Shown here piece by piece: positions 1 to 61,915 of a DNA stretch of 61,915 nt. The position numbers were made by a program, and so were the translations under genes. The stretch spans positions 1 through 61,915 of the forward strand of contig CALHNI010000010.1 in the NCBI GenBank assembly GCA_938034975.1. Direction: 5' to 3'. Positions within the stretch are counted from its first letter, which is position 1; each line of letters begins with the position of its first letter. The DNA comes from Candidatus Goldiibacteriota bacterium (GTDB taxonomy: Bacteria > Oederibacteriota > PGYV01 > DYJU01). The notes under the pieces are model-generated. The model did not search any database and was not told the DNA's origin. It was given only the letters and a program-made list of their open reading frames with translations.

Positions 1-130
1 TTAAAGTGCATTACTTTTATTTACCTGTTTTTTAATTTAAAAATAAGTTCTCTTTTAAAAATTATATTTGTTTATAAACCTTTTTTATATTTCCTTTTTT
101 CCCTTGAAAAACGCTAATGCGTTTTTCAGG
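1..130 (+). repeat. Dispersed hairpin repeat, unit 1a (3' part; left end outside window)
   Basis: GCATTACTTTTATTTACCTGTTTTTTAATTT core and terminal hairpin CTTGAAAAACGC-TAAT-GCGTTTTTCAGG at 103-130. Confidence 0.85.
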
Positions 131-134
131 TTAA

Positions 135-319
135 CTATAAAAACGTATTTGAAAAAGCGTTTTTTAATAAATTTTTATTTTTATAGCGCATTACTTCTAT
201 TCAACCGCTTTTTATTTAAAATAAAGAACAAGTGTTGTTTCAAATATGTTATTGTTTTTAATAGTATAATTTTTTGTTTTTTTCTCAGTAAATTGTAATT
301 TTTAAATACAATTTTCAGG
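135..319 (+). repeat. Dispersed hairpin repeat, unit 1b (tandem to 1a)
   Basis: AAAACGT..AGCGTTTT hairpin, core GCATTACTTCTATTCAACCGCTTTTTATTTAAAATAAAG, terminal ...ATTTTCAGG. Confidence 0.75.
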
Positions 320-329
320 ATTCATATTT

Positions 330-512
330 TAAAAACTTGTATGAAAATGAGATTTTAGTTTAAAAAATATTTTTGCTTTGTTTTATTAAATAAATTATTA
401 TTTTTATAATCTAGTGCTTTTATTCATATTTTTCAATAAAAAATAACATAAAAGTATTATTTTTTTAACAAAATATCTCTTAAAACTTCAATTTTTTACT
501 TTAATATTCAGG
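330..512 (+). repeat. Degenerate third tandem unit 1c
   Basis: TTATTTTTATAATCTAGTGCTTTTATTCATATTTTTCAATAAAAAATA core-like, ends TATTCAGG. Confidence 0.4.
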
Positions 513-525
513 TTAGATTTATAAA

Positions 526-1509
526 TTACATTCTAATAACGGCACTGCCCCATGTAAATCCTGCTCCCATTGCTGAAATTGCAATTAAATCTCCTTTTTT
601 AATTTTTCCTTGTTCAACAGCTTCGGCAAGGGCAATTGGAATAGTAGCAGCAGAAGTATTCCCATATTTATCAAGATTTATTATAATCTTTTCATCTGGA
701 ATATTATATTTTTCAGCAATAGCATTAATTATTCTTTTGTTAGCCTGATGAAAAATTAAATAATCTATGTCTGACAATTTAATATTTGCTCTTTTTAAAC
801 TTATTTCAAGAGCTTCATACATCAGTATTATTGCATCTTTAAAAACTTCCTTACCATTCATTTTAATATAAATTGAATCATCATTTAATGTTTCATTTGA
901 AAATTTTTTAAAACTTCCACCTGCTTCAATTAAAAGCAAATTAGCTTTACTTCCATCTGATGAGTTAAAAGTAGATAATATTTTGCTATCATCCTCACTC
1001 TTACTTATAATTACCGCACCAGCACCATCACCGAACAAAACACATGTATTCTTGTCTTTCCAATTTGTTTTTCTTGAAAAAATTTCAGCACCCACCAATA
1101 ATATATTATTATAAAGTCCTGATTGTATCATTATTTTGGCAAGTTCAATTCCATATACAAAACCTGAACAGGCAGCAGAAATATCCAGAGAGGGGATATT
1201 TTTTAAGCCAAGTTTATAAGTAAGTACATTGGCAGTTGCAGGAAAAATATAATCCCCTGTAACAGTTGCAACTAAAACATAATCTATATCATTTTTTTCT
1301 AAACCGGCATTTTTAATTGCTTTAATACTTGCTTTTAATGCCAAATCCGAAGTTACTTCATTATCAGCTGCAATATGTCTTTCTTTTATACCAGTTCTGG
1401 TTGTTATCCATTCATCTAAAGTATCAACTAATTTTTCCAAATCAAAATTAGTAAGAATTTTTTCCGGAACATAAAAACCACAACCAGAAATTTTTGCTTC
1501 TATTTTCAT
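526..1509 (-). CDS. fabH: 3-oxoacyl-[acyl-carrier-protein] synthase III (KAS III)
   Basis: Protein shows DISAACSGF active-site Cys, FHQANKRI His, GNTSAATIP Asn; adjacent to plsX. Confidence 0.96.
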   Translation of the reverse strand: MKIEAKISGCGFYVPEKILTNFDLEKLVDTLDEWITTRTGIKERHIAADNEVTSDLALKASIKAIKNAGLEKNDIDYVLVATVTGDYIFPATANVLTYKLGLKNIPSLDISAACSGFVYGIELAKIMIQSGLYNNILLVGAEIFSRKTNWKDKNTCVLFGDGAGAVIISKSEDDSKILSTFNSSDGSKANLLLIEAGGSFKKFSNETLNDDSIYIKMNGKEVFKDAIILMYEALEISLKRANIKLSDIDYLIFHQANKRIINAIAEKYNIPDEKIIINLDKYGNTSAATIPIALAEAVEQGKIKKGDLIAISAMGAGFTWGSAVIRM

Positions 1510-2516
1510 TTTATATCCAAAATTTTTATATTATTTTCAATTTCTTCATTTATATGATGTTTTATAAATTCAGATGCAACTTTTATTGCATTTTTAATTG
1601 CTTTTGGATTGGCTCTTCCATGAGTAATAATAACCGGCTTTTTTATACCAAGTAATAATGCCCCACCATACTCATCATAACTTACCTTTTTTTTAATTTT
1701 ATTAAAAATACTAATCATAAATAAAGCTCCTATTTTTGAAATTAAACCGCCTTCTTTTATTCCTGTTTTAATAAGGTCAATCATAAAATGTGCAATTTCT
1801 TCACCAAATTTTAAAATTGCATTTCCTACAAAACCATCACATACTACAACATCAAAATTACCATTTATTATATCCCTGCCTTCTGCATTACCTTTATAAT
1901 TTAATTTTGTTTTAGTCATTAATTCATTTGATGCTGCTGTTAATTCATTTCCTTTGGCTTCTTCTTCACCGACAGAAAGCAAACCAACTTTTGGATTATT
2001 TATACCGAATATATGTTTTGCATAAAGAGAACCCATAATAGCAAACTGGACAAGATATGATGGTTTACAATCAACAGTTGCACCTGCATCAAGCAAAGCC
2101 GTAAAACCATTTCTGGAAGGTATAGGAGTTAAAATTGCAGGTCTTAAAACCCCTGGGATCCTTCCAATTATTAATAATGATGAAGCAACAACAGCACCTG
2201 TATTCCCTGCGGAAACAAATGCTTCTCCTTTACCATCTTTTATTAAATTAGCAGCTATAGCGATTGAAGAATTAGGTTTTTGTTTTAATGCCTGGGCAGG
2301 ATGTTCAGACATTGTAATTACTTCGTCTGCATTAATTATTTCTATACGATTCATTTCATCTTTTGTCAACCTATTATGAAGCAATTTTTCAATTTCTTCC
2401 TTTTTACCTACAAGTATTATATCTATATCCTTAAAATTTTTAATTGCCTGAATAGTCCCTTCAATTTCAACATACGGAGCATTATCACTACCCATAGCAT
2501 CAAGAACAATTTTCAT
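1506..2516 (-). CDS. plsX: Phosphate acyltransferase PlsX
   Basis: MKIVLDAMGSDNAP start, SAGNTGA, DGFVGNA motifs; 4-bp overlap with fabH. Confidence 0.96.
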   Translation of the reverse strand: MKIVLDAMGSDNAPYVEIEGTIQAIKNFKDIDIILVGKKEEIEKLLHNRLTKDEMNRIEIINADEVITMSEHPAQALKQKPNSSIAIAANLIKDGKGEAFVSAGNTGAVVASSLLIIGRIPGVLRPAILTPIPSRNGFTALLDAGATVDCKPSYLVQFAIMGSLYAKHIFGINNPKVGLLSVGEEEAKGNELTAASNELMTKTKLNYKGNAEGRDIINGNFDVVVCDGFVGNAILKFGEEIAHFMIDLIKTGIKEGGLISKIGALFMISIFNKIKKKVSYDEYGGALLLGIKKPVIITHGRANPKAIKNAIKVASEFIKHHINEEIENNIKILDIK

Positions 2517-2541
2517 CTAAACCTCCGTTTTATAAATCAAA

Positions 2542-2727
2542 CTATACTTCTGTATTTAATATTGCCCTTCCCGCATAATATCCACAATTACCACAAATTC
2601 TATGTGGTAACTTTTTTTGATGACAATTAGGACAATCAACAAGGTTTAGATTCTGAGTAAGTTTCATATTAGCAGCTCTTCTGCTTCTTGATTTTGATTT
2701 TGATGTTTTTCTGGTTAAATTAGCCAT
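2542..2727 (-). CDS. rpmF: 50S ribosomal protein L32 (zinc-binding C+ form)
   Basis: 61 aa, CPNCHQKKLPHRICGNCGYYAGR. Confidence 0.96.
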   Translation of the reverse strand: MANLTRKTSKSKSRSRRAANMKLTQNLNLVDCPNCHQKKLPHRICGNCGYYAGRAILNTEV

Positions 2728-2729
2728 AT

Positions 2730-3236
2730 TTATTCCTCCTTTTTATTTAATATATTAAATTCATTAAAAGGTCTATTTTTAAAATCCTTTTTACAATCAC
2801 ACTTTTCTTTATTTAAATTTTTCCCACAAACAGGACATAAGCCTTTACAATTATCATTGCATAAAGGCTTTACAGGTAATTCAAGTAATAGGGTCTCTCT
2901 TAAATAATCAAAAAGGTCTATTTCATTTTTTTCATAAAAATATACATTATCTTCTTTATCATTTTTACTAAAATTTTCATTTCTTTCAAAAATAGAAGTA
3001 AAATTTGCAGTTATAGGCCAAATAAACTTTTCAAGACACCTGACACAGGTATTTTTTAATTCGCCTGTTATTTTACCCTGAATTATTACTCTGTTGTCTG
3101 TATCTTTTGTAAGTGTAAGGTTAATGGAAAGTTCTTTGTTAATTAATATGTCCTCATCAAAAAAGACATCATTTTCTTTTATTTTAAAAGATACTTCTGT
3201 TTGCTTTGAAAAAGAACTTAAATTTATTTTAAACAT
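2730..3236 (-). CDS. DUF177/YceD family protein
   Basis: CVRCLE and LCPVCGKNLN motifs; located immediately upstream of rpmF as in the conserved yceD-rpmF-plsX-fabH order. Confidence 0.9.
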   Translation of the reverse strand: MFKINLSSFSKQTEVSFKIKENDVFFDEDILINKELSINLTLTKDTDNRVIIQGKITGELKNTCVRCLEKFIWPITANFTSIFERNENFSKNDKEDNVYFYEKNEIDLFDYLRETLLLELPVKPLCNDNCKGLCPVCGKNLNKEKCDCKKDFKNRPFNEFNILNKKEE

Positions 3237-3319
3237 TTTAACACCTGTATTATATTAAAGCATAAAAAACGAATTGATTTTACACTATTGAAAAAATTAT
3301 GTCAAATATTTTTTTGAAT

Positions 3320-3505
3320 CCTGAAAATTGTATTAAAAGATTGTAATTTTCAGGAGAAAAAATACAAAAATTATATAATATTTATTATTTAAAAAATTAA
3401 ATATTCACTTTCATTTTATTTTAATTTTAAAAAACGGGCGAATAAAAATATTGCATTATAAAAAATAAAAATCTATTAAATAAAAATACGCCTTTTACTT
3501 ACGGT
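3320..3505 (-). repeat. Dispersed hairpin repeat, copy 2 (reverse orientation)
   Basis: CCTGAAAATTGTATTAAAAGATTGTAATTTTCAGG hairpin; AAAAAACGGGCGAATAAAAATATTGCATTATAAAAAATAAAAA core in reverse; ACGCCTTTTACTTACGG end. Confidence 0.8.
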
Positions 3506-3592
3506 TGAATAATCTTTTTATTAATTATTTACAAAAAATTTCTTGAATTTTTTTTATAAAATTGTAAACTAAAATGCCAAAAGGAGTTAAAA

Positions 3593-4492
3593 TTGAATAT
3601 AAATAAAATCCAAAAAATAGCAAATAAAATACGCAAAAGAGTTCTTGACTTTACCTTAAAAAATAATGGTGGTTATTTAAGTCAGGCATGCTCTTCTGCT
3701 GAAATTTTTGCTTGTCTTTATACAAAAATTATGAAATTAAAACCCTTTAAAAAACCTTTAATGCCAGAGCCATTTAATGGGGTTCCTTCTACTAAAAATA
3801 AAAAATATATTCCGGGTTATTATTTCACCAGTCCACACGAATCTAATTTAGACAGATTTATTTTGTCTCCTACGCATTACTCCCTTGTTTTATACGCTAC
3901 CTTAATTGAAACAGGCAGATTAGATGAAAAATCTCTTGAATTTTTCAATAAAGATGGTTCATCACTTGAAATGATAGGTGCAGAACATTCACCTGGAATG
4001 GAAGTTATGACTGGTTCTTTAGGACAGGGATTAAGCCAGGCAGTGGGCATGGCACTAGGACGAAAATTTAAAAAGGAAAAAGGCAAAATATGGGTATTAA
4101 TGTCAGATGGCGAATTTCAAATTGGTATGGTATGGGAATCTTTCCAATTCATGAGCCATTATAAGCTTGATAATATTATTATTTTGATTGATTTTAATAA
4201 AAATCAATGTGACGGACCTGTTAAAACGGTTATGCAGATTGAACCTTTGCGCAATAAATTGATTTCCTTTGGCGCAAAAGTTATATCAATTAATGGACAT
4301 AATATAAAAGAATTATTGAAAGCATCAAAAGTTAAGCATATAAATAAACCACTTGTCATTTTATGTCATACTGATGCCTGCAAAGGTATAAATGAATTAA
4401 GAAAAAAAGAAAAATTGCATTATATACGATTTAAAAATGAAGAAGAAAAAAAACAATATTTATATATACTTAAAAGGTTAGAAAATGAATAA
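3593..4492 (+). CDS. Transketolase N-terminal (ThDP-binding) subunit, split type
   Basis: MTGSLGQGLSQAVGMALGRK and SDGEFQIGMVWESFQF...IDFNKNQ ThDP motif; only the N-terminal half present. Confidence 0.92.
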   Translation: MNINKIQKIANKIRKRVLDFTLKNNGGYLSQACSSAEIFACLYTKIMKLKPFKKPLMPEPFNGVPSTKNKKYIPGYYFTSPHESNLDRFILSPTHYSLVLYATLIETGRLDEKSLEFFNKDGSSLEMIGAEHSPGMEVMTGSLGQGLSQAVGMALGRKFKKEKGKIWVLMSDGEFQIGMVWESFQFMSHYKLDNIIILIDFNKNQCDGPVKTVMQIEPLRNKLISFGAKVISINGHNIKELLKASKVKHINKPLVILCHTDACKGINELRKKEKLHYIRFKNEEEKKQYLYILKRLENE

Positions 4493-5501
4493 AATAGAAA
4501 AATTATCCTTTGTTCATAGAGAAAATCTTGTAAAATTTGCTAAAAATAAAAAAAATATTCTTGTTCTGACAGCTGATTTAACAGGGTCGTGCGAAGCAGA
4601 CCTTTTTAAAAAAAAATACCCGGAAAGATTTATTTCATGTGGTATATCAGAACAAAATATGCTATCAGTTGCAGGTGGTCTTGCGCGTGAGGGATTTATT
4701 CCATTTGTCCATACATTTGCAGTTTTTATATATAGAAGGGCTTATGACCAGATTGCAATGTCTGTTGCATACCCTAATCTTCCTGTAAAAATGTTCGGGT
4801 TTTTACCAGGTATCACAACACCTGGCGGTGCTACTCATCAGGCAATAGAAGATATTGCTGTTATGAGAGCATTGCCTAATATGACTGTTTTAGAAGTTGG
4901 TGACGCAACAGAAGTTGAAACTGTGCTTGATATTGTCTACTCAATAAAAGGCCCTGTATATATACGAATGTTGCGTGGTGAAATACCAAGAATTTTTGAT
5001 AAAAATTTACCTTTTAAATTAGATACTCCGAGATTATTGAAAAAAGGAAAAGATGTTTTAATAATTTCAAGTGGAATATGCACAGAAGAATCATTGAAAG
5101 CCACAGATCTTTTAAATAAAAATGGTATATCAACCACACTTTTGCATATTTCTACTATGAAACCTTTTAAAAATAAATTTATACCAGACATTTTAAGTTC
5201 GGTCAAATATGGTATAATTACAGTTGAAAATCATACTGTAATAGGTGGTCTTGGAACAATAATTTCTGAAAAAATGGCAGAATTTAAAATAAATAAAAAA
5301 ATTATTAAATTAGGCCTTCAGGATACTTTTGCACATGGAGCAAGTAAAAATTATCTTATGAGAGAATATGGTTTTGATGCATATAATATTATTAAATCAA
5401 CTTATAAATTATTGAAAATCAATGCCCCAATAAACAAATTACAAATTAAAGATTCATACATAAATTATTTTAATAAAAATTTAAAACCGGAAGATTTATG
5501 A
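4485..5501 (+). CDS. Transketolase C-terminal (Pyr/C) subunit, split type
   Basis: FISCGISEQNMLSVAGGLAREGFIPFVHTFAVF Pyr-domain motif; 8-bp overlap with N-subunit. Confidence 0.93.
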   Translation: MNKIEKLSFVHRENLVKFAKNKKNILVLTADLTGSCEADLFKKKYPERFISCGISEQNMLSVAGGLAREGFIPFVHTFAVFIYRRAYDQIAMSVAYPNLPVKMFGFLPGITTPGGATHQAIEDIAVMRALPNMTVLEVGDATEVETVLDIVYSIKGPVYIRMLRGEIPRIFDKNLPFKLDTPRLLKKGKDVLIISSGICTEESLKATDLLNKNGISTTLLHISTMKPFKNKFIPDILSSVKYGIITVENHTVIGGLGTIISEKMAEFKINKKIIKLGLQDTFAHGASKNYLMREYGFDAYNIIKSTYKLLKINAPINKLQIKDSYINYFNKNLKPEDL

Positions 5502-6619
5502 AAAAAAATAATTATTTTTATGTTCAATATAGTTTTAATGCAAAAAATTTTATTGAAGCTAAAAAAATTGCTTTTGATATCTGCATTGAACAAACCATTG
5601 AATTCCCTTTTGAATTACTTAAAAATGGTTATATTAAAAAATATTTAATTGGCAAAATTAAGAAATTATTTAAAATAAATAAAAACAGATATTTTACAGA
5701 AATAGCATATAATAATATGCTTGTTGGAACAGACTACACACAATTTTTAAATATAATTTTTGGTAATATTTCTTTAAAAAAAGGTATTAAAGTAGAATCT
5801 TTTGTTATTTCTAATTATCTTAAAAAATTAATAAAAGGACCAAAATTCGGGATTGATGGGATGAGAAAAATTTTAAATGTTTATAATCGCCCTTTAACTT
5901 GTTCAGCAATAAAGCCGGTTGGATTGAATACAAAAAAATTATCGCAAATTGCATATAAATTTGCATTAGGCGGTATAGATATAATTAAAGATGACCACGG
6001 ACTTGCCAATCAGATTTTTGCACCTTTTGAAAAAAGGGTTTATTTTGTTTCAAAAGCAGTTAAAAAAGCAATAAAAAAAACCGGGAAAAAAGTTTTATAT
6101 ACACCAAATATTACAGGTGACAGTGAGAATGAAATAATAAAAAAAGCATATTTTGCAAAAAAATGCGGTGTAGGCGGTGTTGTAATATCAGGATTTTTAA
6201 CAGGAATTCCACTTATAAAAAAGCTAAGTGAAGATAATAATTTTAATCTGCCTATTTTATTTCATCCAGCCTTTTCTGGAAGTTATATAACTTCAAAAGA
6301 AAGTGGTTTTTCTTTTTATTCCTTTTTTGGTCAATTACCGAGAACCGTAGGTGCCGATATTGTAATTTTTCCTAATTTTGACAGCAGATTTTCATTTAAA
6401 AAAGATGATTGTAAAAAAATTATCCTTGGTTGTAAATCAAAAATGCTTAATATAAAACCATGCTTACCGGCACCTGGAGGCGGAATAACAATTAATAAAA
6501 TAAAAAATTTAAAAAAATTTTACGGTAATGATGTTGTATTTTTAATGGCCGGCGGATTATTCCATAATTCCGCTGATATTATAAAAAATTGTCAAGAATT
6601 TATAAATTTAATATCTTAA
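5498..6619 (+). CDS. RuBisCO-like protein (form IV, RLP)
   Basis: SAIKPVGLN, GGIDIIKDDHGLANQ, HPAFSG, VGADIVIFPNF, PAPGGGI, MAGGLF are RuBisCO-fold motifs; K201 and D203 equivalents retained, K177/E204/R295 equivalents lost. Confidence 0.9.
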   Translation: MKKNNYFYVQYSFNAKNFIEAKKIAFDICIEQTIEFPFELLKNGYIKKYLIGKIKKLFKINKNRYFTEIAYNNMLVGTDYTQFLNIIFGNISLKKGIKVESFVISNYLKKLIKGPKFGIDGMRKILNVYNRPLTCSAIKPVGLNTKKLSQIAYKFALGGIDIIKDDHGLANQIFAPFEKRVYFVSKAVKKAIKKTGKKVLYTPNITGDSENEIIKKAYFAKKCGVGGVVISGFLTGIPLIKKLSEDNNFNLPILFHPAFSGSYITSKESGFSFYSFFGQLPRTVGADIVIFPNFDSRFSFKKDDCKKIILGCKSKMLNIKPCLPAPGGGITINKIKNLKKFYGNDVVFLMAGGLFHNSADIIKNCQEFINLIS

Positions 6620-8856
6620 ATTTCTGACCAGTTTGATGATTGAGTTGCTGTTCTGTTTATAAGCATATTTAGCATTTCATCAATAACCGCCATTACACGA
6701 ACTGATGCATCATATGCCCTCTGATACTGTTTGGCAAGCATTAATTCCTGAACTTCATCAACTCTGGTAATATTATCCTGTAAATTTTGTAATTGTTCAA
6801 CTGCTGCCTTATATTCTGCTAAAATATTTTCTGCGCTGTTTGTTTCACCTTTTAACGAACTTAAAATTGAATCATAAAAATCTTCAAATCTGGTATTTGT
6901 TATTAATTTGATTGATTGCAGCAGATTACCATCTTTATCTGAAATAAAAAATGGAGACAACTGATGATCCTGATTCCCATTACTTGAAATAACTCTGGAG
7001 CCAAAGAAAAATTTCTGGCTTTCAGGTATGAAACTTCCTGAACCTGTAATTGCAATTATAGCAGAACGAGTCGCTGCAATTGGCTGAACAGTTCCCCATT
7101 GTACTTCATATTGGGCTCCACGATAAATAATATTAACTGACCCAAGATATTTCGGTGGCGGACCTGCCGAACTTCCTGGATCCATTGCTTCTACATCAAA
7201 TTTATTTTTTTGACTTTCCCAGGTAAAAAATGTAAGTGGGACTGGTCTGTATTCAAGTATCTGGTTTCCTTCTATTGCTCCCTCGTAATTTATAGGTGCC
7301 GCACTATATATTCGTTCTTCTAAATTTAATCTTTTTAAAGTCATATTTCCTGAGTTTGTAATAAGCGGAGTTGTATCACCAAGTTCTTCAATTGTAAGGG
7401 CTTCGTTTGAAAATATATAAAGTCCTCTTTCATTTGGATCTTTGGGATTACTATTGCTATCAATATAAATTGCAACAAACTTTTCAGGATTTATTGAATT
7501 TATTCTGTTTACAAAAGCACCTATTGTATCTGTTGAATAATAAGGAATGGTTACTCCACCTATAATTACCTGACCATTGCCTAACCCAAGTTGATTAGCC
7601 GGTGGTAATGAACCATTTGTTCCTATATAAGTATAACTGTATATTGTCTGATTATTTGATTGAACCCATGAATTCATCAATTTATTATTAATGTTGGCTA
7701 TGATTTTAGCAATATTCATTTTTTGTGTAACAGGAGTTGCCCCCGTATAACCTGTTATAATACCTGTATATGCAGCAATATTGCTGCCTTTATTTAACTG
7801 TAGATTAACATTTATGTCTGATGCTCTTGAGCCGGTGAAAAAATCTATAGGAAAAGCAATTGTCGGATCAGAACTTGTTGCCCCCCTATGAATTTTATTT
7901 ACAACAGTTATCAAACTATTGGCAAATGTATCAAGTTGTGTTCTGTACCAGCTTACAACCTGGTCACGCGCATTTAATAAACCGCCTAATCTGCCTTCAT
8001 AAATTTTATCTGTTATATCAACAGGCCTTGCTCCCTGATATTCAAAAAGTCCTATTCTTTCAAATTTTGAATCTTTTTTCCCTGAAATATAAGTTAAACT
8101 GTTATATCTGCTGCCATCAACAAGAGTATGCCCATGAACATGAAGAAAAACAGAACCGTCACTCCTTGTTTCTATGTTAAGGTTCATAAGTTTTGACAGT
8201 TCAGCAAGCGCTTGAGTCCTTTTATCAAGCAAATCATTTGGTTGTTGCCCAATAGCATAAATATTTACTATCTGCTTGTTAAGTTCAGCGATAAGTTTAA
8301 GATATGTATTTATGTTCTGTATTGTTGTTCTCATTTCATTATTTAAATCCTGTTGTAAATTTATAAGCCCTGATGCCCTGTTATTTAAAAGATTTGCTAA
8401 TTCATATGCTCTGTTGTATACTTCTATTTTTTCTGCTGTTATATTCAAAGGATCCGTATCAACTTTGTCAGCTAGGGCTTCCCATGCGTTCCAGAAGGCT
8501 TCAATCTGGGTTTTAAGTCCTGGAGCGGTTGGATCATCAACTTCAGGAAATAATGCTTTTAAATTCTGAAAAGTTCTTTCTAAAATTTCCCATTTCCCTA
8601 CATTTTGTAATTCAGAACGTATTTGTCTGTCAAGATATAAATCTCTTATTCTTTCTATATTAGAAACTTTAACTCCGGTTCCTATCTGTCCTGGAGGCGA
8701 TATATTAGTCATAGGTTCAGTTGTTGCAAAAACAGCAACCTGCCTTGAATAACCTAAAGTATTTTTATTTGCTATATTATGGTCAATTGTATCAAGAGCA
8801 AAAGTGTGTGCCCTTAAAGATCTTATTGCAGTTTCTATTCCCATTATAAGTGACAT
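6616..8856 (-). CDS. flgK: Flagellar hook-associated protein FlgK
   Basis: N-term MSLIMGIETAIRSLRAHTFALDTIDHNIANKNTLGYSRQ; C-term EVQELMLAKQYQRAYDASVRVMAVIDEMLNMLIN. Confidence 0.95.
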   Translation of the reverse strand: MSLIMGIETAIRSLRAHTFALDTIDHNIANKNTLGYSRQVAVFATTEPMTNISPPGQIGTGVKVSNIERIRDLYLDRQIRSELQNVGKWEILERTFQNLKALFPEVDDPTAPGLKTQIEAFWNAWEALADKVDTDPLNITAEKIEVYNRAYELANLLNNRASGLINLQQDLNNEMRTTIQNINTYLKLIAELNKQIVNIYAIGQQPNDLLDKRTQALAELSKLMNLNIETRSDGSVFLHVHGHTLVDGSRYNSLTYISGKKDSKFERIGLFEYQGARPVDITDKIYEGRLGGLLNARDQVVSWYRTQLDTFANSLITVVNKIHRGATSSDPTIAFPIDFFTGSRASDINVNLQLNKGSNIAAYTGIITGYTGATPVTQKMNIAKIIANINNKLMNSWVQSNNQTIYSYTYIGTNGSLPPANQLGLGNGQVIIGGVTIPYYSTDTIGAFVNRINSINPEKFVAIYIDSNSNPKDPNERGLYIFSNEALTIEELGDTTPLITNSGNMTLKRLNLEERIYSAAPINYEGAIEGNQILEYRPVPLTFFTWESQKNKFDVEAMDPGSSAGPPPKYLGSVNIIYRGAQYEVQWGTVQPIAATRSAIIAITGSGSFIPESQKFFFGSRVISSNGNQDHQLSPFFISDKDGNLLQSIKLITNTRFEDFYDSILSSLKGETNSAENILAEYKAAVEQLQNLQDNITRVDEVQELMLAKQYQRAYDASVRVMAVIDEMLNMLINRTATQSSNWSEI

Positions 8857-8873
8857 AAATTTCTCCTTTCTTT

Positions 8874-9425
8874 TTATATTGTTTTATCTATTTTGGAAAT
8901 ATTTTGTTTATCATCAATTTCCATTTTTTTTATTCCGCTTGATGTATATGTTATATTTTCAGTTTTACTTAATTTTTCTCTTATTTTTTTTGAAAAATCA
9001 AAATAACTCAAATAATTTTTTATTATGTGTATGTTTTTTGAATTTATATCATCTATCTCTTTTACTACCTGTAAAAGATCAACTATTGCTTTTTCTATTT
9101 CGTCTGCGTCCTGTTTCCCCATTTTTAAAAGAACTTCTCGCAATTTTATATTTTTATCGGATTCAAATCCCATTTTTTTTATTAAATCTTTAAATAGATT
9201 TTGTTTTTCAATTTCAACACTTTTAATTTTATTTAATATATCTTCTTCCTGATTTAATACTTTTTCTAATTCATTTTTTTCTTTTTTATTTAGTTCTTCG
9301 CTTTCTATTAATATTATTTTTTTTAATTCCCTGTAATACTCTGTTTGTTTTTTAAGAGCATTTACAAAATTAGTTTTTACAATATCAAAAGACATTAATT
9401 TTACCCTTTTATTATTGGTCTTCAA
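8874..9425 (-). CDS. flgN: FlgN-like flagellar export chaperone (true start probably Met11, about 9395)
   Basis: Coiled-coil 180-aa protein between flgM and flgK. Confidence 0.7.
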   Translation of the reverse strand: MKTNNKRVKLMSFDIVKTNFVNALKKQTEYYRELKKIILIESEELNKKEKNELEKVLNQEEDILNKIKSVEIEKQNLFKDLIKKMGFESDKNIKLREVLLKMGKQDADEIEKAIVDLLQVVKEIDDINSKNIHIIKNYLSYFDFSKKIREKLSKTENITYTSSGIKKMEIDDKQNISKIDKTI

Positions 9426-9711
9426 TTAATAACTTGGCAGCCAGCATATATGCTGGAATTCTTTGATTTTCCTGGATCCTTTGCTGTATTGCTTTTTCTA
9501 CTACATCATTTCTTATTTCTGGTATTTCGTTTAATTTCAAAATTGCTTTACTGATTATTTTGGCTTGTTTTGAAATTTCAACTTTATCTTTTATTACTCC
9601 GCCCTGAGAATTAATATCAATTGCTTCTGGAATCTTATTCTTTTTCCCTGTTAAATCAGGCAGATTAGGTTGTGGAAGCATTGGATTTATATTTCCTATA
9701 TTGTTTGCCAT
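9412..9711 (-). CDS. flgM: Anti-sigma-28 factor FlgM
   Basis: DKVEISKQAK ... IRNDVVEKAIQQRIQENQRIPAYMLAAKLLIED; genomic position. Confidence 0.82.
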   Translation of the reverse strand: MANNIGNINPMLPQPNLPDLTGKKNKIPEAIDINSQGGVIKDKVEISKQAKIISKAILKLNEIPEIRNDVVEKAIQQRIQENQRIPAYMLAAKLLIEDQ

Positions 9712-9763
9712 ATCTTTAACCTCCTTTTTTTTGTTTTATATATCGGACTTTTTTTCTTAAACT

Positions 9764-9958
9764 TTAATTATTTTTTAATGTTTTATCTGATTGCTTTAAT
9801 TTTATAAATCCATTTTTAATAAACATTAATATCTCGCCAATTGAAACCTTGGTTTTTTCATTAACTTCAAGTATGGAAGATAAAGGATATTTTTCAAGAT
9901 ATTTCTTTACTTTTTTTAAATTATTAATTAAATTTTCATTAAATATCATTTTTATCAA
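9764..9958 (-). CDS. Small HTH-like paralog of the YvyF/TIGR03826-type flagellar operon protein, lacking zinc ribbons
   Basis: KKVKKYLEKYPLSSILEVNEKTKVSIGEILMFIKNGFIKL aligns with the core of the 10276-10659 protein. Confidence 0.65.
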   Translation of the reverse strand: MIKMIFNENLINNLKKVKKYLEKYPLSSILEVNEKTKVSIGEILMFIKNGFIKLKQSDKTLKNN

Positions 9959-10069
9959 CCATCCTTTATTTTATATATCGGTAATTTTCCATATAACTTT
10001 ATAAAAAAATAAAATGAATTTAATTTTTTAACAACAAATATAAAATAGGATTTTAATTTTTATATATTA

Positions 10070-10280
10070 TAGCAAAAAAAGCATTAGAAAATGTTTTTTC
10101 AAAAAAGATTTTTTTCATCTTATTTATTAAATTTTTTATTTTTATAATACACAATTTTTATTTACCTATTTATTAACTCAAATAAATGACAAGTATTAAT
10201 CAAAAAATTTAATTTGTTTAACAATATTTTATTGTAATTTTTCTGCTTTTAAATTTTAATTTTTAATTGAAATTTTCAGA
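10070..10280 (+). repeat. Dispersed hairpin repeat, copy 3 (degenerate, inside flagellar operon)
   Basis: AGCATTAGAAAATGTTTTTTC, TTATTTTTATAATACACAATTTTTATTTACCTATTTATTAA, terminal TTGAAATTTTCAGA. Confidence 0.65.
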
Positions 10281-10659
10281 TATTATTTTCCTTTTTTTTC
10301 ATCTTCTTTAACTTTTCTGCATCAAATCCTTTTTCAATTTTATTTTTACACTCATCACAAATTGTTCCTTTTTGAATTTGATTGCCACATATTCTACATT
10401 TAAATTCTTCCAGTGGTTTACGCATTTTTAAACTACCACTTTTTATAAATCTGAAAAGCATTGCCTGGGATACGCCTGTTGCTTCATGAACTTCCATTAT
10501 ATTAGCAAGCGGATATTTTCTTAAATACTCAGTTACTTTTTTTAAATCTTTTTTTTCTTCAAGTGCACATTCAGGACAAATTTTTTCACTGCTTAAATTT
10601 TCCATTGGGTCATAATTAAATATCTTTCCGCATCTTTCACAATTTTCCAATGACATCAA
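10276..10659 (-). CDS. Flagellar operon protein, YvyF/TIGR03826-like (zinc ribbon - HTH - zinc ribbon)
   Basis: CERCGKIFN...CPEC, LRKYPLANIMEVHEATGVSQAMLFRFIKSG, CRICGNQIQKGTICDEC. Confidence 0.82.
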   Translation of the reverse strand: MMSLENCERCGKIFNYDPMENLSSEKICPECALEEKKDLKKVTEYLRKYPLANIMEVHEATGVSQAMLFRFIKSGSLKMRKPLEEFKCRICGNQIQKGTICDECKNKIEKGFDAEKLKKMKKKENNI

Positions 10660-10686
10660 TCAACTCCTTAAAAGAAAAAATGAAAA

Positions 10687-11076
10687 TTATTTTGAAAGGT
10701 CATTATTAATTTTATTTTGATTATAACTGGCAATTGCAATCTGGGATAGTTGTTTATATAAAATTGATGCAAGCCCGATCCCGCCCGCTCTGGCAAGTTC
10801 GCGGGATAATGCTTCATCATGCATGTCATTAAAAATATCTTTTGCAACTGAATTACCAAATATTGGGTCTTCAGGAACAGTTTTTCTCATCTGTTTCAAA
10901 ATATAACCTAAAAAAATTGACTCAAACTCCCTACAAACTTCTTTTAATCTTTCTGTTTCACTTAAATTATTATTTTTAACTTTTGATGCTTGTATTTGTG
11001 CTGTTTTTAATTTATTGTCCAGATTTAAAATTTCTGCTCTTGCTGTTATTTCAGACGCGCCTAAAAAATCAGTCAT
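10687..11076 (-). CDS. flgJ: FlgJ-type rod-binding protein (no muramidase domain)
   Basis: CREFESIFLGYILKQMRKTVPED...MHDEALSRELARAGGIGLASILYKQL. Confidence 0.9.
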   Translation of the reverse strand: MTDFLGASEITARAEILNLDNKLKTAQIQASKVKNNNLSETERLKEVCREFESIFLGYILKQMRKTVPEDPIFGNSVAKDIFNDMHDEALSRELARAGGIGLASILYKQLSQIAIASYNQNKINNDLSK

Positions 11077-11094
11077 TTTATATCCACCTTTAAA

Positions 11095-12201
11095 TTACAT
11101 TATTTCTATTTCAGCATGCAAAGCGCCTGCTGCTTTTATCGCCTGCAAAATCATAATTATATCTTTTGGTGATGCTCCTAAAACATTTAATGCATTTACC
11201 AAATCCTGAACATTGGCACCCTGTGGTAAAGTTACGAGTTGATCACCGCCACCTTCTACTTTTACTTTTGAATCAGAATATACCATTGCGGAGGCACCAG
11301 GCATAAATGGATTAGGTTGTGATAATTGTCTTGTAACATTAATAGTAACATTATAATTACCATGCGCTACTGCACATGTATCTATTGCTACATCAGCACC
11401 CATTACAACAGTTCCTGTTCTTTCATTTATTACAACCTTCCATGATTTTTCCTCAATTTCTACATAAAGACCCTCTATTGCTGCTGCGAATTCAACAGGA
11501 TTGTTCTGAAAATCAAATGGAACATGAATCCTTATCATTGATGCATCAACTGCATTTGCAATATCTCCCCAGAATTGGGAATTAATAACATCTGTTATTC
11601 TATAAGCCGAAGTAAAATCCGGTATACTTAATAATAAATACATATTAAATTTATCATCCATAAAACTTACCGGTACTTCTTTCTCAATAAGAGCACCATT
11701 AGGGACTCTGCCTACATTCATTCTGTTATTTATAATATTACCACTATTTACGGATAATGAGCCTTCACCTGTGGAAACAGGTCCTTGCGCAACTGCATAA
11801 ATATTATCATCTAAACCTTTTAAAACTGTTTGCAATAAAACTCCGCCATCTATACTCCTTGCATCACCCATTGATGATACAACAACATCAATCTTATCAC
11901 CCTTTTTTGCAAATGCGGGCAAATTTGCTGTTACCATAACTGCTGCAACATTTCTTACTCTTATCTGATTTACCGGATCTGCAATTCCGAATCTTTTTAA
12001 CATATTAACAATTGCTTGATTTGTAAAAACCGTTGTTTTTCTGTCTCCGGTTCCCTTTAAACCAACAACTAGTCCAAAGCCAGTTAACTGATTATCTCTT
12101 ACTCCTTTAAATCTTGCTATGTTTCTTATTCTCAGTTCAACTGAAAAAATTGATGAAATAATAAATATAAAAGTTAAAATAAATAAAATATTTTTTTTCA
12201 T
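11095..12201 (-). CDS. flgI: Flagellar P-ring protein FlgI
   Basis: RIRNIARFKGVRDNQLTGFGLVVGLKGTGD; signal peptide. Confidence 0.97.
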   Translation of the reverse strand: MKKNILFILTFIFIISSIFSVELRIRNIARFKGVRDNQLTGFGLVVGLKGTGDRKTTVFTNQAIVNMLKRFGIADPVNQIRVRNVAAVMVTANLPAFAKKGDKIDVVVSSMGDARSIDGGVLLQTVLKGLDDNIYAVAQGPVSTGEGSLSVNSGNIINNRMNVGRVPNGALIEKEVPVSFMDDKFNMYLLLSIPDFTSAYRITDVINSQFWGDIANAVDASMIRIHVPFDFQNNPVEFAAAIEGLYVEIEEKSWKVVINERTGTVVMGADVAIDTCAVAHGNYNVTINVTRQLSQPNPFMPGASAMVYSDSKVKVEGGGDQLVTLPQGANVQDLVNALNVLGASPKDIIMILQAIKAAGALHAEIEIM

Positions 12202-12221
12202 TAATCATTCACCTCATCAAA

Positions 12222-12824
12222 TTAAAATAAACCAAGCCAATCAAGTATTCTTGTCAGAATACCAGGCGATGCCTTTTCACCAATAGGACCTTTGCCTTCA
12301 TATTTTATTTTTGCATCTGCAACAAAAGTTGATAAAATAGTATTATCAGCTGCAATATCTTCTGGTCTTATTACACCTTCTATAATCAAATTTTGTTTAT
12401 CATCATTTATCTGAATAACTTTGCTTCCTTTTATAACAAGATTATTATTTGATAATACCTTTTCAACTCGCGCTGATATTTTTGCAATAAGACCACCTTT
12501 TCTGGTTGATTTACCTGAACCATCCTGGTATTCCTGACCACCTGCTCCCCAGGACGGAACATAAGGGAATGGACTTAATACTCCACCTCCCCAGGAACTC
12601 ATTCCCATACCACCACTTATTGATTGTTGTTTTTGTGTTTTTAATGAAGCGCTTTGATAACCTTCTGTTGCTTCAATTACAAGTATTGTCACAATATCTC
12701 CTACTTTATATGCTTTATGGTCAGAATATAACGAATTGATTTCGCTGGAATTTACTATATCATCAGCAATTATGTATGATGTAAATATAAAAATTATTAA
12801 AATTAAAAATTTTATTTTATTCAT
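12222..12824 (-). CDS. flgH: Flagellar L-ring protein FlgH (no lipobox Cys seen)
   Basis: YKVGDIVTILVIEATEG; VIRPEDIAADNTILSTFVADAKIKYEGKG. Confidence 0.93.
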   Translation of the reverse strand: MNKIKFLILIIFIFTSYIIADDIVNSSEINSLYSDHKAYKVGDIVTILVIEATEGYQSASLKTQKQQSISGGMGMSSWGGGVLSPFPYVPSWGAGGQEYQDGSGKSTRKGGLIAKISARVEKVLSNNNLVIKGSKVIQINDDKQNLIIEGVIRPEDIAADNTILSTFVADAKIKYEGKGPIGEKASPGILTRILDWLGLF

Positions 12825-12840
12825 AAAATATCAACTCCTT

Positions 12841-13791
12841 TTATTTTTCTATAATTATTTTTCCTTCTGTATTAACTTTTCCTTCTAAAATTTTACCATT
12901 GTCAAGTTTAACTCTTAATAAATCACCTGCTCTGCCATCTTCCTGGGCAGTTCCTTCTGCTTCAACCATTATATTTTTTACTTTTACTATAACAGCAACC
13001 CTTGACCCTTTTCTGAATAATGGCTGGGTTTCAAACATGCTTTTTAATAATAAAGTTCCTTTTAATATCGCTTTTTTGGTAACAAGATTATAAATTTCAC
13101 TTTCAGATAATATAAGATCATCCGGCAGATAAGTAATATCTTTTTTCACTATTTCAATATCTGTTTCTGAAAGTTTTTCTTTGCTTTTAATATTTCTTTT
13201 CGCAGCAAAACAATTTTTTGTAACTTTAATAAATAAAGAAACTGGTTCAATTTTAAAAAATTTATTATCCACATAAATTTCAACAGGGACAATTATATTA
13301 CCTTTAAAATTTGTATTAAAATTCTCTTTAACTTTTAAAAGAACTTCACCTTCTGGTAACTTTATTGTATCCTTACTTATATTCTTAAATTCTATTTCAG
13401 TTTCATCTTTCTGCCAGGGCATTCTTTCATTAATATAATCTAATACAACTTTTTCCAGTTCGTTTTTTTCTATTTCTTTTTTTTTGACAATAACAATCAC
13501 TTTATCAGGACCGGTTATTTTTACTTTCCCATAATATTTTGTCACTTTATTTAATACCAACTCTTTCGGTATTATTGTTTTATATCCAGGCAAAGATGCT
13601 TTTTTTATATATATATTTGATAATTCTTCAACGGCTTTATCATCAACCCCTGAAAAATCAGCAATATCGCCAAGATAAATCTTTTCACCAGATAAAAATA
13701 TTTCATCATCTTTTAATATTATCTCTGCCATAGAATATAAATTAACTATAAATAAATAAATTGCAAAGAACGCCAAACAACTTTTTTTCAT
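12841..13791 (-). CDS. flgA: Flagella basal body P-ring formation protein FlgA (SAF domain)
   Basis: AAKRNIKSKEKLSETDIEIVKKD ... GSRVAVIVKVKNIMVEAEGTAQEDGRAGDLLRVKLDNGKILEGKV. Confidence 0.92.
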   Translation of the reverse strand: MKKSCLAFFAIYLFIVNLYSMAEIILKDDEIFLSGEKIYLGDIADFSGVDDKAVEELSNIYIKKASLPGYKTIIPKELVLNKVTKYYGKVKITGPDKVIVIVKKKEIEKNELEKVVLDYINERMPWQKDETEIEFKNISKDTIKLPEGEVLLKVKENFNTNFKGNIIVPVEIYVDNKFFKIEPVSLFIKVTKNCFAAKRNIKSKEKLSETDIEIVKKDITYLPDDLILSESEIYNLVTKKAILKGTLLLKSMFETQPLFRKGSRVAVIVKVKNIMVEAEGTAQEDGRAGDLLRVKLDNGKILEGKVNTEGKIIIEK

Positions 13792-13811
13792 TATATAATC
13801 AAATTACTACC

Positions 13812-14600
13812 TTATCTCTTTAAATCATTTGCAAGACCAAGCATGTCATCTGATGTCTGAATTGCTCTTGCGTTTATTTCATAAGCTCTTTGGGATGCAA
13901 TTAAATTTACCATCTCTTCCACTACCTTTACATTTGAAGCTTCTAAATAACCCTGCATTAATGTGCCGAATCCTTCAAATCCAGGGATTCCTTCTACTGG
14001 TTCACCAGAGCCTTCTGTTTCTTTATATAAATTTTTTCCAATGCTAGCCAGCCCTGCCGGATTTGCAAATTTTACTAATTTGATCTGGCCTATTGTCTCA
14101 TTTTCTGTTTGTCCTGGGATTACTGCCTGAACCTCTCCATTTTCACGAATTACAATTGCTGACGCTTCCTGCGGAATTGTTACTTCCGGCACTATAAAAT
14201 ATCCATCAGAAGTAATTAAATTGCCAGTAGCATCAATTTTAAATGAACCATCCCGTGTATAAACTGTTTCACCATTAGGCAGTTGAACCATAAAAAATCC
14301 CTCACCTTGTATCATAATATCAAGTTGATTAAAAGTCTGAACCGGTTCACCTATCAAAAAAGATTTTGTTGTGGAAGCAAGTCTAGTTCCATGACCTATC
14401 TCTATCGGAGTTGGATACTGGGAGCCAATATTATTTGTAACACCTGCTGGCCTTATTGTCTGATAAAGTAAATCCTGAAACTCAGCGCGACTTTTCTTAA
14501 ATGCAGTTGTATTTACGTTTGCAAGATTGTTTGAAATAATATCAATATTATTCTGTTGTGCAACCATTCCAGTTGCTGCTGTCCATAAAGATCTTATCAT
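13812..14600 (-). CDS. flgG: Flagellar distal rod protein FlgG
   Basis: MIRSLWTAATGMVAQQNNIDIISNNLANVNTTAFKKSRAEFQDLLYQ; C-term MVNLIASQRAYEINARAIQTSDDML. Confidence 0.96.
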   Translation of the reverse strand: MIRSLWTAATGMVAQQNNIDIISNNLANVNTTAFKKSRAEFQDLLYQTIRPAGVTNNIGSQYPTPIEIGHGTRLASTTKSFLIGEPVQTFNQLDIMIQGEGFFMVQLPNGETVYTRDGSFKIDATGNLITSDGYFIVPEVTIPQEASAIVIRENGEVQAVIPGQTENETIGQIKLVKFANPAGLASIGKNLYKETEGSGEPVEGIPGFEGFGTLMQGYLEASNVKVVEEMVNLIASQRAYEINARAIQTSDDMLGLANDLKR

Positions 14601-14622
14601 GACTACTACCTCCTTTAATTAT

Positions 14623-15423
14623 TTATATAGTAATATTTCCAACATCATTAACTGCTCTGTTTAATGTCTGGTCTTGTGCCTGTATTGCTTTTTGTGATGC
14701 TTCATAAGCCCTGTAAGCAGTTATCATATCAACCATTTCTCTGACAACATTAACATTTGATGTTTCTAGATATCCCTGCCTTATCTGGATTTCGCTTCCT
14801 TCCTCGTTTTCAGGAAGTAAACCACCATCAAGCAAATAAAATAAATTTTCTCCTTGTTTTCTTAATTTGCTTTGTTCATCAAAAATAGCAATTCTAAAAT
14901 TATCTATTTCCTGGCCATCTAAAAAAATCGTTCCTGCTTCATCTACATGAATTTCAGTGCCGTCTAATGTTATTTCACCCCTTGTACCTAAAACAGCATA
15001 ACCATTCTTTGTGACTAACTTATTATCGTTATCTAAATTAAAACTTCCATCCCGAGTATATCTTATACCATAAGGAGTATTTATAACAAACATACCGTTT
15101 CCCTTTATTGCAAAATCAAGTTTATTCTGGGTTTCTATATAAGAACCTTCTTCTGTAATTGCCGGCTGTATCCCATCGTATCTTAACTGAACTCCCCTTC
15201 CCATTTCACCTATTGGACTTAAAACATCCGCTGATGCAAAACCCGGAATTTTTATTTTTTCATCATTAATTCTATAAAGAAACACTGTGGGGAATGTAAT
15301 ATAAAGCGCTCTGTCCTTTTTATAGCCGGTCGTATTTACATTTGCAAGATTATTTGCAATTACATCCTGCCTGTATGTTTCAGATATCAAACCTGATGCT
15401 GCTGTATAAAGACCACTTATCAT
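14623..15423 (-). CDS. flgF: Flagellar rod protein FlgF / FlgG-family
   Basis: MISGLYTAASGLISETYRQDVIANNLANVNTTGYKKDRALY; MVDMITAYRAYEASQKAIQAQDQTLNRAV. Confidence 0.9.
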   Translation of the reverse strand: MISGLYTAASGLISETYRQDVIANNLANVNTTGYKKDRALYITFPTVFLYRINDEKIKIPGFASADVLSPIGEMGRGVQLRYDGIQPAITEEGSYIETQNKLDFAIKGNGMFVINTPYGIRYTRDGSFNLDNDNKLVTKNGYAVLGTRGEITLDGTEIHVDEAGTIFLDGQEIDNFRIAIFDEQSKLRKQGENLFYLLDGGLLPENEEGSEIQIRQGYLETSNVNVVREMVDMITAYRAYEASQKAIQAQDQTLNRAVNDVGNITI

Positions 15424-15445
15424 ATTATCACCTGCCTTTTATAAA

Positions 15446-17083
15446 TTATTGTCCTGCTTCTACTGCGCTTTCTGGTTTTGCAATATCTGACCATTCCTGT
15501 GAAAATTTACTTTCAATCGGCGGAACATCATTTGTAACAGAAGTTAAAACAAAATAATATTTTTTTCCGACTTCTAATCCTCTTACCATATAATGAACAT
15601 CCTTTATAGGTGAAGGATTAACTTTTACATAACCTTTGCCTGATGTTTCACTTATATAAATATTATATCCTGCAATATTTGCAGGTGGCATTTTTCCCCA
15701 TTTTACATCAACTACACCATTTTTTTCAACCTTCTTTGGCTTTGTTATTGGAAAAACTTCAGGCGTTCCGGGCACAACAGGTGCTGGAACAGCAGATGCT
15801 TCATTTGAATAATTACTTTCAACCGGAGGATAAGTATTATTAATTGCAGTAACCACGAAATAATACCTTGTTCCATTTTGTAAACCATCAACAGTAACAT
15901 AATTTTCTTTTATCCTCTTTGCAATTGGAATATATCTTGAACCAGGTGATTTACTCATGTAAACCGCATAGCCAGTTACATTAGGGTCATCGTTAATTTC
16001 CCAAGTTAAATTTACAGCGTTATTTGCAGGATACGCCTTTAAATCTTTTGGAGGTCTTACAACACTAATTGCTCTTATTTTTTCTTTTTCTGGACCAAAT
16101 CTTAATGCAACATTAAATCTGTGAGAATCGCCTAAATGTTCAGCATGTCCAATATATGCATAATCTATCTGCCAGGTATCTTCTTTATATGTTACACCAC
16201 CGGTAAATCTTCCTGCCATTGTTGCAAAACCTGTATAACCACCACGAATTCCTAAATGTCTTTTAAAAAACCATCCTTCTACACCTACATGTAGCCTGTG
16301 CTCCTGTGGAACAAGAGCAGTTATTGTAATCCCTCTTGATGCATCATAAATTGGTGTTTCAAGTGGTTGACCACTTATATTCAAATCCTTAAAAAAATCA
16401 AAATCAACTGTTGCAAGCAAATTATCTTCTATATAATATGCACTACCAACTTTAAAAACTGTTGGTATTTTTTCTTCTGTTGTTCCACCCTGCCAATGTA
16501 TAGTTGTATCAATATCCTGTATAAAAAGTCCTAAATTTATTTTTTTACCCCACTGTGGCAAAGGTATCTGATATAGAACACCTAAATCAAGTCCAATTCC
16601 ATTTGCAATACCTTGTAAAGTAACACCTGATGATGTTGTATAAGATGCAGTTGAATTATAATTTAAATATTTAATATTAACTCCAACAGAAAAAGTTCTT
16701 TCAAGATTTAAAAAAGATGCAAAACTTCCAGCAACTGTAAATTCTTTTGTATTATTTTTATCATTGTGAATTAAAGAAATAACTGATAATTGCCAAACAG
16801 TATCCTGAAAAAAAGGCGCGCCAAAAGAAAGGAAGGTATAATATTCCTTACCATTAAGCAATGGCCCTAAAAATAAATTCAATTCAGCTCTTTCAATTTG
16901 CGCAAGTCCTGCTGAATTCCAGTAAACAGCACTACCATCATCTGCGACTGCACCAAATGCATGCCCCATACCTAATGCTCTTCCACCTATACCTAAAACT
17001 CCTCCTTTATCAAATGCTCCCCCAAAAACAATATTACCTATAAATAAAATTAAAACAAAAATCAGAAAAAAACACTTCTTCAT
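15446..17083 (-). CDS. PorV/UPF0164-like outer-membrane protein with two C-terminal fibronectin type III domains
   Basis: GGRALGMGHAFGAVADDGSAVYWNSAGLAQI; two PKDLKAYPANNAVNLTWE/ TRYYFVVTAI Fn3-like repeats. Confidence 0.8.
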   Translation of the reverse strand: MKKCFFLIFVLILFIGNIVFGGAFDKGGVLGIGGRALGMGHAFGAVADDGSAVYWNSAGLAQIERAELNLFLGPLLNGKEYYTFLSFGAPFFQDTVWQLSVISLIHNDKNNTKEFTVAGSFASFLNLERTFSVGVNIKYLNYNSTASYTTSSGVTLQGIANGIGLDLGVLYQIPLPQWGKKINLGLFIQDIDTTIHWQGGTTEEKIPTVFKVGSAYYIEDNLLATVDFDFFKDLNISGQPLETPIYDASRGITITALVPQEHRLHVGVEGWFFKRHLGIRGGYTGFATMAGRFTGGVTYKEDTWQIDYAYIGHAEHLGDSHRFNVALRFGPEKEKIRAISVVRPPKDLKAYPANNAVNLTWEINDDPNVTGYAVYMSKSPGSRYIPIAKRIKENYVTVDGLQNGTRYYFVVTAINNTYPPVESNYSNEASAVPAPVVPGTPEVFPITKPKKVEKNGVVDVKWGKMPPANIAGYNIYISETSGKGYVKVNPSPIKDVHYMVRGLEVGKKYYFVLTSVTNDVPPIESKFSQEWSDIAKPESAVEAGQ

Positions 17084-17099
17084 AATTTATCACCAACCT

Positions 17100-19253
17100 T
17101 TAAAAATTTGGATATATTAATTCTCCGTTTAATGTAACAGATGCACCTCTTAGCATCTGTTCCAAGGAGATTAATCCCTTTGCAAAATTCTGCGCCTGTG
17201 CAACCGGAACACTTAAAGACAAATTATTACTACCACCATATATTGAATTTATACCTATTTGATTTATAGAATATCCCAAATTTTCCGCAACACTTTTTAC
17301 CATAAGTGCCATTTCCTGCAACACATATTTAGGCATTGTGTTTTCTGTCATATATTCCATATTAAATGTCCTTAAACCATCTGATGTTGTTGTGATATAT
17401 GCTGATTTTATCAATCCTGATTCAATATTAGGAAAACCAATTATATTTATAGGTCCTGTGCTTTGAGCAGCAGGGCTTATCTGCTGTGGTAAATTTCCAC
17501 TTATCGGAACTGGAAGTGTTGTATATGCCGGTGCTTCAGCAGGACCAGGTGGCGGAACAGGCGTTGGTTTTTCTTTTGCTTTTTTAAGTGCGGCTATATT
17601 CTTTTCAGCAAGTGCTTTTGCTGCATTATCTTCTGCCAAGTCCCTTTCCTTTATTTGATTCAAAAGACGTTTTAATTGGTCTAATGCTGTTTTATCTTTT
17701 GCTTCTAAAACAGGTGTATAAATTTTTATGACCTGAACAGGAGTGGAAGATGAACTACCAAGTTTGTCTGTTGCTTCAAAAATAAATGTATATTCTCCAT
17801 CAGGTAATAACTGGTATTTATTATCTGTCCCATTCCAAACAATCTGGGAAGGCGGGATACCAATATCAACATATGTCTTTACCAAATTATTATTTTTATC
17901 TAGAATATTTAATGCCCACCTGTCTATTCCTGCTTTTGAATATGCATTTAATTTAAAAATAACAGTTTCGCCATTTTTAGGTGCAAAAGAAATCGGCTCA
18001 ACTGCGGCAAATACATCAGGAGTTGGTAATTTTTTCTTTTGAATACCCCATATCCAATAAACAGAAAACCAATGGCTTTCATCTTCGTTTTCTGCTTTTT
18101 GATCAAATGGAATAGCACGCACATAAGCATAATCAAGTCCTAAGAAATACCTTGCTGATACACCGAAAGAAAATCTCCATGGTCCTGGATACATAAAATT
18201 TATAAGACCACTACGAATTGCAAAATGACTATCTAAAAACCATTGTTCAAAACCAAACTTTAATCTGTTTTTTTCATTTTGTAAAACTGCCGGATCATTT
18301 ACAGAATCCCAGTCAAATGAAAAACTTGTTATTTCTTTTTCAATAAGTTCTGTTGTTCTTATTGATATTCCGAGGGATGAAGTAAAAAATAATGGTTTTT
18401 CAACACCTGTTTTATATCTCTTCATACTTCCTGAAACATCCCTTAACATAATGCCAATATTAAAATCTTTTAAGTGTTCTATTATTCTTAATTTATATAA
18501 AAACCCTAGGTCAAGTCCCCATGCCCATGCATCATAATTATCACCAAGAACCTTTTTCGCATCTGCATCAGTAAATAAATATTTTACATTTAAACCAAAC
18601 ATAAAACTCTTATCTCCTGTAAGTGGGGTTGCATAAGTTAATAAAATCTGATTTTCCTGAAATGGCAGATTTATATATTTCCTGTATTTATCTGATAAAA
18701 ACTCCTGCCATGATGGTTCTAAATCACCATACCAGTTCTCATATGTTCCTTCAGGTATTATTAAATCCTGGTAAGGACCTATAACTTTTGGAATTTTTAT
18801 TTTATCCGGCCATCTACCGCGTGGATGATAAGGTTTAAAATAAGAAATTCCAAAATATTGACCGCCCAAAGATAAAACCAATGTTGCAAAATTTGTATAA
18901 GGTGAATTTCTATGAAAACTACTGCCTGTCCAGTATAATTCATTATGGTCAAATTGTGGAATGCCTGCTGGATTATAATAAACAGCAGAAGCATCATCAG
19001 CAATTGCAGTAAATGCTTCTCCCATTCCTAATGCTCTTGCGCCAGCGCCAAATGGATTGTATTTATTAAAAAATGGTTCTTTTGTTTTTTCCCATGTTAT
19101 TGATAATGTATCTGAAAATTCATCAGAAAATAAAGGAGAGATTAATAATAAACCTACTATAAAAACAAAGAAAAATTGTTTTAATCTTTGCACAATTGCC
19201 TCCAATTTCAATATATAAAAAAATGTTGCAATTTTATTATTTAAGTTTATCAC
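17100..19253 (-). CDS. PorV/UPF0164-like outer-membrane protein with FlgD-like Ig domain and additional C-terminal domain
   Basis: GARALGMGEAFTAIADDASAVYYNPAGIPQF; IVWNGTDNKYQLLPDGEYTFIFEATDKLG. Confidence 0.78.
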   Translation of the reverse strand: MINLNNKIATFFYILKLEAIVQRLKQFFFVFIVGLLLISPLFSDEFSDTLSITWEKTKEPFFNKYNPFGAGARALGMGEAFTAIADDASAVYYNPAGIPQFDHNELYWTGSSFHRNSPYTNFATLVLSLGGQYFGISYFKPYHPRGRWPDKIKIPKVIGPYQDLIIPEGTYENWYGDLEPSWQEFLSDKYRKYINLPFQENQILLTYATPLTGDKSFMFGLNVKYLFTDADAKKVLGDNYDAWAWGLDLGFLYKLRIIEHLKDFNIGIMLRDVSGSMKRYKTGVEKPLFFTSSLGISIRTTELIEKEITSFSFDWDSVNDPAVLQNEKNRLKFGFEQWFLDSHFAIRSGLINFMYPGPWRFSFGVSARYFLGLDYAYVRAIPFDQKAENEDESHWFSVYWIWGIQKKKLPTPDVFAAVEPISFAPKNGETVIFKLNAYSKAGIDRWALNILDKNNNLVKTYVDIGIPPSQIVWNGTDNKYQLLPDGEYTFIFEATDKLGSSSSTPVQVIKIYTPVLEAKDKTALDQLKRLLNQIKERDLAEDNAAKALAEKNIAALKKAKEKPTPVPPPGPAEAPAYTTLPVPISGNLPQQISPAAQSTGPINIIGFPNIESGLIKSAYITTTSDGLRTFNMEYMTENTMPKYVLQEMALMVKSVAENLGYSINQIGINSIYGGSNNLSLSVPVAQAQNFAKGLISLEQMLRGASVTLNGELIYPNF

Positions 19254-19525
19254 AAATGATTTTTTCTGTCAAATGTTTTTTAAACTCGTAAAAGCGCATT
19301 AAAAATTGTGTTTTTACAGTTATATATTTTTTATTATTGTAGAAACAAGTTTTTTCATTGATGCTTTTGTTTCATTCGTATCTACAACCTTTATGGTTAG
19401 GTCTGTTTTTTAAAAACCCGCAGGCATAAAACCCGCGCCTACATTTTTTTATTTTTTCTCCAAATTTAATAAAGTAGGACTAATAGAATTCACTGCACTA
19501 TCGCCTGGCAATTTTTTTATTTAAA

Positions 19526-19747
19526 TCTGAAAATCGTATTAAAAGATTGCTATTTTTCAGGAGATAAAAACAAAAATGATATATTATTTAAAAAAATAAA
19601 ATATTCAAAATAACACTTGTTTTTTATTTAAAATAAAAAAACAGGTGAATAAAAGTAATGCATTATAAAAATAAAAATTTATTAAATAAAAATAATAAAA
19701 ATATTTTGTTTTTCCGTAAAAACGCGATTTCTAATGCGTTTTTACAG
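19526..19747 (-). repeat. Dispersed hairpin repeat, copy 4 (reverse orientation)
   Basis: CTGAAAATCGTATTAAAAGATTGCTATTTTTCAG hairpin; AAACAGGTGAATAAAAGTAATGCATTATAAAAATAAAAA core; CCGTAAAAACGCGATTTCTAATGCGTTTTTACAG hairpin. Confidence 0.85.
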
Positions 19748-19772
19748 ATGCAATTTTCTATTGTAATTTTAT

Positions 19773-21185
19773 TTATTTAATAAATGCATCTTTTAATAGT
19801 TTTGATTGCCTTTCATATGCATGTCTTGGATTTTTCGGGTTGCTCATTAGTGAAATTTCCTGGCATATTAAACGTGCAATATTCATTATATGTCTTTCTC
19901 TATTTACAGATTCGCGTATATAAAGTGGATGATCTCTGTTAATATAAATAATATCACTTTCTATAAACGATTCAGGGCCATCTTCACCAAAATGGTCAAT
20001 TATGAGAGCCAAATGCATTCTGCCTATTTTCATCTTTTTAATAAATGCATTTGGGCCTAATTGTTTTAGATGTGGCCTTTTTTGTCTTTTTTTCTTTTCA
20101 TCTAATTTCTTTTTATTTTCTGTTTCAGACAATTCACTGTTTCTTTCTTTATTTTCAACAACAGGTAACAATCCTAGTGGTGCCCATTCTTTGTTTTTCA
20201 ATAATGCTTCTTCAATTTTTTTTGTAACTTCTTTAAGTGCTCTTTTTACCCTGTTATTTTCCTTTTCATCTTTTTGTAGTCTAATCTCATTTTTAACCTG
20301 TAAAATAATTTTCTCCATTACTTTTATAAATTCATTAAATTCAGGTGTATCTCTTAAAAAATCATTTCTATCTGTTGTAAGTTTTAAAAAATCACAATTA
20401 ACTTCTCCACTTACCCTTATAAGTAAATCAGGAGATAATCCAAATCCCATTCTTTTTACAGCAACCTGTTTTACCCGCACTAAAATTCCAGAATCTTCAA
20501 TTTGTGCATGAGAAACAGGCACAATTAAAATTTCACCATGAACAATCCCAAAATCAGTACCTTCTAAAAATGGTATTTTTCTTCCAGTTAAAATACGGGG
20601 GGTGAGTTTTTTACCATTTATATACACAGAAAAATCAGGCATTTTCAGGGGTAACGTTTCTATTAAACGTTTTTCAACTGCTTCAATGTTAAATTTATTT
20701 TTTATTCCTTTCAAAATTATTTTGGTCCCATCCGGTTTATCATCTGGGACTTCTTTAAAAAATGGTAAATGCCATTGTTCCTTTTCTTTTTCCCATTCAT
20801 TTTTATTAAATATAACTTTGCCTGCAAAATCTCCTTTTTTTGTAAATACTTCAAAATGGTCACAATTTGATAAAACTGAAAATTTCCCTATTCCAAATTC
20901 TCCTATTCTAAATCTTCCAAATTTTGGGCTTTTTGGATTTTCCTTTTTATAAGGTGAGCCAATATTAAAATATTGTTTTAAACCATCCATATCCATCCCA
21001 ACTCCATTATCTTCTATGATAACCTCATTATCGTTAATTGAAATTTTAACTTCGGTTGCATCTGCATCATAACTGTTATTTACAAGTTCTCTTAATAATT
21101 CAATATTTTCTGTATAAAGTCGTTCACCAATAGTAATTAAGTGTGATTTATCAACTGTTACAGGAATTTTATTCAAATCTCCCAT
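19773..21185 (-). CDS. Orphan GHKL (HSP90/MORC/histidine-kinase-like) ATPase
   Basis: ELLRELVNNSYDADATEVKI, IEDNGVGMDMDGL, FGRFRIGEFGIGKFSVL: N, G1 and G2 boxes of the Bergerat fold; no HisKA/response regulator partner. Confidence 0.82.
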   Translation of the reverse strand: MGDLNKIPVTVDKSHLITIGERLYTENIELLRELVNNSYDADATEVKISINDNEVIIEDNGVGMDMDGLKQYFNIGSPYKKENPKSPKFGRFRIGEFGIGKFSVLSNCDHFEVFTKKGDFAGKVIFNKNEWEKEKEQWHLPFFKEVPDDKPDGTKIILKGIKNKFNIEAVEKRLIETLPLKMPDFSVYINGKKLTPRILTGRKIPFLEGTDFGIVHGEILIVPVSHAQIEDSGILVRVKQVAVKRMGFGLSPDLLIRVSGEVNCDFLKLTTDRNDFLRDTPEFNEFIKVMEKIILQVKNEIRLQKDEKENNRVKRALKEVTKKIEEALLKNKEWAPLGLLPVVENKERNSELSETENKKKLDEKKKRQKRPHLKQLGPNAFIKKMKIGRMHLALIIDHFGEDGPESFIESDIIYINRDHPLYIRESVNRERHIMNIARLICQEISLMSNPKNPRHAYERQSKLLKDAFIK

Positions 21186-21398
21186 TTTCTAACTCCTCTT
21201 TTTCCCATGGTATTTTTGAATTTTAAATATGGTAAAAAATAAATTAAAATTAAACATTTTTTAATATTTTAAAGTTTAATATTAATATACATAAAAAATA
21301 ATTTACTTTCAATTTAAAATTTCTTCTTAAAAGTTTAGAAATTAAACTATAAAAACATTTTAATATGCCGGGTTATCCTTACACAATTATCAGTATAC

Positions 21399-21534
21399 AT
21401 ATAAAGACGTATTTGAAAACGTGTTTTTACGGCAAAAAAATTTTTTGTTTTTTTATTTTTTATCGTATCCCTTTTATTTTATTTGTCCGATTTTTAATTT
21501 AAAAGAAATCCCAATTTTATTTAGCGATTTTCAG
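21399..21534 (+). repeat. Dispersed hairpin repeat, copy 5 (degenerate)
   Basis: ACGTATTTGAAAACGTGTTTTTACGG hairpin end; CCTTTTATTTTATTTGTCCGATTTTTAATTTAAAA core; GCGATTTTCAG end. Confidence 0.6.
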
Positions 21535-21596
21535 TATATATTTTAAAATAAAAAAAGTAAAGCAATTCAGTGATTATTATTTAAAATATAAAATCA

Positions 21597-21624
21597 AACC
21601 CGCAGATTTTTAGCCTGCGGGTTT
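21597..21624 (-). terminator. Putative intrinsic terminator downstream of glycoside hydrolase gene
   Basis: AAACCCGCAG / CTGCGGGTTT 10-bp inverted repeat followed (minus strand) by T-rich tract. Confidence 0.7.
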
Positions 21625-21651
21625 ATGAAAATATTAAAAAATATTTTTATT

Positions 21652-23952
21652 TTATCTTGATAATTGTATTACAGTTATAGAATATGGTGGAAAATCATAA
21701 TTAAAACTTTTCCCTGTATTATTTACGTTTAACTCAGATGGACCCGTATTTACTATGGGTCTGTATAATGCTTTACTCCACACATATTCTTTTTCAGATA
21801 ATTGCCATGCTTTTCCAGAGCCGCCAATGTTTGAACCTGAAATATTTATATTTGCACTGGCAATTCTTAAATTTGTTTTATTAATTGCCATTATGGCTAT
21901 TTTATTATCATCTGTTAAAGATGCATAAACAGATAAATCAGGATTATCAGATGTTGCCTCTATTAATTTTGTCCCAAATCTATTTGCGTATAAATCAAAA
22001 ACCCAGTAATGAGATCTCTCAGAAAATTTATTGGTCGGATCATTTTCCTGGTCCATAATACCGTGTCCACCACCCTGACCAACTTTTTGAGTGTAAAGAT
22101 CCCATAAAAACGCCATATCACCGCCTGATTTAATAAATGAACCAAGATAATCAGCACAAAAGAGTGCATTTACAAGTTCGGCTGTCATCACGTTTTCTTC
22201 TCCAGAATTCCATTCAGTTAAGGCAATTTCTATGTATTTATTTTCATATCCTTTTATACTATTTACATATTGTTTTATCCATTTTTTAAACTTTGGCATA
22301 TAATTAGGCCAGGTTTCCTGTGGTTTTTTAAGAAGTGCCCTTGCATCATTGTTAGCCCACAAAGGATATTCATGAACTGCTATAACATCAACATATTGCC
22401 CTGAATTTTTTAAAAATCTTTCAACCCAGTAAGGTGCTGTTTTTTCTGCTTTCCACGGCTCACCTTCTAATCTTTGCTGATTCATAGGTTGCATAGGACA
22501 AGGTCCCATTACTTTAATGTCAGGAAATGCTTTTTTAATTTTATAAGATGCAAGATTGAATACTTTAGAATAATTGTCTATATTGGTCCACCAGTGTATT
22601 ACTTTTTTAGAATTTGGCATCTGATACCATTTTTTACCTTCTTTTGCAGGCATGGGTCCTGGGAATAAAGGCTTGTTATCAGGTTCATTTCCTATTTCAA
22701 CATAATTAACTTTCAAACCTTTATTTCTCATGTCCTGTATCCACTCTATTGCATAATCAATTCTTTGTTCTATTGTCTTTTCAAATGGCGTCATTACATT
22801 AATTATAGGTAAAACTTCTGTATTACCACCCATTAAATTATCCAGTCGTTTCATAAATGGAACAAAACCACCTAAATAATTAAATTCAGGTGTCCAGTTT
22901 TTACCACCATCTGGATTATAAACATCACCTGTGCGCCAGTCATAAAGATTTCCATAATCTCCGCCAGGGCATCTTATAAATGTTGCTTTAATTCTTTTTA
23001 GTTTTTCTAGTGCAATATTATCCCTATAACCTTCTGGTTTATGCCAGGCAGCTGCATTATGCCCCAATAACCTGTGCTTATTTATTTCTCTTATCACTTT
23101 ATCTACATCAACTGTCACATTGCATTCTACTTTTTCAGGAGTTTTTTCTTTAATAAGTTCTATGATTCCTAAATCATTTGTTTTATTTTCAATGACAATA
23201 AATTCAGGTATTGTTTTTTTTCTGTAACCGAATGCTACAATTTCAACTTTATAAACATCTTCTCCTATTTCTGTTTCAAATCTTCCATCTCCGCTACTTT
23301 TTATTAATTTATCTCCTATTACAACATTGGCGTTTGCTATTCCTGCTCCTGTCTCTTTTTCTTTTAACTGCCCTATAACTTTTCCCGGATTACCTATTAA
23401 TCTGCCTTTTATATTATCAACATATATTGGACCTTTAAATGGCTGGCTTGAATTTACTACAAGATACACATGCCACATATCTTCTTTTATTTTGGAATTA
23501 TCTATTTTTAAACCAACTTTATTTTTACCAACTAATAACTGCTGTTTTAAAGAATACCAGTTGTTTGATTTACTTGAAAATACAACATAAAGTTCCTGAT
23601 ACTCCATTCCTTTAACTGATTCTGCTGGAACATAAACATCAAGCATAATTTCTACCAACTGATTGATTTGCGGTGGAAAAGGTCCATGATTCACTGCAAC
23701 ATCCTGGTTCCACGCAGTTGAGCCTGTTATATCTATTTTTAATGAATATTTACCTTCGCTTATAAACTCAGGATTGGTATTTACTGAACATGCTTTTGCA
23801 TATTTTCCAGCTCCAGCCCATCCTTCTGTTGTTCCTGATTCAAAATTCCATAATGTGGTAATATGCTTTTCAATTATTTCTTTGGCTGTCTGAGCTGATA
23901 AAAAAGAAAACACAATTAACCAAAGCATTAAAACAATTAATAATTTTTTCAT
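21652..23952 (-). CDS. Secreted glycoside hydrolase, clan GH-A type (arabinofuranosidase-like), with N-terminal carbohydrate-binding-like and carboxypeptidase-regulatory-like domains
   Basis: Signal peptide; VNYVEIGNEPDNKP (acid/base) and IEIALTEWNSGEE (nucleophile) motifs; GKVIGQLKEKETGAGIANANVVIG regulatory-like domain. Confidence 0.75.
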   Translation of the reverse strand: MKKLLIVLMLWLIVFSFLSAQTAKEIIEKHITTLWNFESGTTEGWAGAGKYAKACSVNTNPEFISEGKYSLKIDITGSTAWNQDVAVNHGPFPPQINQLVEIMLDVYVPAESVKGMEYQELYVVFSSKSNNWYSLKQQLLVGKNKVGLKIDNSKIKEDMWHVYLVVNSSQPFKGPIYVDNIKGRLIGNPGKVIGQLKEKETGAGIANANVVIGDKLIKSSGDGRFETEIGEDVYKVEIVAFGYRKKTIPEFIVIENKTNDLGIIELIKEKTPEKVECNVTVDVDKVIREINKHRLLGHNAAAWHKPEGYRDNIALEKLKRIKATFIRCPGGDYGNLYDWRTGDVYNPDGGKNWTPEFNYLGGFVPFMKRLDNLMGGNTEVLPIINVMTPFEKTIEQRIDYAIEWIQDMRNKGLKVNYVEIGNEPDNKPLFPGPMPAKEGKKWYQMPNSKKVIHWWTNIDNYSKVFNLASYKIKKAFPDIKVMGPCPMQPMNQQRLEGEPWKAEKTAPYWVERFLKNSGQYVDVIAVHEYPLWANNDARALLKKPQETWPNYMPKFKKWIKQYVNSIKGYENKYIEIALTEWNSGEENVMTAELVNALFCADYLGSFIKSGGDMAFLWDLYTQKVGQGGGHGIMDQENDPTNKFSERSHYWVFDLYANRFGTKLIEATSDNPDLSVYASLTDDNKIAIMAINKTNLRIASANINISGSNIGGSGKAWQLSEKEYVWSKALYRPIVNTGPSELNVNNTGKSFNYDFPPYSITVIQLSR

Positions 23953-23979
23953 CTTCTTCCTCCTTTTAAAAGTTTAAAC

Positions 23980-24165
23980 GTAAAAACATTATAAATTAAA
24001 AATAAATTTATGTCTATATTTTTTTTAAATGCATTACTTTTATTCATCCGTTTTTTTTTAAAATAAAAAACAAGTGTTGTTTTGAATATTTTATTTTTTA
24101 AATAATATTATCATTTTTGTGTTTTTTTCTCCTAAAAATCGCAATTTTCAATCGCTATTTTCAGG
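23980..24165 (+). repeat. Dispersed hairpin repeat, copy 6
   Basis: AATGCATTACTTTTATTCATCCGTTTTTTTTTAAAATAAAAAACAAGTGTTGTTTTGAATATTTTA core; terminal CCTAAAAATCGC...GCTATTTTCAGG. Confidence 0.8.
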
Positions 24166-24261
24166 TATATCTGTAATATTTATTTAGACGAGCCAGAATA
24201 TATATTTGTTGCCAATTTAAAACAATAAATAATAATACAACAATTTGTTTTATTAAAAAAT

Positions 24262-25695
24262 TTAACTTTTTACTACTCTGTTTCTTCCTTCCTGTTTTGC
24301 TTTATAAAGTGCTTTATCTGCTTTTTCTATGAGCGCGCGCCGCGTTAGAGCATCCTGGGGGTAACTGGCAACTCCCATACTTATTGTGACTTTAATATCA
24401 AAATTCTGAAATTTAAATTTGTAATTTTCTATTTCTTTACGAATTTTTATTGCCAGTATATGCGCTTTATCCTTTGGAGTATCTGGTAAAATAATGACAA
24501 ATTCTTCGCCTCCATATCTTGCTACAGTATCAACCGGACTTGTATAGTTTTTAATTATAACTGCTATTGTTTTTAAAATATAATCACCTGTAATGTGTCC
24601 ATAAGTATCATTTATATTCTTAAAAAAATCAATATCCGCTATTACCAAAGATAAATCTTTATTGTATCTGGACGCTCTTTTAATTTCATTTTCAAGTTTA
24701 TCCTGAAAGTATCTATGAACATAAAGGCCTGTCAAACTATCAGTAATTGACATCTGCTCTACTTCTTCATAAAGATAAGCTTTTTCAAGCGAAATTGCAA
24801 ATTGGTTGGATAATATTTTAAAATATTTCAACTGCTTTTCATTAAATATATTTTCTTTACTGGCAGAAATGAATAAAACACCAAATAATTTTTTCTCAGC
24901 ATAAAGTGGTATGTATAAAAAACTTTTTAAAAAACCAAAAAAATCCTGATTATCTTCCTGTTTAACAAGTGTTTTATAAACTATTCCTTTTCCTGGACTT
25001 ATGTTTTTTAAAATTGATTGTATTATTATTTTTTCATTTTCTTTGATAATTGCTTCCTCAAATCCTTTTGTTTTTGCTATGATAAAATCATATTCTTTTT
25101 TTACAATAAGTATATAAAAAATATCATCAGGAGATATTTTTAAATTGTATTTAAACAATTTTTTTAATATTTCAAATATTGTATCCATTGTATCTTCAAT
25201 TCTGATTGTATTACTCAAATCCTTTACCGCTGTATAAAGAGATGTTATTTCTTTTATTTCTGCCTCTTTTTCTTCATTTTCTTTTTTATAAACCGCTATT
25301 TTTTGTTCTTCAATAATATTAAAAGCTTCTTCTTTTTGTTTTAACTCATATTCTGATATTTCTATTTTTTTTAAAAATACACTAAAAATAAATTTATAAA
25401 AAGCAATCGCTGCAAACAGAATTAATGTTATAATCAATATTTCTATATTTGTTTTTTTAAATGGAAAAAAAAGCATTATGATGCTTAATAAAATCAACAA
25501 ATCAATTATCTTTTGCCATTTCATATCAACATTTTTCAATGGAAAAACTACAAAAGCAGGCAAAATAAAATTAAATAAATAATAAAATTGCTTATATTTA
25601 TTGATCAAATTATTATTACCTGAAAAATAAATAATAAAAAAATAACATAACAGATAAATGATTCCAAAAACCAAAAGGTGCATTTTCTTTTTCAT
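24262..25695 (-). CDS. Membrane GAF-GGDEF diguanylate cyclase
   Basis: RYGGEEFVIILPDT; SLTGLYVHRYFQDKL; N-terminal TM helices; GAF-like region. Confidence 0.92.
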   Translation of the reverse strand: MKKKMHLLVFGIIYLLCYFFIIYFSGNNNLINKYKQFYYLFNFILPAFVVFPLKNVDMKWQKIIDLLILLSIIMLFFPFKKTNIEILIITLILFAAIAFYKFIFSVFLKKIEISEYELKQKEEAFNIIEEQKIAVYKKENEEKEAEIKEITSLYTAVKDLSNTIRIEDTMDTIFEILKKLFKYNLKISPDDIFYILIVKKEYDFIIAKTKGFEEAIIKENEKIIIQSILKNISPGKGIVYKTLVKQEDNQDFFGFLKSFLYIPLYAEKKLFGVLFISASKENIFNEKQLKYFKILSNQFAISLEKAYLYEEVEQMSITDSLTGLYVHRYFQDKLENEIKRASRYNKDLSLVIADIDFFKNINDTYGHITGDYILKTIAVIIKNYTSPVDTVARYGGEEFVIILPDTPKDKAHILAIKIRKEIENYKFKFQNFDIKVTISMGVASYPQDALTRRALIEKADKALYKAKQEGRNRVVKS

Positions 25696-27161
25696 TTAAT
25701 ATCCTCCCAGAATGTCACCTTGTTTCTGCCTGTTTCCTTTGAGTGATACAGGGCTTTATCAGCACAATCAATAACTTCCATCAATTTAAAATTATTTTTA
25801 TACTCAACACCGCCTATGCTTAATGTGACTTTTCTGCCCTCATTTTCATTAACTTTAATTATTAATTTTTCAAAATTTGTCCTTAAACGTTCCGCAACAA
25901 AAGTTGCTCCATTATAATTAGTATTAGGGAGAATAACAGCAAACTCTTCTCCACCATACCTTCCGATAATATCTACGTCACGCAAATTATCTTTTAAAAA
26001 TTCACCTAAAATTTTTAAAACTTTATCACCAAAAAGATGACCATAAGTATCATTACATTCTTTAAAATGGTCAATATCAATCATAAGAAATGAAAAAGTT
26101 GTATTTAACTGTTTTACCCTTTTTATTTCTTCGTTCAGTTTTTCAATAAAATACCTTCTCATATAAAGTCCGGTAAGACCATCTTTTATTGCAAGTTCTT
26201 TTGTTTTTAAATATAATAATAAATTTTGGACAATTATGGTGCATAAATCTCCAAGATAATTCAAAATCCGGGCATCATCATTATCAAAAAAATTAACCTT
26301 TTCTGAATACACTTTTAAAATGCCTAATATTTTTTGTTTTTCAAGTAAAGGAATACAAACTATTGATTTAAAAATTTTTTTGTCTTTGGGTAAAATTTTA
26401 AAACGATAATCATCATCAAGGTTTTTTATAAATAGTGTGTGTTTATTAACTTCAACCCATTCATCAAAAGAATCTTTTTTGTATAATATAATAGTTCCAT
26501 TGGTATGCCTTGTATCATATTTTTCACTTAAACACTCATATATTCCTGACTCTTCATCCCATATCAAAAAATCAAAATTTACTTTTTTATTATTTAATAA
26601 AGGACTTATATAATCAAAAACAATTTTATATATTTCTTCTTTTTCCAGAGTAGTTGCCAATTTCTGTGCCACTTCATTTAAAAGTGTATAATTTTTTATT
26701 CTTGTTTTATTACCTTCAATCTGTGATTTAACTTTATCATATTCTTCTTTTTTTTCTATAATTTTCCGTTGAATATCAAGGTTTTTTAATTCTATATTTT
26801 TATTTCTGGTATCTATTTCAATTATAAACAAAGATAGAAAGTATGTTAAAACAACAGTTAAAATAATATTAGTAATATTAACCAAAATTACTGAAAATTC
26901 TCTAATAAAAATCATACCTATAATATTTAATAGTATCCATATACCTGCAATCCCTATTCCGAATTCAAAACCAATAATTAAAAATGAAAAAATTAAAATA
27001 ATAAAAAACAATAAAGAAACATATTGGCTATTGTTTTTTATTAAAAAAATTATAAATATTATCAATAAAATATAAACAATAATTGTGATCATATAAAATA
27101 ATAAATCTTTTGGGTTTTTATAAAATAATTTGTTTAGAAAAAAGTCAATAATATTACTCAT
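25692..27161 (-). CDS. Membrane GAF-GGDEF diguanylate cyclase with intact I-site
   Basis: LRDVDIIGRYGGEEFAVILPNT. Confidence 0.92.
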   Translation of the reverse strand: MSNIIDFFLNKLFYKNPKDLLFYMITIIVYILLIIFIIFLIKNNSQYVSLLFFIILIFSFLIIGFEFGIGIAGIWILLNIIGMIFIREFSVILVNITNIILTVVLTYFLSLFIIEIDTRNKNIELKNLDIQRKIIEKKEEYDKVKSQIEGNKTRIKNYTLLNEVAQKLATTLEKEEIYKIVFDYISPLLNNKKVNFDFLIWDEESGIYECLSEKYDTRHTNGTIILYKKDSFDEWVEVNKHTLFIKNLDDDYRFKILPKDKKIFKSIVCIPLLEKQKILGILKVYSEKVNFFDNDDARILNYLGDLCTIIVQNLLLYLKTKELAIKDGLTGLYMRRYFIEKLNEEIKRVKQLNTTFSFLMIDIDHFKECNDTYGHLFGDKVLKILGEFLKDNLRDVDIIGRYGGEEFAVILPNTNYNGATFVAERLRTNFEKLIIKVNENEGRKVTLSIGGVEYKNNFKLMEVIDCADKALYHSKETGRNKVTFWEDIK

Positions 27162-27186
27162 AAGTATTTTCTATTTTTCTTAAACT

Positions 27187-28308
27187 TTAAATAAATAAAT
27201 CTACTATGGTTGGGTCAAATTGAGAACCGGCATTTTTTCTTAATTCCGAAATTGCAAGTTGGGGTGGTAACATATCCCTATAAGCCCTTGCTGATACCAT
27301 TGTATCATATGCATCAGCAACATGAACAATCCGGGCACCAATTGGTATTTGCTCTCCTTTTAATCCATTAGGATAACCACTGCCATCAAATCTTTCGTGA
27401 TGATGAAGTATTATTGGCACCATAGGAGCTAATGATTCCATCTCTTTGATAATTTTTGCGCCTATTGCTGGATGATTTTTTACAATCTCAAATTCAGCCG
27501 CAGTTAATCTGGATGGTTTTTTTATAATATCATCAGGTATTGCGATTTTTCCTATATCATGTAATAACGCAGCATATTTTATTGTCTCAATATCCCGCTC
27601 TGAAAATTTTAGTTCTTCAGCAATACGAACCGAATACTCAGAAACTTTTTGGGAATGACCAAGGGTATAATGATCTTTTGCATCAACTGTTGATGCTAAT
27701 GCTCTTATAATATTTATCTGATCTTTTTTCATACTTTCATATAATTTTACATTTTCAATAGCAAGAGCAGCTTGCTTTGCAAGAATCGTAAGCAATGATA
27801 AATCTATACTTGTTATATTACCTTCGGGAGTTTCAGTAATTATATTAAGTAAACCAATTGGTTTGTCATGGGCAATTAAAGGAACAAGGACAAATGAAAT
27901 TTTATCAACTTCATTTGGATTTTCTTCAATATCAGGTAATGCGATTGTTTTTCCCTTCTTTAATGCCCATTCAATAACTTTATTTTTTATCTGTAAATTT
28001 ATTTTTTGTTCTATTCGCTTATTTATATTTCTTTTTATCGCTATATCAAATTCTGATGAATTTTCATCAACAAAAAAAAGCACTGCACCTTTACAGGTTA
28101 TTATTTCTTCTGCAAGGTCAAGTAATGAATTTAAAACCCTTTCTAATGTTTTCGCTTCTGTTATAATATCAACCAATCTGTAAAGCGTTGTTAATTCTTC
28201 AAATGATTGTCTTAATCCTTCATTTATAACTTCTAAATTTTTAATATATTCTTTTAATTCCTGGACTTCTTTTTCTTTTTCATCTTTAATATCCAAGAAA
28301 TCCTCCAA
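27187..28308 (-). CDS. GAF + HD-GYP domain (putative c-di-GMP phosphodiesterase)
   Basis: AALLHDIGKIAIPD; HHHERFDGSGYPNGLKGEQIPIGARIVHVADAYDTM. Confidence 0.94.
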   Translation of the reverse strand: MEDFLDIKDEKEKEVQELKEYIKNLEVINEGLRQSFEELTTLYRLVDIITEAKTLERVLNSLLDLAEEIITCKGAVLFFVDENSSEFDIAIKRNINKRIEQKINLQIKNKVIEWALKKGKTIALPDIEENPNEVDKISFVLVPLIAHDKPIGLLNIITETPEGNITSIDLSLLTILAKQAALAIENVKLYESMKKDQINIIRALASTVDAKDHYTLGHSQKVSEYSVRIAEELKFSERDIETIKYAALLHDIGKIAIPDDIIKKPSRLTAAEFEIVKNHPAIGAKIIKEMESLAPMVPIILHHHERFDGSGYPNGLKGEQIPIGARIVHVADAYDTMVSARAYRDMLPPQLAISELRKNAGSQFDPTIVDLFI

Positions 28309-28318
28309 ATAATTAAAT

Positions 28319-29197
28319 CTAATATTGTGGCATATTGAAAAATGCCTCTGCTTCTTTTACTTCGTTCTCAAGCGAATTCATTATTATTTCTTCATAAGCG
28401 CTATCAAGATTTAATAATAATCTTCCTTCCTTGCTTATGGGTTCAATAATATCATCACCGGCAAAACCTATACCTTTTTGCTTGCAGAGAATATTTGCGG
28501 CATTTATTATGTATGCCATAACCTGCTCATCCATTTCTTTTTCCGGATTATGATGACTTGCAATTCCTGCTTTTAATTCAATTGGCAAATTCCACTTTTC
28601 TGCCATTAATTTCCCTAATTCTGCATGGTCAATGCCTATTAATTTTTTTTCAGCTTCATAAATTGGGACTTTATTATCTTTAACATATTTTAAAACTTCT
28701 GTATATTCTTTGTGAAGATACTGTTCAAAAAAATTCTTGCCTATATCATGTAAAAGCCCAGCTGTAAATGCTGCTTCACTTGATTTATATTTTATTTTTT
28801 TTGCAAGTAAGGAAGCGCATATTGCAACTCCAACACAATGTTTCCAGAATTCCTGATGTGAAAATCCTTCACCTGATTCACCGGTAAAAATTTTATAAAC
28901 AGAAACAGTCAAAGCAAGATTTCTTATTGTGTCAAAGCCGAGTATTGAAACAGCATGAGCAATATTTTGTATTCTGAACGGGAAACCATAAAAAGCAGAA
29001 TTTGCAAGTCTTAAAACTTTTGCTGTTAATGCCTGGTCAACTGTGATTATCTTGCTTAAATCGGACGCGGATGTCAATGGATTTGAAACAACCTGGATTA
29101 CTTTTGCGACAACTAAAGAAAGAGTTGGTAACGCTTTGACTTTTTCAATTATTTTTTCTATTCTTTCCTGAACTTCTTTTTTTTCTTTTTCTGACAT
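28319..29197 (-). CDS. HDOD domain signalling protein
   Basis: LPTLSLVVAKVIQVVSNPLTSASDLSKIITVDQALTAKVLRLANSAFYGFP; FTAGLLHDIGKNF. Confidence 0.94.
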   Translation of the reverse strand: MSEKEKKEVQERIEKIIEKVKALPTLSLVVAKVIQVVSNPLTSASDLSKIITVDQALTAKVLRLANSAFYGFPFRIQNIAHAVSILGFDTIRNLALTVSVYKIFTGESGEGFSHQEFWKHCVGVAICASLLAKKIKYKSSEAAFTAGLLHDIGKNFFEQYLHKEYTEVLKYVKDNKVPIYEAEKKLIGIDHAELGKLMAEKWNLPIELKAGIASHHNPEKEMDEQVMAYIINAANILCKQKGIGFAGDDIIEPISKEGRLLLNLDSAYEEIIMNSLENEVKEAEAFFNMPQY

Positions 29198-29813
29198 AAA
29201 TCCCTTCTTTAATTATTTTTTCATATATTTTATTTACTTTTAAAGTAAAATTTTGTTTTGTAGTATTATTATATAAAATAAAATCACTCAAAGCAATAGT
29301 TTTAAAATTTTTTAAATATTTTTTTTGAATATTTCTTATTTTTAAAATCAATTTATAATTTTTGCTTTTTATAAAACGGTTTTTCCAGATTCTTTCCGTG
29401 GTTTTTATAAAAATTATTATATCGGTATATTTATAAAAACCACTTTGAAATAAAACAGCCATATCAACTAGTATTATTTTATTTTTTAATTTGTTTATAT
29501 ATTCTTTTAACTTATTATTTAAAACAGGATAAATTAAGGAAGTAAATTTTCTATATTCAAAATCATTTAAAAAAACAATTTTTGAAAGTTTCTCCCTGTT
29601 TATTTTACCGTTGGAATCTTTTATTTTATCGCCATAAATTTTAAGAATTTTATTATACAGACCGGTGTTTTTTTTGTATAAGGTATGTGCAAAATTATCA
29701 ACATCAATTACTTTTATTCCCTTTTTTTTAAAATATTGTGCTGCTTCTGTTTTACCATCACCGATTAATCCGGTTATGCCTATTATTATTTTTTTCTTAT
29801 TAACCACACTCAT
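29145..29813 (-). CDS. coaE: Dephospho-CoA kinase
   Basis: IIIGITGLIGDGKTEAAQYFKKKGIKVIDVDNFAH; position after polA. Confidence 0.9.
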   Translation of the reverse strand: MSVVNKKKIIIGITGLIGDGKTEAAQYFKKKGIKVIDVDNFAHTLYKKNTGLYNKILKIYGDKIKDSNGKINREKLSKIVFLNDFEYRKFTSLIYPVLNNKLKEYINKLKNKIILVDMAVLFQSGFYKYTDIIIFIKTTERIWKNRFIKSKNYKLILKIRNIQKKYLKNFKTIALSDFILYNNTTKQNFTLKVNKIYEKIIKEGIYVRKRKKRSSGKNRKNN

Positions 29814-32406
29814 ACCAGTTTTTTCCTTTCCCGATATCTACTATCAATGGAACTTTTAGTTTAATAACATTTTCCATTTTATCCTTTACTATCTTTTCAA
29901 CAATTTCTTTTTCATTAATGAAAACACTAAAAACCAGTTCATCATGTATTTGCAAAATAAATTTTGTTTTTAAATTTTGTTTTAAAAATTCATTATAAAT
30001 ATTTATCATAGCAATTTTTATTATATCTGCCGCTGTTCCCTGTATTGGCGCATTTATAGCTGCTCTTTCAGCAAGTTCCCTCATTGTTTTATTTTTACTT
30101 AAAATATTTTGAATAAATCTTTTCCTTCCCAACAGTGTTTCTACATAACCATTGTCACGGGCAAACTTAATTGTATTTTCCTGGTATTTTTTAGTATCTG
30201 GAAATGTTTTAAAAAATTTTTCAATAAATTCTTTTGCTTCTCCTTGCGATATCCCCAATTCTTTAGAAAGACCAAAACTACTCATCCCATATATAATACC
30301 AAAATTTATTGTCTTTGCTATCCTTCGCTGGTTTTTAGTAACATTCTCCGGTTTTTCTCCAAATATGTTTGCCGCAACCATTGTATGAATATCACCGTTA
30401 TTGTTGTATATTTTAATCAAATAACGGTCTTCACTTATATGAGCAAGTATTCTTAATTCTATCTGTGAATAATCTGCTTTTAATATTATTTCATCTTCTG
30501 AAAAGGGAATAAATATTTTTCTTATTTCTCTTATTTTTTCATCTTTTACTGGTATATTTTGTATATTAGGATTAGAAGATGAAAGTCGTCCAGTAGCAGT
30601 TATATTCTGGTTATATGTCGGATATATTTTTTTATCCTTATCAAGAAAAGCATTTATACTATCTAAAAATGCTGTTTTATATTTTGTCAATGTTCTGAAT
30701 TTTAAAATTTCACTAATAATCTTATGATAAGGAAGTAAATTTTTTAAAACTTCATTATCAGTTGAATAACCGGTTTTTATTTTTTTCTGAACCGGCAAAT
30801 TAAGTTTGTTAAAAAGGATTTCTGATAATTGCCTAGGTGAATTTATATTAAAATTTTCACCGGATATGTTATATATTTTATTTTCTGTAATTTTTATTTC
30901 ATAATTTACATCTTCTATTATTTTTAAAAGCAAATCCTGATCTATTTTAATACCATTTATTTCCATATCAGAAAGCACTTTTGAAAGCGGCAATTCAATT
31001 TCTTCATATATTTTTAACAAATTATTTTCTTTTAATTCTTTTAATAATTTATCTTTTAGTTTTTCGGATTTTTCAAGCTGAACAAATACAAATTTTTCAA
31101 TCAATTGTTTTTCAATAAATTTTATATCTGTCTTTTTTGCCCCTTTTCCCGTAATATCATCAAATGATAAAAAAATATCACTTAAATATTCGTTAAAAAC
31201 AAGTGACAAGTCCTTATAATTTTTATCCGGATTTAATAAATATGCCATTAACATAACATCATAAATTTTACAGTTATTTATGTCTTTAAATATTTTATAA
31301 ACTTCTTTGGCTGAATTCGTTATAACTGTCTTATTTTCAAGCGGAGCAAAACCAGTAACAATCTTTTTAAAAAAATAATAAAATTTTTCATCTATCATCA
31401 AACAAAAAATTTCATCCAAATTTTCCCCATTGAAAAATAAAGTTATATTTTTTGAATTTAATAAATCGTCTTTTATTAAATTAATATCTTCAACATAGTT
31501 AATATTTTCTTTAATTAATATTTCTTTATTTATGGTTTCTTTAGAAGAAATTAAAGATTTAAAATTATATTTAAGAAACTCTTTTTCCAAAACATCTTTA
31601 TCAATTTTATCCAAAGCACAATCATCTAATTTAAAATTAATATTTTTTATGATTTCAGGGTTTTCTTTTAATATAGCAAGTTCTCTGCTTAACTTAATAT
31701 CATCTATAGATTTTTCAATTAAATTTTTTATTCTTTCAGATTTTATTTTCTCTATATTGCTAATTAAATTTTCAATTGATTTAAATTCATTTATTAATTT
31801 AACTGCGGTTTTTTCTCCAATTCCTTTAACTCCAGGTATATTATCAGAAGCATCTCCCATTAAAGAAAGTATATCAATAATGGATAAAGGCGGAAATCCC
31901 ATTTCCTGAATTATTTTTTCAGGTGTATATTTAATATATCCTTCTTTTGTAAATTTTATAATAAAAACATTTTCTGATATAAGTTGAATCATGTCTTTAT
32001 CAGAAGATGCAATCATAATATTTAAATTTTTATCGTGTTTTTTTATATGAAAAACTATTGCAGCAATTATATCGTCTGCTTCGTAACCTTCTAATTCAAA
32101 GGTTTTTATTTTTGCATTTTCTGTTATTTCTTTTATTATTTTAATCTGATTTTGTAAAGATTCTGGCATTACTTCTCTTTTTATTTTATATTGTTCGTAT
32201 AATTTATGCCTGAATGTGGGTTTGGGATGGTCAAAGGCAATTGAAATAAAATCAGGATTTATTTCTTTTAATATTTTTAATAACATATTAAAAAATCCAT
32301 AAACTGCCTGAATTTCAAGTCCATCCTTTGTTGTAAGTTGAGGTAAGGCATAAAAAGCCCTGTATGCAAATGAATTTCCATCTATGATAACAAACTTTTT
32401 TTCCAT
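29800..32406 (-). CDS. polA: DNA polymerase I, 3'-5' exonuclease domain apparently inactive
   Basis: 5'-nuclease FVIIDGNSFAYRAFYALP; polymerase ADYSQIELRILAHIS, RRIAKTINFGIIYGMS, LQIHDELVF. Confidence 0.96.
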   Translation of the reverse strand: MEKKFVIIDGNSFAYRAFYALPQLTTKDGLEIQAVYGFFNMLLKILKEINPDFISIAFDHPKPTFRHKLYEQYKIKREVMPESLQNQIKIIKEITENAKIKTFELEGYEADDIIAAIVFHIKKHDKNLNIMIASSDKDMIQLISENVFIIKFTKEGYIKYTPEKIIQEMGFPPLSIIDILSLMGDASDNIPGVKGIGEKTAVKLINEFKSIENLISNIEKIKSERIKNLIEKSIDDIKLSRELAILKENPEIIKNINFKLDDCALDKIDKDVLEKEFLKYNFKSLISSKETINKEILIKENINYVEDINLIKDDLLNSKNITLFFNGENLDEIFCLMIDEKFYYFFKKIVTGFAPLENKTVITNSAKEVYKIFKDINNCKIYDVMLMAYLLNPDKNYKDLSLVFNEYLSDIFLSFDDITGKGAKKTDIKFIEKQLIEKFVFVQLEKSEKLKDKLLKELKENNLLKIYEEIELPLSKVLSDMEINGIKIDQDLLLKIIEDVNYEIKITENKIYNISGENFNINSPRQLSEILFNKLNLPVQKKIKTGYSTDNEVLKNLLPYHKIISEILKFRTLTKYKTAFLDSINAFLDKDKKIYPTYNQNITATGRLSSSNPNIQNIPVKDEKIREIRKIFIPFSEDEIILKADYSQIELRILAHISEDRYLIKIYNNNGDIHTMVAANIFGEKPENVTKNQRRIAKTINFGIIYGMSSFGLSKELGISQGEAKEFIEKFFKTFPDTKKYQENTIKFARDNGYVETLLGRKRFIQNILSKNKTMRELAERAAINAPIQGTAADIIKIAMINIYNEFLKQNLKTKFILQIHDELVFSVFINEKEIVEKIVKDKMENVIKLKVPLIVDIGKGKNWYECG

Positions 32407-32410
32407 TTTT

Positions 32411-33160
32411 TTAATTTCCCTTATTATAAATTATTTTTACCAGATATAATCCCTGTGGTGGTGCAATGTTTTTAATAATTGTTCTATCTTCTTTTTTAAA
32501 CATAAGTTCTATATCGTCTTTTGTCAATTTATCAAAAACAAATTCAATTAAACATCCAACTATCTTTCTTATCATATTATAAAGAAAACTCTGGCCAAAA
32601 AAATCAAAAATTATTATTTTATTTTCTTTTTTTATATTTATATTCAATATCTGTCTTTCATAATTTTTTATCCCGGGATCTGATGTTGTAAATGAAAAAT
32701 AATTTTTTTTCCCTTTAAAAAAAGGTAATATTTCTTTTATCTTTTTTATATCTATTTTCCTTTCAATATGCCATACATAATTTTTAAGAAATGGTGGTAG
32801 AAATAAACTGTTATAAATTAAATATCTATAAAATTTTTTTTTAACATTAACTCGTGCTAAAAAAGAATCAGGGGCATAAGAAACATTTTTTATTCTTATA
32901 TCATCGGGCAATAAAGAATTAAGTATTTTTTTTAATCCATAATCAGTTATTGGCGTATCCACTTTAAAATTAAAAACCTGACCTAAGGAATGAACCCCTG
33001 TATCTGTCCTGCTTGCCCCACAGATATTTATTTTTTTATTAAAAATCTTTTCCAGACAATACTCAATAACTCCCTGTATCGTTGGTAAATCCTTTTGCTT
33101 TTGCCAACCATAGTAATTTGTCCCATCATAACTTACAATACATTTAAAATTTTTAGTCAT
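32411..33160 (-). CDS. truA: tRNA pseudouridine(38-40) synthase
   Basis: VSYDGTNYYGWQKQ; GASRTDTGVHSLGQV. Confidence 0.96.
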   Translation of the reverse strand: MTKNFKCIVSYDGTNYYGWQKQKDLPTIQGVIEYCLEKIFNKKINICGASRTDTGVHSLGQVFNFKVDTPITDYGLKKILNSLLPDDIRIKNVSYAPDSFLARVNVKKKFYRYLIYNSLFLPPFLKNYVWHIERKIDIKKIKEILPFFKGKKNYFSFTTSDPGIKNYERQILNINIKKENKIIIFDFFGQSFLYNMIRKIVGCLIEFVFDKLTKDDIELMFKKEDRTIIKNIAPPQGLYLVKIIYNKGN

Positions 33161-33165
33161 ATTTT

Positions 33166-34158
33166 TTAATTTTCCTTTAAGGCAACTTTTATATTATTTC
33201 TGCCTGAATTTTTAGCCACATACAAAGCTTTATCTGCTTTTTCAATAAGCATTTGTTTTATAACTGCGTGCATTGGATATTCGGCTATTCCAGCACTTAT
33301 TCTAACGGGAATTATTTTGGAGCCACTGAAAAAAATATGTTCTTCTATTGCTTTCCGAATTTTTTCAGCAATTTGTTCAGCCTCCTCTATACCAGTTTCA
33401 GTTAAAATTATAGCAAATTCTTCACCGCCATAACGGCATAAAAAATCCGTACTTGATAAATTGCTTTTTATAACAGCAACAACTTCCTGTAAAACAGCAT
33501 CTCCTGTTTGATGTCCATATGTATCATTTATTCTTTTAAAATGGTCAATATCAACTATCAATAAACTTAACTTCATTCTAAACCTTTTTGCTAAAGTTAA
33601 TTCATCTTCAAGTTTGGTTTCAAAATATCTTCTATTAAAAGCACCTGTTAATTCATCAATGATTGCCTTCTTTTCGCTCATTTCCTTTTGCTCTCTTAAA
33701 ATATTTGTTGTTTCTCTTACCTGTTCAATAACTTCTTTTTCAAGTTGTTTTCCTGTTTGTCTTTTTAATTGATTTATTATTTCCAATGATTTATTTTTAA
33801 CTTCATTTTTAATAAGTTCTCTGAGTTCTTGTATTAATTTTTGTATTGCTTTTTCAATTTCTTTATTTATCTGATTTCTTACCTGTTTTCTAATATTTTT
33901 TCTTAATAATTTTAAAGTCACCATTTCTTTATTTACTGTTTTTTTTACTGCGCCCAAAACCATAACTATAATTTCTTTTTCAATCTGTTCGTTTATATCA
34001 GTTAAAAATGCCTCTTCCTTTTTTAATAGTTCTTCATATTTATCTTTTATATGTTCTTCAATTTTTTTTAATTTTTCTATGTCTTCTTTGATTTTTTTAA
34101 TTTCATTGCTGTCCAAAATACTCTCCTTTTTACATATTTTCTTTGGGTGTAATACCAA
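33166..34158 (-). CDS. Coiled-coil GGDEF diguanylate cyclase (soluble)
   Basis: ELTGAFNRRYFETKL; CRYGGEEFAIILTET. Confidence 0.93.
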   Translation of the reverse strand: MVLHPKKICKKESILDSNEIKKIKEDIEKLKKIEEHIKDKYEELLKKEEAFLTDINEQIEKEIIVMVLGAVKKTVNKEMVTLKLLRKNIRKQVRNQINKEIEKAIQKLIQELRELIKNEVKNKSLEIINQLKRQTGKQLEKEVIEQVRETTNILREQKEMSEKKAIIDELTGAFNRRYFETKLEDELTLAKRFRMKLSLLIVDIDHFKRINDTYGHQTGDAVLQEVVAVIKSNLSSTDFLCRYGGEEFAIILTETGIEEAEQIAEKIRKAIEEHIFFSGSKIIPVRISAGIAEYPMHAVIKQMLIEKADKALYVAKNSGRNNIKVALKEN

Positions 34159-35806
34159 TTATTTTAAAACAATTATACAATGAAATTCTTAACGCTTTCA
34201 TTATTAATAATCTTTTCAAAGTGGTAATTTTATCATCATTAGAGATTACCCGGTATTTATTATAAAAGAAATGAAATATAGTAACCAGTTCATATATTTT
34301 TTGAACAAAAAAAGATGGAGAAAATTTTTTAGCCGCTTCATCAATATATGCAGGAAGGTCAAGTAAAAAAGTAATGATTCTTCTTTCTTCTTTTTCCAGT
34401 TTAGAAAAATCAATTTCCTGAAAATCATAATCTTCTACAAATATATGTTTTTCTGTTGCGAAATTAAAAATATTGCAGATTCTTGCATAGGCATATTGAA
34501 TATAATAAACTGGATTTTTATCTGATTGTTCCCTTGCAAGTTCAATATCAAAATCCAGATGTGAATTTGGATTGCGCATAACAAAATAATATCTCGCGGC
34601 ATCTTTGCCAACAGTATCAATCAATTCATCCAATAAAACCAATCTGCCTTCTCTTTTTGACATTTTTAATTTTTCACCCTTTTGAAGTAAATTTACCTGC
34701 TGCAAAATAATAATCTTTACACAATTTTCATTATAACCCAATGCCTTTACTATTGCTTCCAATCGTTTGATATAACCATGATGGTCAGGACCCAAAATAT
34801 TTATTATTATATCAAAACCTCTTTTGAACTTATTATTCATGTATGCTATATCACCTGCAAAATATGTAAATTCACCATCTGCTTTTTTAACCACCCTTTT
34901 TTTATCATCACCAAAAATTGTAGTATCAAACCACAATGCGCCATCTTCTTCAATAATTAAATTTTTTTCTTTTAAAATATTTAAAACATTTTCAACTTCA
35001 TTATTTTCATAAAGTGACTTTTCTGAAAACCACTCATCAAATTGAACGCCAAAATTTTCAAGAGTTGTTTTTTGCCAGTTTAAAACATAATTAATACCGT
35101 ATGTTTTAAAAAAATCTTCTATATCATGCAATTGTTTTAGTTCAAGTGCATTCTTTACTTCTTCTAATGTATTTTCCCTATCCAAATCAATTTGTTTTGC
35201 AATATTAATTAAATATTCTCCTTTATAACCATCTTCCGGAATTTCTGCTTTTTCTTTAAGTTTATGAAGTTCGTAATATCTTTCTTCTATGGATTTCCCG
35301 AAAAGTTTTACCTGCCTGCCAAAATCATTTACATAATATTCTTTGTGAACATCAAATCCTGAATATTTAAGTAAATTGGCAAGTGTATCCCCAAAAGCTG
35401 CTGCTCTGCCATTTACAACATTTAATGGACCAACCGGATTTGCCGAAACAAATTCAATATTTACTTTTTTATTTTGGCCTGTGTTTGTTTTAAAATAAGT
35501 TTTATCATTAATAATTTTAAAAATTTCGTATTTTAAAAACTCATTATCAAGCAAAATATTTATATAACCTTTTTCTATATTTATTTCTTTTATTTTATTT
35601 TCTTTTTTTAGTTCATCTGCCAGTTCATTTGCAATCAAAACCGGATTTTTTTTTAAAATTTTAGATAACCCAAATGCAACATTAATTGCATAATCAAAGT
35701 TTATATCTTCCGGCGGTTTTGTTATCGTAATTTCACAATTTTCAACACCATATTTATCTTTAATAATACTCTTTATTAGGTCATTTAATAATTGAATTAT
35801 ATACAA
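34130..35806 (-). CDS. argS: Arginyl-tRNA synthetase
   Basis: NIEFVSANPVGPLNVVNGRAAAFGDTLANLL; KMSKREGRLVLLDEL; AYARICNIF. Confidence 0.96.
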   Translation of the reverse strand: MYIIQLLNDLIKSIIKDKYGVENCEITITKPPEDINFDYAINVAFGLSKILKKNPVLIANELADELKKENKIKEINIEKGYINILLDNEFLKYEIFKIINDKTYFKTNTGQNKKVNIEFVSANPVGPLNVVNGRAAAFGDTLANLLKYSGFDVHKEYYVNDFGRQVKLFGKSIEERYYELHKLKEKAEIPEDGYKGEYLINIAKQIDLDRENTLEEVKNALELKQLHDIEDFFKTYGINYVLNWQKTTLENFGVQFDEWFSEKSLYENNEVENVLNILKEKNLIIEEDGALWFDTTIFGDDKKRVVKKADGEFTYFAGDIAYMNNKFKRGFDIIINILGPDHHGYIKRLEAIVKALGYNENCVKIIILQQVNLLQKGEKLKMSKREGRLVLLDELIDTVGKDAARYYFVMRNPNSHLDFDIELAREQSDKNPVYYIQYAYARICNIFNFATEKHIFVEDYDFQEIDFSKLEKEERRIITFLLDLPAYIDEAAKKFSPSFFVQKIYELVTIFHFFYNKYRVISNDDKITTLKRLLIMKALRISLYNCFKIIGITPKENM

Positions 35807-35905
35807 ATAAATCTCCTTTTTGGGGTTTCATTTTTTACTTCCCATTTCATTTTAAATGGAAATTATTATACTTGTCAAACAAATAAATTCAAGAATAAAT
35901 TTTTT

Positions 35906-36116
35906 CCGTAAAAACGCGTTAGAAAATGCGTTTTTACGAAAATATAAAATATTTTTGGCTTTTTTGCTTAATAATTTTTTATTTTTATAGTAAATTACTT
36001 TAATTCACCTGTTTTTTAATTTTAAAAACAAGGACACTCTTAAAATTCTTATTTGTTTATAAACCTTTTTTTATATTTTCTCTTTTCCCCTGAAAAACGC
36101 TAATGCGTTTTTCAGG
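35906..36116 (+). repeat. Dispersed hairpin repeat, copy 7a (near-identical to copy 9)
   Basis: CCGTAAAAACGCGTTAGAAAATGCGTTTTTACG hairpin ... CCTGAAAAACGC-TAAT-GCGTTTTTCAGG hairpin. Confidence 0.92.
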
Positions 36117-36272
36117 TTTTTTATTATTTTTATTTATAATGCATTTTTTTATTCACCCGTTTTTTAATTTAAAATAAAGCTCAAATCTGATTTAAATATT
36201 TATTTTTAAATAATTTATTATTTTTGTGTTTTTTTCTCCTGAAAATCGCAATCTTTTAATGCGATTTTCTGG
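36117..36272 (+). repeat. Dispersed hairpin repeat, copy 7b (tandem to 7a)
   Basis: AATGCATTTTTTTATTCACCCGTTTTTTAATTTAAAATAAAG core; terminal CCTGAAAATCGC...GCGATTTTCTGG. Confidence 0.82.
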
Positions 36273-36339
36273 TTTTAATCAGTATTGTCAACCATTTCTT
36301 CAAGGTAAAAAAACTTTTTTATGGGTTATTTTAGTGATT

Positions 36340-36906
36340 TTATTGCGCTTTTTTAGAAGGTAGAAGTATTTCAGAAATATCAATATGACCTGCCAAAGTT
36401 TCTTCTTCTTTTCCGTCAATTAATATTTTGACTCCTCTTATTTGCGGGAAATTATGAAACAGTGTATTTACAATAGAATAAATAGTTAAATATTCTCCGT
36501 TAGTTCCACCTTTATGATTCAACTTTAATTCCGATGAAAAATCAAGATAACATATATTATTTGCATCAAGATATGCTTCCCTTAAAAAAGTTCCTTCAGG
36601 TATCAATTTTATATATTCTTTTGATTTAGGCAGTTCCACTAATTTTTGAATAATTTGTTTTATTTCATTTATTAAATATTCGCTTACAAAAATATTTATT
36701 TCATATAATTTAAATCCGTCATTTTCAATGTCCCCCAAATATAAAAAAACCTTTTTTGTTTTTGCATTTAAATCATATAATTGAAAATTATCAGTTTTTT
36801 TGTCAATATTCTTTTTTTGTATTTTTTTTATAAAATTATTAAAAACCAAAAGTAAAAAAATAAAAATAAGGATTAACAATATAAAAAATTTTATTTTATT
36901 TTTCAT
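36340..36906 (-). CDS. GerMN-domain membrane-anchored protein
   Basis: LREAYLDANNICYLDFSSELKLNHKGGTNGEYLTIYSIVNTLFHNFPQIRGVKILIDGKEEETLAGHIDIS. Confidence 0.85.
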   Translation of the reverse strand: MKNKIKFFILLILIFIFLLLVFNNFIKKIQKKNIDKKTDNFQLYDLNAKTKKVFLYLGDIENDGFKLYEINIFVSEYLINEIKQIIQKLVELPKSKEYIKLIPEGTFLREAYLDANNICYLDFSSELKLNHKGGTNGEYLTIYSIVNTLFHNFPQIRGVKILIDGKEEETLAGHIDISEILLPSKKAQ

Positions 36907-37738
36907 CTATACCCTCATTTGACTGATTTATAAAATTTAAAAAATTTATTATACCTTCTTTAATATGATAAGCAACACTATCTAAAACCTGGCTGTTTTT
37001 TATATATTCAACGTCGTTATTGTTATTTAAATTACATATTTCAATAAGCGCAGATGGCATATCAAGACCAATAAGCGGATATAAATAAGCGATATCTGTT
37101 CCACGACTTAAAAAAGGTAAAACATCATCATTTTCATTACCTGTTAATGTGCTGTCTTCGCTTATTAACCTTGCCTGAAGATATTGATGTAAAAAACTAG
37201 CAAGTTTTAAACTATTTATAATATGATATTTATGCACATCATCCCATTTTATCAATTCTGAATTTTCTTTTTTGCCTGTTAACTCTTTTCCAGCCATAGA
37301 ATATACTTTATAACCTGAGACATGCGGATTTTGTATAAAATCACAATGAATAGAAACAAAGATATTTGCTCTTTTATTATTTGAAAACATAATTCTATCA
37401 TCTTTATTCTTATATTCATCACCTTCTCTTGTTAAAAATACAGAAATTTTTGGGTTTGAACTTTCTAATTTTTTCTTTATAAGTTTACAAATTTTTAAAG
37501 TTATGTCCTTTTCATAAACTCCCTGAAAATTCACCCCAAAATCTCCACCGCCGTGAGCTGGGTCAAGAATTACAATTGCTGTTTCAGTTGAACTTTTAAT
37601 ATCTATAATCGGGGGAACGGTATTAACTGATAAAATATTATAAAAAAATATTAATAAAAAAAATAAATTATAAATTATTATTCTGAACATTATTTGAGTT
37701 TCCAATTGTAAAAAATCCAATTTTTTTGAATTTTTCAT
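36896..37738 (-). CDS. N-acetylmuramoyl-L-alanine amidase (Amidase_3); true start likely Met17 at about 37690
   Basis: IVILDPAHGGGDFG; SIHCDFIQNP; MPSALIEICNLNN; signal peptide begins at internal Met MFRIIIYNLFFLL. Confidence 0.9.
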   Translation of the reverse strand: MKNSKKLDFLQLETQIMFRIIIYNLFFLLIFFYNILSVNTVPPIIDIKSSTETAIVILDPAHGGGDFGVNFQGVYEKDITLKICKLIKKKLESSNPKISVFLTREGDEYKNKDDRIMFSNNKRANIFVSIHCDFIQNPHVSGYKVYSMAGKELTGKKENSELIKWDDVHKYHIINSLKLASFLHQYLQARLISEDSTLTGNENDDVLPFLSRGTDIAYLYPLIGLDMPSALIEICNLNNNNDVEYIKNSQVLDSVAYHIKEGIINFLNFINQSNEGIDEK

Positions 37739-38657
37739 ATCTTAAATCTAATAATTTTGGAATTGGTATGTTTTTAATTTCATTTAAATTTTTTATTATG
37801 GCATTTTTTAAATTTTCAGCAGTTAGTTTATAATCAACATGTGCTCCTTCTATTGGTTCATCAACAATTTCATCTATAACTTTTAATTCAAAAAGATCTT
37901 TTGCAGTTGGTTTTAATGCTTTTGCCGCATCTGGAGCTTTTGATGAATCACGCCATATAATTGCAGCACACCCTTCAAAAGAAATAACACTATAAGTAGC
38001 ATATTTTAACATAAGTATTCTATCACCAACACCTATTCCAAGAGCACCACCACTTCCACCTTCTCCTATTACGCAAACAATTATTGGAATTTTTAATCTT
38101 GCCATTTCAAGAAGATTTCTCGCTATTGCTTCTGCTACCCCCCTTTCTTCGCTTTCTATGCCAGGATAAGCTCCACTTGTGTCAATAAATGAAATAACAG
38201 GTAAATTAAATTTTTCTGCTAGTTTCATCAACCTTAATGCTTTTCTATATCCTTCTGGTTGTGCCATACCAAAATTTCTCATTAAATTTTCTTTTGTATC
38301 TTTTCCTTTTTGCAAACCAATAATCATAACCGGCTCATTATCAATTTTAGCTGTTCCTCCAACCAACGCTTTATCATCTTTAAAACTCCTATCTCCATGT
38401 AACTCATCAAAATCAGTAAAAATAAGTTCAACAAAATCCAAAGTTTTGGGTCTTTTAGGATGTCTCATTATCTGGACTATCTGCCATGGAGTTAAGTTGC
38501 TATAGATTTCCTGCTTTAATTTTTTTATTTTTTCTTCTAATGTTTTTAATTCAGATTCTGCATCAATTTTTTTATCTTTTGTTAATGACTTAATCTCATC
38601 AATCCTTTTTTGAATTTCAATAATTGGTTTTTCAAATTCAAGAAAAAATTCAACCAT
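37668..38657 (-). CDS. accA: Acetyl-CoA carboxylase carboxyltransferase subunit alpha
   Basis: WQIVQIMRHPKRPKTLDFVELIFTDFDELHGDRSFKDDKALVGG; IGEGGSGGALGIGVGDRILML. Confidence 0.97.
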   Translation of the reverse strand: MVEFFLEFEKPIIEIQKRIDEIKSLTKDKKIDAESELKTLEEKIKKLKQEIYSNLTPWQIVQIMRHPKRPKTLDFVELIFTDFDELHGDRSFKDDKALVGGTAKIDNEPVMIIGLQKGKDTKENLMRNFGMAQPEGYRKALRLMKLAEKFNLPVISFIDTSGAYPGIESEERGVAEAIARNLLEMARLKIPIIVCVIGEGGSGGALGIGVGDRILMLKYATYSVISFEGCAAIIWRDSSKAPDAAKALKPTAKDLFELKVIDEIVDEPIEGAHVDYKLTAENLKNAIIKNLNEIKNIPIPKLLDLRYEKFKKIGFFTIGNSNNVQNNNL

Positions 38658-38678
38658 TTATCTTTTCTCCTCAACAAT

Positions 38679-39368
38679 TTAAAAATAACTTATATATAAA
38701 ATTTTTAATATCCTGGCAAGTTTATTTTGAACATTACCAAGTCCATATTTTATACCAATATCTATTTCAATAGGGTCAAAAAAATAACCAATTCCAATAT
38801 TAAAATGACCATCCTCATTTCCAAGAATACTATCATATTCAGCACTTATTATGAATTCCTTTGTTATTGCAAATGCAATTCCTGCTCCAGCATCAATTTC
38901 TTTCCCAAATTGGGAAAATTCATTTGTATAAACCAAACCATTTAATTGCATGAAAATGCTTCCCAGATTTAACTCTTTTGTAACAGAAATAAATAATCCT
39001 TTTGCTTCAACATCCAAATAACTTTCACCTTCATACCCTATTGATATTGCGGGTATAGTTGAAGTATCATCTGTTAATCTTATTTTACCCAAAAATTTTG
39101 GCGGAAAAACAAGTTCAACATCTCCTGTTCCTATTAAATTTCTGACATTTAATGCACCACCTACCATTAATCTGTCAAAAAAACCCACATATAATCTGTT
39201 TAAAATACCACCGCCGGGATAAAATTTTATATCAACCCTTACTTCTCCACGTATCAAAGTATTGGCAGTAGGAATATCAACAAGTTCAATATTTCTTGCC
39301 TGACCGGCAAATAAAAAATTTATCAAATTTAAAAAAACAAATAAATATAAAATAATTTTTTTCATCAA
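38679..39368 (-). CDS. Exported beta-rich protein, probable outer-membrane/surface protein of unknown function
   Basis: Signal peptide; repeated beta-strand-like segments (SIGYEGESYLDVEAKGLFISV, IGIGYFFDPIEIDIGIKYGLG). Confidence 0.5.
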   Translation of the reverse strand: MMKKIILYLFVFLNLINFLFAGQARNIELVDIPTANTLIRGEVRVDIKFYPGGGILNRLYVGFFDRLMVGGALNVRNLIGTGDVELVFPPKFLGKIRLTDDTSTIPAISIGYEGESYLDVEAKGLFISVTKELNLGSIFMQLNGLVYTNEFSQFGKEIDAGAGIAFAITKEFIISAEYDSILGNEDGHFNIGIGYFFDPIEIDIGIKYGLGNVQNKLARILKILYISYF

Positions 39369-39392
39369 AACACCTCATTGCTGCGTTATTTA

Positions 39393-40073
39393 TTATTGAA
39401 TTTTACTTTGTAATTTTTTTTGTTCATCTTCTAATTTAAGCAAATTCATATGCTGTTCATTTTGCTTTAAACTTATTAACTCTATTTTTTCTTTTATTTT
39501 TGCCATTCTTTTAAATACAATTATAAAGAAGGTAATTAATATAAGAAGTATAAGTAAAATAAGTATAACAAATAAAATTAAAATTTTAAAATCTTTGGTT
39601 AATTTTATAAATTTTGACTCATTATCCGTAATTTTTTTATCTAATACTTCGGTCTGATATTTTTTAATTTCTGTGTTTTCCACGGAAATAGCATTAATTA
39701 AATTTAAAATTCGTTTATTTTGCTGTTCTTCTTTAACTTTGATATAGTTTTTCAATTTTTTTATCAGTTCATCATAATCAATATAATTTTCAGTGATTAT
39801 GTCATTTTGTTTCTTGTCTAATTTAATTATCTTTAATTTTTCTTTCTCATCTAGTATCATATCATAAAGTGCAGAATAACGGATGTTATCTTTATCTATT
39901 TGCAATGCCCGCGTAAGAATGTTTATTGCATTATCAAAATCTCCTTCTAAATAGTATTTAATAGCAATATTATAGTATTTTTCCGGACCGTTTTTTTTAT
40001 CTTTTGAATAAATATTTATTACTAAAAAAAATATCCAAAAAAAGATCAAATAAATTTTTAAGTATCTTTTCAT
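39393..40073 (-). CDS. TPR-containing membrane protein of unknown function
   Basis: YYNIAIKYYLEGDFDNAINILTRALQIDKDN TPR; C-terminal TM helix and coiled coil. Confidence 0.6.
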   Translation of the reverse strand: MKRYLKIYLIFFWIFFLVINIYSKDKKNGPEKYYNIAIKYYLEGDFDNAINILTRALQIDKDNIRYSALYDMILDEKEKLKIIKLDKKQNDIITENYIDYDELIKKLKNYIKVKEEQQNKRILNLINAISVENTEIKKYQTEVLDKKITDNESKFIKLTKDFKILILFVILILLILLILITFFIIVFKRMAKIKEKIELISLKQNEQHMNLLKLEDEQKKLQSKIQ

Positions 40074-41404
40074 TTTTTATTTTCCATGTTTAACAATTTT
40101 TCAATTTTTTCTTTCAAAATTATTATATCAGCGTTTTTATTATCTATTTTTTCAGCTTCTTTTAAATCATTTAATGCTTCTTTATATTTACCACTAATAT
40201 ACATCATCTGGGCATTTTTGTAAAACAATTTTATTTTACTATCCATTTGTTTGGGAGTAATTTCTATTTTACCTGATGTTTCTTTTTCTATTCCATTATA
40301 TACCGCATATATTTCTATGGTATATTCAAGTCCATTTTCAAGATTTTCTATTAAAAAATTTGCTTCTGAACTTTTAGCATTTTTTTCCTTAATTATATTC
40401 TCGCCACTTTTAGATTTAATATATACTCTATAAATATCCGGTTTTCCAAAATTAGATACCCATTTTATATATGCTTTTTTATCACCTGAAAATATTTTAA
40501 CATTTATAGGTGATAAATAGTTATCATAAAACAAAGAAATTTTTAAATCAATTTTATGAGTTACGCCTAGTTCTTCTGTATGATTTAAAAACGAATAATT
40601 GATTTCATAATTTTTTGTTAAAATTCCAAAACCAAAAGTTAAGCTTGATAATACAGTTGTAAAACCCGAATAGCCAATCCTTAATGAAATAAAATTTATT
40701 TTTTTTTCAAGACCGAATTTTATCATTGTTTTATAATTATTTATAAACTTTTTGTCATTAATAATATCAATGTCACAGGTTAAATTAAATAAATCATTAG
40801 AAATATAACCGATCCCGGATTTTATCAGCAATGGGATTTTTTCTTCTATACCATTTTTCCATCTTATACTTGATTGCATATCAAAGATTGACAGTCCAAA
40901 ATTTATACTATCTGCTAAAAGAGTATTTTTAATTTTATAAATAACCCCAATATCTGCGCTTAACGCATAAGCATTGCCATCATATAAAGCATAGAGATAT
41001 TTTAAATTAATACCTGTTCCCAATTCCTTTTCTTTATCAATTAAAATCGGGAATGAAAAAGTTAAAGAATATATATCTTCCCGTGTATTATCACCATTTA
41101 AATATGAAAGTCCGGAAAGTGCCGCAGTTAAATAAGGTGAAAAATTATTTAAAATAATTGCTCCCAAAACATTCCTTTTAATATTCACAATTCCGCCATA
41201 AAAACCTGAAAATTCAAAATTTTTTATGTGATAAATACCGGCCGGATTATAATATATTGAACTTAAATCTTCATAGGCACAGAAAGCGCTGCCCATTGCC
41301 GAAGATTTTGCTCCAGGAACCAGCACGCCACCTTTTTCATAAACACCATAAATATTAAAAGCAAAAATCAATATTAATAAAATTATTTTAAAAATTTCTT
41401 TCAC
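40070..41404 (-). CDS. PorV/UPF0164-like outer-membrane protein with Fn3 and C-terminal TPR
   Basis: PGAKSSAMGSAFCAYEDLSSIYYNPAGIYHI; GLEYTIEIYAVYNG; YISGKYKEALNDLKEAEKIDNKNAD. Confidence 0.75.
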   Translation of the reverse strand: MKEIFKIILLILIFAFNIYGVYEKGGVLVPGAKSSAMGSAFCAYEDLSSIYYNPAGIYHIKNFEFSGFYGGIVNIKRNVLGAIILNNFSPYLTAALSGLSYLNGDNTREDIYSLTFSFPILIDKEKELGTGINLKYLYALYDGNAYALSADIGVIYKIKNTLLADSINFGLSIFDMQSSIRWKNGIEEKIPLLIKSGIGYISNDLFNLTCDIDIINDKKFINNYKTMIKFGLEKKINFISLRIGYSGFTTVLSSLTFGFGILTKNYEINYSFLNHTEELGVTHKIDLKISLFYDNYLSPINVKIFSGDKKAYIKWVSNFGKPDIYRVYIKSKSGENIIKEKNAKSSEANFLIENLENGLEYTIEIYAVYNGIEKETSGKIEITPKQMDSKIKLFYKNAQMMYISGKYKEALNDLKEAEKIDNKNADIIILKEKIEKLLNMENKK

Positions 41405-43299
41405 TTTTTTATTCCTTTTATTTTACTTTTAAGTTCAATTGCCGGCATAAAATTTTTATCCTGTTCTAATATATTTGCCAATATTTTCTCAGCTTTTTCA
41501 TACTCATTTTTAATATAATAACACAAAGCCAAATTATAATTCAAGTATTTTGAATTTTTATCATATTTTAATCCATTTCTTAATGTATTTAATGCTTTAT
41601 CAATTTCACCTTTTTGTATATATATGGTTCCCAAATTGTTATATGCAGATTTATATGTTGGATTGAATTTTAATAACTTTTCGTAAATTTCACCTGCACT
41701 TTCCAACTCTCCATTATTTGACAAAGAATTTCCTAAATTATAATAAGCAGAAGAAAAATACGGAAAAAGTTTTATTGCTTTTAAAAAATAAATTTTTGCT
41801 TCTTCATAGTTTTTTAAAAAATTTAATGCTGTTCCTGAATAAAAATTTAGTTGATAATCATCTTTTATAATTTCTTTATATTTAGCAATATAATTATGCA
41901 TATTTTCTAAATTACCCTTTGCCAATTGATAAGAAAAGTATTGAATTAAATAATATCTTTCATAAAAATTTTTTGTGAATTTTATATTTAAAAAAATCAT
42001 AATAAAAATAATAAACAAAATTATTAATTTGAATTGACTATTAATTCTGATTATCTTGAAATCATCTTTATCACATAATATAAAACCAGATAATATATAA
42101 AAAAAAATTACAAATGGATTGGAAAACGGGAAATTAAAGATTGCAAATATTAATACTCCTGACATTGAAATTATAAATGGATAATAAATGTTGTTGTCTT
42201 TATCGTGTTTTTTTATAAATTTATAAAAAGGATAAAATAAAAGTAACAAAAAAATAAAAAAAGCTGTTATACCCTGTTCAGATAAAACCTGAATATAATC
42301 ATTATGCGAATATGCTTCATCATGAACTTCTATGTAATCAGGGAAATTTTTTTTGCCATATAAAATTCCCTGATAATATGGTGTAAAAATTCTGTAATTT
42401 CCAGATCCTACGCCGAAAATAGGATAATTCTTTATCATTAAAAAAGATGATTCCCATAAAAATTTTCTTATATTTATAGAATCATGTTTTTTACTTAAAA
42501 AAACAAAAGCATTTACAAATAAAACAACTATACTTAAAAATAACATTAACAATATAATTTTTTTATATTTAAGGTTAAATTTTTGTAAAATTATTTTAAT
42601 AAAAAATATAAAAAAAATAATTATCTGACATAATATGCTAATTATTCCGCTTAAACTTTTTGTTAATAATAATGAAATAAAGTTTAATAATATAAAAAAT
42701 AAAAAAATTATCCTGTTATTTTCAATATATTTATAAATCAGTAAAGGTAATAAAATAATAAGATAAACAGCATAATTATCCGGATTTCCAAATATACTAT
42801 AAATTCTGGAATTGAATGTATTTTTATTTAAAAAAGGTATTTCAAAAAATTTCATAAATGACAGATATTGAAAAATGCCGATAATTATTATAAAAAAATT
42901 TATAAATGTCATAAAATCTATTATTTTCCTAATATTTTGATTTTGAGAAGATATATAAAATATAATTATAAATGATATACACAGCCAAACAAATAATCTT
43001 TCCTGCAAAACTAATATGTTTTTTTCAAAATTATTAATTCCTGATATAAAAATTGAAAAAATAAATGCCAATATAATTATTTTGTATAAGTTTAAATTAA
43101 AATAAATATCTTTTTTTAAAAATATAATAACGGCAAGCCCAACAAGCAAAAAAAGCATAAGAACAAATGCATAAATTTCTTTAATGGAATAAGTAAAATA
43201 AAAAATATAAGGAATTAAAAAAAATAAACTTAAATTCAGATAAGACAAAACATTTATTTCGGTAATTTTTCTTAAATATTTTAACACCATTAAATTCAA
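41401..43299 (-). CDS. O-antigen ligase / Wzy-type polytopic membrane protein fused to TPRs
   Basis: [17 protein letters not shown]...[28 protein letters not shown]-terminal TPRs. Confidence 0.85.
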
Positions 43300-43766
43300 T
43301 CTTGCTTTTGTTCTTTTTCGTCTAAAAATCTTTTTAATTCTTTTGTAAATGCATTTATATCCTTGAATTGTCTATAAACTGAAGCAAATCTCACATATGC
43401 AACTTCATCTACTTTGGCTAATCTTTCAATTACCATTTCGCCAATTACATCAGAGGATACTTCTTTTTCCATTCTGCTGTATAACTGTTTTTCTATATCG
43501 TTTGCTATTTCCTCTAATTTTTCCATTGAAACAGGCCTTTTTTCACATGCCTTAATCAAGCCATTTAGTATTTTCTTCTTGTCAAATACTTCACGTCTTT
43601 TATCTTTTTTAATAATCATCGGGAGGGCATATTCTATCTGTTCATAGGTTGTAAACCTTTTTCCGCATTTTAAACACTCACGTCTCCTTCTTATAGCATC
43701 ACCATCTTTGCTTTCGCGCGAATCTACAACTTTATCTTCCTTATAACCACAATATGGACATTTCAC
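43296..43766 (-). CDS. nrdR: Transcriptional repressor NrdR
   Basis: [45 protein letters not shown]. Confidence 0.97.
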
Positions 43767-43768
43767 TT

Positions 43769-46207
43769 TTATTTTTTCCTTTTTCTTAGTTGTTCAAGCG
43801 GTTCAATAGCTCTTTTATCCTGCGGGTCAAGTTTTAAAACTTTTTCATACATTTCAATTGCTTTTTCATTATTATTTATCATTGTATATAGTTTCCCTAA
43901 ATTTAAATAACCTTCTTTATAATCAGGTCTTATATTAACTGCCTTTTCAAACATTTTTATCGCATTCTCATAATCTCTTAAATTAACATAAATAATTGCA
44001 AGATTACTATAAGTTGATGCCTCTGAAACATAATCTCTGAACCATTGTTTCTTATCTATTGCCTGTTCATAATAATATTTTGCTTCACCAATTTTTTCTA
44101 TACCCTGCAACATATTTATATAACCTAAATAACTAAAAGGTGTTGCAAAACCAGGATAAATTTCAGTGTATCTTTTGCATATTTCTGTTGCTTTATCCCA
44201 TTGACGCATATTTATATAAATTGTAGCAAGATCAAGGCCAAAATAAGCATTATTTGGGTCTCTTTCTATGGCTTGGTTATACAGCATTATTGCTTCGTTG
44301 TATTTGGAACTATCTATTGTTTCCCCATAAAATTTATATACCCTTGCTAAATTATTATAATTATAACCATTCATATTATTCATTTTTATTGTATGAGAAT
44401 GAATATTTATTGCCTGGTTTATAAAAAATAATCTTTTATTTATATCCTGTTGTTCACGCATCGCTCTTTCATATGCAATCCCGTATTTAACCCAGTAAAT
44501 TTCCCTATATGGATTTAATATAACTGATTTTGCATAATAAGGTATTGCAAGTTCATTCTGATTTGCTGTTACACCTATATTACCTATTTTAAAATAAATA
44601 TCCGCTGCCCAGAAACGAATTAAATAAATTTCTAAAATCACACATAAAAAAATCAGTAAAAAAACTATAAATTTTTTATTTTTTTCTATTAAATCAGAAA
44701 ATTTTTTGGAAAAATTATAAATATAAAACTTTTTCTGGGAACTATCAAATGATATTATAACTCCAAGAGAAAGCCAGAAAACTAGTCCATAAGCAACAAC
44801 AGTATAATTAAATAATCCCTGAATAGTATATGCTATAACAGCCATAAAAATTGAAAATATAATGTAGCGTTGAATAATATTTTTTTCATTAAATATGAGA
44901 TTAAATGACTTTTTAAAAAAAGAAATAAAAATTAAAATAAAAAAACTAAATCCTAAAATTCCCTGAGTTGACAAAATCTGTAAAAATATATTGTGGGTTT
45001 TCTCGGGTGTCCCATTCCATTCAAGTTGCCAGTATATAGGAAATCTATAATAAGGAAACATAACCTGAAATGTATCAAGCCCAGTTCCAAAAATAGGATA
45101 ATCACGAAACATCATAAGCGCACTTTTCCATATATAAATCCTCGGGGTCATTACAATTCCGGTAAAAGAAAATAACATTTTGCTTCTTTGCCATAAAGTA
45201 TTAAAAGCTTCCTGAATTTTGGGTATAAATAAAGATAATACAAGTAAAATTGCAAATGCCAAAAACCATCTCTTATTTTTTTTAAAAAGTTCATTTTCTT
45301 CTTTTCTTGCATCTATAAAAGTATAAATAATTATTGCAAATACTGTAAATAAAAAACTTATAAAGCCGGCTCTTGATTTTGTTAAAAAAAGAACCAAGAT
45401 TGAAAAAATTAAAACTAAAAGTATAAAAAGTTTTAATGCTAAATTTGAAAGATGATATGAAAATTTCTGATTTATATTCTTTATAAATAAAACAAATCCT
45501 GTTGTTAAAATAAAAAATAATGTTGCATAAATAAAATTCACTTTAAGATAAATTAAAATAGCAATAATAAAAAAACCCGTAACAATCAATGGGGTTATTA
45601 TTTTTTCAGGTGTTTTATGAATTATAAAAAACAATATAAAAAGAACCGGTATTGTTTCTACCAAATAAGCAGCCAGAAAATTTGGATTACCAAGCGTTGA
45701 AAAAAATCTTTCAGGGCTATAAGTTTCCGGATTCCATTTCACAAAATCCCAGCCTAAATTTTGAGCTAGTCCATATAAAGAAACAATTAAGGAAGCAATC
45801 ACAATTGCCATTAGTATTTTGTAAATATTATTTATTTTGTTTACAAAATTAACAACCAAATAGTAAAAACAAAAATAATTTAAAACAGTTAATATACCTT
45901 CAAAATCTTCATAGACTCCATAAACAGAAGTTAAAAAATTTTTAGTTATAAAAGTAGTTATAATTGACATAATCAAATAACCAACAATCGGGAAATCAAA
46001 ATTTGTTTTAATAAGTAATATACGTTTTTCAAGTGTAAATTTAATGAAGGCAAGAGATACTGAAAAAACTGTAAAAAATCTTAAGATAAACATTTTATTT
46101 ATTTCAAAAACATCATTTGTCATTGTGTAAAAAATTATAGGTGTTAATAAAACAACAGTAACCACACTTATCTCAATGTATTTTTCAATAAATTTTTTTA
46201 AAAGCAA
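43769..46207 (-). CDS. O-antigen ligase / Wzy-type polytopic membrane protein fused to TPRs (paralog)
   Basis: [18 protein letters not shown]...[24 protein letters not shown]-terminal TPRs. Confidence 0.86.
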
Positions 46208-46225
46208 ATTTATACTCCTTTTAAA

Positions 46226-46648
46226 TTAATATATTGTATAACAATTTCCAAGTATATCATTTGCAATTGAATTTATGTATACATCCCCATTTATATAATT
46301 ATAATACCAGCCGCTACCTAAAGTATTTGGAATTCCTGAGCCCAAAGTTACGCCGTTACCAAAAGGTGAATTTGAATATGGCCTTTTTACTTTAACATAA
46401 GGGATTGTTTCACCTATGAATTTTTTAAATTCTGGACACACATTAACATCTATTGTTGGTGGCAAATTTAAATTTTCTGCTGTATATATATTGATCGCCG
46501 AGCGCAAAGAAGATAAATTTCCAAGAGTTGCACCTAAATTTGCCCGCTCAATTGCTTCGCCATATTTTGGCAAAGCAATACCAACAAGTAATCCCAAAAT
46601 GCCAACAATAATCAAAAGTTCAATTAAAGTAAATGCACTTTTTTTCAT
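46226..46648 (-). CDS. Type IV pilin-like / pseudopilin protein
   Basis: KSAFTLIELLIIVGILGLLVGIALPKYGEAIERA prepilin motif. Confidence 0.92.
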   Translation of the reverse strand: MKKSAFTLIELLIIVGILGLLVGIALPKYGEAIERANLGATLGNLSSLRSAINIYTAENLNLPPTIDVNVCPEFKKFIGETIPYVKVKRPYSNSPFGNGVTLGSGIPNTLGSGWYYNYINGDVYINSIANDILGNCYTIY

Positions 46649-46651
46649 AAA

Positions 46652-47299
46652 TTATATTATAAACTTTTCTGATGATTTTTTTAAATCATTAACAATCTTA
46701 TCCAATTCTATTATAGCATCTTTTACATCACTTTTTAAATCCTTCTGTGTATTCAGATCATTTTTTAATTTTTGTGTTATTAAAAATATCCTGTCTATAA
46801 TTTGTCTGTTTTCTTTAACAAGTGATTTCAATCCATTTATAACTTTATTTAAAGATTCTGCTATATCATGAAATTCATCTCCTTTTCTGAATTTAACATG
46901 TTGATTTAAATTTCCTTTTGCCAGTTCATCACATATCCTCTTTACCCTGAATAATGGTCCTGCTATTTTATGGGAGTAAAATATACCAATTAAAGAAAAT
47001 ATTACCAATAAAATTATAATAGGAATTATAAGAAGTTCTGATGTTTTAATGAAAATGTTAACTAATTTTTTTGATGCTTCAGGTATAAAGAAATACTCTT
47101 TAATTACATTTGACCATATTATATAAAAAGTTGTAAATGATACTGAAACTACAGTTACCAGCATAACACCAATAATAATAAATAAATATTTGAATTGAAA
47201 AGATTTGTTTATTATATATATATGCCGTTTATATTTTTTTTCCATTTTTTTCTCCCTTTTTAAATTAATAAGTTGTATAACTTTTACCATCAATATCAA
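46652..47299 (-). CDS. Membrane HAMP-domain protein without recognisable output domain (start likely about 47245)
   Basis: Two TM helices; IAGPLFRVKRICDELAKGNLNQHVKFRKGDEFHDIAESLNKVI HAMP. Confidence 0.82.
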   Translation of the reverse strand: MILMVKVIQLINLKREKKMEKKYKRHIYIINKSFQFKYLFIIIGVMLVTVVSVSFTTFYIIWSNVIKEYFFIPEASKKLVNIFIKTSELLIIPIIILLVIFSLIGIFYSHKIAGPLFRVKRICDELAKGNLNQHVKFRKGDEFHDIAESLNKVINGLKSLVKENRQIIDRIFLITQKLKNDLNTQKDLKSDVKDAIIELDKIVNDLKKSSEKFII

Positions 47300-47693
47300 T
47301 GGCTATTGAATTTATGTATACTTCCCCATTGGTATAATTATAATACCATCCACTACCAAAAGTATTTGGAACCGCTGTTCCCAGAGTTACTCCATTTCCA
47401 TAAGGCGGATTTGAATATGGTCTTTTTGCTTTTACATATGGAAGAGTATTTCCTATATTTTCTCTAAAGGCAATACAAGAAGCAGGATCAATTGTAGGTG
47501 GCCACCCCATGTTATTAGAATAATATATAGAAAGCGCTGAACGAATTGATGTTAAATTGCCCATGGTTGCACCTAAATTTGCCTTTTCAAGTAAATCCCC
47601 ATATTTAGGAATAGCAATTGCTACAAGTAAACCTATCATTGCAACAACTACTAGAAGTTCTATTAAGGTAAATGAATTTTTTTTGTAAATCAA
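47265..47693 (-). CDS. Type IV pilin-like / pseudopilin protein (paralog)
   Basis: KNSFTLIELLVVVAMIGLLVAIAIPKYGDLLEKANLGATMGNL. Confidence 0.93.
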   Translation of the reverse strand: MIYKKNSFTLIELLVVVAMIGLLVAIAIPKYGDLLEKANLGATMGNLTSIRSALSIYYSNNMGWPPTIDPASCIAFRENIGNTLPYVKAKRPYSNPPYGNGVTLGTAVPNTFGSGWYYNYTNGEVYINSIAIDIDGKSYTTY

Positions 47694-47722
47694 AATTAAC
47701 CCTCCTTTTAATTATCTTAAAT

Positions 47723-48967
47723 TTAAGTATACACAGGATATTCAGAACATAAATTTTTTACTTTTTTATTTATATCATTAATAATGGTTTCGTTATTTAT
47801 ATTTTTTAAAACAGCATCCAGCCATTCAGCAATTAATAACATCTCGTTTTCTTTTAATCCACGGGCTGTCACAGCTGGAGTTCCTATACGTATACCGCTT
47901 GTTATAAATGGACTTTGCGTATCAAAGGGAACTGCATTCTTATTAACAACGATTCCTGCTTTTTCAAGTGCAATTGCAGCGTCTTTTCCGGTTATATTGT
48001 TATCCCTTAAGTCAATTAAAATAAGATGACAATCTGTTCCACCTGTTAATACTTTGTAACCTAATTTTATTAAAGCATCTGCAAGAGTCCTTGCATTTTT
48101 TAAAACCTGTATCTGGTATTTTTTGAATTCTTCTGACATGGCTTTCTTAAAACAAATTGCTTTTGCAGCAATTACGTGCATCAATGGACCACCTTGTATT
48201 CCAGGAAATACAGCAGAGTTAATTTTTTTTGAATGCTGCTCTTTGCATAATATCAAACCACTTCTCGGTCCTTTTAATGTTTTATGTGTAGTGGTTGTAA
48301 CAAAATCAGAATAAGGAACAGGACTGTCATATATTCCTGCTGCGATAAGACCCGCATAATGCGCTATATCAGCCAGAAGAAAAGCGCCAACTTCATCAGC
48401 AATTTCTTTGAATTTTCTAAAATCAATCTGCCTCGGATAAGCACTTGCTCCGCAAACTATAATTTTAGGTCTTATCTCTTTTGCTATCTGTCTTACTTTT
48501 TCATAATCAATAAGATACGTTTGTGGATCGACACCATAATAATATGCTTTATAAATTTTACCGGAAGAAGAAGCAGAACTGCCATGTGTTAAATGACCAC
48601 CTGCAGATAAATCCATGCCAAGTAATATATCCCCTGGATTAAGACAGGAAAGATAAACTGCCTGGTTAGCTTGCGAACCAGAAGTAGGCTGAACATTTGC
48701 ATGATCGGCACCAAATAATTTTTTTGCTCTTTCAATTGCGATTTCTTCTATTTTATCATAATATTCTGTGCCCTGATAAAATCTTTTGCCAGGATAACCC
48801 TCTGCGTATTTATTAGTAAGGATAGATCCAGTTGCCTGTAAAATTGCTTCATCGGCATAATTTTCTGATGCTATCATAAGTAAATTTTCCTGCTGCCTTT
48901 TTAATTCCTTTTCTATAAAATCCGCAATTTCAGGATCAATATTTTTTATATAACTTGTAAAATCCAT
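47723..48967 (-). CDS. glyA: Serine hydroxymethyltransferase
   Basis: [51 protein letters not shown]. Confidence 0.98.
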
Positions 48968-48987
48968 TTAAATTTCCTCCGCTTATT

Positions 48988-49437
48988 TTATTTAAAATTT
49001 TTATTTTCAATCTGACGTATTTTTTCAATCCGCTTTTCATGTCTCCCTCCCTCATATTCAGCTGCCAACCATATTTTTAATATCTCCACTCCCATAGTTT
49101 TACCAATAATTCTACCGGGTAATACAAGAACATTTGTATTATTGTGTTTCCTTGCCATTTCAGCAACATAAGTATTATCACATAATGCTGCATATATACC
49201 TTTTATTTTGTTTGCAGCAATTGACATTCCTATTCCTGAACCACATATAAGAACTCCCCTGTCAAACTCCTTTGATAAAACTGCCTGACATACTTTTTCA
49301 ACATAATCAGGATAATCGCACGGTGTATTATTATATGTTCCAAAATCTTTATAATCTATTTGACTCCTGCTTAAGAATGCTTTTAATTCTTCTTTTAATT
49401 CATAACCTGCATGGTCACTTCCAAATGCAATTCTCAT
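48988..49437 (-). CDS. rpiB: Ribose-5-phosphate isomerase B
   Basis: MRIAFGSDHAGYELKEEL; LICGSGIGMSIAANKIKGIYAAL. Confidence 0.96.
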   Translation of the reverse strand: MRIAFGSDHAGYELKEELKAFLSRSQIDYKDFGTYNNTPCDYPDYVEKVCQAVLSKEFDRGVLICGSGIGMSIAANKIKGIYAALCDNTYVAEMARKHNNTNVLVLPGRIIGKTMGVEILKIWLAAEYEGGRHEKRIEKIRQIENKNFK

Positions 49438-50033
49438 TTAGTTTTTTCCTCCTCAATTAAAAATTTATTTTGCTTATTGAATCTATCCACAGCAAACGGC
49501 GAAAAAATAATATCATAAAGCCAGGAACCGACAAATAAAGTAAGACCTGTATAAAAAACTATCTGAGATACATTATATGTCTGGCCTACTTTTATTGGTG
49601 ATAAAAGTTCATTAACGCTGATTCCCATTATTACCAAAGAAACTACTTCTGCACTTAAAAGAGAAAAACCTGTATTAGTTTCCTTGGCATAAAAATGACC
49701 TGCCCCACGCCAGATTATTCCTGGAAATAACGCTTTATAAAAGGCAGTTTCCTTTAAAAGCGGAGCAACCAAAGTTTTTACTTCTATATCTTCATTTGTT
49801 AAATGTGTTTCTTCAAGCCAGGAAGATGGGGTTGTAGTATGCTTTATATTTCGCACTTCAATCCATGGGATAGATATTTCCTTACCATTTGAAAGTTTTA
49901 AATTTAAATAATAATCATCAAAATTAAGTATATCAGCTTCAAATTTTTGCTCATCTTTTAAAATAATAATATCGGCTTTTGTTAAATTAAATAAAAATAA
50001 CAAAATAAAAAATAAAAAAATGTTTTTTTTCAT
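49434..50033 (-). CDS. Exported/membrane protein of unknown function
   Basis: Signal peptide, LFPGIIWRGAGHFYAKETNTGFSLLSAEV membrane segment. Confidence 0.55.
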   Translation of the reverse strand: MKKNIFLFFILLFLFNLTKADIIILKDEQKFEADILNFDDYYLNLKLSNGKEISIPWIEVRNIKHTTTPSSWLEETHLTNEDIEVKTLVAPLLKETAFYKALFPGIIWRGAGHFYAKETNTGFSLLSAEVVSLVIMGISVNELLSPIKVGQTYNVSQIVFYTGLTLFVGSWLYDIIFSPFAVDRFNKQNKFLIEEEKTK

Positions 50034-50048
50034 TTAAAACCTCTTTTT

Positions 50049-50465
50049 TTAAATTTTATCAACAAATTTGTTTATAATAATTTTTGCTTCTTCTGCTGTT
50101 ATTTTAGTATTCACAATATCTAATTCCGTTTCTCCTGCAAATTCCCTCACAGTAAAAATAGATTTTTTTTTACCAGGAAATTTATTTAAAATAGCATTTT
50201 TTATTTTATTATTAATAGTTAAAATAAAATCTGCCTCTTCAACATCCTGTTTTAAAAGTAACTTTGAATAAACTTCACCATCAATATAATTTTTTAATTC
50301 TGTTTTTGCTTCTTCTTCTATTGGTATGCCGGGCATCGCACAAATTCCGGCACATTTAACTTCAAAATCAATTTTACCCTTTTGCTTTAGAATAAATTTT
50401 AAAATTTCAGCGATTATAATACTTCTAAATACATTTTGTTCGCCAACAATAAGTATTTTTTTCAT
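50049..50465 (-). CDS. Low-molecular-weight protein phosphatase fold protein (YwlE/ArsC-like), catalytic Cys missing
   Basis: KKILIVGEQNVFRSIIIAEIL aligned to [V]C[TGNTC]RS P-loop; EEADFILTINNKIKNAILNKFP...IFTVREFAG. Confidence 0.78.
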   Translation of the reverse strand: MKKILIVGEQNVFRSIIIAEILKFILKQKGKIDFEVKCAGICAMPGIPIEEEAKTELKNYIDGEVYSKLLLKQDVEEADFILTINNKIKNAILNKFPGKKKSIFTVREFAGETELDIVNTKITAEEAKIIINKFVDKI

Positions 50466-50591
50466 TTAGAATAAATTATATATTATAAAGTATAAAAGGT
50501 CAAGGATGGAAATACCTGATAGTATTAAATTTTAATTAAGTTCCCCAATTTTTATAAACTTATAAATTATATAAATAAAAGATTAAAAATA

Positions 50592-50811
50592 TTACCTTTT
50601 AAAAATTGTTAGAAAAAGTGTTTTTTAGGGGAAATAAAATTTTTTTATATATATTATTTAATAAATTTTTATTTTAAAAATACATTACTTTTATTCCCAG
50701 TTTTTTTATTTTAAATAAAACATACGCATTGTTTTGAAAATTTATTTTTCTAATAATATTTTTATTGTATTTTTTCCATTAAAATCACAATTTTCTATTG
50801 CAATTTTTAGT
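50592..50811 (+). repeat. Dispersed hairpin repeat, copy 8
   Basis: CCTTTTAAAAATTGTTAGAAAAAGTGTTTTTTAGGG; AATACATTACTTTTATTCCCAGTTTTTTTATTTTAAATAAAAC core; AAAATCACAATTTTCTATTGCAATTTTTAG end. Confidence 0.7.
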
Positions 50812-50912
50812 TTAAAGTATAATATTTCAAGGGTTTTTAAAAAAATAAACCTTAAAAGGTATAACCCCTCTTAACGACAAATATTTAAAGTTTTTATCCA
50901 AACCTTTAATTT

Positions 50913-51794
50913 TTAATAAAATGTCTCCCTTACAATAAATTGGGAATCTAAAATAATATTTTTTTCTTGTTTTATTTTACCATTAAAGATATCATCTAGT
51001 AATTCTATAGCTAAACTGCCCATCTTCAAAATTGGCTGTCTTATTGTTGTAAGTTTCGGTTCTACTGCGCCAGCCATCTCTATATCATCAAACCCGATTA
51101 TTGCAATATCATCAGGAATTTTTATACCATTTGCCTTTGCCTCCATCATAAAACCAATTGCAACTATATCGCCAGCCACACTAAAAAGTGTATCAATTTT
51201 TTTTATTCTTTTTTTAAGTTTTTCAAATACAATACGACCATCTTCTATAGTATGTTTATCAACACTTATAATATTATTTTTATCTATTTTTACATTATTT
51301 TCCTGTAATGCTTTTTTAAATCCAAAAAAACGTTGATTGGTTGACATGCCGTTTATTTTTGTTTGCGAATCTATAATAATTCCTATTTTTCTTCTTTTTT
51401 TAGAAACAATTATTTTACCAACTTCATAACCACTTTTAAAATTATCAATCATTATAGAATGAAAATTTTTTAATTTTCTTTCTATAATTACAGCAGGGAT
51501 TTTTTTGTTTAAAATTGCCTTATATGATTTTTCCCCGGGTAATATACTTAATATAATAATTCCATCTATTTTTGGGTCTTTTATAACTTCTAAAATAACT
51601 GCATCAATATCATTTTCTCTGATACCAGCATGAAAATGATTCAGAATATATCTGGTAGTCTTGATTTCTTTTATTTTTTGCTCAACCCCGCGAATTATAT
51701 TTGATACAAATAAAGAACCGATGTTGCTACTTATAAACGCAATATGTTTTTTATCATTTTTATTTAAAAAAATATCCTTTTCAATCAAAATCAA
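50913..51794 (-). CDS. LacI-family periplasmic-binding-like sensor domain protein lacking HTH
   Basis: HIAFISSNIGSLFVSNIIRGVEQ; IPDDIAIIGFDDIEMAGAVEPKLTTIRQPILKMGSLAIELL; no N-terminal HTH. Confidence 0.82.
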   Translation of the reverse strand: MILIEKDIFLNKNDKKHIAFISSNIGSLFVSNIIRGVEQKIKEIKTTRYILNHFHAGIRENDIDAVILEVIKDPKIDGIIILSILPGEKSYKAILNKKIPAVIIERKLKNFHSIMIDNFKSGYEVGKIIVSKKRRKIGIIIDSQTKINGMSTNQRFFGFKKALQENNVKIDKNNIISVDKHTIEDGRIVFEKLKKRIKKIDTLFSVAGDIVAIGFMMEAKANGIKIPDDIAIIGFDDIEMAGAVEPKLTTIRQPILKMGSLAIELLDDIFNGKIKQEKNIILDSQFIVRETFY

Positions 51795-51821
51795 ACCCCT
51801 TATATCTTTTTTATATAAAAA

Positions 51822-53564
51822 TTACTTTTTTATTGCTATTTTTCTCTCTATTGTATATGTTTCATCAGAATTTTTAACTTTTATTTTTAGCAAATAAATT
51901 CCCGAACCAACTGTATAACCTTTATCTGACTTGCCATCCCAGATCACAGTATTTCCACCTTCTCTGGCACCATCATCGCCTTTATTTATTTTTTTCGTCC
52001 ATAAAACCTTACCATAAATATTAAATATTTTTATTTCAACTTCACTATCTTTTTCAAGATAGTATTCTATTTGTGTTGTTTCTTTTCCCGCAATAAAAGG
52101 ATTAGGATAATTTTTTATTACTTTTTTATCGGTTGTTGATTTTGAAGATATTATTTTTATTTCTTTTGAATGAACTGCAGCATTTATTGTAACAGATGCA
52201 CAAATTATATTTTCTAAATTTGCATCAGGCGCAGTATAAATAACAGATGCGTAACCATTAAAATCCGTATAAACAGTTCCTGCTGATAAATTACCACTTC
52301 CCTGTTTTACTATGAAATCAACCGCTGTTGCAGAAACCGGATTTGCATAAATATCTTTTACAACAACAGATATATTTGCTTTTTCTTCTTTTCTTAATTT
52401 TTCTTTATCAGAAGTCAAAGAAAAAGAATAAGGTGAAGCAGCGCCAACATCTATAACACATGAGGCAACCTTTGTAACATAATATAATCCCTGATATAAA
52501 TTATCATATAAAGGTAATATTTTAATTTTTTCTTTTATTGTATATGAAACTGAAATATAACCTATCCCATTTGTCAATGATATAAGACCTGTATAAATTG
52601 GATTTGCATTTTCTCCACCTGGCACTTTTATTGCTTTTATACCAACTGCTTCATTAAATCCACCTATAGTAGGGCCACCAAATGAATGACTTACTTTTAT
52701 TGTTACATCAAAAGGCACGCCCGCTATTACATTTGCAGTCTGGGTTAAAGGATAACCAAGTCCATTTATTTCTGCCCACATATAATATTCATTCTGACTT
52801 ATAAAATAAAGGGGTTTGGTAAATTTGGCAGACCATGTATTTATAATATCTTCTGCCATAATAGTATAATACTTTGTTTCATCAGGAACCGGCATTATTG
52901 TCATATCAAAAACATATTCACCCATGGCATCCGGATCCCTTAAATCTTTATAGGTCGGAGTCACACTATTGGGTATTGCAAAAGAATTTAATCTGACATA
53001 AGTTGATGAAACTCCTGTAAAATTAGTAACTTTATTATAATAAGCATCACAGGCCATAACAGTTACTGAAAAAGGAAGATAGGTAACGAGATAATCAGGT
53101 TCTGGTTCTCCTGAATATCCTGTAAATGTTCCAGGTGTATACTGCATTCCTTTAATTATATAAAGAAGACGCGAATATGGCCCAGGAGTAATTATTTTAT
53201 ATGCAATTCCTGTTGCTCCTGAACTATCAGTTACTGTTAAGGTAACAGGGTTACCAGCGCCATAAAGAACAATACTTCCGCTCCATTGTCCATTAACAAA
53301 ATTTTGTGTCACATTTGTTCCAGTTGCAGTTATCTTGCAATAACCAACCGATGCTGTTAAAGTTACCCAGCCGGTATAATCCATTTTTACTGGACCATCT
53401 CCTGAACTTTCATAATCCATTGCGGTTATATTAACCCCTGTTATTGTAACTCCTGCCTGATAGGATGTTCCACCTATGGTTATAACAAAATCAATTAAAT
53501 TACCCGCAAATAGATTATTTATTGAAAATAAAAAAATAATTAAAATTAAATATTTTTTTTTCAT
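51822..53564 (-). CDS. Secreted Ig-like surface protein with YPNPF/FlgD-like C-terminal domain
   Basis: Signal peptide; big-1-like KANISVVVKDIYANPVSATAVDFIVKQGSGNLSAGTVYTDFNGYA; C-term NYPNPFIAGKETTQIEYYLEKDSEVEIKIFNIYGK. Confidence 0.78.
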   Translation of the reverse strand: MKKKYLILIIFLFSINNLFAGNLIDFVITIGGTSYQAGVTITGVNITAMDYESSGDGPVKMDYTGWVTLTASVGYCKITATGTNVTQNFVNGQWSGSIVLYGAGNPVTLTVTDSSGATGIAYKIITPGPYSRLLYIIKGMQYTPGTFTGYSGEPEPDYLVTYLPFSVTVMACDAYYNKVTNFTGVSSTYVRLNSFAIPNSVTPTYKDLRDPDAMGEYVFDMTIMPVPDETKYYTIMAEDIINTWSAKFTKPLYFISQNEYYMWAEINGLGYPLTQTANVIAGVPFDVTIKVSHSFGGPTIGGFNEAVGIKAIKVPGGENANPIYTGLISLTNGIGYISVSYTIKEKIKILPLYDNLYQGLYYVTKVASCVIDVGAASPYSFSLTSDKEKLRKEEKANISVVVKDIYANPVSATAVDFIVKQGSGNLSAGTVYTDFNGYASVIYTAPDANLENIICASVTINAAVHSKEIKIISSKSTTDKKVIKNYPNPFIAGKETTQIEYYLEKDSEVEIKIFNIYGKVLWTKKINKGDDGAREGGNTVIWDGKSDKGYTVGSGIYLLKIKVKNSDETYTIERKIAIKK

Positions 53565-53574
53565 TATAACACCT

Positions 53575-55485
53575 TTACGTTATTTTTATATATTCATCAA
53601 TGGTTGTTACTCCCTGTAGGACCTTAAGGAGTGCTGCTTCTTTTAAAGTTTTTAAATTATGTAATTTTGAATTTTCTTCTTTTATTTTTTTAGGTTGTTC
53701 TTTTTCAAGGAGCATCTCTTTTATTGTTTCATCAAGTAAAAGTAATTCAAAAACTGCTATTCTGCCTTTATAACCTGTTCCTGAGCATTCATCACAGCCC
53801 CTTCCTTTAAAAAGTGTTACATTTCTGTTTGAAACTCCGCCAAGCATTTTTAAAATATCATCTGTTGCTTCAAATGGTTCCTTACACCTAGGACATATTT
53901 TTCTTAATAACCTCTGATTTAAAACAAGGTTGGTATTTGAATAGACAAGATATGGTTCAATGTTAAAATTTATTATTGTTTGAAGTGCTTGGAATATATC
54001 TCCTGCTCTTATTTTTGAAATTATTAAATGTCCACCCGCTATTAAATCAAAAATTGCTTCTGCTGTTTCTTTATCTGCTATATCACCTACCGCAAGTATA
54101 TCACAATCCTGCTCTACTAAATAATTGAGAACTTTTGCATTGTTTTTACGGCTAACTTTTGTCTGATTAATACCCGGAACAATATAATTTGAAGTTGCAT
54201 CATCAACAGAAAATATATTCACATTCGGCTGATTTAACGCTGATAAAGTTGAATAAAGAGTTGTTGTTTTACCACTGTTTGTTGGACCTGAAATAAGTAT
54301 TAATCCATGCGGCATTTTTATTGACTTTTTATAAACTTCAAATTCATTTTCTTCCATTCCTAATTCTTCTAAATTGATAATGATATTTTCTGATTTAATT
54401 ATTTTCAAAACAATCCTTTCTCCGAAAATTGTAGGGAAAGTATTTACTGAAAGATTTATCTCTTTACCTAAAACTCTAATTTTAAATTTGCTTTCCTGGG
54501 GAACATTTTTTTCATTAATATTTAATTGGGCAAGTTCTTTTATCTTATTTACAATACCGTTATATAATGTTTTTGGCGGTGATTCAACTTCATACAAAAC
54601 ACCATCCATACGTTTTCTTATCCTGCATCTGTCTGCAAATGGCTCAACATGTAAATCAGTTGCAGAAGATTCATATGCTTCTGATAATAAGGCAGTTAAA
54701 AAAGTATTAACTGGTGTATCTCCCATAACTGTTTGTGTATCAATTTCATTACCTGGGATTGGTTCGGTAATTGGTTGAATAACTTCTTTTTTGGGTATTA
54801 TTGGAGATTCATAAGCCGGTTTTTCAAAAGTTTCATCATTTTTTTGCTGAAATACTTTTTTACCTTGCTGAATAGGTTCTTTAACTTTTCCCTGATTTGC
54901 AACATCATATGCAAACGGAGTTCTTACAATTTTTATCTCGGCCTCATCTTTTATGGGTTTTGAAGAAGGTCCCAAAGGTGCATTTAAAATATCATCAAGT
55001 TCATCCACCTTCGCTTTTGCAATTTCACCGGTATCTTCTTCTTTAAAGCCAAAATATTTATCCAACAGTTTTTTTATATCTTCTGCTGGTGCTAACCTTA
55101 CATCAATCTCACATCTCGTAGTTGCCTTTAAATCATCAACGACAAGAAAATTAAGCGGGTCTGCCATAGCAACCGTGATTACCCTGCCCTGTTTTGAAAT
55201 CGGGATTAATTTTTCATTCCTCATTAATTGTTCTGGAAGCAATTTTAAAACATCCTGACTAATTTCATGTATTTCTTCAAGATTTAAATAAGGAACCCCC
55301 ATCTGATAACCTAAAAAAGTCCAGAGTATCTCTTTTGATATATATCCCATTTTTATTAATATTTGCCCTATTTTTTCACCGGTTTTTTTCTGTTCTTCAA
55401 GAGCATCTTTTAACTGTTCTTTTGTTATAATTCCTTCTTCAAGTAACATTTCACCTATTAACATATTTTTAGGTTTATCCACCAT
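53575..55485 (-). CDS. GspE/PilB-like ATPase with MshEN N-terminal domain, diverged catalytic boxes
   Basis: MshEN-like IGEMLLEEGIITKEQLKDALEEQ / IGQILIKMGYISKEILWTFLGYQ; Walker A GPTNSGKTTT; tetra-Cys CPRC...CDEC. Confidence 0.9.
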   Translation of the reverse strand: MVDKPKNMLIGEMLLEEGIITKEQLKDALEEQKKTGEKIGQILIKMGYISKEILWTFLGYQMGVPYLNLEEIHEISQDVLKLLPEQLMRNEKLIPISKQGRVITVAMADPLNFLVVDDLKATTRCEIDVRLAPAEDIKKLLDKYFGFKEEDTGEIAKAKVDELDDILNAPLGPSSKPIKDEAEIKIVRTPFAYDVANQGKVKEPIQQGKKVFQQKNDETFEKPAYESPIIPKKEVIQPITEPIPGNEIDTQTVMGDTPVNTFLTALLSEAYESSATDLHVEPFADRCRIRKRMDGVLYEVESPPKTLYNGIVNKIKELAQLNINEKNVPQESKFKIRVLGKEINLSVNTFPTIFGERIVLKIIKSENIIINLEELGMEENEFEVYKKSIKMPHGLILISGPTNSGKTTTLYSTLSALNQPNVNIFSVDDATSNYIVPGINQTKVSRKNNAKVLNYLVEQDCDILAVGDIADKETAEAIFDLIAGGHLIISKIRAGDIFQALQTIINFNIEPYLVYSNTNLVLNQRLLRKICPRCKEPFEATDDILKMLGGVSNRNVTLFKGRGCDECSGTGYKGRIAVFELLLLDETIKEMLLEKEQPKKIKEENSKLHNLKTLKEAALLKVLQGVTTIDEYIKIT

Positions 55486-55488
55486 TTT

Positions 55489-57201
55489 TTAATCCTCTTT
55501 CTTTTTAAAAATATCAAAAATTGATTTTTTCTTTTTTTCCTGTGTTTCGGTTTCTCCAATTGCTCCTTCTTTTGAATCATCTATTGGAAAAACCTGTTGG
55601 TATTCCTGTTTTGCACTTTCTTTCTGGCCTTTTAAAATTCTTTTTGCAAAATCAGTTCCCATCTCTGTTGACATTTTTTCTATTTCGCTTCCTGACAAAC
55701 CGCTATCAGGTGTAATCTTAATTGCCTGCTCTTTTTGCGTAGTTAAATCTTTTGCAGAAACTTTTATAATCCCATTTGCATCAATATCAAACATAACTTC
55801 TATTTTGGGTATACCTTTTTTTGCAGGTGGTATGCCAACAAGGTCAAAAGTTCCAATCAGTTTATTATCCGCTGCCATTGGTTTTTCGCCCTGATATACT
55901 TCTATCCTGACAAATGATTGATTATCTTTCGTGGTTGTATAAATTTCACTTCTCCTTATTGGAATTGATGAATTCTTTTCAATAATTTTAGAAAAAAGTC
56001 CTCCTTCTGTTTTAATTCCAAGAGAGAATGCAGTAACATCCAAAAGCAAAATATCTCTTATATCCCCTTTTAAAACAGAAGCCTGATAAGCAGCACCTGC
56101 AGCAACTGCTTCATCAGGATTTACGCCCAAGTATGGTTCTTTTTTAAAAATTCTTTTTACTGTTTCTCTGATAAGGGGCATTTTTGTCTGCCCACCTACT
56201 AAAACAACCTCATCAATATCTTGAGGTCTTAAGCCTGCATAACTTAATGCTTTTTCACATGGTTCTACTGTTGCTTCTGCCAGATGTTTTGTTAATTGTT
56301 CCAATTTTTCTCTGGTTAAAATTGTTTTCAAATGTTTTGCACCATCTTTTGATACAGCAATGAACGGTAATGTAATTTCAACAGAATCAAGTGTTGATAA
56401 ATTTATTTTTGCTTTTTCCGCAGCATCTTTTAAACGCTGCAATGCCACTCTGTCTTTTCTTAAATCAATACCTTCTGTATTTAAAAACTCTGTAATAAGA
56501 AAATCAATGATCGCTTGGTCAAAATCATCCCCACCCAAATGAGTATCCCCGCTTGTTGCTTTAACCTGAAAAATACCCTGCCCTAATTCAAGTATTGAAA
56601 CATCAAAAGTTCCCCCACCCAAATCATAAATCACAATCCGCATTTTTGTTTTGCTATCAAAACCACTGGCAAGCGCTGCTGCGGTCGGTTCGTTTATTAT
56701 ACGAACAACTTCTAAACCTGCTATTTTACCGGCATCTTTTGTCGCCTGCCTTTGTGAATCATTAAAATATGCAGGAACCGTGATTACTGCTTTTTCCACT
56801 TTCTCATTTAAATAACTTTCTGCATCCTTTTTTAATTTCATCAGTATCATTGCAGATAATTCAGGCGGTGAAAAAATTCTGCCAGCAACTTCTATCCTCA
56901 CATCACCATTTTCCGCTGGAACAAGTTTATATGGAACAAGTTTAATATCTTTTTCAACTGTCTTATCATTAAATTTTCTTCCCATAAAGCGTTTAATTGA
57001 AAAAATTGTATTTTCAGGATTCATTATCTGCTGTCTTTTTGCCTGATTGCCAACTAAAATTGTATTATCCTTAGTAAAAGCAACGACAGAAGGAGTTGTT
57101 CTGAAATTTTCATCATTTGGGATGATGAATAATTTCCCAGCTTCTATTATCCCAACGCAGGAATTTGTAGTTCCAAGATCTATTCCTATTATTTTTGACA
57201 T
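55489..57201 (-). CDS. Hsp70/DnaK-family chaperone with short lid
   Basis: [49 protein letters not shown]-terminal helical lid abbreviated. Confidence 0.95.
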
Positions 57202-57232
57202 TATACACCTTTCTTTGTTTCCATTTTTAAAT

Positions 57233-57796
57233 TCAGGTTTTTCTCGCTCTGTCTATATCTCTCATCAATTCCTGAAATTTTTCTATTACTTTTTTATAAT
57301 GAATATTTTCTGGTGCTAATTTTTCCGCTTCTTTAAATGCATGCAATGCTTCTTGTAATTTATTTGCACTTGCATATATGACTCCCATATTATAGATTGC
57401 CTCATGCAATTTATATGTAGCATAAGCCTGCTGAAATTTCAATAAAGAATTTGCTTTGTTTGTTGAATAAAGTTCTACTCCCTCTTTAAAATCCTGGACA
57501 GCATCATTAAATTTTTTCTTTTCGCCCATCTGAAATATTGAAAACTTTCTTTCCTCTACTTCTTCTTTTAAATGAGCAAATATCTGAAAATTATAAATTT
57601 TACGTTTTATAGGATCTGATAATATTTTATATGCTTCAACAACTTCTGCTGTTCTTTCATGAGCCCAGTCAGGTCTATCCGGATTATGATCAGGATGGTA
57701 CTTGTAAAGAGCCATTCTGAATGCGTTATCTATTTCTTCCTGGGTCGCAGCCGGATAAATCTCTAAAAGTTCATAGTAATTTAATTTTTTAACCAT
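57233..57796 (-). CDS. J-domain protein with C-terminal TPR
   Basis: [35 protein letters not shown] (HPD); [33 protein letters not shown]. Confidence 0.92.
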
Positions 57797-57806
57797 TTTT
57801 TATACC

Positions 57807-59255
57807 TTAAAATTTTACTCCTTTAAGTTTAAATAGTTCAAATGACGAACCATCAGATAAAGCAATAGTATCTACTCTTTCATAATTTGCAAGATTTTGA
57901 GTGCCGGCAACAATCTCTTTTATAGTATAAACATCTGTAGCATATTGCTTTTTTGCACCATACTTGGAAGCAAAATTCAAATAATCAATTATTGAATTAT
58001 ATACCGCCATGGTTTTTTTCTCAATAAAATTTTTAATAATAATTCCATTAATTAAAATAAAATTAACAGAAAAATCTTCTATTTTATAACCCAATGTCAA
58101 CTTTGATTTTACTGATTGAACAAGTTCCTTTCTTATTTCAATAGTTGAAATTAATGCCCTTTTCATATCATCCTGATGGATAAAAGGATAACCAAAACTT
58201 AAAAGAATAAAATTATCTGTAATTTTTAATACAGCGCCCTGGTATTCAAGTGCAGTTAATGAAATTTTTTCTGCAAATTTTTCTATTAATTCTTTCATTT
58301 CTTCACTTAAAAGTTCAAATGAAAATTTAGAAAATGATGTTATATCAATATAAACAAAATTTGTTTTATACTCTTCGCCTTTTAAAGATGGAGTATAACC
58401 TTTTGTGATTTTATCTGTCATCTCCTGATATGTGAGAATCTTATATGCTTTTTTCAAATCGTCCATTTCTTTTAATCCTTCTGCAACTGTATCAAATGCA
58501 TCTTTTATTCTTACTTTTTCTTTTAACTCAACTATCATCCTATTAAAATCATCTGCTAATACCCCTACTTCATCATTGGCTTTTACTTCAACTGCCACAT
58601 CAAGATTCCCCTCTGCGACTTTTCTCATCCCTGCAGCTATGATATTAAAATTATTTGTTATAAACTTAGCCAGAAACCATGCACAAAAAAATCCTGCAAC
58701 AAGAAGAAAAATTGTCAAAATAGACATATTTAATACTGTGACGAACATCTTTTTTTCATAATTTTTTTTGGAAAATTTAATTATTATCTGTGACAGCTGT
58801 TCGCCTTTTATTTTTAAATCAAGTTTTACTCTTAAAACATGCGGTATCTTTTCATCTACTAACCTTTTTGTTAATTTCTTTGTATCTTCGTCTATTTTTA
58901 TATTTTTAAAATCTTTTTTAAGCATTTCTATATTTATAGAACTTGCTTTTATTTCTCCTGTCTCATCCTTAATAGCCATAAGCATAATGTTGTTATCAAG
59001 ACGGTTCAATATCTCCATATATTTTTCATAAACAGCCCAGTTAACATCTTTTGACTTCCAGGAAGTAACCAACCTTAATGCACTTAAAGTATCTGAGACC
59101 TGTTTTGCACTTTTTTTAATTTCTCTGCGTTGTATATCAATATTTGTTTTTATAGAATAAATAAAAACTATGGTCATTGTAATAATAACGAGTGAAAAAA
59201 TTAAAATGGAAATTTTATATTTTAAACTAAATTTAACTTTCCTTCTTGTTGCCAT
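57807..59255 (-). CDS. Membrane sensor: HAMP + degenerate class III nucleotide-cyclase-like domain
   Basis: Two TM helices; MRKVAEGNLDVAVEVKANDEVGVLADDFNRMI HAMP; TNFVYIDITSFSKFSFEL and AVLKITDNFILLSFGYP. Confidence 0.78.
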   Translation of the reverse strand: MATRRKVKFSLKYKISILIFSLVIITMTIVFIYSIKTNIDIQRREIKKSAKQVSDTLSALRLVTSWKSKDVNWAVYEKYMEILNRLDNNIMLMAIKDETGEIKASSINIEMLKKDFKNIKIDEDTKKLTKRLVDEKIPHVLRVKLDLKIKGEQLSQIIIKFSKKNYEKKMFVTVLNMSILTIFLLVAGFFCAWFLAKFITNNFNIIAAGMRKVAEGNLDVAVEVKANDEVGVLADDFNRMIVELKEKVRIKDAFDTVAEGLKEMDDLKKAYKILTYQEMTDKITKGYTPSLKGEEYKTNFVYIDITSFSKFSFELLSEEMKELIEKFAEKISLTALEYQGAVLKITDNFILLSFGYPFIHQDDMKRALISTIEIRKELVQSVKSKLTLGYKIEDFSVNFILINGIIIKNFIEKKTMAVYNSIIDYLNFASKYGAKKQYATDVYTIKEIVAGTQNLANYERVDTIALSDGSSFELFKLKGVKF

Positions 59256-59334
59256 TTATATTATTCTCCATAAATAAATATAAAAATAAGCATCTGATGG
59301 TTTTTTAATATGCTGCGAATTTATAAATTAACAA

Positions 59335-60744
59335 TTATTTTGCAATTGATTCCATAGCATAAAAAGAAGAAGTCGTATCGCCAAAAAATATTACTCCATC
59401 TTCACCTATAAACGATGTCGTTATCTGGGATTCATAAGTCTGTGACCATACAATTTTTTCTGCAACTATGTCAATTGCTACAATCTGTTTTCCTGCTGCA
59501 CAATAGAGAATATTGTTAATTATTAAAGGTGCAGATAAAATTTTTCCTTCACAAGGTAGCTTCCATATCAATTTACCACCTGTAATACTTAAAGCATAAA
59601 TGTATTTATCGTTTGACCCGAAATATACCACATTGTTTTTAATAACCGGTGTTGATGAGATTATACCTTCTGCCAAAAATACCCATTTTACAGTTCCATT
59701 CATTGAATCCAATGCATATAATTTTTTATCATCCGAACCAAAAATTAATATCCCGCTATCTTCTGCCGGAGTTGAAACAATCCTATTACCTGTCTGATAT
59801 TGCCAAATTAACTGTCCATTATCAACATCCAGCGCATACATTGTGGAATCAAGAGAGCCAATATAAACCATACCATTTGCTATGGTCGGAGATGACGCTA
59901 TTTGTCCTTGTGTTGCAAATTTCCATATAACATCACCTGTTTTTCTGTCAAGAGCATATAAAAAGTTATCCATACAGCCAATATAAACAATACCAGAAAA
60001 AACTGCAGGTGATGAAAATTGAATTGCAGCGCCTAATTTTTTTTCCCATAGTTTTTTGCCAGCAGTTGTTACAGCAAAAAATGAACCGGTTTCTGTTCCA
60101 AAATATAAAACCCCTCCATATAAAGCAGCTGTTGATGAAACAACACCCTGAACAGGAATTTTCCATGAAACCTGGCCTGAATTTTTATCCAAAGCATAAA
60201 AATTATTATCCAATGATCCAACATAAATATTTTTTTCATCCATAACAGGAGACGCCATAAATCCTCCTGCCCTGAATTTCCATTTAAAATCAAGCGGCGG
60301 CAGTATATTAAATCCAACATAAAAATTATGACTCGCAACTCCACGGAACATATTCCATACATATTTACCTTTTTCTGTTTTAACCTCAACAACTTTTTTG
60401 GATGCCTCAACAATTGCATTTTTTTGTTCTTTTATCTGTTCTTTTAATTTTTTTATCTGGGTTGTTGATGTTTTTGTTTTTTCTTTGGTTTTTTCAGCCA
60501 TTTTTAACTGTGCTTCAAGTTCCTGTAATTGTTTACGTTGTTCTTTTACAAGATTCTGTAAATTTTCAAGTTCTGCAAGGTCCTGACTACTGCTTATATT
60601 TAACTCAATTTTCATTTCTTCTTCTTCTTTTCCACCCAGACAACCTGTGATTATGCTTATCATAATAAAACTCAGTATTAAATAATACAATTTTTTCATC
60701 AAATAAGCCCCTTTCGTTGCTTTATAAATAATTAATCTTATCAT
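59335..60744 (-). CDS. PQQ/BamB-type beta-propeller lipoprotein with coiled coil (start likely about 60699)
   Basis: Lipobox MISIITGC; repeated YALDRKTGDVIWKF / YALDVDNGQLIWQY / YALDSMNGTVKWVF repeats. Confidence 0.88.
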   Translation of the reverse strand: MIRLIIYKATKGAYLMKKLYYLILSFIMISIITGCLGGKEEEEMKIELNISSSQDLAELENLQNLVKEQRKQLQELEAQLKMAEKTKEKTKTSTTQIKKLKEQIKEQKNAIVEASKKVVEVKTEKGKYVWNMFRGVASHNFYVGFNILPPLDFKWKFRAGGFMASPVMDEKNIYVGSLDNNFYALDKNSGQVSWKIPVQGVVSSTAALYGGVLYFGTETGSFFAVTTAGKKLWEKKLGAAIQFSSPAVFSGIVYIGCMDNFLYALDRKTGDVIWKFATQGQIASSPTIANGMVYIGSLDSTMYALDVDNGQLIWQYQTGNRIVSTPAEDSGILIFGSDDKKLYALDSMNGTVKWVFLAEGIISSTPVIKNNVVYFGSNDKYIYALSITGGKLIWKLPCEGKILSAPLIINNILYCAAGKQIVAIDIVAEKIVWSQTYESQITTSFIGEDGVIFFGDTTSSFYAMESIAK

Positions 60745-60816
60745 AAAACATAAAAAATTAAAAATTCATTTAAATATTATCAAAATTCTGAATTTATGTC
60801 AATTAAAAGTTAAAAA

Positions 60817-61026
60817 CCGTAAAAACGCGTTAGAAAATGTGTTTTTACGGAAATATAAAATATTTTTGGCTTTTTTGCTTAATAATTTTTTATTTTTATA
60901 GTAAATTACTTTTATTCACCTGTTTTTTAATTTTAAAAACAAATACACTCTTAAAATCTTATTTGTTTATTAACCTTTTTATATATTTTCTCTTTTCCCC
61001 TGAAAAACGCTAATGCGTTTTTCAGG
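60817..61026 (+). repeat. Dispersed hairpin repeat, copy 9 (near-identical to 7a)
   Basis: CCGTAAAAACGCGTTAGAAAATGTGTTTTTACGG ... CCTGAAAAACGC-TAAT-GCGTTTTTCAGG; only about ten differences from 35906-36116 by eye. Confidence 0.92.
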
Positions 61027-61111
61027 AAATTACTAATATAATTAGCGTTTAATAAAGAATATTTCCAGGAAAATACAACAAACTTTTTTCAGGTTAATTT
61101 ATGATCATTAA

Positions 61112-61894
61112 TTATTTTAATAAAATTATTTTTTGAACACCTGATTTTGCTTCCTTATTATTTTTATCTTTAACTGTTATTATGTAATAATATGTCCCTT
61201 TTGCCAAATTTACCAAATATTTTTTCCACTCAATAGATTCAATATTTATTCCCTGCATAAAATCTTTCTTTACTGTTTTTTCTGCAACTAATCTTGATGC
61301 TGATGTATATATTTTTATACTTAAATAATTCGCACTTTTTGAAATATTAAATTTTAATGTGATATCATTTGCTTTTGTTATAGGATTGGGATATGTTATC
61401 ACATTATCTATTTTTAATTCTTTTGCTTCTGTTGGAGTTGGTGTAGGAGTCACAGTTGCTAATCCAAAAGTAAACGTCTGAGTAGGTGTCCATGTAAAGG
61501 TAATTGTTGGCGTATTTGTTGGTAAGGTTCCACTGTATATCTCTATTTCATCTAAATACCACTCATTCCCTACACTGTTTACCCCGTTTTCCACTAAGGA
61601 TGTTATTACAAAATTTATTACCCGTGCTTTTTGCAATACCTCGGTTATTGTAAGTGTTGCTCCTTGCCCCCATCCTGGATGCGTAAAACTGCTCCACGGT
61701 ATCTCTAAATACTGCCAGCTACTCTGTGGCGTTATTGTCCACCTGTAATATGAATAATCTGTTATGTTCGTTGATACTATATGTATCTGGAATGCTACCT
61801 GATTCCCTATTTTTGTCCCTTTTGTCCATAACCTTATTCCCTGCGTGCCGCTTAAATCAACTTCTGTCCCTGCTGCATTTAAGTCCCCTGACAC
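61112..61894 (-). CDS. Surface/secreted protein fragment: carbohydrate-binding-like domain, Thr/Pro-rich linker, YPNP C-terminal domain; 5' end beyond window
   Basis: Open frame continues to window edge (DNWQSIAVSGDLNAAG); linker TNTPTITFTWTPTQTFTFGLATVTPTPTPT; VITYPNPITKANDITLKFNISK. Confidence 0.75.
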   Translation of the reverse strand: MSGDLNAAGTEVDLSGTQGIRLWTKGTKIGNQVAFQIHIVSTNITDYSYYRWTITPQSSWQYLEIPWSSFTHPGWGQGATLTITEVLQKARVINFVITSLVENGVNSVGNEWYLDEIEIYSGTLPTNTPTITFTWTPTQTFTFGLATVTPTPTPTEAKELKIDNVITYPNPITKANDITLKFNISKSANYLSIKIYTSASRLVAEKTVKKDFMQGINIESIEWKKYLVNLAKGTYYYIITVKDKNNKEAKSGVQKIILLK

Positions 61895-61915
61895 AGCAAT
61901 TGACTGCCAATTATC

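Follow-up and report, generated by a model that had tools for sequence, protein, structure and literature searches.

IS elements of the IS1380 family (NF033539/PF13701) generate target duplications of 4–5 bp. Within this family, IS1247 is listed with a 5-bp duplication (PMC3281130, Table 2), and the same source gives a 6-bp duplication for an IS1634 element (PMC3281130). The dispersed element described here, a MITE of 210–220 bp that is non-coding, shares with IS1380-family elements an end starting with CC, a CGCGTTAGAA-type subterminal block and the 5-bp duplications reported for the family, and IS1380 relics and fusions occur in its own genome. Unlike them, it carries no transposase gene, has an unrelated interior and a near-perfect hairpin at each end, is present in far higher copy number, and has produced many 6-bp duplications.

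Among described bacterial MITEs, Correia (204 bp), Chunjie (178–235 bp) and QMITE2 (~190 bp) are of comparable size (reviewed in PMC10969869). The present element resembles them in being ~200 bp long, non-coding and mostly intergenic, in having terminal inverted repeats and target duplications, and in its many truncated copies and lineage-restricted burst (PMC10969869), but differs in sequence and ends, its probable parent being IS1380-like. TIMEs (PMC4133298) are likewise non-autonomous and generate 5–6-bp duplications at AT-rich targets; they derive from Tn3 transposons, whereas the ends found here are IS1380-like. REP/BIME elements associated with RAYT are also palindromic, abundant and extragenic (PMC2817692), but the MITE has target duplications and its genome contains no Y1 transposase. 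The titles and abstracts of the literature searched contain no IS1380-derived MITE, and the text of the review PMC10969869 does not mention IS1380. The family is new; the kind of element is well known, and its biology is otherwise that of ordinary mobile elements.

Copies in the window and in the draft genome

The source draft genome comprises 1.93 Mb in 66 contigs and is 84% complete. The window, that is, the whole stretch of 61,915 nt analysed here, is the entire contig C10, and position 1 is a true contig end. The element was located in it 13 times, as whole copies or as fragments, lying between predicted genes. The copies divide into an older subfamily of ~220 bp and a younger subfamily of ~210 bp, the members of the latter being 84–97% identical. 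Alignment of tens of young copies with unrelated flanks revealed sharp outer limits, CCGTAAAAACGC on the left and GCGTTTTTCAGG on the right. The terminal inverted repeats are imperfect and ~17–20 nt long, with 15 of 17 positions agreeing between the left end (CCGTAAAAACGCATTAG) and the complement of the right end (CCTGAAAAACGCATTAG), and each end forms the outer arm of a hairpin. The left hairpin has a 12-bp stem and a loop of ~10 nt, and the right hairpin has a 12-bp stem whose loop measures 4 nt in young copies and is longer in older ones. A central imperfect palindrome (CACCTG...CAAGTG) can be made out clearly only in older copies. Some copies are hybrids, such as that at C1:127528, in which an old-type left part is joined to a young-type right part. 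The bases in the ‘loop’ of the left hairpin, ATTAGAAA, are strongly conserved, suggesting that they belong to an end recognised by the transposase.

Two full-length young copies lie on the plus strand of the window, at 35906–36116 (211 bp, supported by alignment and profiles) and 60817–61026 (210 bp). The initial annotation had called them nearly identical, and we confirmed 96% identity over 210 bp. In the former, the left end hairpin occupies 35906–35939 and starts with CCGTAAAAACGC, the right end hairpin occupies 36089–36116 (CCTGAAAAACGCTAATGCGTTTTTCAGG), and TTTTTT is found on either side, a possible 6-bp target duplication within a T-run. Directly 3′ of it, profiles placed an older-subfamily copy without its left part at 36133–36272 (plus strand), ending with the hairpin CCTGAAAATCGC...GCGATTTTCTGG. 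The stretch 36117–36272, rightly listed before as a related copy and joined there with 35906–36116 in one feature, is a separate unit, older and left-truncated, and was probably interrupted by the younger copy. The best older copy of the window is the full-length one at 19527–19749 on the minus strand (profile match at 19532–19745 plus both terminal bases).

The other copies were identified by profile matches. At the contig start, where a single copy site (1–512) had been proposed, the element is present as three adjacent plus-strand units: the right part of a young copy at 2–130, within which the contig starts, an older copy at 139–313, and the degraded left part of an older copy at 331–463 (22 bits). 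Older copies were also found at 3326–3489 (minus strand, left end eroded), 10075–10245 (degraded), 21402–21514 (left part), 24028–24166 (right part) and 50608–50811 (left end eroded), the last four on the plus strand. Profile searches thereby recovered every one of the eight further places where related copies had been claimed, corrected the strand of 3326–3489 and 19532–19745 to minus, and added a probable solitary left-end hairpin at 19287–19326 (plus strand; weak match, 14.5 bits). Two gene pairs elsewhere in the window were also recorded: tandem paralogous type-IV-pilin-like genes with an N-methylation motif and DNA repeats 73–76% alike (46226–46648 and 47265–47693), and neighbouring genes for large O-antigen-ligase-like (Wzy_C) proteins, both of which carry a TPR array at the C-terminus (41401–43299 and 43769–46207).

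For an unbiased estimate of density, two profiles were applied to a 454-kb sample consisting of stretches of contigs C1, C5 and C7 together with the window. This analysis detected 73 non-overlapping copies or fragments, i.e., 16 per 100 kb, amounting to 2.4% of the sequence and to roughly one third of its non-coding part; extrapolation suggests ~300 copies genome-wide. When a young copy was used as query against the genome, 40 candidate regions were scored out of 358 first-look candidates; an older copy retrieved a further, largely different set, and BLAST E-values reached 1e-106. The end motif CCNNAAAAACGCATTAG, with at most two mismatches, occurs 250 times genome-wide, compared with 16 times for a reversed-pattern control. 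The motif count, E-values and density argue against chance; the initial annotation had named a lack of further copies, or a likeness due to AT bias, as grounds for refutation, and neither applies, copies being abundant in the genome.

According to a simple codon-bias gene predictor, genes cover ~92% of the DNA in the 454-kb sample, and in 67 of the 73 copies (~92%) any overlap with a predicted gene is no longer than 30 bp. In gaps between genes of the same direction, 30 copies are oriented opposite to the genes and 11 with them; a rather unlikely reading of this bias is that the copies might serve the host as transcription-unit boundaries. Contig ends lie inside the element at C4:1, C10:1, C13:1, C24:1 and C61:1 and at the ends of C6, C20 and C48. 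The practical effect is that near-identical copies at many contig ends break the assembly of this genome; since the window is the whole of C10, the break inside the copy at position 1 is one such case.

Insertion and decay of the copies

Strictly adjacent flanks of the 59 full-length copies revealed 5-bp target duplications in 11 (0.8 expected) and 6-bp duplications in 8 (0.3 expected), together 19 of 59 against ~1.1 expected when flanks were re-paired among copies. Duplications of 3, 4 or 8 bp showed no excess over chance in this set, and a looser test agreed with the strict one. One young copy (L002) has inserted into an older one, within its right hairpin, with TGCGA duplicated. Furthermore, the region upstream of argS in the genus-mate G001 remains alignable until 4 bp short of the insertion at 35906, and the element is absent there. 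These duplications, the nested copy and the element-free shared locus indicate transposition by a DDE-type route. A seemingly different dispersed intergenic repeat (...GCGAGATTGCTTC...CTTCTGGTG.TGAACTATTAC...) was observed in G001 at the argS locus and beside an IS1380 copy (L112 3272–3524 and L100 1121–1345).

The initial annotation had also entertained a lineage-specific structured RNA, and a regulatory or non-coding RNA with hairpins conserved for function would agree with the mostly intergenic position of the copies and with predicted folding of single copies far stronger than that of shuffled sequences (z of -7.2 and -4.7), although such folding is expected of any sequence with hairpin ends. 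The stems of the older subfamily argue the other way, as one-sided changes outnumber compensated ones by 91:5 in the left, 69:5 in the right and 155:5 in the central stem, that is, by ~14:1 or more in all three, and stem positions vary about as often as the rest of the element. Substitutions of this one-sided kind indicate that the hairpins decay after insertion. In addition, the copies were inserted with target duplications and decay freely, and an Rfam scan of the window returned no match at the gathering threshold. The uncompensated stem changes and the empty Rfam search led us to reject the RNA reading, to which we attach a very slight probability, despite the folding energies; the family is a MITE and not a structured RNA.

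Between the subfamilies, the right stem changed from AATCGC/GCGATT to AAACGC/GCGTTT, a compensated change, and the hairpin shape was thus kept in the mobile lineage, unlike in resident copies. Such maintenance fits a role of the hairpin in transposition or its origin as a by-product of it.

Ends of the element and candidate movers

Three transposase families (PF01609, PF13701 and PF01797) were searched for in the draft genome. PF13701, the IS1380 family, gave six matches, all fragments or broken genes, of which the longest open piece matched the IS1380 transposase model NF033539 with E=7.6e-36. Several of the IS relics have a common right end, which reads CCCTAAAATCGCGATAGAAACATG from outside inwards on C36, C64 and, with one mismatch, C65. 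Compared with the left end of the MITE, CCGTAAAAACGCGTTAGAAA, it is identical at 17 of 20 positions, and among 870,963 element-free sample positions none matched CCGTAAAAACGCGTTAGAAA when 3 mismatches were allowed, nor when 4 were; the left IS end is a poorer match to the MITE. In three relics (L092, L093 and L094), IS sequence starts at one common internal point, where it directly abuts a copy of the hairpin that forms the right end of the MITE. Such junctions suggest past use of this hairpin as a mobile terminus of IS DNA. Two further arrangements were noted near relics: on C36, a decayed stretch resembling the C-terminus of an IS4-type transposase (L089 1450–1650) adjoins an IS1380 relic, and at L106 (C5 ~33032–33200) an IS1380 left-end fragment has on either side one of two near-identical ~150-bp repeats that start with MITE-like hairpins (CCTGAAAATCAATAT...); this may be another variant of the element or a tandem duplication.

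The genus-mate G001 encodes an intact IS1380 transposase of 438 aa (L100 1477–2793; NF033539, E=2.9e-85). Its IS has a sharp right end, CCCAAAAATCGCGTTAGAA, found at three places, which in an ungapped alignment is identical to the left end of the MITE at 16 of 19 positions; there is no MITE expansion around this IS end in G001 (5 matches vs 6 in the control). In the draft genome no intact transposase was found, its IS1380 genes all being broken, and the 454-kb sample showed no autonomous element in which MITE-like ends enclose an intact transposase. MITE profiles gave no significant match to the interior of the longest IS relic. This difference in interior suggests that the MITE borrowed or evolved its ends and was mobilised by the IS1380 element of the draft genome, rather than arising by simple internal deletion of it.

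Direct observation covers the ends of the MITE, its target duplications and its spread through the genome; the mover, judged from the matching ends and the fusion elements, is very probably an IS1380-family transposase. We therefore regard it as highly likely that the family was mobilised in trans by a DDE transposase of this family, with staggered insertion of 5–6 bp and neutral decay afterwards. By analogy with the IS1380 family as regards binding, excision and joining, the transposase, supplied in trans, would recognise the ~20-nt MITE ends (consensus CC..AAAAnCGC.nTAGAA), cut the MITE out and insert it through 5–6-bp staggered cuts, mostly at AT-rich intergenic sites, where the copies would then decay neutrally.

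The mixed duplication lengths, 5 bp in 11 copies and 6 bp in 8, the latter differing from the 5 bp of IS1247, bear on an alternative in which a different DDE transposase, now lost, moved the family and the likeness to IS1380 ends is convergent. An enzyme of the IS1634/IS4 group would suit the 6-bp duplications (6 bp for IS1634, PMC3281130) and a Tn3-like one would recall TIMEs, which duplicate 5–6 bp in AT-rich sites (PMC4133298); moreover, a short degraded fragment of DDE_Tnp_1 (PF01609; IS4/IS5/IS1634-type) is present on C36. That fragment is the single trace of PF01609 and lies below threshold, the draft genome having no match above the cut-off. The MITE also lacks the 38-bp GGGG ends of Tn3-type elements, and the end match to the IS1380 relics, unparalleled among 0.87 million control positions, together with the three IS1380–MITE fusions, leaves this alternative improbable. 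The initial annotation had further suggested REP-like elements and a search for TnpA_REP/RAYT. Palindromic ends and intergenic abundance are indeed REP-like, but Y1_Tnp (PF01797) is absent from the draft genome, whereas control genomes were positive in the identical search; no GTAG-type head was seen, and 5–6-bp target duplications are not expected of the Y1 route. Spread of these copies by a Y1 transposase consequently deserves next to no credence, the least of the explanations weighed here.

Hosts and significance

In 40 other genomes, ranging from genus to phylum, no significant copy was detected, merely short AT-rich chance matches, and viral contigs scanned with the exact left-hairpin pattern gave none. 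A scan of 85k genomes yielded a single copy, which lies at one end of a 3.2-kb contig assigned to the MAG Ca. Calidifonticultor daggyaiensis, and the gene on this contig has no match in the source draft genome. The contig may represent a second host, sequence of a related strain that was misbinned, or a region missing from the draft. The family is so far found in essentially one species, and the part of the initial annotation that proposed a lineage-specific mobile element is supported by the inverted repeats, the 5–6-bp duplications, the nesting, the empty G001 locus and this restricted distribution. Because the IS1380 transposase genes of the draft genome are all broken, the family may currently have no means of moving, unless the missing ~16% of the genome encodes an intact transposase.

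This MITE burst is large, with ~300 copies in less than 2 Mb and a probable IS1380-family parent, and its hairpin-tipped ends raise the question of why some MITEs heavily outnumber their parent. One rather unlikely answer is that the hairpin ends are themselves functional, the motif recognised by the transposase occurring twice, face to face, in each of them. Transposition of the MITE could then proceed from the outer end, from the inner end or through extrusion of a cruciform, or solitary hairpins could move. If true, this would explain why the family has amplified so far beyond its parent IS and would make it a distinct mechanistic class of IS1380-type MITE.
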